Translations under genes and position numbers: made by a program
DNA from: Rhodococcus sp. Z13
Lineage (GTDB): Bacteria; Actinomycetota; Actinomycetes; Mycobacteriales; Mycobacteriaceae
Direction: 5' to 3'
Assembly: GCF_025837095.1 (NCBI RefSeq)
Contig: NZ_CP107551.1
Coordinates: forward strand, 2,028,352-2,092,351
DNA: 64,000 nt
Part shown: one piece after another, positions 1-64,000 of the stretch
Layout: every line of letters begins with the position of its first letter
How positions within the stretch are numbered: the first letter of the stretch is position 1
The notes under the pieces: generated by a model
Seen by the model: only the letters and a program-made list of their open reading frames with translations
The model's database searches: none
What the model was told of the DNA's origin: nothing

Positions 1-66
1 GATTTCGTATCCGTGCAGGCCAGTTCGGGAGAACTGGACCTTGTCTTCATCCGATCTCTGCGTCAC
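1..66 (-). CDS. Possible start of a divergent gene, cut by the window edge
   Basis: On the minus strand a GTG at 66 is preceded by a purine-rich stretch (GGAAGAAG at 70-77) and opens a frame that stays open for 22 codons to the window edge. The residues visible (start M-T-Q-R-S-D-E-D-K) do not identify a family. In M. tuberculosis pdxH lies divergent to pdxS, and in corynebacteria a MocR-type pdxR does, so a vitamin B6 gene is a reasonable guess from context only. An alternative start is the ATG at 50 in another frame. If the GTG start is right, the palindrome at 20-37 lies inside the first codons. Confidence 0.3.
   Translation of the reverse strand, partial: MTQRSDEDKVQFSRTGLHGYEI
20..37. 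promoter_or_regulatory. 18-bp palindrome, copy 1 (candidate operator)
   Basis: CCAGTT and AACTGG flank a six-base spacer (CGGGAG). The same 18-mer recurs in inverted orientation at 134-151 with one spacer difference. Two copies upstream of pdxS suggest a transcription factor site, perhaps for a PdxR-like MocR regulator; that assignment is inference. Confidence 0.55.
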
Positions 67-133
67 TCTTCTTCCGACCTGCTCACGCCGGCGGCGTACG
101 GGCCTCGGCGGGCAAGGCGCGCTGTTCGATCAG

Positions 134-151
134 TCCAGTTATCCCGAACTG
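134..151. promoter_or_regulatory. 18-bp palindrome, copy 2 (candidate pdxS activator site)
   Basis: CCAGTT-ATCCCG-AACTGG. Read on the minus strand it equals the copy at 20-37 except for one base. It ends about 28 bp before a TAGGCT hexamer at 179-184 that fits a -10 element for pdxS, so it would sit just upstream of the -35 region. That is the usual place for an activator. Confidence 0.55.
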
Positions 152-178
152 GATATGGGACTGGCCCGATTTCCTTCC

Positions 179-184
179 TAGGCT
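179..184 (+). promoter_or_regulatory. Candidate -10 element of pdxS
   Basis: TAGGCT matches the actinobacterial TAnnnT -10 pattern and lies 72 bp before the GTG start of pdxS, giving a leader of roughly 65 nt. No good -35 hexamer is visible, which fits activator dependence. Confidence 0.35.
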
Positions 185-255
185 GGGTTCGGCCGTGAGC
201 CCGCCTGTGGGCCGCGGCATTCCGTCGACCCGTCGTTCCTGGAGGAATACCGATC

Positions 256-1158
<903 letters not shown>

Positions 1159-2380
1159 GCTCCTCGCGCGGGCGAACCGACCGCGAGCAGCGCGACGTCG
1201 TCCTGCACTCCCGCACCGAGGGTGTCGAGCATCTCCCTCACCGACCCCACCAGCCGGGAGGCGGATGCCGGTGCGACCGCGCGGACGTGGGCGAGCAGCC
1301 GGTCCTCGCCGAACCGTTCGCGTCCCGTCCCCGGGCCCTCGGGTCCGGGGACGATCGCCTCGGTCACCCCGTCCGTGTACAGCAGCAGGGTGTCGCCGGG
1401 CTCGAGCCGGACCGTGTGGTTCACGAGGCGGGGGGAGGGGAGGACCCCGATCGGCTGCCCGCCCACCGTGGGCAGCCGCTCGGCGCTGCCGTCCGCGCGC
1501 AGGACCAGCGGCGGCGGGTGACCGCCGGAGGCGAGGTGCACGTCCACCCCGCCGGTCGCCGGATCGGGTACGACCGTCCCGAACAGCAGTGTGCAGAAGG
1601 GCGTCCGGGGGTCACGCTCGCGTTCGTCGAGCAGCGCCGCGTTGAGCGTGCGCAGAACCGCGGCCGGATCGTCGACGTGGACCGCGGCGGCCCGCAGGGT
1701 GTAGCGGACGAGGGAGGTCACCGTCGCGGCGCGGGCACCCTTGCCGCACACGTCGCCGAGGAACATCCCCCAGCCGCCCGCCCGGGCAGGGAACAGGTCG
1801 TAGAAGTCTCCGCCGACCTCGTCGGGCGAGGCGATGTGGTAGTGGGCGTCGACCTCCAGCCCCGGCACCGCAGGCAGCGCCGGCGGCAGCAAGGTGGCCT
1901 GCAGGGTCGTGGTGATGCGCCGCAGCCGTTCTCGCTCCTGCTCGGCCTCGCGGCGCGCCCGCAGCAGCTCGGTCTCGTAGGACCGACGCTCGCGGGCGTC
2001 GAAGAAGGTGGTGCGCACGAGCAGCGGACCTCCAGCCGCGTCGGTCTCGAGCCGCGACGCAGCGAGCACCGGCAGGCGCGTGCGGTCGGCGCGGGCGAGT
2101 TCGAGTGCGATCCCGCCGATCTCGCCCTGCATCAGCAGGATCGGGGCGTAGTGGGTCTCGTGGTAGAGCCGGCCGCCCACGGTGAGCAGATCGGAGAAGC
2201 GCCGGTGTCCGACCACTTCGTCCGCCGAGTACCCGAGCCAGTCCAGCAGCGTCGCGTTGATCCTCAGGATCCGCCCGTCGGGCAGCGACGTCACGTACCC
2301 GCAGGGCGCCTTGTCGTAGAGGGTTTCGGCGTCCTCCGTCAGCAGCGCCGCGATCGCGTCGTCGTACGCGGTCGTCGCAG

Positions 2381-3202
2381 TCACCCCACCCTGCGCGCGA
2401 ACGCCGCGACGGCGGCGGCGGTCTCGTCGGGAGCGCTCATCTGCGGGCAGTGGCCCGTGGCCGGCAGCGTCACCAGTTCGCTCCGGGGGATCTGCTCGTG
2501 AACGAAGGCACCCACCCCCGCCGGCGCGATCGCGTCGTGCGCGCACTGCGCGACCAGCGTGGGCACCGGGACCGCTGCGAGATCGGCGCGGTTGTCGGAC
2601 AGGAAGGTCACCCGGGCGAACACCCGTGCCACCTCCGGGTCCGTGCGGCAGAAGGTCTCGGCGAGTTCCGCGCCGAGCTCCGGCCGCTCCGGATTGCCCA
2701 TGATCACCGGGGCCATCGCCGCGCTCCAACCCAGATAGTTCGCCTCCAGCGATTCGAGCAGCTCGTCGAGGTCGGCGGCGCTGAAGCCCCCGCGGTAGCC
2801 GGTGGCGGGATCGTCGACGAAGCACGGCGACGGCGCGAGCATCACCAGCCCGGCGAAGATCCCGGGATCGTAGGTGGCGGCCAGCGCCCCGATCGTCGCG
2901 CTCACCGAGTGGCCCACGAACACCACCGGGCCCTGACCCAGTCCGCGGCACAGGTCGACGACGTCCTGCGCGTAGGTCTCCATCCGCGAGTAGCGGTCCG
3001 GATCCCACGCGTCGCGATCCGCTCGTCCGGATCCGACGTGGTCGAACCGCACCACCGTGAACTCGGACTCGAGCAGCGGCACCACGAGCCGCCACAGATG
3101 CTGGTCGCACCCGAATCCGTGTGCCAGGACGAGAACCCCACCGTTCCCGCGACCGGACACCGTGACCCGGTGTCTGGTGGTTACGTCCGCGCGTTGCCGC
3201 AT
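2381..3202 (-). CDS. rsbQ: RsbQ-like alpha/beta hydrolase
   Basis: A 273-residue alpha/beta hydrolase resembling Bacillus RsbQ along its length: GFGCDQ, FDHVGSGRAD, YAQDVVDLC, FVGHSVSA, APSPCFVDDP, YLGW, FCRTDPEVAR and GHCPQMS all have counterparts in that family, which also includes the plant KAI2/D14 receptors. The catalytic triad is Ser99, Asp223 and His251, at a near-constant offset from RsbQ Ser96/Asp219/His247. RsbQ is required for RsbP activation and probably acts on a small hydrophobic ligand that is still unknown. The ATG start follows a GAGGGG ribosome site, part of which lies in a hairpin (3209-3227). The next gene in the pair is the rsbP-like phosphatase. Confidence 0.9.
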   Translation of the reverse strand: MRQRADVTTRHRVTVSGRGNGGVLVLAHGFGCDQHLWRLVVPLLESEFTVVRFDHVGSGRADRDAWDPDRYSRMETYAQDVVDLCRGLGQGPVVFVGHSVSATIGALAATYDPGIFAGLVMLAPSPCFVDDPATGYRGGFSAADLDELLESLEANYLGWSAAMAPVIMGNPERPELGAELAETFCRTDPEVARVFARVTFLSDNRADLAAVPVPTLVAQCAHDAIAPAGVGAFVHEQIPRSELVTLPATGHCPQMSAPDETAAAVAAFARRVG

Positions 3203-3208
3203 CGTGCC

Positions 3209-3227
3209 CCCTCGGTTTCCCCGAGGG
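3209..3227 (-). promoter_or_regulatory. Hairpin overlapping the rsbQ ribosome binding site
   Basis: A perfect 7-bp stem (CCCTCGG/CCGAGGG, loop of 5). On the minus-strand transcript its 3' arm contains the first part of the GAGGGGG ribosome site seven bases before the rsbQ ATG, so the fold could limit translation. Confidence 0.35.
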
Positions 3228-3344
3228 TGTCACATCCGGCACGTGATTGCGATCTCGTTCGGGAGGTGAATCCCGAGAGAGCGGGCATGACGTCCTCTTC
3301 CGTGCCGTTAGCCTTCAACGGTGAGGCGGAGAGAGGAACCACGC

Positions 3345-4166
3345 ATGGCGAAGATCGAGCAGATCCTGGCACTCGAACAGATCGAGAACGACATCTTCCG
3401 GGGCATCGCGACCGAGACGATGCTGCCCCGGACGTTCGGGGGCCAGGTGGCGGGTCAGGCACTCGTCTCCGCGGTGCGCACCGTCGATCCCGCCTTCGGG
3501 GTGCATTCGTTGCACGGCTACTTCATCCGACCTGGCAACCCCACGATGCAGATCGTCTACCTCGTCGACCGCATCCGCGACGGCCGCTCGTTCTGCACCC
3601 GCCGGGTGACCGCGGTCCAGGACGGCAAGGCGATCTTCACCATGTCGGCGTCCTTCCACGGGCAGGACGAGGGGATCGAGCACCAGGACCGGATGCCGTC
3701 CGTCCCGTTCCCCGAGGATCTTCCCGACCCGGAGACGATGTTCGACGCGGAGACCCTCCTGTGGGCGAAGCGGGAGTGGGCCGAATGGGAGTTCCGGTTC
3801 GTGCCGCCCGAGCTCATGGACGCCTCGCGCCGGGCCGCCGCGCAGCAGCAGGTGTGGTTCCGGTCGCGGGAGGCGCTGCCCGACGACCCGGTCTTCCACG
3901 TCTGCACGCTCGCGTACATGAGCGACATGACCCTGCTCGGCTCGGCGAACGTCGGGCACGAGGAGAAGACCCAGAACGCCTCGCTCGACCACGCCATGTG
4001 GTTCCTGCGCCCCTTCCGCGCAGACGACTGGCTGCTCTACGACCAGACCTCTCCCTCCGCCGGACTGGGCCGGGCACTGACCCAGGGGCGGATCTTCGAT
4101 CGCAACGGCAACATGGTCGCCGCCGTGGTGCAGGAAGGCCTCACGCGTTTGATGCGCGAGTCCTGA
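3345..4166 (+). CDS. tesB: Acyl-CoA thioesterase II (TesB)
   Basis: A 273-residue double-hotdog thioesterase that hydrolyses acyl-CoA to free fatty acid and CoA. The TesB signatures are present: [11 protein letters not shown] near the N-terminus, SDMTLL (Asp194), [13 protein letters not shown] (Ser213) and VQEGLTR (Gln263). In E. coli TesB the catalytic trio is Asp204/Thr228/Gln278, so here Thr is replaced by Ser, a conservative change. I chose the ATG at 3345 because of the AGAGGA site at 3332-3337; an earlier in-frame GTG at 3321 lacks one. It lies between pdxS and pdxT, as in M. tuberculosis (tesB2). Confidence 0.93.
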
Positions 4167-4227
4167 CCGGGGAGCCGACTCCCCGTCCTGCCTGCGTCGG
4201 CGGCCCCGACACGACAGGCAGGAACAG

Positions 4228-4842
4228 GTGACGACTTCCACTCCCACGATCGGTGTGCTCGCTCTGCAGGGCGACGTCCGCGAGCACCGCGCCGCCCTCG
4301 AGGCGGCCGGTGCCCGCACGATCACGGTGCGCCGCGAACGCGAACTCGACGAGGTGGACGGGATCGTCCTGCCGGGGGGCGAGTCCACCACGGTGGGCCG
4401 GCTGCTGCGCGTGTTCGACCTGCTCGAGCCGCTGCGCACCCGGCTGAAGGACGGGCTGCCCGCCTACGGCTCGTGCGCGGGCATGATCCTGCTCGCCTCC
4501 CGGATCCTCGACACGGTGCCCGGCGCCGAACACCTCGACGCCCTCGACGTCACGGTGCGGCGCAACGCCTTCGGTCGCCAGGTGGACTCCTTCGAGACCG
4601 ACCTCCAGGTGAGCGGTGTGGACGGTGGTCCCGTGCGCGCCGTGTTCATCCGCGCCCCCTGGGTCGAGAGCGTCGGCCCGGACGTGGAGATCCTCGCGAC
4701 GGTCCCGGCGGGCAATGGTGCGGCCGGGCGGGCGGTGGCGGTGCGGCAGGGGCCCGTGCTCGCCACCTCCTTCCACCCCGAGATCACCGGTGACCTGCGG
4801 GTGCACCGGCTGTTCGTCGACATCGCGCGCGGGCGCCGCTGA
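4228..4842 (+). CDS. pdxT: PLP synthase glutaminase subunit PdxT
   Basis: Class I glutamine amidotransferase that releases ammonia from glutamine and channels it to PdxS. The 204-residue protein has the expected length. The triad is visible: nucleophile Cys83 in GSCAGM, and His183 and Glu185 in [15 protein letters not shown] (residues 49-54) is the PdxT signature that helps form the oxyanion site. The GTG start has AGGAA a few bases upstream. It is separated from pdxS by the rsbQP module and tesB. Confidence 0.96.
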
Positions 4843-4906
4843 ACCGCGCGGTGCCCGCGCACACGCCGTGGGCGGGCACTGTGCGGTGGCACACCTCGCA
4901 GGCGAG

Positions 4907-4912
4907 TAGAAT
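4907..4912 (+). promoter_or_regulatory. Candidate -10 element of yebC
   Basis: TAGAAT about 60 bp before the yebC ATG, in the 128-bp gap after pdxT. No clear -35 hexamer is seen at 16-18 bp. Confidence 0.35.
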
Positions 4913-4970
4913 CGACGCTCCGACCTGTCGGTTAAGCCGACCACACATCGCCGGAAGGGGCTCGAAGCGA

Positions 4971-5723
4971 ATGAGCGGCCACTCCAAATGGGCCACCACC
5001 AAGCACAAGAAGGCGGTCATCGACGCCAAGCGCGGCAAGATGTTCGCGAAGCTGATCAAGAACATCGAGGTGGCGGCTCGGACCGGTGGTGGCGACCCGG
5101 CGGGCAACCCGACGCTGTACGACGCCATCCAGAAGGCGAAGAAGAGCTCGGTCCCCAACGACAACATCGAACGTGCCCGCAAGCGCGGCGCCGGTGAGGA
5201 AGCCGGTGGCGCCGACTGGCAGACCATCATGTACGAGGGCTACGGCCCCAACGGTGTGGCGCTGCTCATCGAGTGCCTCACCGACAACCGCAACCGCGCC
5301 GCGGGCGAGGTCCGCACCGCGATGACCCGCAACGGCGGCAACATGGCGGATCCGGGGTCGGTGTCCTACCTGTTCACCCGCAAGGGCGTCGTCGTGCTCG
5401 ACAAGAACGGCCGCAGCGAGGACGAGATCCTCGAGGTCGTCCTCGAGGCGGGCGCCGAGGAGATCAACGACCTCGGCGAGTCCTTCGAGATCGTCTCCGA
5501 GGCGAGCGACCTGGTCGCCGTGCGCACCGCACTCGTCGATGCCGGTATCGACTACGACTCGGCCGACCCGGACTTCCGCGCGTCCGTCGAGGTGCCCGTC
5601 GACGCCGAGGGTGCCCGCAAGGTCATGAAGCTCGTCGACGCCCTCGAGGACTGCGACGACGTGCAGAACGTCTACACGAACGTCGACATCTCCGACGAGG
5701 TGCTCGCCGAGCTCGACGCCTGA
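4971..5723 (+). CDS. YebC/TACO1-family regulatory protein
   Basis: A 250-residue YebC-family protein starting with the invariant MSGHSKW. It continues with the family blocks [26 protein letters not shown] and [10 protein letters not shown], which contains the conserved Arg. YebC proteins are reported as transcriptional regulators and, more recently, as factors easing ribosome stalling at proline stretches; which role applies here cannot be told. The start at the ATG, with GGAAGGGG at 4953-4960, is clear from the family N-terminus. It lies immediately upstream of ruvCAB, a conserved arrangement. Confidence 0.94.
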
Positions 5724-5887
5724 GCGAGACCTGACGCACTCGGCACGGCCGGGGTCGCGTGTCGGTGATCCGGCACCCGGCCCCGGCCGCTATGCTCTCG
5801 AACAGGCGTTCGCAACAGGGCGAGGGTTCGCGGTTCCGTCGGGGTGATCCCGATGGGGGCGGCGTGCGAGGGCGAGAGGTGAGTCGG

Positions 5888-6466
5888 GTGCGCGTGATGG
5901 GTGTGGACCCCGGGCTGACCCGATGCGGCCTCGGCATGGTCGACACGGGCCGTGGGCGCGACGTGCTGCCCGTCGCGGTGGGTGTCGTCCGCACCTCACC
6001 CGATCTCGAACTCTCCCAGCGGTTGCTGAAGGTGTCCGACTCCGTCGAGGAGTGGATGGACCGCTACCGGCCCGACGTCGTCGCGATCGAACGGGTCTTC
6101 TCCCAGCACAACGTGCGCACCGCCATGGGCACCGCCCAGGCCGGTGGTGTCGTCGCGCTCGCGGCGGCCCGCCGCTCCATCCCGGTCATGTTCCACACAC
6201 CGAGCGAGGTGAAGGCCGCCGTCACGGGCAACGGCAGCGCCGACAAGAAACAGGTGACCACGATGATCACCCGTATCCTCAAACTCGACGCCGCGCCCAG
6301 GCCGGCCGATGCCGCCGACGCGCTCGCCCTCGCCGTCGCGCACTGCTGGCGCGCCCCGCTCCTGGCCCGGCTCGCGGCCGCCGAAGCCGCGGCCGCACAA
6401 CAGAAACGACGTTACGAAGAGCGGCTGCGCGAACAGTCGGCCGCGCGGAAGGCAGGTAGCCGGTGA
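5888..6466 (+). CDS. ruvC: Crossover junction endodeoxyribonuclease RuvC
   Basis: Holliday junction resolvase of 192 residues. The four catalytic acidic residues are Asp7 (MGVDPGL), Glu68 (VAIERVF), Asp141 and Asp144 (PADAADALA), the same positions as in the E. coli enzyme. The GTG at 5888 gives the expected N-terminus and has GAGAGG at 5874-5879; earlier in-frame starts would add an unconserved extension. The stop overlaps the ruvA start as GTGA, so ruvC, ruvA and ruvB are translationally coupled. Confidence 0.96.
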
Positions 6467-7059
6467 TCGCCTCGGTACACGGCGAGGTTCTCGACATCGC
6501 CCTCGATCACGTCGTGATCGAGGCGGGCGGCATCGGATACCGGGTCAACGCGACCCCCGCGACCCTCGCGGGACTGCGGCGCGGCGAGAAGGCCCGCCTG
6601 GCCACCGCCATGATCGTCCGCGAGGACTCGATGACCCTCTACGGCTTCACCGACACCGACGCACGCGACCTGTTCGGGCTGCTGCAGACGGTCAGCGGGG
6701 TGGGGCCGCGGCTGGCGATGGCGACCCTCGCCGTCCTCGAACCCGACGCGCTGCGCGCGGCGCTGGCCGACGGCAACACCTCCGCCCTGACCCGCGTGCC
6801 GGGAATCGGCAAACGCGGCGCCGAACGCATGATCGTCGAACTGCGCGACAAGGTCGCCGCCTACGGGGGCGCCGAGGGTACGGCCGCCCCCGCCGCCGGC
6901 TCCCCGCTGCGCGACCAGATCGTCGAGGCCCTCGTCGGCCTCGGCTTCACCCCGAAGCAGGCCGAACCCGCCACCGACAAGGTCCTGGCCGAGGATCCGG
7001 CCGCCGACGTGTCGACCGCGTTGCGCTCCGCGCTGAAACTGCTGGGTAGGGCACGGTGA
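6463..7059 (+). CDS. ruvA: Holliday junction branch migration protein RuvA
   Basis: A 198-residue DNA-junction-binding subunit of the RuvAB motor. It has an N-terminal OB fold ([13 protein letters not shown]), a middle region with two helix-hairpin-helix motifs (SGVGPRLAM and [10 protein letters not shown]), and a C-terminal RuvB-contacting domain ([12 protein letters not shown]). GTGA overlaps join it to ruvC upstream and ruvB downstream. Confidence 0.96.
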
Positions 7060-8216
7060 CCGACGAATACCGCGAGTTCGACGCGGCCGGGGTGGAGCGA
7101 TCGCAGGTGACCGCCGAGCACCTGCCCTCCGACGCCGACATCGAAACCAGCCTGCGCCCGAAGGACCTGGACGACTTCATCGGCCAGGCGCGGGTGCGCG
7201 AACAGCTGCAGCTCGTGCTGCGCGGCGCGAAACTGCGCGGCGGCACCCCCGACCACATCCTGCTGTCCGGCCCGCCCGGCCTCGGCAAGACCTCGATGGC
7301 GATGATCATCGCGGCAGAACTCGGCACCTCGCTGCGCCTGACCTCCGGTCCCGCTCTCGAACGGGCCGGCGACCTCGCAGCGATGCTGTCGAACCTGTCC
7401 GAGGGCGACGTGCTGTTCATCGACGAGATCCACCGCATCGCCCGCCCAGCGGAGGAGATGCTCTACCTCGCGATGGAGGACTTCCGCGTCGACGTGGTCG
7501 TCGGCAAGGGCCCGGGCGCCACCTCCATCCCGCTCGAGGTCGCCCCCTTCACCCTCGTCGGCGCGACCACCCGTTCCGGTGCCCTCACCGGCCCGCTGCG
7601 CGACCGGTTCGGGTTCACCGCCCACATGGACTTCTACGACCCGCCGGAGCTGCAGCGGATCCTTCAGCGCTCGGCGCGGATCCTCGGCATCGACCTGCGC
7701 GAGGACGCCGCGGCGGAGATCGCCGGTCGCTCCCGCGGCACGCCGCGTATCGCCAACCGGCTGCTGCGCCGCGTCCGCGACTACGCCGACGTGCGGGCCG
7801 ACGGTGTGGTGACCCGGGACGTCGCCAAGGCCGCGCTCGAGGTGTACGACGTCGACCCCATCGGGCTCGACCGTCTCGACCGGGCGGTCCTCGGTGCGCT
7901 CGTGCGCAGCTTCGGCGGCGGACCCGTCGGCGTGTCCACCCTTGCGGTCGCCGTGGGGGAGGAGCCGGCCACCGTCGAGGAGGTGTGCGAACCCTTCCTC
8001 GTCCGCGCCGGCATGATCGCCCGCACCCCCCGCGGCCGTGTGGCGACCCAGGCGGCCTGGTTGCAGCTCGGGCTCACTCCGCCCCCGGAAGCCGCGACCG
8101 GCGGCATCGAGGTGCGTGCCCGCGAACCACAGCTCGAACTGTTCGACGACACCGATCCGTCCGCCCACGGCGACACACATCCGTCCGATCCGGACGAACC
8201 CGGCGCGCGTCCGTAG
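7056..8216 (+). CDS. ruvB: Holliday junction branch migration helicase RuvB
   Basis: AAA+ ATPase motor of branch migration, 386 residues. Walker A is GPPGLGKT, Walker B is LFIDEIH, sensor 1 is GATTRSG, the arginine finger region is GPLRDRFG, and the C-terminal winged helix ends in RTPRGRVAT. About 45 residues follow that module; they are acidic and probably disordered, making the protein longer than the usual ~345. The GTG start overlaps the ruvA stop. Confidence 0.97.
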
Positions 8217-8338
8217 GGTGGCCGGGCAGGGAATGGCACACTGGTCTACTGCGTCGGTCCGTGGAGGCCGATCCCGACGTCGTGCCGTCCGCTGAGCCGT
8301 CACGACCCACTGGTAACGACCGAGGACTGACTTCAACG

Positions 8339-8674
8339 ATGGAACTGCTCTTCCCCCTCCTGATCCTTGCCCTGCTCGTCCCGACCTTCCTCGGCGTGCG
8401 GCGTCAGAAGAAGGAGATGCAGAAGGTGGCGGCACTCCAGGACTCCCTGCGCATCGGTGATCGTGTGATGACCACCGCGGGCCTGCACGCCACCGTGGCC
8501 GCGCTCGGCGACGACACCGTCGACCTCGAGATCGCCCCGGGGGTCGTGACCACCTGGTCGCGCCTGGTGATCCGCGAGCGCGTCGAGCCGCAGACCCCGA
8601 ACGATCCGGGCTCGATCTCCCTCGGCAAGGACGACGACGACACGCCGCCGGAGGGTCGCCCCACCGAGTACTGA
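8339..8674 (+). CDS. yajC: Preprotein translocase subunit YajC
   Basis: A 111-residue single-pass membrane protein: an N-terminal transmembrane helix (residues 3-20) followed by RRQKKEM and the small cytoplasmic YajC domain (GDRVMTTAGLHATV). YajC associates with SecDF and SecYEG. The tail is acidic (four consecutive Asp). The ATG is preceded by GAGGA at 8322-8326, rather far upstream. Gene order yajC-secD-secF is the standard one. Confidence 0.93.
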   Translation: MELLFPLLILALLVPTFLGVRRQKKEMQKVAALQDSLRIGDRVMTTAGLHATVAALGDDTVDLEIAPGVVTTWSRLVIRERVEPQTPNDPGSISLGKDDDDTPPEGRPTEY

Positions 8675-8785
8675 CGACCGGTTCGGCGCCGCACGGCCGC
8701 GACCGGGACTCCTTCGGTGCCGGGGCCGTGTGCCGCGCGGCTGCAACCACCCACCACTCACTCGCATCGAGGAGACTGACAGACC

Positions 8786-10579
8786 GTGGCACCTTCCAAC
8801 GGATCGGTGCATCCCGCGCGCTCACTCGCCCTGTTCGGGGTGATTCTCGTCGCGTTGTATGCGCTGGTCTTCTTCACCGGGGACAAGTCGCCCACCCCGA
8901 AGCTCGGCATCGACCTGCAGGGTGGCACCCGCGTCACACTCACCGCGCGCACCCCCGACGGGAGCAGCCCGAGTCAGGACAGCCTCCGCCAGGCCCAGCA
9001 GATCATCGAGACCCGCGTCAACGGGCTCGGTGTCTCGGGTTCCGAGGTGATCATCGACGGCGACAACCTGGTCATCACGGTGCCCGGCGACGACAGCGCC
9101 CAGGCCAAGACCCTCGGACAGACCGCGCGCCTGTACATCCGCCCGGTGATCGGCGGCCCGATCGACGCGTCGCTCACCGCCGAGGACCTCGAGCAGTCGC
9201 TGCAGGAGGAGGTGCCCCTCGAGGAGGGAGTGCCCACCGAGCCCGCTCCCGCGCCTGAAGGGGAGCCCGCTCCCGCGCCTGAAGGGGAGCCCGCTCCCGC
9301 GCCTGAAGGGGAGCCCGCACCCGCACCGCAGGGACGACCCTTCCCGGCACAGGACCCGACGGAACCGACCGGCACCCCGGCCGAGCCCACCGAGGCCGCT
9401 CCCGCCGAGGGCGAGTCGGAACCTGCCGAGGACGGTGCCGAGGACGGGGGTTCGCTGACCCCGCAGGAACAGGCGGCCGCCGACATAGCCGCCGCCAAGG
9501 AGACCCGCCAGAGTGAGGATCCGGCCGTGCAGCAGGCCGCTGCGCTCGCCCTGGACTGCTCGGCTCCCGACCCGCTGGCCGGCAACGACGATCCGAGCCT
9601 GCCGCTCGTCGCCTGCTCGACCGACGGCACCGCCATCTACCTGCTCGGCCCGAGCATCATCGACGGCCAGCAGATCGACGACGCCACCTCCGGCTTCAAC
9701 ACCCAGCAGTCCCGCTACGAGGTCAGCCTGACCTTCGACAGCGAGGGCAGCACCACCTGGGCGCAGTTCACCGCCGCCAACATCGGCCAGCAGGCCGCCT
9801 TCGTGCTCGACTCGAAGGTCGTCAGCGCCCCGGTCATCCAGGGCGCGACCCCCGCCGGCAGCGCCACCTCGATCTCCGGCCAGTTCACGAACACCCAGGC
9901 CGCGGAGCTGGCGAACACTCTCAAGTACGGGTCGCTGCCGCTGTCCTTCGTCGCCTCCGAGGCCGAGACCGTCTCGGCGACCCTCGGCCTCGCCTCGCTC
10001 GAGGCCGGCCTGATCGCCGGCGCGGTGGGCCTGGTACTCGTGCTGATCTTCTGCCTCGCCTACTACCGCATGCTCGGCCTGCTCACCGCGTTGTCGCTCG
10101 TGATGTCGGGTCTGGCGGTGTACGCGGTGATGGTGCTGCTCGGCCGGTACATCGGCTTCACCCTCGACCTCGCCGGCGTCGCCGGTCTGATCATCGGCAT
10201 CGGCATGACCGCCGACTCGTTCGTCGTGTTCTTCGAACGCATCAAGGACGAGATCCGCGAGGGCCGCAGCTTCCGCTCGGCCGTCCCGCGCGGCTGGGCG
10301 CGGGCCCGCCGCACCATCCTGTCCGGTAACGCGGTGAGCTTCATCGCCGCCGCGGTGCTCTACATCCTGGCCGTCGGGCAGGTCCGCGGGTTCGCGTTCA
10401 CCCTCGGCCTGACCACGATCCTCGACGTGGTGGTGGTCTTCCTGGTGACCGCGCCGCTGGTCCACCTGGCGTCGCGGTCCAAGTTCTGGTCCAAGCCGAG
10501 CGTCAACGGCCTGGGCGCAATCCAGCAGGTGGCGGACGAGCGGCGCCGCGCTGCCGTGGCCGCGGCGAAGGAGGCGTGA
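8786..10579 (+). CDS. secD: Protein translocase subunit SecD
   Basis: A 597-residue SecD that uses the proton motive force to help pull proteins across the membrane. It shows an N-terminal transmembrane helix, the P1 signature [12 protein letters not shown], and the C-terminal helix bundle including [20 protein letters not shown]. Unusual is a long Pro/Ala/Glu-rich insert in the periplasmic P1 domain (about residues 145-250) containing three exact copies and one degenerate copy of EPAPAPEG. The GTG start has GAGGAGAC upstream. It sits three bases before secF. Confidence 0.95.
9239..9334 (+). repeat. 24-bp in-frame tandem repeat in secD
   Basis: Three identical 24-bp units (9239-9262, 9263-9286, 9287-9310) and a fourth, diverged one (9311-9334), each coding for an eight-residue EPAPAPEG segment in the extracytoplasmic insert of SecD. 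Confidence 0.9.
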
Positions 10580-10581
10580 CG

Positions 10582-11808
10582 ATGACCGACACGACACAGG
10601 TGGCACCGGCCGCTCCCCGGCACGGCAAGCTCTCCGGTCTCTACACCGGCACCGGCGCGTTCGAGATCGTCGGCCGGCGCAAGCAGTGGTACATCACCAC
10701 CGCCGTGATCGTGGTGGTGGCGCTGCTCAGCATGTTGCTGCGCGGCTTCACCTGGGGCATCGACTTCGAGGGCGGCACCCGCATCCAGCTGCCCGCGACC
10801 GAGGGGGTCACTGCCGAGGCGGTCGAGACCGTCTTCAGCGACACCGTCGGGTTCGAACCCGAAGCGGTGCAGACGGTCGGTGCCGGCAGTGGCGCCACCG
10901 TGCAGATCCGCTCGGTGACCCTCGACCAGGACCAGGTCGCAGCCGTGCAGACGGCGTTGTTCGAGGAGTTCCAGCCCGTCGGCGCCGACGGCGAACCGTC
11001 GCGCAATGCCATCAGCATCGCGGACGTCAGCGAGACGTGGGGCAGCCAGATCACCAACAAAGCGCTGATCGCGCTGGTGGTCTTCCTCGTGATCGTCAGC
11101 GTGTACATCGCCGTCCGCTACGAGCGCGACATGGCGATCGCGGCGATCGCGGCCCTGTTCTTCGACATGATCGTCACCGCCGGCGTGTACTCGCTGGTCG
11201 GCTTCGAGGTCACCCCGGCGACCGTCATCGGCCTGCTCACGATCCTCGGATTCTCGCTCTACGACACGGTCGTCGTGTTCGACAAGGTCGAGGAGAACAC
11301 CCGCGGCATCCTGCACCTGCACCGCCGCACCTACGCCGAGCAGGCCAACCTCGCCGTCAACCAGACCCTCATGCGCTCGATCAACACCACGGTCATCTCG
11401 GTGCTGCCGGTGCTCGCCCTGATGGTCGTAGCGGTCTGGCTCCTCGGCGTCGGCACCCTCAAGGACCTCGCCCTCGTCCAGCTCGTGGGTATCGTGGTCG
11501 GCGCCTACTCGTCGATCTTCTTCGCGACACCCCTGCTGGTTACGCTCAAGGAATGGCGCGGACCCGTCGCCAAGCACACCCGCAAGGTGCTGGCGAAGCG
11601 GGAGGAGGCCGCCACCCGCGCAGCGGGCACGACCTCCCCGGCCGGGTCCGCGGGCACGGCAGCTGCCGCTCCCCAGGCCACCGACCCGCGGACCGTGCGC
11701 GTGAACGTGACGGAGGCCCCGCGTCCTGCAGCAGAACGTCCCGCGGCGCGGCGTACCCCCGCCCCGGGCGCACGTCCGACCGGAAAGCGCGGCAAGAGAA
11801 GGTCCTGA
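10582..11808 (+). CDS. secF: Protein translocase subunit SecF
   Basis: A 408-residue SecF, the partner of SecD. It has six predicted membrane helices, the GIDFEGGTRIQL signature after the first helix, and the conserved block GFSLYDTVVVFDKVEEN in the membrane core. The C-terminal tail of about 75 residues is basic and Pro/Ala/Arg-rich, probably cytoplasmic. I chose ATG 10582, with GGAGG at 10569-10574; a GTG at 10576 overlapping the secD stop is possible. Confidence 0.95.
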   Translation: MTDTTQVAPAAPRHGKLSGLYTGTGAFEIVGRRKQWYITTAVIVVVALLSMLLRGFTWGIDFEGGTRIQLPATEGVTAEAVETVFSDTVGFEPEAVQTVGAGSGATVQIRSVTLDQDQVAAVQTALFEEFQPVGADGEPSRNAISIADVSETWGSQITNKALIALVVFLVIVSVYIAVRYERDMAIAAIAALFFDMIVTAGVYSLVGFEVTPATVIGLLTILGFSLYDTVVVFDKVEENTRGILHLHRRTYAEQANLAVNQTLMRSINTTVISVLPVLALMVVAVWLLGVGTLKDLALVQLVGIVVGAYSSIFFATPLLVTLKEWRGPVAKHTRKVLAKREEAATRAAGTTSPAGSAGTAAAAPQATDPRTVRVNVTEAPRPAAERPAARRTPAPGARPTGKRGKRRS

Positions 11809-11809
11809 C

Positions 11810-13558
11810 ATGGCGGTGACCGAGCGGAACGACCCGACCTCCCCCCGGCGGTCGCGCCGACGGGTGGTCGCGTGCGCGGCCGTGGCGGCCGCGCTGGCGG
11901 CGGCCACGGCGGCCTGCGGCAGCGAGGAGGAACCCCTGCACTCGATCGGGTACGCGATCGACAACGTGGTGACCACCTACAACGCCAACACCGTCGACGG
12001 GGCGGCCTCGGGTGCCCCCCAGGTGTTCGCGCGCGTCCTGCCCGGCTTCGGCTACGTCGCGCCGTCCGGGCAGGTCGTCTCCGACACCGACGTCGGTACG
12101 GCCGCGGTCGTGCCGGGCGACACCCTGACCGTGAAGTACACGCTGTCCCCGAACGCGGTGTACTCCGACGGGGTGCCCATGTCGTGCGACGACCTCGTCC
12201 TCACCTGGGCGGCGTCGAGCGGCCGGTTCACCGAACCCGACGAGTCGGGCACCGAGACGAACCTGTTCGACGCGGCGCGGCGCGGCGGCTACGCCGACAT
12301 CGACCGGGTCGACTGCCAGGCGGGGTCGAAGGAGGCCACCGTGGTGTTCCGGCCCGGCCGGGACGACACCGACTGGAAGACACTGTTCGGCGCGACCGAA
12401 CTGATGCCCGCGCACATCGCGGCGGCCCGCGCCGGGGTCGGCGACCTCGTCGGCGCCGTCACCGGCAACGACACCGACGCGGTCCGCCGGATCGCCGAGT
12501 TCTGGAACACCGGCTGGGCGCTCACGCCCGGCGAGTTCGACGCCGCCTTGTTCCCCTCGGCCGGCCCGTACCGGATCGAGTCGTACACCGCCGAGGACGG
12601 GCTCACCCTGGTGGCGAACGAACGCTGGTGGGGCAACGCCCCGGCCACCGACCGCATCGTGATCTGGCCCCGGGGCACCGAGGCCGCCACGGCGTCCGGG
12701 GACGGGCGCATCCACGTCGTCGACGTCGCCGAGGGATCGCTCGGCTACACACCGGATCTCGGGGACGGCGCGGAGAACACGACGGTCGTCTCGCGCAATC
12801 TCGAACAACTCGTCCTGTCGACCCGCGGAGTGTTCGAGAACCCGGCCGCGCGGCGCGCATTCGCGCTGTGCGTACCCCGCGACCGGTTGTTCGACGAGTT
12901 CGGCGCCGCCGGTGAGGACGGCGGTGTCACCGGACCCGTCTCCTCACGGCTGCTCCCGCCGGACTCGCCGCTGTACCCGCAGACGGCCGAGACCGCCGAA
13001 CGGTACGCCCACGCCGACGTCGACGCGGCCCGGTCCGAGCGGGAGGCGTCCGGACAGGACCGCATGGAGGTCCGCATCGGTTATCTCGGGCCGGACGACC
13101 GGCGCTCCCGCATCGTCGCGCTGATCGCCGAGTCCTGTCGCGAGTCGGGCATCGAGGTCGTCGACGCCGGTTCCGACACGTTCACCCCGTCCCGCCTCGC
13201 CGACGGTGAGGTCGACGCGCTCCTGGCCGGCACCGCCACCGCGGCGGGCGCCGGGGGCACCGCCGACATGGAGGACGCCCGCGGCGCTCTGCACTCCGGA
13301 ACCGGCAGCAACGTCGGCGGCTACGCCGACGGCCGCGTCGACGAACTGCTCGACGGCCTGCTCGTGGCGAAGGACAACGCCTCCGTCGCGGGGCAGGCCG
13401 TGGAGGCGGAACGGATCCTGTGGGACCAGGTCCCGACGATCCCGTTGCTCGCGCAGCCGCGCACCATCGGATTCGCCCCCGGCCTGCACGCCGGGGTCGT
13501 GAATCCGACCACCGCGGGTGCGGGCTGGAACATGGACCGGTGGATACTCAGAGGATGA
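11810..13558 (+). CDS. ABC-type solute-binding lipoprotein (family 5)
   Basis: A 582-residue extracellular solute-binding protein of the oligopeptide/dipeptide type. A twin-arginine-like n-region (RRSRRRVVAC) and a hydrophobic stretch lead to a lipobox-like ATAAC (Cys36), which suggests a secreted lipoprotein, though the lipobox is not ideal. Family 5 features include VYSDGVPMSCDDLVLTW and AGPYRIESY. There are no permease or ATPase genes next to it. A comparable lipoprotein follows secF in M. tuberculosis, so its place between secF and apt is ancestral. Ligand unknown. The ATG lies one base after the secF stop. Confidence 0.85.
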   Translation: MAVTERNDPTSPRRSRRRVVACAAVAAALAAATAACGSEEEPLHSIGYAIDNVVTTYNANTVDGAASGAPQVFARVLPGFGYVAPSGQVVSDTDVGTAAVVPGDTLTVKYTLSPNAVYSDGVPMSCDDLVLTWAASSGRFTEPDESGTETNLFDAARRGGYADIDRVDCQAGSKEATVVFRPGRDDTDWKTLFGATELMPAHIAAARAGVGDLVGAVTGNDTDAVRRIAEFWNTGWALTPGEFDAALFPSAGPYRIESYTAEDGLTLVANERWWGNAPATDRIVIWPRGTEAATASGDGRIHVVDVAEGSLGYTPDLGDGAENTTVVSRNLEQLVLSTRGVFENPAARRAFALCVPRDRLFDEFGAAGEDGGVTGPVSSRLLPPDSPLYPQTAETAERYAHADVDAARSEREASGQDRMEVRIGYLGPDDRRSRIVALIAESCRESGIEVVDAGSDTFTPSRLADGEVDALLAGTATAAGAGGTADMEDARGALHSGTGSNVGGYADGRVDELLDGLLVAKDNASVAGQAVEAERILWDQVPTIPLLAQPRTIGFAPGLHAGVVNPTTAGAGWNMDRWILRG

Positions 13559-14112
13559 ACATCGAACGGACCGGTACCACCCAGCTCGTCGAGGAAGCCG
13601 CCCTCGCCGTCGCAGAACACACCCGCTGGGTGGACGACTTCCCGACCGCCGGAGTCCGTTTCGCCGACCTGACCCCGGTGTTCGCGGACGGTCCGTCCTT
13701 CTCCGCCGTCATCTCCGCGCTCGCGTCGGCGGCCCCCGACGCCGAACTCGTCGCCGGCATCGACGCGCGCGGCTTCCTGCTCGGCGGCGGCATCGCCCGC
13801 AGCCTCGGCGTGGGGGTGCTCGCGGTGCGGAAGGCAGGCAAGCTGCCTCCGCCCGTCCAGACCTGCGAGTACACCCTCGAATACGGCACCGCCGCCATCG
13901 AGATCCCCGGCGACTCGCTGTCCCTGCAGAACCGGAAGGTGCTGGTGGTGGACGACGTCCTCGCCACCGGCGGCACGCTGGGGGCGACCGTGGAGCTGCT
14001 CGAACGGGTCGGCGCCGAGGTCGTCGGGATCACCGTGGTGACCGAGATCGAGGAACTCGGCGGCCGCGCACGGCTGCAGAACTACCCACTGACGTCGCTC
14101 GTGCGGATCTGA
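13555..14112 (+). CDS. apt: Adenine phosphoribosyltransferase
   Basis: Salvages adenine with PRPP to AMP. The 185-residue protein has the PRPP-binding signature VLVVDDVLATGGT and the adenine-pocket region AGIDARGF. The ATG overlaps the stop of the lipoprotein gene (ATGA), pointing to coupled translation. The next gene is the (p)ppGpp enzyme, as in mycobacteria. Confidence 0.95.
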   Translation: MNIERTGTTQLVEEAALAVAEHTRWVDDFPTAGVRFADLTPVFADGPSFSAVISALASAAPDAELVAGIDARGFLLGGGIARSLGVGVLAVRKAGKLPPPVQTCEYTLEYGTAAIEIPGDSLSLQNRKVLVVDDVLATGGTLGATVELLERVGAEVVGITVVTEIEELGGRARLQNYPLTSLVRI

Positions 14113-14216
14113 GGACTAGAGTTGCGGCAGGTGCCGGTGAATCCGCCGGGCCGGTACGGTCCGGTGGCGCGTGACGGTGACGAACCGGGTTCGCAGCCGC
14201 GACGGGAGGTGGAGGC

Positions 14217-16529
14217 ATGACCCAGAATCTCGATCGGTCCCACAACTCCGGCCAGACTCCCGCGTCGACGCCGGCGGCGACCTCCGCGTCGCGTCGTGTC
14301 CGCGCCCGGCTGGCACGCCGCATCACCGGTCAGCGCGGCACCAATCTCAAGCCGGTGCTCGAGCCGCTGGTCACCATCCACCGCGAGCTCTATCCCAAGG
14401 CCGACCTGTCGCAGCTGCAACGGGCCTACGACGTCGCCGAGGAACGGCACGCGAACCAGAAACGCAAGTCCGGCGACCCGTACATCACGCACCCGCTGGC
14501 CGTCGCGACGATCCTCGCCGAGCTCGGCATGGACACCACGACGCTGGTGGCGGCGCTGCTGCACGACACCGTCGAGGACACCGGCTACTCCCTCGACCAG
14601 CTCACCGCCGAGTTCGGTGAGGAGGTCGCCCACCTCGTCGACGGCGTCACCAAGCTCGACAAGGTGGTGCTCGGATCGGCCGCCGAGGGCGAGACCATCC
14701 GCAAGATGATCATCGCGATGGCGCGCGACCCGCGGGTGCTCGTCATCAAGGTCGCCGACCGGCTCCACAACATGCGCACGATGCGCTTCCTGCCGCCCGA
14801 GAAGCAGGCGCGCAAGGCCCGCGAGACCCTCGAGGTCATCGCGCCGCTCGCGCACCGCCTCGGCATGGCCACCGTCAAGTGGGAGCTCGAGGACCTCGCC
14901 TTCGCGATCCTGCACCCGAAGAAGTACGAGGAGATCGTCCGTCTGGTCGCCACCCGCGCGCCCTCGCGCGACACCTACCTGGCGAAGGTGCGCGACGAGA
15001 TCGGCCGGACCCTTTCCGCCTCGCGGATCGACGCGGTCGTCGAAGGGCGGCCCAAGCACTATTGGTCGATCTACCAGAAGATGATCGTCAAGGGCCGCGA
15101 CTTCGACGACATCCACGATCTGGTCGGCGTGCGGATCCTGTGCAACGAGATCCGCGACTGCTACGCCGCGGTCGGCGTGGTGCACTCGCTGTGGCAGCCG
15201 ATGGCGGGCCGGTTCAAGGACTACATCGCCCAGCCCCGCTACGGCGTCTACCAGTCGCTGCACACCACCGTCATCGGGCCGGAGGGCAAGCCGCTCGAGG
15301 TGCAGATCCGCACCCACGAGATGCACCGCACCGCCGAGTTCGGTATCGCCGCGCACTGGCGGTACAAGGAGACCAAGGGCCGGCACTCCGGCGACGTCGC
15401 CGAACTCGACGACATGGCGTGGATGCGGCAGCTGCTCGACTGGCAGCGGGAGGCCGCCGATCCCGGCGAGTTCCTCGAGTCGCTGCGCTACGACCTCGCG
15501 GTCAAGGAGATCTTCGTCTTCACACCCAAGGGCGACGTCGTCACCCTGCCGTCCGGGTCCACACCGGTGGACTTCGCGTACGCCGTGCACACCGAGGTCG
15601 GGCACCGCTGCATCGGCGCCCGGGTCAACGGCCGTCTCGTCGCGCTCGAACGCAAACTCGAGAACGGCGAGGTCGTGGAGGTGTTCACGTCCAAGGACCC
15701 CAACGCCGGGCCGAGCCGCGACTGGCAGGCGTTCGTCGTCTCCCCACGCGCCAAGGCGAAGATCCGCCAGTGGTTCGCGAAGGAACGCCGCGAGGAGGCG
15801 CTCGAGTCCGGCAAGGACGCGATCGCCAAGGAGGTCCGCCGGGTCGGCCTGCCGCTGCAGCGCTTGATGAACGCCGACCTCATGCTCGCGGTGGCGAAGG
15901 AACTGCGCTACGCAGACGTGTCGGCGCTGTACACCGCGGTCGGCGAGCACCACGTCTCCGCCCACCACGTCGTGCAGCGTCTCGTCGCGCTGCTCGGCGG
16001 TGTCGGCGGGGTCGAGGAGGAACTCGCCGAACGTTCCACCCCGTCGACGATCCCCACCCGGTCGCGGCAGAGCGGCGACTCCGGTGTGCTCGTGCCGGGG
16101 GCCCCGGGCACGGTGTCGAAACTCGCCAAGTGCTGCACCCCGGTGCCCGGAGACGAGATCATGGGCTTCGTCACCCGCACGGGCGCGGTGAGCGTGCACC
16201 GCACCGACTGCACCAACGCCGACTCGCTGCGGCAGCAGTCGGAGCGGATCATCGAGGTGCAGTGGGCGCCGTCGCCGTCGTCGGTGTTCCTGGTCGCCAT
16301 CCAGATCGAGGCGCTCGACCGGCACCGCCTGCTCTCCGACGTGACCAAGGCGCTCGCCGACGAGAAGGTCAACATCCTGTCGGCGTCGGTCACCACCACC
16401 GGCGACCGGGTGGCGGTGAGCCGCTTCACCTTCGAGATGGGCGATCCCAAGCATCTCGGTCACGTGCTCAACGTCGTCCGCAACGTCGAGGGTGTCTACG
16501 ACGTCTACCGGGTCACCTCGGCAGCCTGA
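14217..16529 (+). CDS. rel: Bifunctional (p)ppGpp synthetase/hydrolase Rel
   Basis: A 770-residue long-type Rel protein that makes and degrades the stringent response alarmone. The N-terminal HD hydrolase domain contains His92, and His116-Asp117 in LLHDTVEDT. The synthetase domain has [20 protein letters not shown] and YQSLHTT. The RxKD motif (here RFKD) is the signature of bifunctional enzymes. A TGS domain follows ([20 protein letters not shown]), then a zinc-finger region ([14 protein letters not shown]) and a C-terminal ACT domain. The ATG is preceded by GGGAGGTGGAGG. This is the only Rel-type gene in the window. Confidence 0.97.
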
Positions 16530-16562
16530 CGACGGCGGGTGAGTCCGGCCGCCTGACGCGCG

Positions 16563-17378
16563 TCACCGCACGTCCTGGATCACCACCGGGGTGTTCGGGA
16601 TTCCGCCGCCAAGTGGGCTGGAGTCGTCGTGCCCGTCCGCCGCGGCCGCCTCGAGCACGGGGAGTCCGTCCCCGGTGATCCGGCCGAACGCCGTGAAGTC
16701 CTGGCGCAGCAGAGAGTCGCCGAGCAGCAGGAAGAACTGACTGCCGTTGCTGTCGCGCACCCCGGCGTTGGCCATCGCGACCGTGCCGCGCGGATAGGTC
16801 ACCGCCGGTGGGACGTAACCCTGCGCGGTCTCGGCGGCGAACTGTGTCACCGGGTACTCGTCGGCGAAGGTGTAGCCCGGTCCGCCCGTACCGGTACCGG
16901 TCGGATCACCGCACTGGTACAACTCGCCACCCGGATCGGTGGAGAGCCGGTGGCAGGCGACGCCGTCGTAGAAGCCACGCCGGGCGAGATGGACGAAACT
17001 GTTGACGGCACAGGGCGCCTGGGCGCGTTCGAGTACCAGCGGCACCGGCCCGACCGAGGTGTCCAGGACGACCTCGACGGTGCCCACCGTAGACGCGCTC
17101 GGCGGGGGGAGCGGCCCGTCGGCGGTTCCGTCGGGGATGTACCCGCAGGAGACGGTGGGAGCCGGCGGGGGCGGAACCTCGGGCAGGGCCCGGAACACCG
17201 ACAGATCGCTGGGTGGGGCCGACCGCGGGCGGGCCGCCTCTTCGACGGAGGCGCCGGTGGCGGACTTCGGGTCGGGATCCTGGGCGCAGCCCCCGAGGGC
17301 GAACGCGGCTACCGCGAGACACAGCGCTACGACGACGCGGGGGAGCGATGCGCATCGCAGTGAAGTGGGATGGATCAC
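16563..17378 (-). CDS. Cyclophilin-type peptidyl-prolyl isomerase, lipoprotein (copy 1)
   Basis: A 271-residue secreted lipoprotein: signal sequence with lipobox LGGC (Cys31), a Pro-rich linker, then a cyclophilin fold with CHRL, YQCGDPTGTGTGGPGY, TVAMANAG and GSQFFLLLGDS. The active-site Arg (in CHR) and Gln (in QCGD) of cyclophilins are kept. Cyclophilins catalyse cis-trans isomerisation of prolyl bonds and probably help fold exported proteins. It corresponds in position to M. tuberculosis ppiB but is followed upstream by two more paralogues. It is separated from them by an intrinsic terminator, so it has its own promoter. Confidence 0.9.
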   Translation of the reverse strand: MIHPTSLRCASLPRVVVALCLAVAAFALGGCAQDPDPKSATGASVEEAARPRSAPPSDLSVFRALPEVPPPPAPTVSCGYIPDGTADGPLPPPSASTVGTVEVVLDTSVGPVPLVLERAQAPCAVNSFVHLARRGFYDGVACHRLSTDPGGELYQCGDPTGTGTGGPGYTFADEYPVTQFAAETAQGYVPPAVTYPRGTVAMANAGVRDSNGSQFFLLLGDSLLRQDFTAFGRITGDGLPVLEAAAADGHDDSSPLGGGIPNTPVVIQDVR

Positions 17379-17410
17379 GATTCAGGGACGCTAGCCCATG
17401 AGATCACGAT
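17376..17410. repeat. Repeated GATCACGAT upstream of cyclophilin copy 1
   Basis: The nonamer GATCACGAT occurs at 17376-17384 and again about 25 bp away at 17402-17410, across the start codon and promoter region of the minus-strand cyclophilin gene. It may be a regulator site or chance. Confidence 0.25.
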
Positions 17411-17486
17411 CGTATACAGATCCGATTGCGATTCGATCGACATTCACCCCGCGGATCACCCTCGATGTGCTCCGCACACGAAAAAT

Positions 17487-17519
17487 GGCGTCCCGCTCCG
17501 GAACCCGGAGCGGGACGCC
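17487..17519 (-). terminator. Intrinsic terminator of the two-gene cyclophilin operon
   Basis: A perfect 15-bp stem (17487-17501 with 17505-17519) and a 3-nt loop. On the minus strand it is followed by CATTTTTCG, so a T run is present. It lies 13 bp after the stop of cyclophilin copy 2. Confidence 0.9.
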
Positions 17520-17532
17520 GCGACGAGCGGGA

Positions 17533-18308
17533 TCAGGACCCGACGGTCACCGACTCGATCTGCACCGCACGGTTCGGGGCACCGCCTCCGGCGGCCATCG
17601 ATCCGTCGTCACCCTCGGCGGCGACCTCCTCGATCACCGCGAGACCGGCCTCGTCGACCGTGCCGAACACCGTGTAGGTCGGCGGCAACTGCGAATCCTC
17701 GTAGACCAGGAAGAACTGGCTGCCGTTGCTGCCGGGGCGCCCGGTGTTCGCCATCGCGACCGTGCCGCGCGGGTAGATCACCGGCTGCCGCAGCTGCGCA
17801 TCGCCGCGCGCGTACACGTTCTCCGGGTACTCGGTGTCGAATCCGTAGCCCGGACCGCCCGTACCGGTGCCCGTCGGATCGCCGCACTGCAGCACCTGCA
17901 GACCGGGGGAGGTCACCAGCCGGTGGCAGGGCGTGTCGTCGAAGTAGCCCTGCTCGGCGAGCGAGACGAAGCTGTTCACCGTGCACGGCGCCGCGGCGCG
18001 GTCGAGGGTCAGACCGATCTCGCCGACACCGGTCGCGACCGTCACCTCGACGGTCCCGGCCGCGGCCACGTCGTCCGAGGGGGGAGCGGTCACGTCCCGC
18101 GCGGCATCGCCGGACGGGTTGTAGGTGCACGAGACGGGGTCGCCGTCGGCCGGCCGGTCGGGCAGCTGCCCGGTGTACGCCGGCGACTGCGCCGCCGGGG
18201 TGCTCGTCGACGCCGATGTCGCGGTGTCGGTGGTCGAGTCGTGGGAGCACCCGGTCAGCAGCAGCGCGAGACCGGCGGTCGCGGCGAGGGTCGTACGCAG
18301 TCGAGTCA

Positions 18309-18309
<1 letters not shown>
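17533..18309 (-). CDS. Cyclophilin-type peptidyl-prolyl isomerase, lipoprotein (copy 2)
   Basis: A 258-residue paralogue of the flanking genes. The signal peptide ends in lipobox LLTGC (Cys21), followed by a Ser/Thr-rich linker and the cyclophilin domain (CHRLVTSPGLQVLQCGDPTG, TVAMANTG, GSQFFLVYEDS). Cysteines in AAPCTVNSF, CHRL and QCGDP are shared by all three paralogues and may form disulfides outside the cell. The ATG shares one base with the stop of copy 3 (TGATG), so the two are coupled. A strong intrinsic terminator follows at 17487-17519. Confidence 0.9.
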
Positions 18310-19187
<878 letters not shown>

Positions 19188-19328
19188 GCAGTAGTCCTTC
19201 CGTGAACGATCGTCGGTCCGGTCGGCATCGGAGCCGACACGAGTCTGCCACCCCAACCTGGGGGCGAACCGGCAGGGCGCAGCGCATAGTCTGTAGGAGA
19301 CCGCGAATGCTTACACCCCGTAGGAGCG

Positions 19329-20018
19329 ATGCACGTGCTCGTGACCGGATTCCCCGCCGGGATGTTCCAGACCAACTGCTACATCCTCGCGCAGGACAAC
19401 GCGAAGGAGTGCGTCGTCGTCGATCCCGGCCAGGACGCCGCCGAGCCGCTGATCGAGTTCCTCACCGGATCGGATCTCGCTCCCCGCGCGGTGCTGCTCA
19501 CCCACGGTCACCTCGACCACATGTGGACGGCGCAGCCGATCGCCGACCGCTACGGGATCCCGGTCTACATCCACCCCGACGACCGTCCGATGCTCTCCGA
19601 TCCGCTCCAGGGCATCGGGCCGACCCTCGCCCCGTTCATCGAGGGAGTCGAGTTCGTCGAACCGCAGCAGGTCGTGGAGTTCGGTGACGGGGACGAGATC
19701 GAGCACGCCGGAATCGAGTTCGTCGTCGACCACACCCCCGGGCACACCCGCGGATCGGTCGTGCTGCGCACCCGCACCACCACCCCGGACGGCGCCGAAC
19801 TGGAGGTCGCGCTCACCGGCGACACCCTCTTCCAAGGGTCCATCGGCCGGACCGACCTGCCCGGCGGGAACCATGCCCAGCTGCTCGACTCGATCGCGCG
19901 CAAACTGCTCGTCCTCGACGACGGCACCAACATCCTGCCCGGGCACGGTGGGGCCAGCACGATCGGGCAGGAGCGCGTGTCGAACCCGTTCCTCGCCGGT
20001 CTCGCCGGCTCCCGCTGA
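19329..20018 (+). CDS. Metallo-beta-lactamase-fold hydrolase (glyoxalase II-like)
   Basis: A 229-residue MBL-fold enzyme with the metal motif THGHLDH (residues 58-64), further ligands in [10 protein letters not shown] and TGDTLF, and LPGHGGAS at the end. Such proteins are annotated as hydroxyacylglutathione-hydrolase-like, but these actinobacteria use mycothiol, so the thioester substrate is uncertain. It lies directly before hisS, as Rv2581c does. The ATG at 19329 has AGGAGC upstream; a GTG two codons on is an alternative. Confidence 0.88.
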
Positions 20019-20119
20019 GCACCGGCGGACACCCGGGTGACGACCGCGTGCCGGGGGCCGACCGCCCGACCCGAGAACCGCAAGACTCCGATGAACACCA
20101 CCGAGAGAAAGCAGCACCA

Positions 20120-21394
20120 GTGAGCAAGGCCTCCACGTTTTCGGCGCCGAAGGGTGTACCCGATTACGTTCCCCCGCAGTCCGCGGAGTTCGTGGCGGTG
20201 CGCGAGGGCCTGACCCGCGCGGCACGCCTGGCGGGGTACGGGCACATCGAACTGCCCATCTTCGAGGACACCGGACTGTTCGCGCGGGGCGTGGGCGAAT
20301 CCACCGACGTCGTGACGAAGGAGATGTACACCTTCGCCGACCGCGGCGAGCGGTCCGTCACGCTGCGCCCCGAGGGCACCGCGGGTGTGATGCGGGCCGT
20401 CATCGAACACGGCCTCGACCGCGGTCAGCTCCCGGTCAAGCTCTGCTATTCCGGTCCGTTCTTCCGTTACGAGCGCCCCCAGGCGGGTCGCTACCGGCAG
20501 CTCCAGCAGGTCGGTGTCGAGGCCATCGGCATCGACGATCCGGCTCTCGACGCCGAGGTCATCGCCGTCGCCGACGCCGGCTTCCGCTCGCTCGGCCTCG
20601 ACGGTTTCCGGCTCGAGATCACCTCGCTCGGCGACAACACCTGCCGCCCGCAGTACCGCGAGAAGCTGCAGGAGTTCCTGTTCGACCTGCCGCTCGACGA
20701 GGAGACCCGCCGCCGCGCCGAGATCAACCCGCTGCGCGTCCTCGACGACAAGCGCCCCGAGGTCCGGAAGATGACCGAGGACGCCCCGCTCATGCTCGAC
20801 CACCTCTCCGACAGTGCCCGCGCGCACTTCGACGAGGTGCTCGCCCACCTCGACGCGCTCGGCGTGCCGTACGTCGTCAACCCCCGCATGGTGCGCGGTC
20901 TCGACTACTACACCAAGACCACCTTCGAGTTCGTGCACGACGGGCTCGGCGCCCAGTCCGGCATCGGTGGCGGCGGCCGCTACGACGGCCTGATGGAGCA
21001 GCTCGGCGGACAACCGCTGTCGGGCATCGGGTTCGGCATCGGTGTCGACCGCACGGTCCTCGCGCTCGCCGCCGAGGGCAAGGTGGCCGGCAACCCGGCG
21101 CGCTGCGAGGTCTACGGCGTCCCCATGGGCGACGCCGCCAAGGCCGCGCTCGTGCCGCTCGCGCACCGGCTGCGTGCCGCCGGGATCCGCGTCGACCTCG
21201 CCTACGGCGGCCGCGGACTCAAGGGCGCCATGAAGGCCGCCGACAAGTCCGGTGCCCTCGTCGCTCTGGTCCTCGGCGACCGCGAACTCGAGGCCGGCGA
21301 GATCGTCGTGAAGGACCTGCGCAACGGTGAACAGCAGAACGTCGCGCTCACGGACGTCGTCGCCCGTGTGGGTGAGGTCGTTGCCCGGGTCTGA
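20120..21394 (+). CDS. hisS: Histidine-tRNA ligase
   Basis: Class II aminoacyl-tRNA synthetase of 424 residues charging tRNA-His. Motif 2 is [17 protein letters not shown], the histidine-specific block is [13 protein letters not shown], and motif 3 is [12 protein letters not shown]-terminal anticodon-binding domain follows. The GTG at 20120 yields the expected start ([11 protein letters not shown]); the ribosome site GAGAG is weak and somewhat far. Confidence 0.96.
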
Positions 21395-22025
21395 CGGCCG
21401 GGGCGGCGACGTCGTCCCCCTCGACCTCGTCCCTGCGAAGTTGCTCCGGCCCCGGGCACGGCGGGTCGCACTGATCGCGCTCGCGGTCGGGGTCGTGATC
21501 GGAGTGCTCGTCTGGCTGGTGGCTCCGGTCTGGGTGGCGGTGCTCGTCGGTGCCGTGTTGGCCCTGCCCCCGGCGATCGGGGCCACGGTCGCGACCCGGC
21601 GCCACCTGACCCTCGACGGCACCGTGGTCACCCTCGCCGGTCCGTTCCGCGCACGCAGCGTCGACCTCGCCCATCTGGCCGGGATCGAACTGCTGGTGCG
21701 GGTCGGCGGCATCTCGCAGGTGATCTTGCGGGTCAACGACGGTGCCCACGGCCTCGTCTCGATCCCCCTCGCGCTCTACGCGAACGGGGGAGGACGCGAA
21801 CTCGAGGTGCTGTCCCTGCGGCGCCTCGCGGATGCGCTGGCCACCAGCGACATCGCCCCCGCCGCAGCGATCTCGTCCGTGCTGGTCGAGCAGTTGCGGG
21901 CGGAGGCGCGCGAGGCGGGACTCGGGGAGCGGCCGCTGTACCGGGCCGTCGACCTCGCCCGCCGTGCCGGCCGCACCCCACAGACCACCCTGACCGACCA
22001 CGAGGTCGCGTCGCTGGTGGACTGA
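21372..22025 (+). CDS. Membrane protein with a PH-like domain, function unknown
   Basis: A protein of roughly 217 residues with two adjacent hydrophobic helices (starting at [18 protein letters not shown] and [16 protein letters not shown]), followed by a beta-rich cytoplasmic part ([20 protein letters not shown]) resembling bacterial PH-like domains. The start is uncertain: GTG 21372 overlaps hisS by 23 bp and has no ribosome site, and TTG 21381 follows GGTGAGG closely. I see no catalytic motif. Probably co-transcribed with hisS. Confidence 0.6.
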
Positions 22026-22029
22026 CCGC

Positions 22030-23247
22030 CTAGAACTCCTCGCTCGCGCCGATCACCGCGGGAACGACCATCGGCAGGTCGCCGACCACCTCGGTGCCGG
22101 ACCCGGCTGCGCTGAGCAGCCGGGAGGGGGAGTGTTCCTCGTCGTCCGATCCCCGGGCCGCCGAGGCCGGGGCGATGCCTCCCGCCGGCATCCGGGAGCC
22201 GGCCGCTGCGGTCCCGGTCCCCGCGACCGGCACGCCCCCGCCTGCCGGGGACATCGCCGGGACCGCCGCGGCGACAGGGGCTCCCGCCGGCGGCAGGCCG
22301 GCCGGGGCGTATCCGGACAGGCCCCCGGCGGACGCTGTCGGGACACCGGCACCCGGGCCCGCGCTCGGCGCCGTGAGCGCGGCGGCGTGCGCCGTGGGTA
22401 CCGTCCCTGCATAGGAGGTGGGCACGGTCGCGGCGTGGGTACCGGTCGTCGTGAACGGCGCGGCCATGCTCGACGCGACGTCGGGCGCGGTGCCCACGAG
22501 CTCCCGCACCTGCGGCAATCCGGCGACCGCGACGGGTTCCGGCACCGGAATCGGTGTGGTCAGGGCCGTCATCGCCGCCGTGTGCACGGCGAGTTCCCCG
22601 CGGGTGCGGGCGACGACGGCGAGCGCGGCCTGTAGGTGCTCGGCGGCCGACGCGAGCAGCGCGGCCTGACCGGCGGGTGTGGCCAGCGCGGGTGCCGCGG
22701 CGACGGCGGTCGCCGCGAACGACCGGGCGATGCCCGTCAGTTCGATGTTGCCGCGCTCCACCGTCGCGGTGGCGGCGCGGGTGACGTCACCGATCCGGTC
22801 GCCGCGCTCGGCCAGCTCGAGCGCCGTCTGCTGGGCGCGGACGGTGTGCCCGGCACTCTCGTCGGCCGTCGCGCCCTCCCACGACTCCGGAAGCGCGTGC
22901 AGGGCGGTGCGTCCCAGCGCGGTGGCGGCCTCGAGCAGGCGGGAACCCTGCTGCAGCAGCATCGACGGATCGAGACCGTCGAGGATCCCGGTGCCGAACA
23001 TCGAGCCCAGCTCGGCGATCGGCCGGGTCAGCGCCTCGATCTCCGGCAGGGTGGGAAACGGGATCGATTGCAGCAGTGCGGCGATCGCATCCGGATCGGG
23101 CAGGGGCAGTATCGCATCGCACAACACCGGTTCCGGCAGCACGGGCAGCGGCACGTCGAGCCACGGGCCCACCGGCGAGGCCCGGAGGGCGTCGAGGACG
23201 GTGGGCGAGGATTCCGGTGCGACCGGCATCGCGGTCGTCTCCTGCAT
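22030..23247 (-). CDS. EspA-like, WxG-containing Ala/Pro-rich protein (probable type VII secretion substrate)
   Basis: A 405-residue protein without signal peptide. The helical N-terminal half contains Trp123-x-Gly125 in LPESWEGATADESAG, which resembles the EspA block around GDGWLGSAADKYAG. Two long Ala-rich helices follow, suited to a PE/PPE- or Esp-like helical hairpin. The second half (about 230-380) is Ala/Pro/Gly/Thr-rich and low complexity, then a short acidic DDEE segment. It is coupled (TGATG) to an EspC-like gene directly upstream, reproducing the espC-espA pairing. The ATG has GGGAGA eight bases upstream. Secretion by an ESX system is inference: no ESX core gene is in the window. 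Confidence 0.65.
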   Translation of the reverse strand: MQETTAMPVAPESSPTVLDALRASPVGPWLDVPLPVLPEPVLCDAILPLPDPDAIAALLQSIPFPTLPEIEALTRPIAELGSMFGTGILDGLDPSMLLQQGSRLLEAATALGRTALHALPESWEGATADESAGHTVRAQQTALELAERGDRIGDVTRAATATVERGNIELTGIARSFAATAVAAAPALATPAGQAALLASAAEHLQAALAVVARTRGELAVHTAAMTALTTPIPVPEPVAVAGLPQVRELVGTAPDVASSMAAPFTTTGTHAATVPTSYAGTVPTAHAAALTAPSAGPGAGVPTASAGGLSGYAPAGLPPAGAPVAAAVPAMSPAGGGVPVAGTGTAAAGSRMPAGGIAPASAARGSDDEEHSPSRLLSAAGSGTEVVGDLPMVVPAVIGASEEF

Positions 23248-23582
23248 CACATATCTCCCGTCGCCCGGTCGAGCGCAGCGACGGTGCCGGCGTCGACGCC
23301 CTCGTAACCGGCCGCGGCCTCGTGTGCGGCCACCCCGTTGGACGCGTACGCGAGGGCGAGCTGCCCGACGGCGCGGGTGTGTTCGGACTGTGCGGCGGCG
23401 AAGGCCCCGAGGAACTCGCCGCCGATCAGGCCCATCGCGGGACTCAGTGCCGTGATGTTGGCCTGGAGATCGAACGCGCCCGCCTGTGCCACCTGCTCGG
23501 CGGCGTGGATGTTGGTGGTGCCGTATGCCCGGATCCCGTCGGGTACCACCCGTATTCCGGCATGCGAGAACAGACCGCTCAT
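23247..23582 (-). CDS. EspC-like type VII secretion target (DUF2580-type)
   Basis: A 111-residue, mostly helical protein with no signal peptide. Its features fit the EspC/DUF2580 family: VVPDGIRAYG at the start, a GLIGGEFLGAFAAAQ centre and a conserved C-terminal helix. It carries a YxxxD motif, Tyr93-E-G-V-Asp97, the general type VII export signal. The ATG at 23582 is preceded by a GGGGGG run. Its stop overlaps the ATG of the EspA-like gene (TGATG), so the two are made together and may be secreted as a pair. The assignment rests on motifs and arrangement. Confidence 0.75.
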   Translation of the reverse strand: MSGLFSHAGIRVVPDGIRAYGTTNIHAAEQVAQAGAFDLQANITALSPAMGLIGGEFLGAFAAAQSEHTRAVGQLALAYASNGVAAHEAAAGYEGVDAGTVAALDRATGDM

Positions 23583-23739
23583 CGAATCCCCCCATCGAAG
23601 ATCAGTGTGGCGAGCACTGTAACTCGAGCGCCCGCGGGCGGCCACCGGCTCGTCCCCAGGCCCGTGACGAAGCCGGGGATCGAATGTCCGTTCGACGGAT
23701 CGGTTGACAGTCGATAGCACACATGTTCGACTGAAGGGC

Positions 23740-24765
23740 ATGCGGTGGGCGAGTCAGACGGTGGACGCGGACGACGGTGCCCTGCCCGGGCTCGAACGGG
23801 CGGGGCTGGTCCGCAGTGTCCGCACCCCGGAGTTCGAGGGCATCACCTTCCACGAGGTGCTGTGCAAGAGTGCGCTCAACAAGACCCCGGAAGCGTCGCG
23901 CCTGCCGTTCCGCTACACCGTCAACACCTTTCGCGGGTGCAGCCATGCCTGCCGGTACTGCTTCGCCCGGCCCACCCACGAATACCTCGATTTCGACGCC
24001 GGGCACGACTTCGACAGTCAGCTGATCGTCAAGACCAACGTCGCCGCGGTCCTCCGTCGCGAACTCGCCCGCCGGTCGTGGCGCCGCGAGCACGTCGCGC
24101 TCGGCACCAACACCGACCCGTACCAGCGGGCCGAGGGGCGATACCGGTTGATGCCCGGCGTGATCCGTGCGTTCGCCGAGTCGGGTACCCCGTTCTCCGT
24201 CCTGACGAAGGGCACCCTGCTGCGGCGCGACCTGCCGCTGCTCGCGCTCACCGCCCGGCAGGTCGACGTGTCGATCGCCGTGTCGCTGCCCATCGGCGAC
24301 CCGGAGCTGGCCCGCAGCATCGAACCCGGAACCCCCACGCCGGCGGCCCGTCTCGACCTGATCCGCGCGATCACCGAGGCGGGACTGTCGTGTCACGTCA
24401 TGGTCGCGCCGGTGCTGCCGTATCTCACCGACTCGCGTCGTCACCTCGCCGAGCTGTTCGAGTCGATCGCCGCGGCGGGGGCCTCCGGCGCCACCGTCAT
24501 CCCGCTGCACCTGCGCGGGTCGACGCGCGGCTGGTTCCTGTCCTGGTTGGCCCGGGAGCATCCGGCCCTGGTCGGACGTTATCGGCGGCTCTACGGCCGC
24601 GGCGCGTACGCGGCACCGGAATACACACGCTGGCTGAGCGATCGGGTGACGCCGCTGCTCGAGCACTACGCCCTGCGGGCGCGCAGTTCCGAACACCGCC
24701 CGGCGGCACCGGCACGGCCGGTCGACCTGCGCGAACCCGTGGGCGCCGCACCCACCCTGTTCTGA
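23740..24765 (+). CDS. Radical SAM protein, Rv2578c family
   Basis: A 341-residue radical SAM enzyme with the [4Fe-4S] motif CSHACRYC inside FRGCSHACRYCFARPTHEYL. It looks like M. tuberculosis Rv2578c through most of its length (LCKSALNK, ALGTNTDPYQRAEGRY, LTKGTLLRRD, LHLRGSTRGWF). The reaction is not known for this family, which is SplB-like in overall type. Some relatives carry an intein; here the sequence around the motifs is continuous, so there is none. ATG 23740 gives the family N-terminus MRWA and has GAAGG upstream. Confidence 0.88.
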   Translation: MRWASQTVDADDGALPGLERAGLVRSVRTPEFEGITFHEVLCKSALNKTPEASRLPFRYTVNTFRGCSHACRYCFARPTHEYLDFDAGHDFDSQLIVKTNVAAVLRRELARRSWRREHVALGTNTDPYQRAEGRYRLMPGVIRAFAESGTPFSVLTKGTLLRRDLPLLALTARQVDVSIAVSLPIGDPELARSIEPGTPTPAARLDLIRAITEAGLSCHVMVAPVLPYLTDSRRHLAELFESIAAAGASGATVIPLHLRGSTRGWFLSWLAREHPALVGRYRRLYGRGAYAAPEYTRWLSDRVTPLLEHYALRARSSEHRPAAPARPVDLREPVGAAPTLF

Positions 24766-24790
24766 CCCGGCTCTCGGCGCCGCACGTTCG

Positions 24791-24846
24791 CGCGCCGACA
24801 CGAGGTTCGCCGCGCCTGCAGCAGGGGCGAACCCCGTGTCGGCGCG
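24791..24846. terminator. Large hairpin between convergent genes
   Basis: A 21-bp stem with one mismatch (24791-24811 with 24826-24846) and a 14-nt loop, lying between the radical SAM gene and the convergent marR gene. It is suited to stop transcription in both directions. No T run is visible. Confidence 0.75.
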
Positions 24847-24866
24847 TCAGGTCCGGGGCTGCTCGA

Positions 24867-25337
24867 TCAACGGATCGACTGTTGTGCACCCATGCGCTCA
24901 CGCATGCGGGTGAACGCCGCGGTCATCGTCGCGACGTCGTCGGGGGAGAGGAGGTCGAACATGTTCTCCCGCACGGCCCGGACGTGCCCGGGCCCGGCTG
25001 CGGTGAGTGTGTCGAAACCCGTGTCGGTCAGTTCGGCCCAGGCGCCGCGGCGATCGGATTCGCACTCGACGCGCCGCACCCGGCCGGCGTTCTCCAGCCG
25101 CGAGACGGCGCGGGTGATCCCGCTGCGGGTGGTCGTGCCGGCGTCGGCGAGATCGCGCATGCGCATCCGGCGACCGGGCGCCTCCGACAGGAGGACGAGG
25201 ATCTCGAAGTCGGTGAGGGAGATGCCCGCGTCGCGGAGCAGCTGCCTGTCGAGGTTCTGCATCAGGGTGCGGGTCGCGTCCAGGTAGGCCCGCCACAACC
25301 GGTGCTCGTCCCTGCTCAGCCAGTTCACCTCTGCCAT
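24867..25337 (-). CDS. MarR-family transcriptional regulator
   Basis: A 156-residue winged-helix regulator: N-terminal dimerisation helix, then the wHTH (about 35-100) with ISLTDFEILVLLSE, MRDLADAGTTTRSGITRAVSRLE and the wing around ECESDRRGAW. MarR proteins bind palindromes and release them on binding phenolics or oxidants. It is divergent from two pirin genes, and a 16-bp near-palindrome (25361-25376) lies between them. I chose ATG 25337 with GGAGG just upstream; an upstream in-frame start at 25376 would place the operator inside the gene. It probably controls itself and the pirins. Confidence 0.9.
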   Translation of the reverse strand: MAEVNWLSRDEHRLWRAYLDATRTLMQNLDRQLLRDAGISLTDFEILVLLSEAPGRRMRMRDLADAGTTTRSGITRAVSRLENAGRVRRVECESDRRGAWAELTDTGFDTLTAAGPGHVRAVRENMFDLLSPDDVATMTAAFTRMRERMGAQQSIR

Positions 25338-25354
25338 GACCTCCAGTGTACGCC

Positions 25355-25382
25355 TGTTAGTTGACTGATCAATCAAATGTGG
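25355..25382 (-). promoter_or_regulatory. Candidate marR promoter
   Basis: On the minus strand TTGATC is followed after 16 bp by TACACT (complement of 25346-25351 region), just before the GGAGG of marR. The operator palindrome overlaps the -35, which fits autorepression. Confidence 0.4.
25361..25376. promoter_or_regulatory. MarR-type operator between marR and pirin genes
   Basis: TTGACTGATCAATCAA is palindromic at all but one base pair. It sits in the 95-bp divergent intergenic region where both -35 regions would lie. A target of the adjacent MarR protein is the simplest reading. Confidence 0.7.
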
Positions 25383-25432
25383 GAGACTGGGAGTGTCGTA
25401 CGACGTGCTGAGAGCGAGAGGATGCGGACGAG

Positions 25433-26458
25433 ATGAGCAACACCGATCGCCGGCCCGACGAGATCCACTGCCGGACCGAGGACCTGCACGCCGTCGACAC
25501 CCTGAACCCGCGCGTGGAGATCATCACCTCCCGCGAGGTGCCGCTCGGCGGTCCGCGTGCCATGCCGGTCCGGCGCACCCTGCCCCAGCGGCAGCGGTCC
25601 CTCATCGGCGCGTGGTGTTTCGCCGACCACTACGGTCCCGACGACGTCTCCCGCACCGGCGGAATGGACGTCGCCCCGCACCCGCACACCGGGCTCCAGA
25701 CGGTGTCGTGGCTGTTCGCCGGCGAGATCGAACACCGCGACAGCCACGGCGTGCACGCCATGGTGCGACCCGGCGAGATGAACCTCATGACCGGTGGTCA
25801 CGGCATCTGCCACTCGGAGGTCTCGACCCCCGCCACGACCACCCTGCACGGCGTGCAGCTGTGGATTGCGCTGCCCGACTCCGACCGGGACGCCTCGCGC
25901 GACTTCCAGCACCACGTCCCGCCCCGGCTCGACCTGCCCGGCGCCACCGCCAAGGTCTTCCTCGGCAGCCTGGCGGGACACACCTCGCCGGTGAAGACAT
26001 TCACCCCGCTCGTCGGCGCGGAGATCGTCCTCGAGCCGCACGCGCAGCTCGTGCTCGACGTCGACCCGTCCTTCGAGCACGGCGTCCTCGTCGACACCGG
26101 CGCCGTGACCCTGTTCGACACCGTGCTCGGGCGGGCCGCCCTCGGATACGTCGGCACCGGGGTGCCCGCGCTCCGGCTCACGAACCCGGGCGACGAACCT
26201 GCTCGCCTCGTGCTGCTCGGCGGGACACCGCTCGGCGAGGAGATCGTCATGTGGTGGAACTTCGTCGGCCGCAGCCACGACGAGATCGCCGCCTTCCGCG
26301 ACGCCTGGGAACGCGGATCCGAGCAGTTCGGGCGCGTCGACGGCTACGAGGGCAAGGTCGAGCGGCTTCCCGCGCCATCGCTGCCCAACGCTCGTATCCG
26401 GCCTCGCCGCAACCCGCCCACCGCCGACCCCGGCCACCGATCCCAGTCCCCGTCGTGA
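25433..26458 (+). CDS. Pirin family protein (first of two)
   Basis: A 341-residue bicupin of the pirin family. The metal ligands of the N-terminal cupin are visible: His83 and His85 in APHPHTGLQTVSW and His127/Glu129 in GHGICHSEV, matching His56, His58, His101 and Glu103 of human pirin. Some bacterial pirins are quercetin dioxygenases or bind partner enzymes; the substrate here is unknown. About 30 basic, Pro-rich residues trail the second cupin. It is divergent from marR and 13 bp before a second pirin gene. Confidence 0.9.
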   Translation: MSNTDRRPDEIHCRTEDLHAVDTLNPRVEIITSREVPLGGPRAMPVRRTLPQRQRSLIGAWCFADHYGPDDVSRTGGMDVAPHPHTGLQTVSWLFAGEIEHRDSHGVHAMVRPGEMNLMTGGHGICHSEVSTPATTTLHGVQLWIALPDSDRDASRDFQHHVPPRLDLPGATAKVFLGSLAGHTSPVKTFTPLVGAEIVLEPHAQLVLDVDPSFEHGVLVDTGAVTLFDTVLGRAALGYVGTGVPALRLTNPGDEPARLVLLGGTPLGEEIVMWWNFVGRSHDEIAAFRDAWERGSEQFGRVDGYEGKVERLPAPSLPNARIRPRRNPPTADPGHRSQSPS

Positions 26459-26471
26459 GCAAGGACCCGTC

Positions 26472-27251
26472 ATGAGCACCGCACCCCGCCTCGACGTCCG
26501 CCGCGCGGACGACCGGCTGAAGACCAGGATCGACTGGCTCGACTCGAAGCACTCGTTCTCGTTCGGTCACCACTACGACCCCGACAACACGCACCACGGC
26601 CTGCTGATGGTCAACAACGACGACATCGTGCTCGCCGGAACGGGTTTCGACACTCATCCGCACCGCGACATGGAGATCGTCACCTGGGTCCTGCGCGGAT
26701 CGCTGGTGCACCAGGACTCGATGGGACACTCCGGCGTGATCTATCCCGGTCTCGCGCAGCGGATGACCGCCGGTAGGGGGATCCTGCACTCGGAGAAGAA
26801 CGACTCGTGGCGTCTCGCCGGCGGAGTCGGCCGTCACGCCGAGGAACACGACGAACCCGTACGGTTCATCCAGATGTGGGTGCTGCCCGACGAACCCGGC
26901 GTCGACCCGGGCTACGAACAGCTCGAGATCGACGACGAACTGCTCTCCGGCGGACTCGTCCCGGTCGCCTCGGGGATGGACGCCTACGCCGACCATTCGG
27001 CGATCCGCATCCGCAACCGCTACGCGGCGATGCACGTCTCCCGCATGCAGCCGGGCCGGCCGGTGGTTCTTCCCGACGCGCCTTTCCTGCACGTCTTCGT
27101 CGCGCAGGGCGCTGCCGCGCTCGAAGGCGCGGGTCCTCTCGCCGAAGGGGACGCCGTGCGGATCAGCGGTGGGGGAGGACAGCAGCTCATCACGGCGACC
27201 GGCGCCGAGGTGATCGTGTGGGAGATGCACGCCGCACTCGGTGGCCCCTGA
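26472..27251 (+). CDS. Pirin family protein (second of two, YhhW-like)
   Basis: A 259-residue pirin with metal ligands His62 and His64 (THPHRDMEIVTWVL), His106 and Glu108 (GRGILHSEKND). It resembles the YhhW type more than the upstream paralogue does; YhhW cleaves quercetin in vitro. The ATG is 13 bp after the first pirin gene, so they form an operon controlled from the MarR operator. A 12-bp hairpin follows at 27262-27297. Confidence 0.9.
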   Translation: MSTAPRLDVRRADDRLKTRIDWLDSKHSFSFGHHYDPDNTHHGLLMVNNDDIVLAGTGFDTHPHRDMEIVTWVLRGSLVHQDSMGHSGVIYPGLAQRMTAGRGILHSEKNDSWRLAGGVGRHAEEHDEPVRFIQMWVLPDEPGVDPGYEQLEIDDELLSGGLVPVASGMDAYADHSAIRIRNRYAAMHVSRMQPGRPVVLPDAPFLHVFVAQGAAALEGAGPLAEGDAVRISGGGGQQLITATGAEVIVWEMHAALGGP

Positions 27252-27261
27252 TGTCCGGGAC

Positions 27262-27297
27262 GCCCTGCAGGTGACCGGAACAGGGCACCTGCAGGGC
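27262..27297. terminator. Hairpin terminator between pirin and CNNM genes
   Basis: A perfect 12-bp stem, GCCCTGCAGGTG with its complement, and a 12-nt loop between two convergent genes. There is no T run, as is common in high-GC actinobacteria. Confidence 0.75.
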
Positions 27298-27303
27298 TCG
27301 CCT

Positions 27304-28317
27304 TCAGGATGCAGCACCGCCGAGCGGGAGGAGGCGGGCGAGCACGTCGGACAACGTGATCAATCCGACGATCCGGCCCTCCGAGGTGACCGTCACGAGA
27401 TGGGTGCGGGTCTCCCGCATCGTGGTCAGGGCCTCGTAGACCGGTGTCGCGGCGTCGATCGTCAACGCCGGGCGCATCAGTTCCGCGGCTGTGACACCGG
27501 GCTCGGCGTTCAGGCTGTCGCGCACGTGCACGACCCCGTCCACAGTCCCGTTCTTGCGCACCAGCAGTCGCAGATGACCGGTGCGGTACGCGGTCTCCCG
27601 GATCTCCTCGGCGGTCGCCGCGGGGCGCACACTGCTCGGATCCGCCCGGGGCACGACGATGTCGCCGAGGGTCAGCGCCTCGAGTTCCAATGCGCTGCTC
27701 AGATGCCCGTGATAGCGCTCGTCGAGGGTGCCCACCGTCGCCGAGTGTTCGACGAGATGCCGGAGGGCGGCCGGATCCTGACCGGTGGCCAGCTGATCGA
27801 CCGGGTCGACGCCCAGTTTCCGCAGGCAACGGTTGGCCATGTGGTTCAGGCGCACGATCACCGGGCGGGTGACCCACATGAATCCGCGCATCGGCAGTGC
27901 CAGCAGGGTCGCGGACCGCTCCGGGTGCGCGATCGCCCACGACTTGGGTGCCATCTCACCGACCACCAGGTGTAGGAAGGTGACGATCAGCAGGGCGAGG
28001 ACGAAGCCGGCGACGTCCGCCAGCCACAGGGGAGCTCCCCAGTTCTCGAACAGCGGGGTGAGCCAATGGTGCACGGCGGGTTTCGCGGTCGCGCCGAGCG
28101 CCAGTGTGCACACGGTGATGCCGAGCTGCGAACCGGCCAGGAGCACGGACAGTTCCGACGCGCTGCGCAACGCCGCCCGTGCCGAGCGGTTGGTGGCCGC
28201 GGCATCCTCGAGCCGGTGACGCCGGGCGGCGATCAGCGCGAACTCGACCGCGACGAAGAAGGCGCAGGCGGCGATCAGGACGATCGTCACCGCCGCGACG
28301 ACCCAGGGGTTACTCAT
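27304..28317 (-). CDS. CNNM/CBS-domain membrane protein
   Basis: A 337-residue CNNM (DUF21)-type membrane protein: hydrophobic segments in the first about 150 residues including VAVEFALIAARRHRLE and GSQLGITVCTLALG, then a CBS domain pair (about 205-330). It lacks the C-terminal CorC/HlyC domain that its upstream neighbour has. The family (MpfA, CorB/CorC) is linked to magnesium export or resistance. It overlaps the upstream gene by 8 bp, so both are made from one transcript, perhaps as a heteromer. Confidence 0.88.
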   Translation of the reverse strand: MSNPWVVAAVTIVLIAACAFFVAVEFALIAARRHRLEDAAATNRSARAALRSASELSVLLAGSQLGITVCTLALGATAKPAVHHWLTPLFENWGAPLWLADVAGFVLALLIVTFLHLVVGEMAPKSWAIAHPERSATLLALPMRGFMWVTRPVIVRLNHMANRCLRKLGVDPVDQLATGQDPAALRHLVEHSATVGTLDERYHGHLSSALELEALTLGDIVVPRADPSSVRPAATAEEIRETAYRTGHLRLLVRKNGTVDGVVHVRDSLNAEPGVTAAELMRPALTIDAATPVYEALTTMRETRTHLVTVTSEGRIVGLITLSDVLARLLPLGGAAS

Positions 28318-29677
28318 CGTCGGCCGCCTCCTCGGTCAGAAGCGTCACGTGCAGTGAGGACGGCACGTGCTTGTCGATCGCGCGGACCTCGGCCACGAGC
28401 ACACGCCGCAGCGGCCGGTGTCCGAGCGCGAGGTCGGCGGGGTCGGGGTCGAGCGTCACGCGAACCGTCTCACCGACTTCGGGGAAGCCTCCGAACTCGG
28501 TGACCACGAGCCCGGCGAGGGTTTCGTAGTCGCCGTCGGGCAGGTCGTGATCGATGGTGCGGCCCACCTCGTCGAGGTGGACGTCGCCGCGGATCAGCCA
28601 GCCCTCGCCCTCGGGGCGGACGACCTCGGTGTCCATGGCCGGGTCGTGCTCGTCGGCGATCTCCCCGACCAGTTCCTCGGCGATGTCCTCGACGGTGACG
28701 ACACCGGCGAAGCCGCCGTATTCGTCGATCACCAGGGCCATCTCCTCGTGGGCGTCCGCCAGGGCGTTCAGCACGTCGGGCAGCGCCAGCGTCGCCGGGA
28801 CGATGACCGGCGGCCGGCAGGCCGTCGCCGCGGTGCCCTCGGTGCTGTCGAGTCCGAGCAGATCGTGCAGGTGCACGACACCGCGCAGGTCGTCGGAGGA
28901 AGTGCCCACCACGGGGTAGCGGGTGTGGCCCGTGCTCATCCGGTCGAGGATGCCCGCCACCGGCTCGTCGAGTTCGACGACGTCCACGCGGGAGCGGGGG
29001 ATCATCGCGTGTTCCGCCGTGCGTGTGGGGAAGTCGAGGATGCGGTCGAGCAACGTGGACAGGTCTGCCGGCAGTTCACCGGCCTCCCGCGACGCCGCGA
29101 CGATGTGTTCGAGGTCCCGTGGGGTTGCGGAGTGCTCGACGTCGTGGACCGGCTCGATGCGCAGCGCGCGCAGCAGCAGGTTCGAGGAGGCGTCGAACAG
29201 CCGGATCAGCCAGCCGAAGAGAGTGAGATACCAGGTCGTCGACAACGCCAGACGGCGGGCGACCGGTTCGGGCCGGGCGATGGCCAGGTTCTTGGGGACC
29301 AGTTCGCCGAAGACCATCTGCACGACGGTCGAGAACAGCACGGCCAGCACCGTGCCGACGGCGACGCCGACGGAGGTGGGGATGCCGACGCCACCGAGCA
29401 GTTCGCCGAGGCCGCTGCCGATCAGGGGTTCGGCGACGTAGCCGACGAGCAGGCCGGTGACGGTGATGCCCAGCTGGGCACCGGAGAGCATGAACGAGGT
29501 GCGGCGGGTGATGGACAGGGCGCGGCGTGCGCCGCTGTCACCGCCTTCTGCTCGGGCCTGGAGGCGGGAGCGGTCCACCGCCATGTATGCGAACTCCTGG
29601 GCCACGAAGTAGCCGGTCAGCGCGGTGATGGCGAGGACGACGAGAATGCCGAGCCCGATTCCGAGGGCGGTCAGCAC
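28310..29677 (-). CDS. CNNM/CBS/CorC-domain membrane protein
   Basis: A 455-residue protein with a full set of domains: CNNM transmembrane domain (VAQEFAYMAVDRSRL, SGAQLGITVTGLLVGY), two CBS motifs, and the CorC/HlyC C-terminal domain (LVIDEYGGFAGVVTVEDI, then LIRGDVHLDEV). Members are magnesium/cobalt transporters or resistance proteins. The GTG start has a pyrimidine-rich upstream region with no ribosome site, but the N-terminus matches the family. First gene of a pair with 27304-28317. Confidence 0.88.
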   Translation of the reverse strand: MLTALGIGLGILVVLAITALTGYFVAQEFAYMAVDRSRLQARAEGGDSGARRALSITRRTSFMLSGAQLGITVTGLLVGYVAEPLIGSGLGELLGGVGIPTSVGVAVGTVLAVLFSTVVQMVFGELVPKNLAIARPEPVARRLALSTTWYLTLFGWLIRLFDASSNLLLRALRIEPVHDVEHSATPRDLEHIVAASREAGELPADLSTLLDRILDFPTRTAEHAMIPRSRVDVVELDEPVAGILDRMSTGHTRYPVVGTSSDDLRGVVHLHDLLGLDSTEGTAATACRPPVIVPATLALPDVLNALADAHEEMALVIDEYGGFAGVVTVEDIAEELVGEIADEHDPAMDTEVVRPEGEGWLIRGDVHLDEVGRTIDHDLPDGDYETLAGLVVTEFGGFPEVGETVRVTLDPDPADLALGHRPLRRVLVAEVRAIDKHVPSSLHVTLLTEEAADDE

Positions 29678-29762
29678 GGGAGGAGGGAGCGGGTGACGAG
29701 TGCGTCGTCACGGTGGGGCGGGACGGGTCTTCGGGGTTTTCGCCGGGCGCGCTTCATGGCTC

Positions 29763-29806
29763 CTCTGTCAGTGGAGAGTCTCTGTCGGTGGAGAGTCTCT
29801 GTCGGT
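29763..29806. repeat. 17-bp tandem repeat, about 2.6 copies
   Basis: Units CTCTGTC(A/G)GTGGAGAGT at 29763-29779 and 29780-29796, with a third partial copy to 29806. Each unit has CTCT/AGAG inverted ends, so it could be an array of protein sites. Confidence 0.7.
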
Positions 29807-30032
29807 CGGGATTCCCGGGAGGTTCCGTTCCCAGGAGGTTCACAGGATAGGACGAACGGTGTCCGGACGAAGTTCCCACCGGCTCACGAATCCGGGGCTC
29901 CATCGGGTAACGGCGCCGTTATCGAAGATGCGCCTAATCGATATCTTTCCTTCGCGCAAGATTTCGAAGTGTGAAGCATCCCACAGCGCTGGGGAATGCA
30001 CTTGGTCGGAATCCGGGTAACAATGATTGCGC

Positions 30033-30065
30033 GTGACGCACTGGTCGTCACAACTCCGTTATAAG
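30033..30065 (+). promoter_or_regulatory. Promoter region of the small acidic peptide gene
   Basis: TATAAG at 30060-30065 is a good -10 element, 28 bp before the ATG. An inverted repeat GTGACG-N7-CGTCAC (30033-30051) covers the expected -35 and could be an operator. No consensus -35 is seen. Confidence 0.45.
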
Positions 30066-30092
30066 CACCCACCCCCTCGAATGGAGACACAC

Positions 30093-30242
30093 ATGGACAT
30101 CGGCGGCCTCATCGACGCTCTGGACTTCTTTGCCGACTTCTTCGGCTACGCCACCGACCTCTTCTCGGCGATCAGCTTCTTCGCCGGTTCGGCCGACGCT
30201 GCCACCGAGGTCTTCGGACCCTCGGGCTCGGCCATCGGCTGA
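30093..30242 (+). CDS. Small acidic amphipathic peptide, porin-like (PorA/PorH type)
   Basis: A 49-residue protein with six Asp, one Glu, no Lys or Arg, and eight Phe. It has no signal peptide. Residues 2-32 read as an amphipathic helix in which Phe/Leu/Ile alternate with Asp (DALDFFADFFGYATDLFSA), followed by a short flexible tail ending GPSGSAIG. Size, charge and helix pattern resemble the mycolic-membrane channel peptides PorA and PorH of corynebacteria, which also lack signal peptides. I cannot show homology. ATG 30093 has GGAG at 30083-30086; ATG 30081 in frame is less likely. It is monocistronic with a strong terminator (30309-30339), suggesting high expression. Confidence 0.65.
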   Translation: MDIGGLIDALDFFADFFGYATDLFSAISFFAGSADAATEVFGPSGSAIG

Positions 30243-30308
30243 GACTTCCGGTAACGACTCGGGTGACGGACTCCTTGCGGGTCCGCTGCGCTGGAGTGTG
30301 ACGACCGG

Positions 30309-30339
30309 ACGGCCCGCGGGGTGCATCCCCGCGGGCCGT
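30309..30339 (+). terminator. Strong intrinsic terminator after the small peptide gene
   Basis: A perfect 13-bp GC-rich stem (30309-30321 with 30327-30339), loop TGCAT, followed by TTGT. It isolates the small gene from the DUF4383 gene downstream. Confidence 0.88.
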
Positions 30340-30364
30340 TGTCGTATCCGCAGCCCGGCACCCG

Positions 30365-30392
30365 ACGTTTGTCCCGTGACGTTTGTCCCGTA
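30365..30392 (+). repeat. 14-bp direct repeat carrying GTTT boxes
   Basis: ACGTTTGTCCCGTG (30365-30378) and ACGTTTGTCCCGTA (30379-30392) abut and differ in one base. The second provides the -35 of the promoter below. Confidence 0.8.
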
Positions 30393-30405
30393 AGGACCGG
30401 GGCTA
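30381..30405 (+). promoter_or_regulatory. SigB/SigF-like promoter upstream of the DUF4383 gene
   Basis: GTTT (30381-30384), a 15-bp spacer, then GGGCTA (30400-30405). This fits the actinobacterial general-stress consensus GTTT-N15-17-GGG(T/C)A roughly, 44 bp before the ATG. Confidence 0.5.
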
Positions 30406-30448
30406 TCCGCTCCTCGACAGTCGAACGTTCGACGAGAGGACGCGCGTC

Positions 30449-30913
30449 ATGACCACCCCATCCTCGCCCGCCCGGAGCTCGATGACCGCGACGCCGGTGC
30501 AGACCGCCGCGCTCGTCGTCGGTGCGGTCTTCCTGCTCGTGGGCATCCTCGGGTTCATCCCCGGCATCACCTCCGACTACGACCAGCTGTCCGGTGCCGG
30601 CCACCATTCCGGTGCCATGCTGCTGGGACTCTTCCAGGTCTCCGTCCTGCACAACATCGTCCACCTGCTGTTCGGCGTCGCCGGGCTGGCCGCGGCCCGT
30701 GCCGTCGCAACCGCCCGCACCTTCCTGATCGCCGGTGGCGTGATCTACCTGGTGCTGTGGATCTACGGGCTGATCATCGACAAGGACAGCGGCGCCAACT
30801 TCGTCCCGCTCAACACCGCGGACGACTGGCTGCACTTCGTCCTCGGCCTCGGCATGATCGCGCTCGGTTTCCTGCTCACGCGCACCCGGCCCGCAGCCGG
30901 GACCATCCGATAG
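30449..30913 (+). CDS. DUF4383 membrane protein
   Basis: A 154-residue four-helix membrane protein of the DUF4383 type: AALVVGAVFLLVGILGFIPG, a middle pair of helices around LHNIVHLLFGVAGLAAAR, and DDWLHFVLGLGMIALGFLL. HNIVHLLFG is typical of the family. The function is unknown; such genes are often stress-induced in actinobacteria. ATG 30449 has GAGAGGA at 30434-30440. A SigB/SigF-like promoter is at 30381-30405. Confidence 0.85.
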   Translation: MTTPSSPARSSMTATPVQTAALVVGAVFLLVGILGFIPGITSDYDQLSGAGHHSGAMLLGLFQVSVLHNIVHLLFGVAGLAAARAVATARTFLIAGGVIYLVLWIYGLIIDKDSGANFVPLNTADDWLHFVLGLGMIALGFLLTRTRPAAGTIR

Positions 30914-30934
30914 CCCCGGCGGCGGCCGACGGCC

Positions 30935-31702
30935 TCAGCGGAGCGAACTCGGCGGAAGGAACCCGCGTCCTCGCGGCGCGGGTTTCCCGTCGTCGGTCCT
31001 GAGCAGGTCCGCCTTCGCGATCGCCTCGAGCGACAGCGTTCGGTATCCCACCGAGTCGAACAGGACGGTGACGCGGTCGCCCTCTCCGCCCATCACCGTC
31101 CCGGCACCCCACTCGGCATGGTGCACCCGATTGTTCGCGGTGAGGGACGAGGCACCGGCGGCGGGGTCGGCGAACTCGTCCGGAACGCCCGCCCGGCAGT
31201 TGTCGCAGTTGCCGCACGGACCCTCCACGACCTCGCCGAAATAGCCCAGCAGGAACCGGCGACGGCATCCCCGCGTCTCGGCGTATCCCCGCATCATCTC
31301 CACCCGGGAACGGTCCATCCGCTCCCCCGACGCAGCGACCTCGCGTGCACGGTCGCCCACCTCGCGGACCGGCAGATCGGCTGCGGAGAAACCCCGGCGG
31401 CCCGCGGTGACGGCGCCGCACCGCTCGAGCAGGTTCACCGCGTTGGACAACCTGCGACCCCGCACCCCGAGATCGTCGCGCAACTGTCCGAGACGGCGAG
31501 GTGAGGACTTCCTCAGGATCCGGAAGACGCGGGAGATCAGAGCCTCGTCGGGTGCATGGGTCGTGAAGAAGGTCGCGAGGGACAGATCCTCGGGGCGGTA
31601 GAACGTCAGCGCGGTCGCTGCCTCCCCGTCACGGCCCGCCCGGCCGATCTGCTGGTAGTACGAGTCGACCGAATCCGGCACGGAGGCGTGCACGACGAAA
31701 CG
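30935..31702 (-). pseudogene. recQ: 3' remnant of a recQ-family helicase gene
   Basis: The frame codes for the C-terminal 255 residues of a RecQ-type ATP-dependent DNA helicase. It begins abruptly inside the second RecA domain (RFVVHASVPDSVDSYYQQ) and keeps motif VI (QIGRAGRDGE), the zinc-binding region (CRRRFLLGYF, then CGNCDNC) and the C-terminal part. Walker A, DExH and motifs III-V, about 300 or more residues, are absent; upstream sequence is unrelated and belongs to a divergent SDR gene from 31779. No good start codon with a ribosome site is present. A helicase without its first RecA domain cannot hydrolyse ATP, so this is a truncated, probably dead gene. Confidence 0.85.
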
Positions 31703-31778
31703 GCCACGGGAGCAAACCTGCGTCGAGAGGAGAACGTGCGGGTACCCGCGGCACACCGGACGTCTTCGAGGAGGAAGC

Positions 31779-32570
31779 ATGAACGACACCCGACCCCTGG
31801 CCGTGGTGACCGGGGCCTCCCGCGGAATCGGGCGTGAACTGGCCGCGCTGTTCGCCGTCGACGGCCACGACCTGGTGCTCGTGGCCCGTTCGCCCGCGCT
31901 CGACGACGCAGCGGCCGAGCTGGAGAGCTCCGGTGTCTCCGTCACTCCGGTGCACGCCGATCTGCGCACCGAGGCCGGCGTCCGTGCGGTGTACGAGGCG
32001 GCGACCGCGGGCGGGCGGGTTCCCGCCGCGGTCGCCCTCAACGCCGGGACGGGGATCGGGGGAGCGTTCGTCGACGCCGATCCCGAGGAACTGCTGGCGG
32101 TCGTGGACGTGAACGTCCGTTCCACCGTGCACCTCGCGCGCCTGTTCCTCGCGGACATGGTGCGGGCCGGGTCGGGGCGTCTGTTGTTCACGTCGTCGGT
32201 CGTGTCGCTGATGCCTGGGCCCTATCAAGCGGTCTACAACGCGTCGAAAGCGTTCGTGCAGTCGTTCACCGACGGCATCCACGACGAACTCTCGGACACC
32301 GATGTGACGGTGACCTCGATGCTGCCCGGCGCCACCGACACGCACTTCTTCGCGCGGGCGGGCATGCTCGACACCCTGCTCGGGAAGGGACCCAAGGACG
32401 ATCCCGCGCGAGTGGCGAAGGACGGCTACGACGCCCTCCTCCGCGGTGATCGCCGGGTGGTCGCCGGGTCGCTCCTGGCCCGGTCGATGGCGGCCTTCGG
32501 TGCTCTCGCCCCGGACGCCGTCACGGGGGCGGTGCACAAGGTCCTCGCGCGACCGCGCTCGGGTGGGTGA
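31779..32570 (+). CDS. Short-chain dehydrogenase/reductase
   Basis: A 263-residue classical SDR: cofactor motif TGASRGIG (residues 12-19), NAG in ALNAGTGIGG, the catalytic Ser in FTSSVVSLMPG, and Tyr/Lys in VYNASK. The Arg after the glycine motif and the ARSP pattern after strand 2 suggest NADP(H). Substrate unknown. The ATG has a GAGGAGGAAG site. It lies head to head with the truncated recQ gene; its upstream edge is close to the deletion point (about 31703). Confidence 0.9.
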   Translation: MNDTRPLAVVTGASRGIGRELAALFAVDGHDLVLVARSPALDDAAAELESSGVSVTPVHADLRTEAGVRAVYEAATAGGRVPAAVALNAGTGIGGAFVDADPEELLAVVDVNVRSTVHLARLFLADMVRAGSGRLLFTSSVVSLMPGPYQAVYNASKAFVQSFTDGIHDELSDTDVTVTSMLPGATDTHFFARAGMLDTLLGKGPKDDPARVAKDGYDALLRGDRRVVAGSLLARSMAAFGALAPDAVTGAVHKVLARPRSGG

Positions 32571-32616
32571 ACGCACAGCTCGGTGAATCCGTGTGCAGTG
32601 TCGGGGGAACCGCTGT

Positions 32617-33231
32617 TCAGCGGACCTCGGCGATGCGGAGGGCGGGTCGGTCCGGGTGGTCGTAGCGCACCACCAGATCGGCTTCGGTCTCCGCGTCGTG
32701 ATCCAGCAGGACCGGGATCGTCCATCGTTCCGGCTCGCCGGTGCGACGGTCGAGCGCACCACGCGACATCACCAGCGTCACCGAGAGGTCGAAACCCAGA
32801 CCCCGGCCGAGGAGCATCGGACCCGCGACGATCAGGACCTGGTCGTCGGCGGCGGGCCGGGGGCGCACCCGGGCCGACCGGTCGGTGCTCTCGTCCCACA
32901 GGCGGGGCAACCACCGGCCGCGCTCGCGGAATGACCGCAGCACCTCTCGGTCGAGGGCGTCGTAGTCGAACCACTCCCACCGGTAACTGTGGGGATCGGT
33001 GCGTCCGTGCTCGAACCGGAGGGAGGCGGGTCGCACGTAGTCGTGCAGATCGACGACGTCCGCCGGCCGGCCCCGGCCGCGCAGGTGGTCCGCCACCGGC
33101 CGGGCGAGGGCGACGGGCTCGGATGCATCCGCCCCGCTGATCGCGACACAGCGGAGGCCGGGATGTGCGGCTGCGCGGTCGGCGATGGCGACGACGAGGG
33201 ACCCGGGGGTCACCGGAGTGAACGACGGCAT
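32617..33231 (-). CDS. Uridine-kinase-like protein with a degenerate P-loop
   Basis: A 204-residue protein with the outline of actinobacterial uridine-kinase-like P-loop NTPases: a strand-loop near the N-terminus (VAISGADASEPVALA), a DVVDLHDYVRPAS segment, YRWEWFDYDAL, and a late DQVLIVAGPMLLGRGLGF resembling the Walker B region. The P-loop is broken: where GxxxxGK(S/T) is expected the sequence is GADASEPV, without Gly-Lys-Ser. ATP binding is therefore unlikely in the usual way. It could be a pseudoenzyme or a decaying gene. The reading frame is intact. Confidence 0.6.
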   Translation of the reverse strand: MPSFTPVTPGSLVVAIADRAAAHPGLRCVAISGADASEPVALARPVADHLRGRGRPADVVDLHDYVRPASLRFEHGRTDPHSYRWEWFDYDALDREVLRSFRERGRWLPRLWDESTDRSARVRPRPAADDQVLIVAGPMLLGRGLGFDLSVTLVMSRGALDRRTGEPERWTIPVLLDHDAETEADLVVRYDHPDRPALRIAEVR

Positions 33232-33267
33232 CCGCCCAGTCTCACCCGGAATGCATCTCGATGCAGG

Positions 33268-33801
33268 TCACCAGGGCGGTGCGTCCTCCTGTTGCGGCCC
33301 TGGGGTGTCCAGGAGCCGGTCGAGCCAGAGCACCGCTTCGACCAGCGCCTCCATCTGTGACGCCCAGTCCATCGCGAAGACCACCTGGTCGAGGTCGGCG
33401 CGGGCTTCCGTGACGTTGCCGGACAGGGAGTCGATCACCGCCTTCATGACGGTGCTCTCCGGCTGGGGGAGTTCCTCCGGGCGGACGTGGCGTCCGCTCT
33501 CGGTGCGGATGGTGAGTTCGAAGGATTCGTCGCCGCGCACCTGGGCGCCCATCTTGTCGACGACGACGTCGGCGATGGTCGTCACCGTCCAGCGCAGAAC
33601 ACCGCCGTAGAGCGGGGGATTGGTGCGCGGAGGCGTGCCGGTGCCGGCACTCGATACCAGGCCGGCGACCTCTTCGGTCAGTTCGCTGTAGCCGTTCTCG
33701 TGCGCGAGGGCCAGCAGGCGTCCGCCCATGACCGCGTCGCTGCGTGTGATGCCTGCTCGTTCCTCGTGCATGCCCGGGGGCTTCCCCGTTTCGTGGCCCA
33801 T
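33268..33801 (-). CDS. Hypothetical protein
   Basis: A 177-residue soluble protein I do not recognise. It has no signal peptide or membrane segment and is acidic, with a helical C-terminus rich in Leu/Val/Asp (VFAMDWASQMEALVEAVLWL). ATG 33801 has GAGG seven bases upstream; ATG 33771 is an alternative. It is divergent from the inhibitor-like gene at 33882 and follows codon use of its neighbours. Confidence 0.65.
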   Translation of the reverse strand: MGHETGKPPGMHEERAGITRSDAVMGGRLLALAHENGYSELTEEVAGLVSSAGTGTPPRTNPPLYGGVLRWTVTTIADVVVDKMGAQVRGDESFELTIRTESGRHVRPEELPQPESTVMKAVIDSLSGNVTEARADLDQVVFAMDWASQMEALVEAVLWLDRLLDTPGPQQEDAPPW

Positions 33802-33881
33802 CACACATCCTCGGCCGCGCCCTGAAGCCGACCAGCCTCGGATCGTGATGTATGTCACAAAATCCTGGCTATCCTGAGGTC

Positions 33882-34181
33882 ATGAAGCACATCTCCACTG
33901 GTCCGAAGGACGTCACGGTCGGTGTCGGGGACGTGGTCGAACTCCACCTGCCCGAGAACACCTCCCGCGACTACTGCTGGTCGACGGCACAGATCGGGGA
34001 GGGGTTGGTCCTCCACGACATGCGGTTCGTGCCGTCGAAGAATCCGCTGCCCGGAGGGGCGGGCGAGCGGATCTTCAGCTTCAAGGCGCGGCGGCCGGGA
34101 ACCTGGCCGGTGCGGTTGAAGATGCGCAAGCACGCCGATCTGGTCGCCGACGAGGCCCGGATGACCGTCACAGTGGCGTGA
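33882..34181 (+). CDS. Chagasin-like (MEROPS I42) protease inhibitor
   Basis: A 99-residue beta-rich protein that fits the chagasin/I42 outline: a NTSRDYCW loop in place of NPTTGYxW, a Gly-rich loop PGGAGERIF, and RRPGTWPV in place of the RPW loop. Chagasins block papain-type cysteine proteases. There is no signal peptide, so it would stay in the cytoplasm unless exported another way. ATG 33882 has GAGG close upstream. The loop residues differ from canonical ones, so activity is uncertain. Confidence 0.6.
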   Translation: MKHISTGPKDVTVGVGDVVELHLPENTSRDYCWSTAQIGEGLVLHDMRFVPSKNPLPGGAGERIFSFKARRPGTWPVRLKMRKHADLVADEARMTVTVA

Positions 34182-34223
34182 GCGGCCCGGTGTGAACCGA
34201 ACGGCCTGCAGCCGGTCCCGAGA

Positions 34224-35138
34224 TCAGCGCAGGGCCGACGGATTGTTCAGATCGCGGGCGCCGTAGGTGTCGCACGCGTCGAGCCGGCCCGTACGGTAAC
34301 CCGCCAGGAACCATGCCTGACGCTGCTCCGACGAGCCGTGCGTCCACGCCTCCGGATTCACCCGGCCGGTCGCCGCCCGCTGGATCCGGTCGTCGCCCAC
34401 GGCCGACGCGGCCGACAGCGCATCGCGGATGTCGGCGTCGGTGAGCGTCTCGAGGAAGGGCTCGCCGGTGGCCGGGTCGGGCTGCTTGTCGGCGTAGTAG
34501 GCCCACACCCCGGCGTAGCAGTCGGCCTGCAGTTCGGTCCGCACGGCGCCGGACTCGGGACCACGCGGATCGGCCTGCGCGCGACCGAGGTCGCCGAGCT
34601 GGTTCTGCAGGTGATGACCGAACTCGTGCGCGACCACGTACTCCTGCGCGAGCGGTCCGCCGCTGGCGCCGAAGCGGGTCTCGAGCTCGTCGAAGAAGCT
34701 GGTGTCGAAATAGGCCGTCCGATCGGCCGGGCAGTAGAACGGCCCGATGTCGCTGGTCGCATTGCCGCAGCCGGTGGACGTGGCCGAGGTGAAGATCTCG
34801 ACCTCCGGCTGGACGTACGCGACGCCGGTCTGCGCGGCCAGCTCCTGCCCCCACACCGTGTCCAGCGATCCGACGGTGTAGAGCACCCGGCAGTCGACGT
34901 TCTCGTTCGCCGCGGAACCGCCCACCTCGCACTGCTCGAGGGTGCTCGTGCCGTCCTGCGAGGTCTGGTCCGGCACACCGGATCCCAGCAGCGACGACGG
35001 GTCGCCGCCGAACAGCAACGCGAGAATGATCACGATGAGACCGCCGGCGCCGCCGCCGAGCGCGAGTTTGCCGCCGGTTCCGCCCCCGCCGGTCCGGACC
35101 CGGCCCGCGTCCATGCGGGCACCTTCTCTGAACGTCAT
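34224..35138 (-). CDS. Neutral zinc metallopeptidase (YpfJ family)
   Basis: A 304-residue putative zinc metallopeptidase. A Gly-rich cytoplasmic N-terminus is followed by one membrane helix (about 30-44), a Ser/Thr-rich linker and the peptidase domain outside the cell. The zinc motif is HEFGH (residues 171-175), with ELQADCYAG supplying a likely third ligand. Four or more cysteines (CEVGG, NVDCRV, CGNATS, FYCPAD) may form disulfides. The substrate is unknown. Divergent from aspS. Confidence 0.87.
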
Positions 35139-35238
35139 CGCTTCCGCTTTCTCGTCTGATTGCCGGATTCGGACAAGCTTGGCACGAATCGGCGCGAACT
35201 ATTCGGTACGGGTGCGCTCGGGCCGGTCGTGTCTTTCG

Positions 35239-35244
35239 TAGGAT
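35239..35244 (+). promoter_or_regulatory. Candidate -10 element of aspS
   Basis: TAGGAT 44 bp before the aspS GTG in the divergent region between the metallopeptidase and aspS. The -35 is unclear. Confidence 0.35.
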
Positions 35245-35287
35245 TACAGCCGACGAACCCGTCGCTGATCGTTTCGAAAGGAATTCC

Positions 35288-37075
<1,788 letters not shown>

Positions 37076-37085
37076 CGCAGGTCCA

Positions 37086-37136
37086 CACACGATGACGGTG
37101 CCGCTCGTCCCCCGGGACGGGTGGCACCGTCGTGTG
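37086..37136 (+). terminator. Terminator hairpin of aspS
   Basis: CACACG and ACGGTGCC (37086-37102) pair with GGCACCGT and CGTGTG (37123-37136), with a 3-nt bulge on one side. It starts 10 bp after the aspS stop. No T run. Confidence 0.75.
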
Positions 37137-37256
37137 CGGATGTGGCACACGGGGAGTTTGGGATGCGGCGGGCGGGGTATCTCCCCGGTCCGGCGCCACG
37201 GGGGCGCTGCTCCGGTCCGGCGCCCAAGGCGCCGCGGAGGGAAGAAGGAGACATCG

Positions 37257-37319
37257 ATGTCCGACGCCCGCGTGATCGCCCACGAGCCGCTCGCCCCCGC
37301 GGCAGGCCCGTGCGGGTGA
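37257..37319 (+). CDS. Possible 20-residue small protein
   Basis: An ATG with a strong ribosome site (GAAGGAGA, spacing 5) opens a 20-codon frame encoding a peptide that ends in AAGPCG before a TGA. It could be a leader peptide or a real small protein. Against it, no homologue is known to me and nothing but the ribosome site supports it. Confidence 0.3.
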   Translation: MSDARVIAHEPLAPAAGPCG

Positions 37320-37445
37320 CACGCCCGTCGAACAGCAGATTCCGTCATCGGAACGGACGAATCCCACCAGCTCCCAGGGGTCGGCACGACGAAGGTCCTG
37401 CCCGATTCGAGTCCTGTGGACGCCCTTGCCGAGCCCCGAACCCTG

Positions 37446-37451
37446 TAGATT
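37446..37451 (+). promoter_or_regulatory. -10 element for a leaderless phosphotransferase mRNA
   Basis: TGTAGATT is an extended -10. The GTG at 37457 and ATG at 37460 are 6-9 bases downstream, where transcription would begin, and there is no ribosome site, so the mRNA is probably leaderless. Confidence 0.5.
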
Positions 37452-37459
37452 GGGCCGTG

Positions 37460-38626
37460 ATGACCGCAACATTGGCAGACCCCGTGTCCGAGGTGGTGCA
37501 CGCCGCCGAAGCACTGCTCACCCGCCGCACCGGCGCCCCGGTGACCCTGACCGACCCCGTCGATCTCGGGGGGAGCGGACGGTCCGTGGTGGTACGCGTG
37601 CGGGTGGCCGCCAACCCCTTCTCCCTGCCCCGCACCCTGGTGCTCAAGCAGGTACCTCCCTCCCGTGGTTCGGGGCACGTGGACTTCCACGGCTCCGAGA
37701 CCGACGAGCAGGTCGCCTTCCTCCGCGAGGCCGTCTCCTACCAGTTCGCGACCGCTCTGGCGAAGGACCACCGTCCCGGTGCCGAACTGCTCGCCTACGA
37801 CTTCGACGCCCGCCTGCTGGTCCTCAGCGATCTCGGCGACGCGACCACCCTGGCGGCTGTCCTGCGCGGCAGCGACCCCGAGACCGCCAACAACACCCTC
37901 ATGGCCCTCGCGCAGGCGCTCGGTCGCATGCACGCCGCGACCGTGGGCCGCGAGGAGGACTTCGCGGCGTTGCTGCGTCGCGCCGACGTCGCCCGCGTCG
38001 CCGACGCCGTGTCGCAGCAGGCCATCGACGCCGTCCGAGGCGTTCCCGAACTGCTCGCCGCCGACTTCGGCCTGACGGTCCCCGACAGCGTCCGCGACCG
38101 TGCCGAGCGCGCGTCGAAGCTGTTCACCGGTGGGCGGTTCCGCGCGTTCAGCCCGTCGGATCTGTGCCCCGACAACATCGTCGTCGGCGACGACGGGGTG
38201 CAGTTCCTCGACTACGAGTGGGGTGGTTTCCGCGACGCGACCCTGGACATCGCCTACGCTCTCAGTTCGTTCCCGCTGTGCCTGTGCTCGGTGCCGCTGT
38301 CCGCCGAGCGTGTCCGCGCGATGGCCGAGGCCTGGCGCGCCGAGGTGGTGGGCATGTGGCCGCAGCTGGCCTACGACGAGGTGCTCGAGGAACGACTGCT
38401 CGACGCACTGCTCGCCTGCGTCTGGCTGAGCACGCACCTGTTCCTGCCCGAGGACCACGCCCGCATCGCGTCGGTCCGCGGACACGGCCTGTCCGTGCCC
38501 CGGATCCCGGCGCTGCGCGCCCGGTGGTCGCTGCTCGCCGAGTTCGCCGCCGAGACGGGGCACGACGACGTCGCCGCCCACGCCCGCGACGTCCTGGCCC
38601 ACCTCGACGACCGCCTCGCGGGCTGA
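37460..38626 (+). CDS. APH-type phosphotransferase/kinase, substrate unknown
   Basis: A 388-residue protein with the aminoglycoside phosphotransferase/choline kinase fold. The catalytic loop reads FSPSDLCPDNIVV, keeping the Asp and the metal-binding Asn of HGDxxxxN but with Ser in place of His. The DFG-equivalent is FLDYEWGG. The N-lobe has VVRVRVAANPF and VLKQVPP with the likely ATP Lys. It is unlikely to be a resistance gene; such kinases act on many small metabolites. The start is ATG 37460 or GTG 37457, with no ribosome site but a nearby -10 (37446). Confidence 0.75.
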   Translation: MTATLADPVSEVVHAAEALLTRRTGAPVTLTDPVDLGGSGRSVVVRVRVAANPFSLPRTLVLKQVPPSRGSGHVDFHGSETDEQVAFLREAVSYQFATALAKDHRPGAELLAYDFDARLLVLSDLGDATTLAAVLRGSDPETANNTLMALAQALGRMHAATVGREEDFAALLRRADVARVADAVSQQAIDAVRGVPELLAADFGLTVPDSVRDRAERASKLFTGGRFRAFSPSDLCPDNIVVGDDGVQFLDYEWGGFRDATLDIAYALSSFPLCLCSVPLSAERVRAMAEAWRAEVVGMWPQLAYDEVLEERLLDALLACVWLSTHLFLPEDHARIASVRGHGLSVPRIPALRARWSLLAEFAAETGHDDVAAHARDVLAHLDDRLAG

Positions 38627-38638
38627 GCCCGCCGCGCA

Positions 38639-40275
38639 CTACAGCGGTGCGGCCGCCGGTTCGACCCGGGCCGTGCCCGCCGCGACCCGATACCCGGCGA
38701 CCCGACGAGAGCCGGCCGCCGGATCACGGCGATCGGTGACGAAGAACCAGTCCATCTGCGCGGCTTCGGGGGTCACCTCCAGCACGCCGTAGCCGTGCGA
38801 ATCGAGTTCGACGAACCGGATGTGGTGGTTGGTGGCCAGAAGGGTGGACTCGAGAACGGTCGAGGCGCCCCGGGGCGGGATGCCGAGCAGTTCGTCGATG
38901 TTCGCCGACGTCACGGAGGGGACCACGAATTCCGTGGCGACCGTACCGGCAGCCGGATAGGCGGCCGCGTCGACCGGGATGTCCATCGCCCACGAGGTGT
39001 GGATGTCGCCGGTGAGGAAGACGACGTTGCGCAGGCCGGCCCGGGTGATCGCGTCGAGCAGACGACGCCGGTCGGCGCCGTATCCGTCCCACTGGTCGTA
39101 GTTGAAGGCGACACCCGCAGCCGGCACTCCCGTCAGCTCGGTCAGCGCTCCGGTGGTGCGCGGATCCAGCGGCGGCAGCAGCACCGGCGCGAACATCACG
39201 GAGTTGCCGACCAGCTGCCAGCGCGTCGGGGAGGTGGCCAGCCCCGAGGTGAGCCAGTCCATCTGCTCGGGTCCGGTCATCGTGCGGGCCGGGTCGTCGG
39301 CCGCTCGGGCACCGAAGCGGGCCTGCTCGGACCGGTAGCTGCGCAGATCCAGCATCGACAACTCCGCGAGGTCACCGAACCGCAGCCGGCGGTAGAGGCG
39401 ACCGGCGTTCATCCGCACCGGCATCCACTCGTCGTAGGCACGCACCGACGCGGCCTTGCGGCTCGCCCAGTGCCCTCGGTGCGCGGATCGTGGTTCTCGG
39501 CGCCGCCCGCCCAGGCGTCGTTCGCCGCCTCGTGGTCGTCCCACACCACGATCCACGGCACGGCGGCGTGCAGCGCCTGCAGATCGGGATCGGTCTTGTA
39601 CTGCGCGTGCCGCACCCGATAGTCGGCCAGGCTCACGATCTCGTGCGCGGGCAGATGGGTACGCGCCGGTGCCGCGCCGGCCACCGGGAACTGCCCGGCC
39701 GCGTATTCGTACAGATAGTCGCCGAGATGCACCACCGCATCGAGATCGCCGCGCGCCGCGAGATGCCGGTAGGCGGAGAAGAAGCCACCTTCCCAGTCCG
39801 CGCAGGACACCACCCCGAAGCGCAGCCGGTCGACGGCCGCCCCGGGTGCGGGAGCGGTGCGCGTCCGCCCGACCGGCGAGACGACACCCGCCGCACGGAA
39901 CCGGTAGAAGTAGACCGTGCCGGGGGTCAGACCACCGGCGTCCACCTTCACGGTGTGATCCGAGGCCGCGGTCGCCGTCACCGACCCGGCGGCCACGACC
40001 TGCCCGAAGCCATGGTCGCGAGCGATCTCCCAGGTCACCTCGACGTCGGGCCCGCGCCCGGACCCGGGGACCGCCTCCGGGCCCGGCGTCACCCGGGTCC
40101 ACAGGATCACCGCGTCGGGCAGGGGATCGCCCGAGGCCACCCCGTGCCCGAAGACCGCGGGAGTCGCGGACCCGGCACGCGCCGTCGAAGCGAGGGCGGC
40201 AGCGCCGGCGAGGACCGCACCCGACCGGAGCAGCGTGCGACGGGAGGGGCGGGGGACGAACGGTGTCGTGGCCAC
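38639..40275 (-). pseudogene. phoD: PhoD-type alkaline phosphatase, frameshifted
   Basis: Read in two frames the region gives a complete PhoD-type phosphodiesterase/phosphatase of about 545 residues. The 5' part from GTG 40275 has a Tat signal (SRRTLLRSG, then an Ala-rich core), [18 protein letters not shown] and [11 protein letters not shown]. The 3' part continues with [20 protein letters not shown] and EFVVPSVTS. The frames join near 39471, where family members read TEG-D-W-A-R/S-RKAA. Here one base is missing (GAGGGCACTGGG for GAGGGC-GACTGGG). So a single-base deletion, or a sequencing error, splits the gene. Without it the product would be an exported metal-dependent phosphatase. Confidence 0.85.
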
Positions 40276-40354
40276 GGCACGATCCGACCACAGCGGGGAC
40301 CGTTCGTCCACGCGAACACGCCACGGGCGTCGATCGAGGGTCGGGGCGAGCTTG

Positions 40355-40360
40355 TAGCGT
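40355..40360 (+). promoter_or_regulatory. -10 element for a probably leaderless rarA mRNA
   Basis: TTGTAGCGT: the hexamer TAGCGT lies eight bases before the GTG of rarA, and no ribosome site precedes that GTG. Transcription would start at or next to the start codon. Confidence 0.45.
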
Positions 40361-40368
40361 CGAACACC

Positions 40369-41781
40369 GTGAGTGATCTTTTCGGGGCGAACGACCCGTC
40401 GGCCGAACCGGACGCGCTGTTCGAGGCGCCACGCGAACCCGACACCGAACCCGAACCCGAGTTCCGTCGGGCGCCTGTCGGAGCGACGGGCGCCGGGGCA
40501 CCTCTCGCCGCGCGCATGCGCCCGGCGAGCCTGGACGAGGTGGTCGGCCAGCAGCACCTGCTCGAACGCGGCGCGCCGCTGCGCCGGCTCGTAGAGGGAT
40601 CGGGAGCCGCGTCCGTGGTGCTCTACGGCCCGCCCGGCACCGGCAAGACCACCCTCGCCTCGCTCATCTCCGGCGCCACCGGACGCCGTTTCGAGGCGTT
40701 GTCGGCGCTGTCGGCGGGGGTGAAGGACGTCCGCGCGGTCATCGACCTCGCCCGCCGGCGGCTCACCCACGGCGAGCAGACGGTGCTGTTCATCGACGAG
40801 GTCCACCGGTTCTCCAAGACCCAGCAGGACGCGCTGCTCGCCGCGGTCGAGAACCGCATCGTGCTGCTCGTCGCCGCGACCACCGAGAACCCGTCGTTCT
40901 CCGTTGTGGCCCCGCTGCTGTCGCGCTCACTGGTGCTGCAGCTGCAACCCCTCGGTCCCGGCGACATCCGGCAGCTGATCGAACGTGCCCGCACCGACGA
41001 CCGTGGCCTCGGCGGTGCAGTGGACATCACCGAGGACGCCCTCGACCATCTCGTGCGGCTCGCCGGTGGCGACGCCCGGCGCGCCCTGACCGCGCTCGAG
41101 GCCTCGGCGGACACGGCGCTCGCCCGGGCCGGCGACGAGCGCGCCGTCATCGACCTCGCGACCGTCGAGTCCAGCATCGACGAGGCCGCTGTCCGGTACG
41201 ACCGCGACGGCGACCAGCACTACGACGTCGCCAGCGCCTTCATCAAGTCGCTGCGCGGCTCCGACGTGGACGCCGCCCTGCACTATCTGGCCCGGATGAT
41301 CGTCGCGGGGGAGGACCCGCGCTTCATCGCCCGCCGGCTGATGATCCAGGCCAGCGAGGAGGTCGGCATGGCCGACCCGACGGCCCTGCAGACCGCGGTC
41401 GCCGCCGCGCAGGTCGTGCAGCAGGTCGGCATGCCCGAGGCGCAGCTCGCGCTCGCCCAGGCCACCATCCACATCGCCACCGCCCCCAAGTCGGGCTCCG
41501 TCACCGCCGCGCTCGGCGCGGCGATCGCCGACGTCAAGGCCGGGAAGGTGGGCCCGGTGCCCGCCCACCTGCGCGACGGGCACTATCAGGGCGCGCAGAA
41601 GCTCGGCAACGCCGTCGGCTACCGGTACCCGCACGACCACCCCGACGGGGTGCTCGCCCAGCAGTACGCGCCGGACGAGCTCGTCGGCGTCGACTACTAC
41701 GAGCCCACCGGCCGCGGAGCCGAGCGCGAACTGGCCGCACGACTGCCCAAGCTGCGCCGCATCGTGCGCGGTCGGGGGTGA
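40369..41781 (+). CDS. rarA: Replication-associated recombination ATPase RarA (MgsA)
   Basis: A 470-residue AAA+ ATPase of the RarA/MgsA/WRNIP1 family acting at stalled replication forks. It shows [17 protein letters not shown], Walker A GPPGTGKT, Walker [10 protein letters not shown], sensor 1 AATTENPSF, and the C-terminal tetramerisation region ([25 protein letters not shown]). The first 45 residues are acidic and disordered. GTG 40369 is close to a -10 element, so the message may be leaderless. It lies head to head with phoD. Confidence 0.94.
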
Positions 41782-41905
41782 CGACACCGCCGTCCTGAAG
41801 GCCGGTCGCGGCGGCGCGATAAGCTGAAGGGCGGCCGACCGACCGGTTCGACCCGTGCCCCCGGGCAGCTCCACCCCCATCGTCAGACCACAAAGGACCA
41901 TCGAC

Positions 41906-44572
41906 GTGCAGACCCACGAGATCCGCAGGCGCTTTCTCGATCACTTCGTGAAGGCGGGACACACCGAGGTGCCGAGCGCGTCGCTGATCCTCGCCGATCC
42001 CAACCTGCTGTTCGTCAACGCCGGCATGGTCCCGTTCGTGCCCTACTTCCTCGGCCAGCAGACCCCGCCCTACACGCGGGCCACCTCGGTGCAGAAGTGC
42101 GTGCGCACCCTCGACATCGAGGAGGTCGGCAAGACCACCCGCCACAACACCTTCTTCCAGATGGCCGGCAACTTCTCGTTCGGCGACTACTTCAAGGAAG
42201 AGGCCATCACCTTCGCGTGGTCGCTGCTCACCGGCTCCGTCGACGAGGGCGGCTACGGCATCGACCCGGAGAAGCTGTGGGCGACGGTCTATCTCGACGA
42301 CGACGAGGCCTTCTCCATCTGGCGCGACAAGGTCGGTGTGCCGGAGGAGCGCATCCAGCGGCGCGGCATGAAGGACAACTACTGGTCGATGGGCATCCCC
42401 GGACCGTGCGGCCCGTGCTCCGAGATCTTCTACGACCGCGGCCCGGAGTACGGCGTCGAGGGTGGCCCGGAGGCCGACGAGGACCGCTACATCGAGATCT
42501 GGAATCTCGTGTTCATGCAGAACGAGCGCGGTGAGGGCGGCGCCAAGGAGGACTACCCGATCCTCGGTCCGCTGCCGAAGAAGAACATCGACACCGGCAT
42601 GGGTGTCGAGCGCGTCGCGTTCCTGCTCCAGGGCGTCGAGAACGTCTACGAGACCGACCTGCTGCGTCCCGTGATCGACAAGGCCGCCGAACTCACCGGC
42701 GCCGTCTACGGCGCGAAGCACGAGGACGACGTCCGTTTCCGTGTCATCGCCGACCACGCCCGCACCGCCGCGATGCTCATCGTCGACGGCGTCAACCCCG
42801 GCAACGACGGCCGCGGTTACGTGCTGCGCCGCCTGCTGCGCCGCATCGTGCGCTCGGCGCGTCTGCTCGGCGCGGACAAGCCCACCATGCGCGAGTTCAT
42901 GGCGGTCGTGCGCGACACCATGGCGCCCTCCTACCCCGAGCTCGCCACCGACTTCGGCCGCATCGAGACCGTCGCCGTCGGTGAGGAGACCGCCTTCCTC
43001 AAGACCCTCGGCACCGGCAGCAAGCTGTTCGAGGGCGCCGTCGAGAACGTCAAGGCCCAGGGCAAGAACGTGCTCGGGGGCTCCGAGGCCTTCACCCTGC
43101 ACGACACCTACGGATTCCCGATCGACCTCACCCTCGAGATGGCGGCCGAGGCCGGCCTGACCGTCGACGAGGAGGGCTTCCGCTCGCTCATGGCCGAGCA
43201 GCGGCAGCGTGCCAAGGACGACGCGCGCGCCCGCAAGCACGCCCACGCCGACCTCACGGTCTACAAGGAGCTGCTCGACCGCGGCCCCACCGAGTTCACC
43301 GGCTTCAGCGAGCTGGTCAGCGAGGCGAACGTGCTCGCCGTCATCACCGGAGGGGAGCGCCTGCACGCCGCGAGCGCAGGCCAGCAGGTCGAACTGATCC
43401 TCGACCGCAGCCCCCTCTACGCGGAGTCCGGCGGCCAGATCGCCGACATCGGCACCATCACCGGACCGGGCCTGAAGATCAAGGTCGACGACGTCCAGAA
43501 GATCGCCAAGCAGCTGTGGACGCACAAGGTCACCGTCCTCGAGGGTCAGGTCGTCGAGGGCGACGCGGTGCTCGTGCAGGTCGACCCCGAGTGGCGTAAG
43601 GGCGCGACCCAGGGCCACTCCGGCACCCACCTCGTCCACGCCGCGCTGCGCGAGGTGCTCGGCCCCAACGCTGTACAGGCCGGCTCGCTCAACAAGCCCG
43701 GCTACCTGCGTTTCGACTTCTCGTGGCCGGGTGCCCTGAGCGAGCAGCAGAAGCAGGACATCGAGGCCGTGACCAACGAGGCCGTCGCCGCGAACTACCC
43801 GGTGAACACCTTCGTCACCGACCTCGACAAGGCCAAGAAAATGGGCGCGATGGCCCTCTTCGGCGAGAACTACGGCGACGAGGTCCGTGTCGTCGAGATC
43901 GGCGGTCCGTTCTCGATGGAGCTGTGCGGCGGCACCCACGTCGCGCACTCCTCGCACGTCGGCACCGTGACCCTCCTCGGTGAGCAGTCCGTCGGCTCCG
44001 GCATCCGCCGCGTCGAGGCGTACGTCGGCCTCGACTCCTACCGTCACCTGGCGAAGGAACGCGCACTGCTCGCCGGCCTGTCCTCGACCCTCAAGGTGCC
44101 CTCCGAGGAGGTCCCCGCCCGCGTCGAGTCGCTCGTCGAGCGCCTCAAGGCGGCGGAGAAGGAACTCGAGAAGGTCCGCGCCGCGAACGTCGCCGCCGCC
44201 GCCGGCAACTACGCCGACAAGGCGAAGCGTGTCGGCGACGTGCTCGTCGTCGCCGAGGCCGCTCCGGAGGGGGTCGCGGGCAACGACCTGCGCACCCTCG
44301 CCGCCGACATCCGTGGACGCCTCGGCTCCGAACCCGCCGTGGTGCTGCTGCTCGGCAACGCCGGAGGCAAGGTCCCGTTCGTCGTCGCCACCACCAAGGC
44401 CGCGCAGGACAAGGGCATCAAGGCCGGTGAGCTCGTCGCCAGCTTCGGCCCCGCCATCGGCGGCCGCGGCGGCGGCAAGCCCGACATGGCCCAGGGTGCG
44501 GGCTCGGATCCGGCCGGCATCCCGGCGGCGCTCGACGCCTTCCGTGCCCGGCTGAGCGAGCTGGCCGGCTGA
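41906..44572 (+). CDS. alaS: Alanine-tRNA ligase
   Basis: An 888-residue class II synthetase. The catalytic core starts with [10 protein letters not shown], followed by [20 protein letters not shown] and [12 protein letters not shown]. The editing domain has the zinc motif HSGTH and CGGTH. A coiled C-terminal region and the C-Ala domain follow, ending with [15 protein letters not shown] 41906 has AAAGGA upstream. It is separated by two bases from ruvX, with which it and mltG-aroE form one operon. Confidence 0.97.
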
Positions 44573-44574
44573 TC

Positions 44575-45096
44575 GTGGCCGACTTGCCGCGTCCCGATCG
44601 TCCCGGCGTGGACGATCCCGGCCGAGGGCGCCGCATCGGCATCGACGTGGGGAGTGTGCGGATCGGGGTCGCGTCCAGCGACCCCGACGGCATCCTCGCC
44701 ACGCCGGTCGAGACGGTTCCGCGGTCCAGGGAGCGTGGTCCCGACGCGCCGGATATCCGGCGGATCCTCGAGATCGTTAGGGAGTACGAGGCGGTTGAGG
44801 TTATCGTCGGGCTGCCGCAGACACTGCGCGGTGAGCCCGGCAAGGCCGCGAAACTGGCGAGCGAGTTCGCACGTCGACTTCGCCGCGCCCTGCCCGACGT
44901 TCCCGTGCGCCTGGCCGACGAACGCTTCACGACGGTCACTGCGGCACGCGCCCTCCGTGAGAGCGGGGTGAGTGCGCGAGGTGCGCGGCCGGTCATCGAC
45001 CAGGCTGCCGCCGTGGCCATCTTGCAGGGTTGGTTGGACGAGCGGAGTTCGGTTGTGAACGAGTCGGGGCAGCAGGACGCGGGGGGCAGTCGGTGA
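44575..45096 (+). CDS. ruvX: Putative pre-16S rRNA nuclease / Holliday junction resolvase RuvX (YqgF)
   Basis: A 173-residue RNase H-like protein. Motifs: [33 protein letters not shown] and [11 protein letters not shown]. YqgF is reported to mature the 5' end of 16S rRNA and was earlier proposed as a resolvase. The GTG start is two bases after the alaS stop. Its stop overlaps the mltG start (GTGA). Confidence 0.93.
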
Positions 45097-46856
45097 GCCG
45101 ACACGGACGGCACGACGATCATCCCGAGAACGCACGTGAGGATCTGTTCGCCGATCCTTACCGGTACGAGCAGCACCGGTACGAGCATCGCCACCCTCAC
45201 GACGACCATCCCGCTCAGCCGGGTTACGACGACGGTTACGCCCCGGCGCCGGGTGACGTCTCGCCGGACGCCGAGACCACCGTCATGCACTTCGGGCCCG
45301 GAGCCTTCGACGGCCCTCCACCCGGCGGCGGATACGCCGAGGACGCCTACGGGCAACCCGGATACGACCACGCCGGATACGACCACGCCGGATACGACCA
45401 CGCCGGATACGACCACACCGGATACCAGGACACCGGACACCAGGACACCGGCGAGGGGTACGGCCGGTACTCCGACGACGAGTATCCCGGCGGCTACTCG
45501 TACGCGGAGCGCGACGAGCACTACGCCCACCCGGACGTCGAACCCACCCAGCAGTCCGATCCCGCGCCGGGGTTCGATCCCGCGCCGGGGTTCGATCCCG
45601 CGCCGGGGTTCGATCCGACCGCCGTCACCGCGGAACACCGGGCCCTGCCCACCGCGGTCGGTACCGTCGAACGTCCCGCCGGCCGACGTCGTCGCCGCAG
45701 CGCCGCAGCCGAGAAGCGCAAGCGCCGCGGCCGCATCGTCGGTGCCCTCGCGGCCGTGATCATGCTCGTCGTCGTCCTCGGCGGTGGCTATTTCGCGTAC
45801 GACCGGTTCTTCAGCAGCGCCCCGGACTTCACCGGCCCGCCCGGGCCCGTGGCGATCGTGCAGGTCGAGCCCGGCGACACCGCCGAGGAGATCGGCGTCG
45901 AATTCGTCGACAAGGGCATCGTCGCCAGCACCGACGCCTTCTACGAGGCGGCCGTGCAGAACTCCGGGATGAACGCCCTGCACCCCGGTTACTACGCGGT
46001 GCCCACCAACCTCCCTGCCGTGGAGGCGGTGTCGGCCCTCGTCGACCCCGAGAGCCGGGTGGGTGCCCTCGTCATCTCCGAGGGCCGCCAGCTGCACGAC
46101 ATCCGCGACGTCAACACCGGCGCCGTCCGCAAGGGCATCTACACCCTCATCTCCGAGGCCAGCTGCTACGGCGACCCCGGCGCCGAGACCTGCGTCAGCT
46201 ACGAGGAACTCGACGCGGCGGGTTCGACCATCGACCTGCAGACCCTCGGGGTCCCGGCCTGGGCGCGCGACGCCGTCGCGAACGTTCCCGACCGGCGCCG
46301 CCAGCTCGAAGGACTGATCGCCGCCGGCAGCTGGGACTTCGACCCGTCGGCCGAACCGGTCGAGATCCTGTCCCAGCTCGTGTCGGAGAGCACCGCCGGC
46401 TACGAGTCCACCGGCATCACCGAGGCCGCAGCCCGCGTCGGACTCACCCCCTACGAGATGCTCATCGCCGCCTCCCTCGTCGAACGCGAAGCCCTCCCCA
46501 AGGATTTCGCGAAGGTCGCCCGCGTGATCCTCAACCGGCTCGCGATCGACCAGATGCTCCAGTTCGACTCGACCGTCAACTACGAACTCGACGAGACCGA
46601 ACTGGCCACCACCGACGAGGACCGGGCTCGCGTCACCCCCTGGAACACCTACGCCAAGGTCGGCCTGCCCGCGACGCCGATCTCCTCGCCGAGCCTCGCG
46701 GCGCTGCAGGCCATGGAGAACCCGGATCCCGGCGCCTGGATCTACTTCGTCACCGTCGACGCCGAGGGCACCACCCTGTTCGCCGACACCTACGAAGAAC
46801 ACCTGGAGAACACCCGACTGGCTCTCGAGAGCGGAATCCTCAACAGTGGTCGATGA
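45093..46856 (+). CDS. mltG: Endolytic transglycosylase MltG
   Basis: A 587-residue MltG that cleaves nascent peptidoglycan strands outside the membrane. A cytoplasmic N-terminal region of about 215 residues is rich in Tyr, His, Asp and Gly and holds two tandem repeat arrays. A basic stretch (RRRRR, KRKRRGR), one membrane helix (about 216-235), a LysM-like segment and the YceG domain follow. The catalytic Glu is in ASLVEREA, and [12 protein letters not shown] and [14 protein letters not shown] complete the site. Usual MltG proteins are 340-420 residues; the extra length is the repeat-rich N-terminus. It overlaps ruvX by 4 bp and aroE by 11 bp. Confidence 0.94.
45360..45449 (+). repeat. 15-bp in-frame tandem repeat in mltG
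   Basis: Six consecutive 15-bp units coding [25 protein letters not shown] and GHQDT. The first three are identical in DNA, and the array decays towards its 3' end. Confidence 0.9.
45558..45611 (+). repeat. 18-bp in-frame tandem repeat in mltG
   Basis: Three identical units GATCCCGCGCCGGGGTTC, each coding DPAPGF, in the cytoplasmic N-terminal region. Confidence 0.9.
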
Positions 46857-47700
46857 CATCACCCGCGGCGCCCGCAAGGCCGCGGTCCTGGGCAAGCCCA
46901 TCGCGCATTCCAAGTCGCCCCAGCTGCACCTCGCGGCGTACCGGGCGCTCGGACTGACCGACTGGACCTACGAGCGGATCGAGTGCACCGCCGAACAGCT
47001 GCCCGCCCTCGTCTCCGGTCTGGGGGAGGAGTGGGTCGGCCTGTCGGTGACGATGCCCGGCAAGTTCGCGGCCCTCGAGTTCGCCACCGAACGCACCGCC
47101 CGCGCCGTGACGATCGGCTCCGCGAACACGCTCGTGCGGATCGACGGCGGCTGGCGGGCCGACTGCACCGATGTCGACGGTGTGTCCGGTGCGCTGCGCT
47201 CGGCCGGGGTCGGCGACCTGTCCGAAACCTCCGCCGTGGTCGTGGGTTCCGGCGGCACCGCGCGACCGGCCCTGGTCGGCCTGACCGACCTGGGGGTCCG
47301 CTCGGTGACCGTCGTCGCCCGCTCGGAAGAGAAGGCCCACGCCACCTTCGACTGTCTGGGCGACGACATCGAGGCCCGCTGGCTGCCGTTCGACGCCCCG
47401 GAACTGGCCCGGGTGTGCGCCGAGGCGGGGGCGCTGGTGAGCACCGTGCCGGCCACCGCGGCCGCTCCCTACGCCGAGACCCTCGCCCACGCACCGTGCA
47501 TCCTCGACGCGATCTACGATCCCTGGCCCACCCCGCTCGCGGCGGCGGCCGAGGCACGCGGCTCCCGCGTGGTCAGCGGTCTGCACATGCTCCTCAACCA
47601 GGCGTTCGGGCAGGTCGAGCAGTTCACGGGACTGCCCGCCCCGCGCGCGGAGATGGCCCGCGCCGTCGGCCTCGATCTCGGGGCGTCGCACCCGGCCTGA
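46846..47700 (+). CDS. aroE: Shikimate dehydrogenase
   Basis: A 284-residue enzyme reducing 3-dehydroshikimate to shikimate. Substrate site: GKPIAHSKSPQLH, the catalytic Lys in SVTMPGKFA, the Asn in SANTLVR, and the Asp in CTDVDG. The nucleotide-binding loop is VVVGSGGTARPA, with Ser-Gly-Gly in place of the usual Gly-Ala-Gly-Gly; cofactor preference is not certain from it. GTG 46846 lies 11 bp inside mltG. Other aro genes are at 50.3-53.2 kb. Confidence 0.92.
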   Translation: MVDDITRGARKAAVLGKPIAHSKSPQLHLAAYRALGLTDWTYERIECTAEQLPALVSGLGEEWVGLSVTMPGKFAALEFATERTARAVTIGSANTLVRIDGGWRADCTDVDGVSGALRSAGVGDLSETSAVVVGSGGTARPALVGLTDLGVRSVTVVARSEEKAHATFDCLGDDIEARWLPFDAPELARVCAEAGALVSTVPATAAAPYAETLAHAPCILDAIYDPWPTPLAAAAEARGSRVVSGLHMLLNQAFGQVEQFTGLPAPRAEMARAVGLDLGASHPA

Positions 47701-47857
47701 CGTTGCCGCTCGATCCATAGACAGCGGTGAGGGCTGCCATTCCGGAAAACAATGGTCGACAAGCCCTTTCCGGCTCCTTCGCGAAGTAGTGTCGGGGACG
47801 TCCGGCGGTCGTGGCGACCGTCACAGGAATGGCCCCCGGGTCGCGAAGGAGCACACA

Positions 47858-49012
47858 GTGAGCGCAGTCATCGTCCAGGCCGTACGCACCCCCGTCGGGA
47901 AGAGGAACGGCGGTCTGTCCGGTGTGCACCCCGCCCAGCTGTCCGCCGTGGTGTTGAACGCGCTGGTCGAGCGTGCCGGAATCGATCCGGCCGTCGTCGA
48001 GGACGTCATCTGGGGTTGCGTGCAGCAGGCCGGTGAACAGGCCGTCGACATCGCCCGTACCGCGGTGCTCACGGCGGGCTGGCCGGAGACCGTCCCCGGC
48101 GTCACCATCGACCGCCAGTGCGGCTCGAGCCAGCAGGCACTGAACTTCGCGATCGCGAGCGTCGAGGCAGGGCACTACGACGTCGTCGTCGCCGGCGGTG
48201 TCGAGGTGATGTCGCGGGTGCCGATGGGCACCTCCGTCGCCGTCGGTGGTTCGCCGTACCCGGAAGCGTTCATGGAACGCTACGACGGGGTGCGCCCGAA
48301 CCAGGGCATCGGCGCCGAGATGATCGCCGAGAAGTGGGGGCTGAGCCGCACCGACGTCGATGCCTTCTCCGCCCGGTCGCACGAGCGCGCCGCGGCCGCC
48401 CAGGACGCCGGCCTGTTCGCCGACCAGATCGTGCCGGTCACCACCCCCGACGGCACCGTCGTCTCGCAGGACGAGGGCATCCGCCGCGGCACCACCGTCG
48501 AGAAGCTCGCCGGCCTGAAGACCGTCTTCAAGGAGGACGGTGTCATCCATGCCGGAAACTCCTCGCAGATCTCCGACGGCTCCGCGGCCCTGCTCATCAT
48601 GAGCGAGGAGGCCGCCGCGAAGTACGGCCTGACGCCGCTCGCGCGGGTCCACACCGCGGTCGTGACCGGCGCCGACCCGGTCATCATGCTCACCGCGCCC
48701 ATTCCCGCGACCGAGAAGGCTCTCGCCAAGTCGGGTCTGTCCGTCGACGACATCGGGGTCTTCGAGGTCAACGAGGCGTTCGCGCCGGTGCCGATGGCGT
48801 GGCAGAAGGAGATCGGCGCGCCGGACGACAAGCTCAACCCCAACGGCGGTGCCATCGCGCTCGGTCACCCCCTCGGCGGTTCCGGTGCCCGCATCCTCAC
48901 CGACATGATCTTCCACATGCGCCGCAACGGAATCCGCTACGGTCTGCAGACCATGTGCGAGGGCGGCGGCCAGGCCAACGCCACCATCCTCGAGCTCGTC
49001 GACGCGAAGTAA
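47858..49012 (+). CDS. Acetyl-CoA acetyltransferase (thiolase)
   Basis: A 384-residue thiolase. The acyl-enzyme Cys is Cys88 (TIDRQCGSSQQ), with the His in ALGHPLGGSGAR and the second Cys in QTMCEGGGQANAT. NEAFAPVPMAWQKE is also typical. It could work in beta-oxidation or in condensing acetyl-CoA; its lone position between aroE and a minus-strand gene gives no clue. GTG 47858 has AAGGAG six bases upstream, and a candidate -10 (TAGTGT) lies about 70 bp before it. Confidence 0.92.
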   Translation: MSAVIVQAVRTPVGKRNGGLSGVHPAQLSAVVLNALVERAGIDPAVVEDVIWGCVQQAGEQAVDIARTAVLTAGWPETVPGVTIDRQCGSSQQALNFAIASVEAGHYDVVVAGGVEVMSRVPMGTSVAVGGSPYPEAFMERYDGVRPNQGIGAEMIAEKWGLSRTDVDAFSARSHERAAAAQDAGLFADQIVPVTTPDGTVVSQDEGIRRGTTVEKLAGLKTVFKEDGVIHAGNSSQISDGSAALLIMSEEAAAKYGLTPLARVHTAVVTGADPVIMLTAPIPATEKALAKSGLSVDDIGVFEVNEAFAPVPMAWQKEIGAPDDKLNPNGGAIALGHPLGGSGARILTDMIFHMRRNGIRYGLQTMCEGGGQANATILELVDAK

Positions 49013-49044
49013 CGCAGCCGGTAACCGGAGCCCGAATCTTCCGT

Positions 49045-49075
49045 TGTCCACCCGCGATGCCTGCGCGGGTGGACA
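49045..49075. terminator. Bidirectional terminator hairpin after the thiolase gene
   Basis: A perfect 12-bp stem TGTCCACCCGCG/CGCGGGTGGACA with a 7-nt loop, between two convergent genes. Confidence 0.8.
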
Positions 49076-49112
49076 GCGGAGTCCTTTTCCGCGCGTGTGT
49101 CCGAGCGGCGGG

Positions 49113-49487
49113 TCAACCGACCTCGGTGCCTGTCCGCGCGGGCTCGGCGTCCCGTCGCTGCCACGGCCACCGCCCGTCGATCTCGAGCTGCAGCGACCAG
49201 CTCAGGAAGGTCCGGATCAGGACGATCACCGCCAGCACACCCACCGAGGTGAACGTCGGTGTCACGGCGACCGTCTTGATGATGTCGGCGGCGACCAGGA
49301 ACTCGAGGCCGAGCAGGATCGACCGGCCCAGATTCCGCCGGTACGGCTCGTACACCCGGGCGTCCCGGTCGCGGCGGCGCGCGGTCGCCGCGATCCACGT
49401 CGCCACCAGCGCACCGATCACCATGACCCCGACCCCGACGACGTCCACGGCCGTGCCGACGTGTTCGAGCAGCGACGAAATCTCCAT
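49113..49487 (-). CDS. DUF1622 family membrane protein
   Basis: A 124-residue protein with three membrane helices: VGTAVDVVGVGVMVIGALVA, then LGRSILLGLEFLVAADIIKT, then VGVLAVIVLIRTFLSWSL. The LGRxxxLGLEFLVAADI block and the closing LEIDGRWPW are characteristic of DUF1622 proteins, whose function is unknown. ATG 49487 has AAGGA upstream. Confidence 0.85.
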   Translation of the reverse strand: MEISSLLEHVGTAVDVVGVGVMVIGALVATWIAATARRRDRDARVYEPYRRNLGRSILLGLEFLVAADIIKTVAVTPTFTSVGVLAVIVLIRTFLSWSLQLEIDGRWPWQRRDAEPARTGTEVG

Positions 49488-49658
49488 CCGAGCAGATCCT
49501 TCCGACAGACCTTCCGACCCGACGAATCCCGGCAATCCTCGCAGGTGAACCGGGGGAGCGGCGGGATTTCTCCCCAGGATCCGCGAGTATCCCCAGAACG
49601 GGTCCTGCGCCGCGCGTGTCGCCGCTCGGCGCCCACCCGGCCGGGCACGCTCGGACAC

Positions 49659-50288
49659 ATGACGGGGGTGACGACCACGATCGTGATGACGGTGCTCGGC
49701 GTCGTGGCGGGAGTGACGGTGCGGCAGCTGTCCGGGCGGATGGCGGGACGCCGGCCACCACCGGGCCGGTGCGAAGCGGCATGCGCGGCGGCGGGAATGC
49801 TCGCCGCCACCGTCGCCACCGGCGCGGGGATCATCGCCGCGGCGCTGTTCGGCTGGTGGTGCGTGTGCGCGAGCACCGTCGACCTGCTCGCACGGCGCCT
49901 GCCGAACACACTCACCCTCGGGGGCGCGGCCGCGGCCCTGGTCGCGGCGACCGCGACCGGTCACGGACGATCCGCCCTCGCAGGGGCCCTCCTGCTCACG
50001 GTGCCCCTGCTCGTCGCGCACCTCGTGGCACCGTGGTCGCTGGGCGCCGGCGACGTCAAACTCGCCCTCGGGCTCGGCGCAGTCACCGGCACCACCGGCC
50101 CCGGCGCGGTGCTGCTCGCGGCCCTGCTGCCGTCGGTGCTCACGGTCCTCGCGGCGCTGGTCGTGCGGCTGCGGGAGCGCCATCGCCGCACGCAGGGGAG
50201 CGGTCCCCGCGGCCTTCCGCACGGCCCGTCGATGTGCGTGGCCGCGGTGACGGCGTCGATCTTGACCGGTTGGCCAGGGGCGGTATGA
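49659..50288 (+). CDS. A24 prepilin-peptidase-like membrane protein
   Basis: A 209-residue polytopic membrane protein with the two Asp of type IV prepilin peptidases: one in [13 protein letters not shown] and one in [12 protein letters not shown]. The N-terminal methyltransferase domain of full PilD is missing, as in archaeal and TadV-type short peptidases. No pilin or tad genes are nearby, so the substrate is unknown. A similar gene (Rv2551c) lies upstream of aroC in M. tuberculosis. Confidence 0.85.
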
Positions 50289-50322
50289 CGAAGGGCGGGG
50301 CGAACATGGAAGGATGGACCCC

Positions 50323-51510
50323 GTGCTGCGTTGGATAACTGCTGGAGAATCCCATGGTCCCGCCCTCGTCGCGATGCTCGAGGGGATGGTCGCCGGTGTC
50401 GAGGTGACGTCGAACGACATCTCGGAGCAACTCGCGCGGCGGCGACTCGGCTACGGCCGCGGCGCACGCATGAAGTTCGAAGCCGACAAGGTCACCGTCA
50501 TCGGCGGTGTCCGGCACGGACGTACCCTCGGCGGTCCGGTCGCCATCGAGATCGGCAACACCGAGTGGCCCAAGTGGGAGACCATCATGGCCGCCGACCC
50601 GGTCGACCCGGCCGTGCTCGAGGGGCAGGCCCGCAATGCGCCGCTCACCCGCCCGCGCCCCGGTCATGCCGACTTCGCGGGGATGCTCAAGTACGGCTTC
50701 GACGACGCCCGCCCCGTCCTCGAACGGGCCAGCGCCCGTGAGACCGCGGCCCGCGTCGCCGCCGGCACCGTCGCCCGCAACTTCCTGCGGCAGGTCTTCG
50801 GGGCCGAGATCGTCTCGCACGTGATCTCCATCGGCTCCTCCGATCCCTACGTCGGCCCGGAACCGCGGCCCGAGGACCTCGAGGCCATCGACGCGAGCCC
50901 GGTGCGCGCCTACGACAAGGCCGCCGAGGAATCGATGATCGCCGAGATCGAGGCCGCCAAGCGCGACGGTGACACCCTCGGTGGTGTCGTCGAGGTCGTC
51001 GTCCACGGCCTGCCCGTGGGCATCGGCTCGTTCGTCAGCGGCGCCGATCGTCTCGACGCGCGCCTCGCCGCGGCCCTCATGGGCATCCAGGCCATCAAGG
51101 GCGTCGAGGTCGGCGACGGCTTCGAGACCGCCCGCCGCCGCGGCAGCGCAGCACACGACGAGATGAAGCCCGGCCCCGACGGCGTGGTCCGCTCGTCCAA
51201 CCGCGCCGGTGGCATCGAGGGCGGCATGACCAACGGCGAGCCGCTGCGGGTGCGTGCCGCGATGAAGCCGATCTCCACCGTGCCGCGCGCGCTGTCCACC
51301 GTCGACATGACCACCGGCGACGAGGCCGTCGCGATCCACCAGCGCTCCGACGTGTGTGCAGTCCCGGCCGCGGGGGTCGTCGCCGAGGCGATGGTCGCCC
51401 TCGTCGTGGCCCAGGCTGCGCTGGAGAAGTTCGGTGGCGACTCGGTCGCAGAGACCGCGAGCAACCTCGACCACTACCTGAAGGGCATCGCGGCACGTCC
51501 GCCGCGGTGA
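50323..51510 (+). CDS. aroC: Chorismate synthase
   Basis: A 395-residue enzyme that converts EPSP to chorismate with reduced FMN. Signatures: [14 protein letters not shown] at the start, [40 protein letters not shown] and [16 protein letters not shown] 50323 gives the family N-terminus and has GGAAGG eight bases upstream; the ATG at 50314 overlaps that ribosome site and is less likely. First gene of aroC-aroK-aroB. Confidence 0.97.
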
Positions 51511-53251
<1,741 letters not shown>

Positions 53252-53262
53252 ACTCCCGGGTC

Positions 53263-53859
53263 TCACCGTGCCGCCGTCTCCGGGTTCCAGCGGGGATCGC
53301 GACCGGTGAGCCCGAGCAGCCGGTCGAGTGGCGACGCATCGTCGCCGACCGGGACGACGGGGCCGAACAGGCCTCCGTCCGCCCGATCCTCGTCGGTGGT
53401 CTGCGCCGCGAAGGCGGTGCACGCGGCGATCTCGTACGGCTCGCACTCGTACTCCTGCCCGGTGGCCACCGCGAGATCCCAGCTGTGGACGACAAGTTCG
53501 TCGAGGGCGACGAGCCCGGCGACCGGAGCGGGCAGATCCAGTCCGCCCGCCCGGGTGGTGCCCGTCCAGGCCTCGGGGTCACGCCACGCGGCGGCCAGGG
53601 CCGGTAGCAGCTCGGCGGCGACCGACCGCCAGTCCGGTGGCAGTGCGCCGGAGAAGACGGGTGGTGCGTCGGTGTGGGGTCCGTGGTCCTTGCGGGCTGC
53701 GGCGGTGAAGGCCGACGACAGTCCCAGCACGTGATCGACGAGCACGTTCACGGGGGTGCCCGTGCACGGGGTCGGCGCCGACAGTTGTGTGTCGTCGATC
53801 GCCGCCAGGATCCGCTCCATACGGCGGGTCGCGGGGGACAGGTCCAATGTCTCGGTCAC
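53263..53859 (-). CDS. TIGR03086-type / maleylpyruvate-isomerase N-domain protein
   Basis: A 198-residue DinB-fold protein related to the mycothiol-dependent maleylpyruvate isomerase N-terminal domain: TPCTGTPVNVLVDHVLG near the N-terminus and LVALDELVVHSWDLAVATGQ in the middle. The His of VDHVLG and those around VVHSWD are likely metal ligands. Probably a mycothiol-dependent enzyme of unknown substrate. GTG 53859 has GAGGAGG upstream. Confidence 0.82.
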   Translation of the reverse strand: MTETLDLSPATRRMERILAAIDDTQLSAPTPCTGTPVNVLVDHVLGLSSAFTAAARKDHGPHTDAPPVFSGALPPDWRSVAAELLPALAAAWRDPEAWTGTTRAGGLDLPAPVAGLVALDELVVHSWDLAVATGQEYECEPYEIAACTAFAAQTTDEDRADGGLFGPVVPVGDDASPLDRLLGLTGRDPRWNPETAAR

Positions 53860-54005
53860 GGGGGCCTCCTCGGTTCCGGTGGTCGGTAGGACGGACCGTC
53901 CTGGGGGCCGGAACCGAGCGCGCTCCACCGAATCGTGACCTGAACCGACAATGAGAGCGCGGAAAACGCCTGTTCAGGACCGTAGGAGTGGAATTCGCTG
54001 CAGTA

Positions 54006-54563
54006 CTACTGCTTCGGATTCACCGTCGGGAACGTCGTCGTGGGAGCGTCGGCGTCGCGCCACGCCGGGTCGGCCGTGGCCGGAGTGGAAACGTGATGCT
54101 CGCTGTGCTCCGACCAGTCGTCGTTGCGTTCGGCCCTGCGTTCCTGGCGGCGGGCGAAGAACCGACCCAGGGTCACCGCGGCGGTGGCCGGCAGGAAGAC
54201 CAGTAGCACCGTGAACGCGGCACCGGAGGTCACCTCGAAGAACAGGGAGGTCACACCCACAGGAATCGCCGTGACCGTGTCGACCAGCCAGGTGAGCACA
54301 CCACCGACGATGCCGGTGACCGCACCGGCGGCGAGCCAGCGCAACGTCAGATCGGCGCCCTCCTCCGGATCCGGATGGGCGCGGCGGTCGCGGATCCCGT
54401 CGAGACCCGCCCACAGGAAGGCGGCGACCACCACGACGATCAGGCCCAGCCAGCGCAGAACCGATCCTTGCAGCGGCCACTGGACGAGAGCAGCACCGAG
54501 CAGTACACGCACGACCACGTGGACCAGAGCCAGACCGAGCCCGCGGAGCAACCAGGGTTTCAT
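54006..54563 (-). CDS. B-4DMT-type four-helix membrane protein
   Basis: A 185-residue protein with four membrane helices (LGLALVHVVVRVLLGAAL, LGLIVVVVAAFLWAGL, AAGAVTGIVGGVLTWLV, FTVLLVFLPATAAVTLG) and a charged cytoplasmic tail (RRQERRAERNDDW). It resembles the actinobacterial B-4DMT transporter-like family. In M. tuberculosis a similar gene (Rv2536) stands divergent from pepQ. Substrate unknown. Confidence 0.7.
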   Translation of the reverse strand: MKPWLLRGLGLALVHVVVRVLLGAALVQWPLQGSVLRWLGLIVVVVAAFLWAGLDGIRDRRAHPDPEEGADLTLRWLAAGAVTGIVGGVLTWLVDTVTAIPVGVTSLFFEVTSGAAFTVLLVFLPATAAVTLGRFFARRQERRAERNDDWSEHSEHHVSTPATADPAWRDADAPTTTFPTVNPKQ

Positions 54564-54644
54564 GTACCCGAGGGTAACGGGTGGCGAGGCCGACAGTGTG
54601 TCTCGTCCCACACCGGGTCTCCTGTCCCGCACCGGGCCGCGCGG

Positions 54645-54650
54645 TAGTTT
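54645..54650 (+). promoter_or_regulatory. -10 element for a leaderless pepQ mRNA
   Basis: TAGTTT is six bases upstream of the pepQ ATG at 54657 and there is no ribosome site, so transcription probably starts at the ATG itself. Confidence 0.5.
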
Positions 54651-54656
54651 GTGCCC

Positions 54657-55745
54657 ATGCCCGCCGATCACGCCTCCCGCCGCCGCGCACTGCGCGGACT
54701 GCTCGCCGCCCGTGAACTCGACGCCCTGCTGGTGACGGATCTGCTCAACATCCGCTATCTCACCGGCTTCACCGGATCCAACGCGGCGCTGCTCGTGGCC
54801 GCCGACGGCGACGAACGCACCCTGATCTGCACCGACGGCCGCTACGTCACGCAGGTGGGGGAACAGGTCCCCGACCTGCGGGCGGTGATCGCCCGTGCCT
54901 CCGCGGCGCATCTCGTCGGTGAGTTCGGTACCGCCGGGGCCCGCTGGGGCTTCGAGAGCCACGTCGTCACCGTCGACGAACGGGCCCGCTGGGACTCGCT
55001 CGCGGCATCGGTGCACTTCACACCCGCCCCGGGTCTCGTCGAGCAGCTGCGGGCCGTGAAGGACGAATACGAGATCGGTCTCCTGCGCGCCGCCTGCGGC
55101 GCCGCCGACCGTGCCCTCGCCGACCTGATCGCCGCCGGCGGGCTGCGACCGGGACGGACCGAGAAGGAGGTCGCCCGCGACCTCGAATGGCGCATGTTCG
55201 AGCACGGCGCCGACGGCATCTCCTTCGAGACCATCGTTGCGACCGGAGCCAACTCCGCGATCCCGCACCACCGCCCCACCGGTGCGGTCCTCGCCGACGG
55301 CGACTTCGTGAAACTGGACTTCGGAGCGCAGATCTGCGGCTACCACTCCGACATGACCCGCACCTACGTGCTGGGCCGGGCCGCGGACTGGCAGAGGGAA
55401 CTGTACGAACTGGTGCTGCGCGCCCAGCAGGCCGGGCGGGAGGCGCTCGCCCCGGGCGTCGAGTGCGCGGCGGTGGACGCCGCAGCCCGGTCGGTCATCG
55501 CCGAGGCGGGCCACGGGGAGCTGTTCCTGCACGGTCTCGGACACGGCGTCGGACTCGAGATCCACGAAGCACCCGGAATCGGTGCCGCGGCGACCGGTAC
55601 ACTTGTCGCCGGTGCGGCGGTGACCGTCGAACCGGGTGTGTACTTCTCGGGGCGCGGAGGCGTGCGGATCGAGGACACGCTCGTGGTGCGGGAGCAGTCT
55701 CCGGAGCTGCTTACGCTCACCGACAAGACATTGACCGTCGTTTGA
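54657..55745 (+). CDS. pepQ: Xaa-Pro aminopeptidase/dipeptidase (M24 family)
   Basis: A 362-residue M24 metallopeptidase. A creatinase-like N-terminal domain ([18 protein letters not shown]) precedes the pita-bread domain. The metal ligands are Asp in [14 protein letters not shown] and TRTYVLG, His in [13 protein letters not shown], and Glu in VTVEPGVY and GVRIEDT. ATG 54657 was chosen because of the -10 six bases before it; ATG or GTG at 54651 would precede transcription. It is followed by efp, as in mycobacteria. Confidence 0.94.
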
Positions 55746-55779
55746 GGGCGGTTCCTCGACCCTAGGAGACACGAAACAA

Positions 55780-56343
55780 GTGGCTGATACCAGTGACTTC
55801 AAGAACGGACTCGTTCTGAAAATCGATGGACAGCTCTGGCAGATCATCGAGTTCCAGCACGTCAAGCCGGGCAAGGGCCCTGCCTTCGTGCGTACGAAGC
55901 TCAAGAATGTGACGTCGGGCAAGACCGTCGACAAGACCTGGAATGCCGGTGTCAAGGTCGAGACCGCCACCGTCGACCGCCGTGACATGACGTACCTCTA
56001 CAACGACGGCACCGACTACGTCTTCATGGACGGCGAGACCTACGACCAGATCACGATCTCGCCCGAGCTCCTCGGCGACGCCGCGAAGTTCCTGCTCGAG
56101 AACATGCCGGTGCAGGTCGCGACCCACGACGACACCCCGCTGTTCGTCGAGCTCCCCGTCACGGTCGAGCTCGTCGTCCAGCACACCGACCCGGGCCTGC
56201 AGGGCGACCGCTCCACCGGCGGCACCAAGCCTGCGACCCTCGAGACCGGCGCCGAGATCCAGGTCCCGCTGTTCATCAACACCGGCGACAAGCTCAAGGT
56301 CGACTCCCGTGACGGCAGCTACCTCGGGCGAGTGAACTCCTGA
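55780..56343 (+). CDS. efp: Translation elongation factor P
   Basis: A 187-residue EF-P that relieves ribosome stalling at polyproline. The three domains are evident; the tip loop reads [10 protein letters not shown] with the modifiable Lys32. Modification enzymes (EpmA, YmfI and others) are not in the window. The C-terminal signature is YLGRVNS. The GTG start has AGGAGA about ten bases upstream. The nusB start follows with no gap. Confidence 0.97.
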
Positions 56344-56838
56344 GTGTCCGGTAACCAGAAGAAGCTCGGGGCCCGGCACAAGGCCCGCAAGCGCGCGGTC
56401 GATCTGCTCTTCGAGGCTGAGGCCCGCGACGTGCACCCCGTCGACCTCGCCGCCGACCGCGTCGAACTCGCGATCGCCGACGACCAGGTCGCGCCGGTCC
56501 CGGCCTACGCGCAGACCATCATCGGCGGTGTCGCCGACCACCTCGACGAGGTCGACCGGACCATCGCCGATCACCTGCACGAGTGGACCCTCGATCGGCT
56601 CCCGGCGGTCGACCGGGCGATCCTGCGCATCGCGGTGTGGGAACTGTTCCACGCCACCAACGTGCCGCCCGTGGTCGCCGTCGACGAGGCGGTCGAGCTG
56701 GCCAAGCAGTTGTCCACCGACGACTCGCCGGCCTTCGTGAACGGTGTGCTCGGGCAGATCGTCGCGGTCGCCGACCAGGTGCGTGCAGCAGCCGCGGCGA
56801 CGCGCGTGCGCCCGGCCGAGGACTCGGACGAGAACTGA
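56344..56838 (+). CDS. nusB: Transcription antitermination factor NusB
   Basis: A 164-residue helical protein for rRNA operon antitermination. It shows [20 protein letters not shown] at the N-terminus, then [16 protein letters not shown] and [29 protein letters not shown]. The GTG start is directly after the efp stop. A strong intrinsic terminator (56874-56906) closes the pepQ-efp-nusB unit. Confidence 0.95.
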
Positions 56839-56873
56839 CGCGCCGCCCCGGACGGGGATGACGGACCCGGTGA

Positions 56874-56906
56874 ACGGGCCCGGCGGGACAGTCCCGCCGG
56901 GCCCGT
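56874..56906 (+). terminator. Intrinsic terminator after nusB
   Basis: A perfect 15-bp stem (56874-56888 with 56892-56906) with a 3-nt loop, followed by TCC, 36 bp after the nusB stop. It separates nusB from the pyr operon. Confidence 0.9.
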
Positions 56907-57010
56907 TCCGCGTTTCCGGACCCGTGTCCGGGGCCTGTGTCGGGCTTCACCCGCCATCCGTACCGGGCCACCCTCCGGGCGCTGCTAGGCTCGATATTCG
57001 TCAGGCATCC

Positions 57011-58604
<1,594 letters not shown>

Positions 58605-58648
58605 CGCACTCCGCACGACCGGCCGACACAGGAACAGGAGATACACAG

Positions 58649-59962
58649 GTGACGCCGCAGGTGCTCATCCGCAACGTCCGGATCTACGGCGAGGGCGACC
58701 CGGTCGACGTGCTGCTCGGCGACGAGCAGATCCTCGCGATCGGTACCGGCCTCGACGCCGGAGCGGACGCCGAGGTCGTCGACGGCAAGGGACAGATCCT
58801 GCTGCCCGGCTTCGTCGACCTGCACACCCACCTGCGCGAACCGGGCCGTGAGGACACCGAGACGGTCGACTCCGGCTCCGCTGCCGCCGCCCGCGGCGGC
58901 TACACCGCCGTGTTCGCGATGGCCAACACCGACCCGGTCGCCGACTCCGTCGTGGTCACCGACCACGTGTGGCGCCGCGGCCGTGAGGTCGGGCTCGTCG
59001 ACGTGCACCCGGTCGGTGCCGTCACCGTCGGGCTCGAGGGCAGGCAGCTCGCCGAGATGGGCACCATGGCTGCCGGCGTCGGCCGGGTGAAGATGTTCTC
59101 CGACGACGGCAAGTGCGTCCACGACCCGCTGCTGATGCGCCGCGCGCTCGAGTACTCCGCCTCGCTCGGTGTGCTCATCGCCCAGCACGCAGAGGAGCCG
59201 CGGCTGACCGTCGGTGCCGTTGCCCACGAGGGACCGACCGCTGCCCGTCTGGGGCTGACCGGTTGGCCGCGTGCCGCCGAGGAGTCCGTCGTCGCCCGCG
59301 ACGCGCTGCTCGCCCGTGATGCCGGGGCCCGCGTGCACATCTGCCACGCGTCGACGGCCGGCACGGTCGAGCTGGTGCGCTGGGCCCGCTCCCAGGGCAT
59401 CTCGATCAGTGCCGAGGTCACCCCGCACCACCTGCTCCTCGACGACTCGCGGTTGGAGAGCTACGACGGCATCAACCGGGTCAATCCGCCGCTGCGCGAG
59501 AAATCCGACGTCGAAGCGCTGCGCCGCGGCCTCGCGGACGGGACCATCGACTGTGTGGCCACCGACCACGCCCCGCACGCCGAACAGGACAAGTGCTGCG
59601 AGTTCTCGCAGGCACGCCCCGGCATGCTCGGCCTCGAGACGGCCCTGTCGATCGTGATCGAGACGATGGTCCGCCCCGGGCTGCTGGACTGGCGCGGCGT
59701 CGCGAAGGTCATGAGCGAGCGGCCCGCCGAGATCGTCGGCCTCGACGACCAGGGCCGCCCCATCGAGGTGGGCGAGCCCGCCAACCTCGTGCTGGTGGAC
59801 CCCGATACCGAGTGGACGGTCCGCGGCCGCGAGCTGGCGAGCATCTCCCACAACACGCCCTACGAGGACATGACGCTGCCGGGGAAGGTGACCACCACGG
59901 TGCTGCGCGGACGGATCACCGCCCGCGACGGTGAGGTCTTCCCCCTGACCGGTGAGAGGTAG
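58649..59962 (+). CDS. pyrC: Dihydroorotase
   Basis: A 437-residue class I dihydroorotase. Zinc ligands: [25 protein letters not shown] and [10 protein letters not shown]; the bridging Lys of many class I enzymes is replaced in this family by Asp in FSDDGK. GTG 58649 has AGGAG at 58636-58640 with good spacing. GTG 58601 overlaps the pyrB stop and would add 16 residues, so it cannot be excluded. Confidence 0.95.
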
Positions 59963-59970
59963 GCGGCGAC

Positions 59971-60462
59971 ATGGATCGCGTATGGCTCACCCTCGGCTTC
60001 GTGGCCCTGTGGGTCGTGCTCGTGCTGCTCATGTGGAAGGGCTGGCGGGGACGCGCCCGCCGCCAGCAGGACGTCATCGGGGAACTGCCCGCCGTCCCGG
60101 CCGAGCCGGGGGAGCGGATCCTCGAACCGACGACCGGCCTCTACGTCGGCAGCACCATCGCCCCGAGCTGGCAGGACCGGATCGCTGTCGGCGACCTCGG
60201 CTACCGTGCCACCGCGGAGCTGAGCCGCTACCGCACCGGGGTGCTGCTCGAACGCACGGGCGCATCCCCGATCTGGATCCCGCAGGAGTCGATCCGCGCG
60301 ATCCGCACCGAACGGGGCCTGGCGGGCAAGGTCATGACGAAGGACGGGGTGCTGGTCATCCGCTGGCAGCTCCCGTCCGGCACGGAGATCGACACCGGTT
60401 TCCGCGGCGACGACAAGTCGGTCTACCCGCTCTGGACGAACGGGACCGGCGAACAATCTTGA
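59971..60462 (+). CDS. Membrane-anchored PH-like protein in the pyr operon
   Basis: A 163-residue protein: one N-terminal membrane helix (about 4-23), a basic segment (KGWRGRARRQ), then a beta-rich domain of about 120 residues (GLYVGSTIAPSWQDRI, GVLLERTGASPIWIPQES, VLVIRW). A gene of this type lies between pyrC and carA in mycobacteria (Rv1382). It is conserved in place but its function is unknown; membrane anchoring of the early pyrimidine enzymes would be speculation. Confidence 0.8.
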   Translation: MDRVWLTLGFVALWVVLVLLMWKGWRGRARRQQDVIGELPAVPAEPGERILEPTTGLYVGSTIAPSWQDRIAVGDLGYRATAELSRYRTGVLLERTGASPIWIPQESIRAIRTERGLAGKVMTKDGVLVIRWQLPSGTEIDTGFRGDDKSVYPLWTNGTGEQS

Positions 60463-60579
60463 GACGGTGACGATCACAACGACGATGACGATCACGACGA
60501 ACAACACGACGAACACGACACGCGAGATCTCAGCCCGTGCGGCCGGCTCTGGTGCGGTCGAAGAGAACGGAGACAACGC

Positions 60580-64000
<3,421 letters not shown>

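Follow-up and report, generated by a model that had tools for sequence, protein, structure and literature searches.

A short gene in the window, by which we mean the whole stretch of 64,000 nucleotides from Rhodococcus sp. Z13 that was analyzed, is a real and conserved gene beyond a chance ORF. It encodes an acidic, Phe-rich peptide whose family and the small pore proteins of Corynebacterium are probably related, and we consider the gene a plausible representative of a broader group of PorH-like genes that occur outside Corynebacterium. Our best reading, which we hold to be somewhat likelier right than wrong, is that the peptide is a shortened PorH-like mycomembrane helix, probably a subunit of an oligomeric channel or of the envelope.

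The window gene encodes an acidic peptide with a predicted amphipathic helix

As stated in the original prediction, translation of the ORF gave 49 residues with eight Phe, no basic residue (no Lys, Arg, or His), and a net charge of about -7, which results from six Asp and one Glu. The peptide, MDIGGLIDALDFFADFFGYATDLFSAISFFAGSADAATEVFGPSGSAIG, starts at Met (ATG at position 30093) and, as judged by eye from its sequence and charge, is acidic and without a signal sequence. The prediction of one long amphipathic helix was likewise supported, since AlphaFold2 modeled a single helix over residues 3 to 41 (mean pLDDT of 81.6, 16-row alignment) and only 0.3% of shuffles of the peptide's own sequence equaled the maximum hydrophobic moment that it attains at 100 degrees (P = 0.003). 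The start codon is backed by the predicted ribosome-binding site, which aligns with the sites of relatives.

The gene is located between CNNM and DUF4383 genes (Table 1), and the four neighbors that were scanned correspond to two CNNM membrane proteins, one DUF4383 protein, and one short-chain dehydrogenase. It appears to be single, as no partner ORF was apparent by eye in the surrounding ORF list. The window gene is also the one convincing profile match in its own genome; a second match (L050, E value of 0.11) was rejected for its lack of a start codon.

Table 1. Positions of the window gene, of its neighbors, and of presumed signals (numbered from the first nucleotide of the window)
Feature	Position	Strand	Basis or remark
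Two adjacent CNNM/CBS membrane protein genes	27307-29677	-	Divergent from the peptide gene
TAACAAT, presumed -10 element	30018-30024	+	Inferred from upstream alignment; within the genus-conserved GGTAACAAT block
Inverted repeat GTGACG..CGTCAC, presumed 5'-end hairpin of the mRNA	30033-30051	+	Read from the sequence
Ribosome-binding site GGAG	30083-30086	+	Sequence; aligns with similar sites of relatives
Gene for 49-aa acidic Phe-rich peptide (PorH-like family)	30093-30242	+	ORF 30093-30239, stop TGA 30240-30242
13-bp perfect terminator-like hairpin	30309-30339	+	Folding; arms 30309-30321 and 30327-30339
DUF4383 protein gene	30383-30913	+	Follows the peptide gene

The peptide family is conserved in the genus and extends to related genera

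Of the 18 genus genomes, 17, the source genome included, gave matches at an E value of 1 or better in a single-sequence search, some of them weak (E values up to 0.12). A 15-row profile (A2) recovered the same 17 genomes at E values of 7.4e-14 or better, a partly circular result, since the profile derives from those same genus loci and its scores within the genus are no independent test. G016, the only genome without a match, has the CNNM neighbor gene and no such peptide at that locus. Loci L018 and L019 of the genus search were dropped as members, as they sit inside long ORFs.

Beyond the genus, scanning a named collection yielded 18 loci, in Rhodococcus species, Prescottella, Rhodococcoides, and Speluncibacter, and the profile also found relatives in a Dietzia-like genus and in other Rhodococcus-named lineages. 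At an E value of 0.1 or better, 93 of 401 genomes of the GTDB family matched, and the weak matches of this search, often within long ORFs, were not counted as family members. A class-wide search at an E value of 0.01, in a sample of 394 genomes (138 genera) that includes few rhodococci, matched only the source genome and one other of the same GTDB family. Thus, conservation in relatives, the lack of which the original prediction had named as a reason to abandon it, was found in the genus and in other genera, and the homologs of fewer than 60 residues that it proposed to look for exist in several genera, with lengths of 25 to 53 aa (72 peptides, near-identical ones included). Sixty-four of these 72, a count that includes near-duplicates, have neither Lys nor Arg, and amphipathicity was significant in 50 (P < 0.05) and not significant in 22.

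The family is under purifying selection, with dN lower than dS in 52/52 pairs of close relatives, the window gene lying outside those pairs. We rejected a chance ORF because of this result and the conservation in the genus. Five loci (the window, R. ruber, R. zopfii, R. phenolicus, and R. sp. HM1) have two neighbor genes in common, located ∼4 kb downstream in the window, one of which we take to be aspS. The CNNM genes of the window are common to four other loci (L135, L136, L137, and L139). We found no description of this family in Rhodococcus in the titles and abstract openings of the open-license PMC papers that our searches returned.

Signals surrounding the gene

An inverted repeat had been predicted in the promoter region. 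The repeat exists, but its position downstream of TAACAAT indicates that the mRNA probably carries it at the 5' end, outside the promoter. TAACAAT was found in 16 of 17 aligned upstream sequences, including that of the window (L010 is without it), and a consensus scan listed no sigma-70 promoter at the window gene. MtrA, considered as a regulator on the basis of its motif, was set aside, the literature search being unhelpful and the GGTAACAAT block fitting a -10 element better. Near the same place as the inverted repeat, a stem of at least 5 pairs recurs with varying sequence in 16/16 folded sequences (L010 of the 17 was omitted), yet its energy is unremarkable (mean z score of only -0.85 over the 16 sequences, and -1.04 for the 5' untranslated region of the window), and we did not retain it as a conserved element.

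Downstream of the gene, the hairpin predicted as a 13-bp intrinsic terminator has perfect pairing and a folding energy of -31.5 kcal/mol (z score of -5.6, equaled by 0/200 shuffles); its T-tail is weak and it is absent from the pattern-scan list. A GC hairpin also lies 3' of the gene in the genus relatives that were inspected by eye. Rfam, at gathering scores, identified no known RNA element in the window. Upstream of the presumed -35 element, the longer paralogs of Prescottella type (L072, L083, L089, and L090) carry GGTAACCTTCNTCACA-like boxes, unlike the window genus, the L072 version being GGTTACCTACGTCACA.

Porin models match the family below their cutoffs

The original prediction held that normal annotation would overlook the gene, and indeed the window peptide matched no Pfam and no NCBIfam model at an E value of 10. 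The absence of a Pfam match also led us to reject an MspA-type protein (PF09203 domain), and no porH_2 match was obtained in the source genome. Pfam returned nothing for 30 family members at an E value of 1, and nothing for the PorA and PorH proteins of C. glutamicum themselves at an E value of 0.01. When the same 30 members were searched against 18,950 NCBIfam models at an E value of 1, six matched PorACj, five PorH, and one PorA, and nothing else was matched. All these matches are below the curated cutoffs, the best being to PorACj at an E value of 0.012; for example, L035 scored 14.7 bits versus a cutoff of 30, whereas the C. glutamicum PorH control scored 39.5 bits versus a cutoff of 30. 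As a control, 60 reversed or shuffled family peptides gave no porin match and one match to a RiPP model. At an E value of 10, two of three short relatives matched PorACj (E values of 0.31 and 4), with an additional DnaJ match at 2.4 for one of the two, and the third matched nothing. Four GroEL2-linked peptides of the Dietzia-like genus matched no porin model at this threshold; three had no match, and the fourth matched a secretion-protein model at 0.12, presumably by chance. The window gene stands outside formal PorH/PorA membership by cutoff, by locus, and by partner. The prediction of a Rhodococcus-type small porin is partly supported; it is favored by the subthreshold porin matches and by the GroEL2-linked relatives, and falls short at the curated cutoffs. 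The Dietzia-like peptides without a porin match and the MspA-type porin of the source genome also speak against it.

Tandem pairs at the GroEL2 locus suggest a link between the family and PorH

Fourteen genomes with matches to the family profile belong to the Dietzia-like genus, so labeled from its gene content. There, the peptide genes adjoin GroEL2 in 9/9 fetched loci and PPK2 was seen in none, GroEL and PPK2 being names that we presume from the sequences. In the four extended loci, a gene for a secreted protein comes after two or three tandem pairs, and the one such protein that was scanned has a PF00756 domain; mycoloyltransferases are members of the PF00756 fold family. None of 79 other family stretches, a count that includes 18 refetched ones and the spurious L050, is near GroEL2 or PPK2. 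In the source genome, a 433-aa ORF comes after GroEL2, and our filter returned no short acidic ORF there; this filter showed short peptide ORFs in one of seven Corynebacterium-type GroEL2 loci (L118). Among 30 PorA loci of Corynebacterium, GroEL2 was seen in 23, and the start of PPK2 within 1.5 kb in 2. We presume that the genus is Corynebacterium from a match of 100% to PorA of C. glutamicum and from PorA and PorH lengths of 45 and 57 aa, which are in agreement with a published report (PMC12632848). In Corynebacterium, porH-porA are described between GroEL2 and PPK2 (PMC3792995, PMC5944148).

We compared profiles with hhalign. Over match columns, the family aligned with Dietzia-like gene 1 at a probability of 96 and with gene 2 at 93, gene 1 aligned with PorH (19 sequences, 54 to 81 aa) at 47, and the family aligned with PorH at 28; the corresponding values over all columns were 94, 92, 60, and 17. 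Over match columns, each of the four comparisons exceeded 150/150 column permutations, which preserve composition and not every feature of amphipathic helices, and also exceeded the reversed profile; the family-PorH score of 19.1 is just over the permutation maximum of 18.1. For the family versus PorA, 5/150 permutations were as good and the reversed profile scored higher, and a direct relationship to PorA by profile was rejected on these permutations. Versus PorA, 13/150 permutations were as good both for Dietzia-like gene 2 and for PorH itself, and none of these three comparisons with PorA is significant. At the level of sequence, the link of the family appears to be to PorH and not to PorA. 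The family is strongly similar to the Dietzia-like pair, and the pair in turn shares the GroEL2 locus with PorH, which gene 1 resembles moderately; these steps form the chain that leads to PorH.

Other short ORFs and secreted proteins were observed in these genomes. Locus L121 of the Dietzia-like genus (positions 779-931, minus strand) and also L122 to L124 encode a further signal-less peptide of 46 to 50 aa that ends in TALKSVLGNLS or TALRQVLGNLS, and in 4/4 loci the gene just downstream is one that we take to be lpd; the peptide is possibly another envelope peptide. In L107, from a large-genome Rhodococcus-type bacterium, a very short ORF lies ∼930 to 1,050 bases after GroEL2 and encodes 39 aa if read from a GTG and 24 aa if read from a Met inside it (MSTIITSLLDALTTLIGFLGSVEG). 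In five rhodococcal loci (L098, L104, L110, L112, and L114), the gene after GroEL2 encodes a secreted protein with a mycoloyltransferase-like start, and in another, L102, GroEL2 precedes a PPK2-like start. Because of these starts, the GroEL2 neighborhood may be an old envelope locus.

Proposed role and alternatives

The peptide could belong to the same family and be a structural or anchoring peptide of the mycomembrane, like ProtX, that forms no pore, the channels being MspA-type proteins. We regard this as unlikely, though not so unlikely as to be neglected, for MspA-type genes are present in all 18 genus genomes, members of 25 to 31 aa are below the 37 aa of PorACur, the shortest channel former reported (PMC5944148), and PorH and ProtX are both reported to be linked to the cell wall (PMC12632848); however, peptides encoded at the GroEL2 locus of corynebacteria reportedly form channels (PMC3792995, PMC5944148), and the amphipathic face fits a channel. 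A helix of the cytoplasm or inner membrane, for example, a lipid-droplet, membrane-curvature, or regulatory small protein with a convergent likeness to PorH, is a poor prospect in our estimation. Through the Dietzia-like pairs, the family is connected with the GroEL2 locus, and in the four extended loci these pairs lie upstream of a secreted protein (PF00756 in the one scanned); moreover, the 30 members matched porin models only and the class search found nothing beyond the GTDB family of the source genome. These points outweigh for us the absence of a signal peptide, the weak similarity of the family to PorH, the Dietzia-like peptides that match no porin model, and the two CNNM, DUF4383, and short-chain dehydrogenase neighbors, all of which would suit such a helix.

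A secreted surface-active or signaling peptide, or the precursor of an antimicrobial peptide, would also be small and amphipathic, with its own terminator and no apparent partner gene. We find this very improbable, as 0/4 scanned neighbors is a modification or peptide-export gene, basic residues are absent, and the gene is kept near the same genes in five loci of the genus.

We return to the PorH-like mycomembrane helix, for which we infer export, location, modification, oligomeric state, and pore by analogy with the PorH-PorA model, in which five copies of each are hydrophobic outside and hydrophilic inside, with mycoloylated serines as a girdle (PMC12632848). The window peptide would represent a family of mycolic-acid bacteria that has had no name until now and that shares its ancestry with corynebacterial PorH. 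It would cross the inner membrane, most likely by the PorA/PorH route without a signal sequence, insert in the mycomembrane, and perhaps undergo O-mycoloylation at a serine in either the GSA or the C-terminal SGS stretch. Several copies would then assemble into a small channel or an envelope anchor, their Phe/Leu faces lying in the mycolate layer and their Asp/Glu faces turned inward. Ser15, which is mycoloylated in PorA of C. glutamicum, is within LDVL-S-GSG, a context deduced from a primer (PMC5310785), and the family consensus ALDFF-S-GSA is close to it; the window has AGSA, in which Ala replaces the first serine of SGS, and several relatives have Thr there. This likeness in serine context is suggestive only, and two studies report no strict motif for mycoloylation (PMC5310785, PMC11066868).

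The source genome contains one MspA-type match, separate from the peptide gene, and nine PF00756 matches, so that it also encodes a different type of channel and has candidate mycoloyltransferases. MspA-type porins occur in 18/18 genus genomes, including G016, from which the peptide is absent. More tentatively, and with rather less than even confidence, we propose that PorH-derived helices of ∼25 to 50 residues form a second class of mycomembrane pore beside MspA-type porins in Rhodococcus, Prescottella, Rhodococcoides, and relatives. If so, its subunits would include some below the smallest reported pore former (37 aa), and the PorH/PorA system would be older than Corynebacterium and widespread in nonmycobacterial mycolata. 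In the literature, to the extent covered by our sources, accounts of small helical porins come from Corynebacterium and rhodococci are described with MspA-type channels; a conserved family of still shorter, PorH-related helices across rhodococcal genera would revise the view of nutrient and drug passage across the mycomembrane. The family would also offer minimal model peptides for signal-less export and protein mycoloylation and identify genes overlooked by family-based annotation.

Comparison with known systems

The beta-barrel porins MspA, NfpA, and PorARc, which are mycomembrane channels of rhodococci (PMC9233653), are proteins of about 20 kDa, unlike the 49-aa window peptide, which fits the size range of ∼40 to 60 aa of PorH/PorA-type porins (PMC4827864). 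PorA of Corynebacterium (TC 1.B.34) resembles the family in length, acidity, and the LDxxSGS-type context at Ser15 but differs in that its profile similarity to the family is inside the range of column permutations. PorACj of C. jeikeium (40 aa) and PorACur of C. urealyticum (37 aa) are one-peptide channels and, like the window peptide, tiny, and the C. jeikeium porin is also without a tandem partner; PorACj is the model most often matched by the family (always below the cutoff), and, unlike the window gene, the genes of both are between GroEL2 and PPK2 (PMC3792995, PMC5944148). PorH of Corynebacterium (TC 1.B.59) is longer (54 to 81 aa in 19 sequences versus 25 to 53 aa in the family) and adjoins GroEL2 as the Dietzia-like relatives do, whereas the window gene stands alone and away from GroEL2. 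Like the family, PorH is small, signal-less, acidic, and formed of a single helix; it has MDLS or MDLA starts, as do many relatives, some of which end in LS or LSS.
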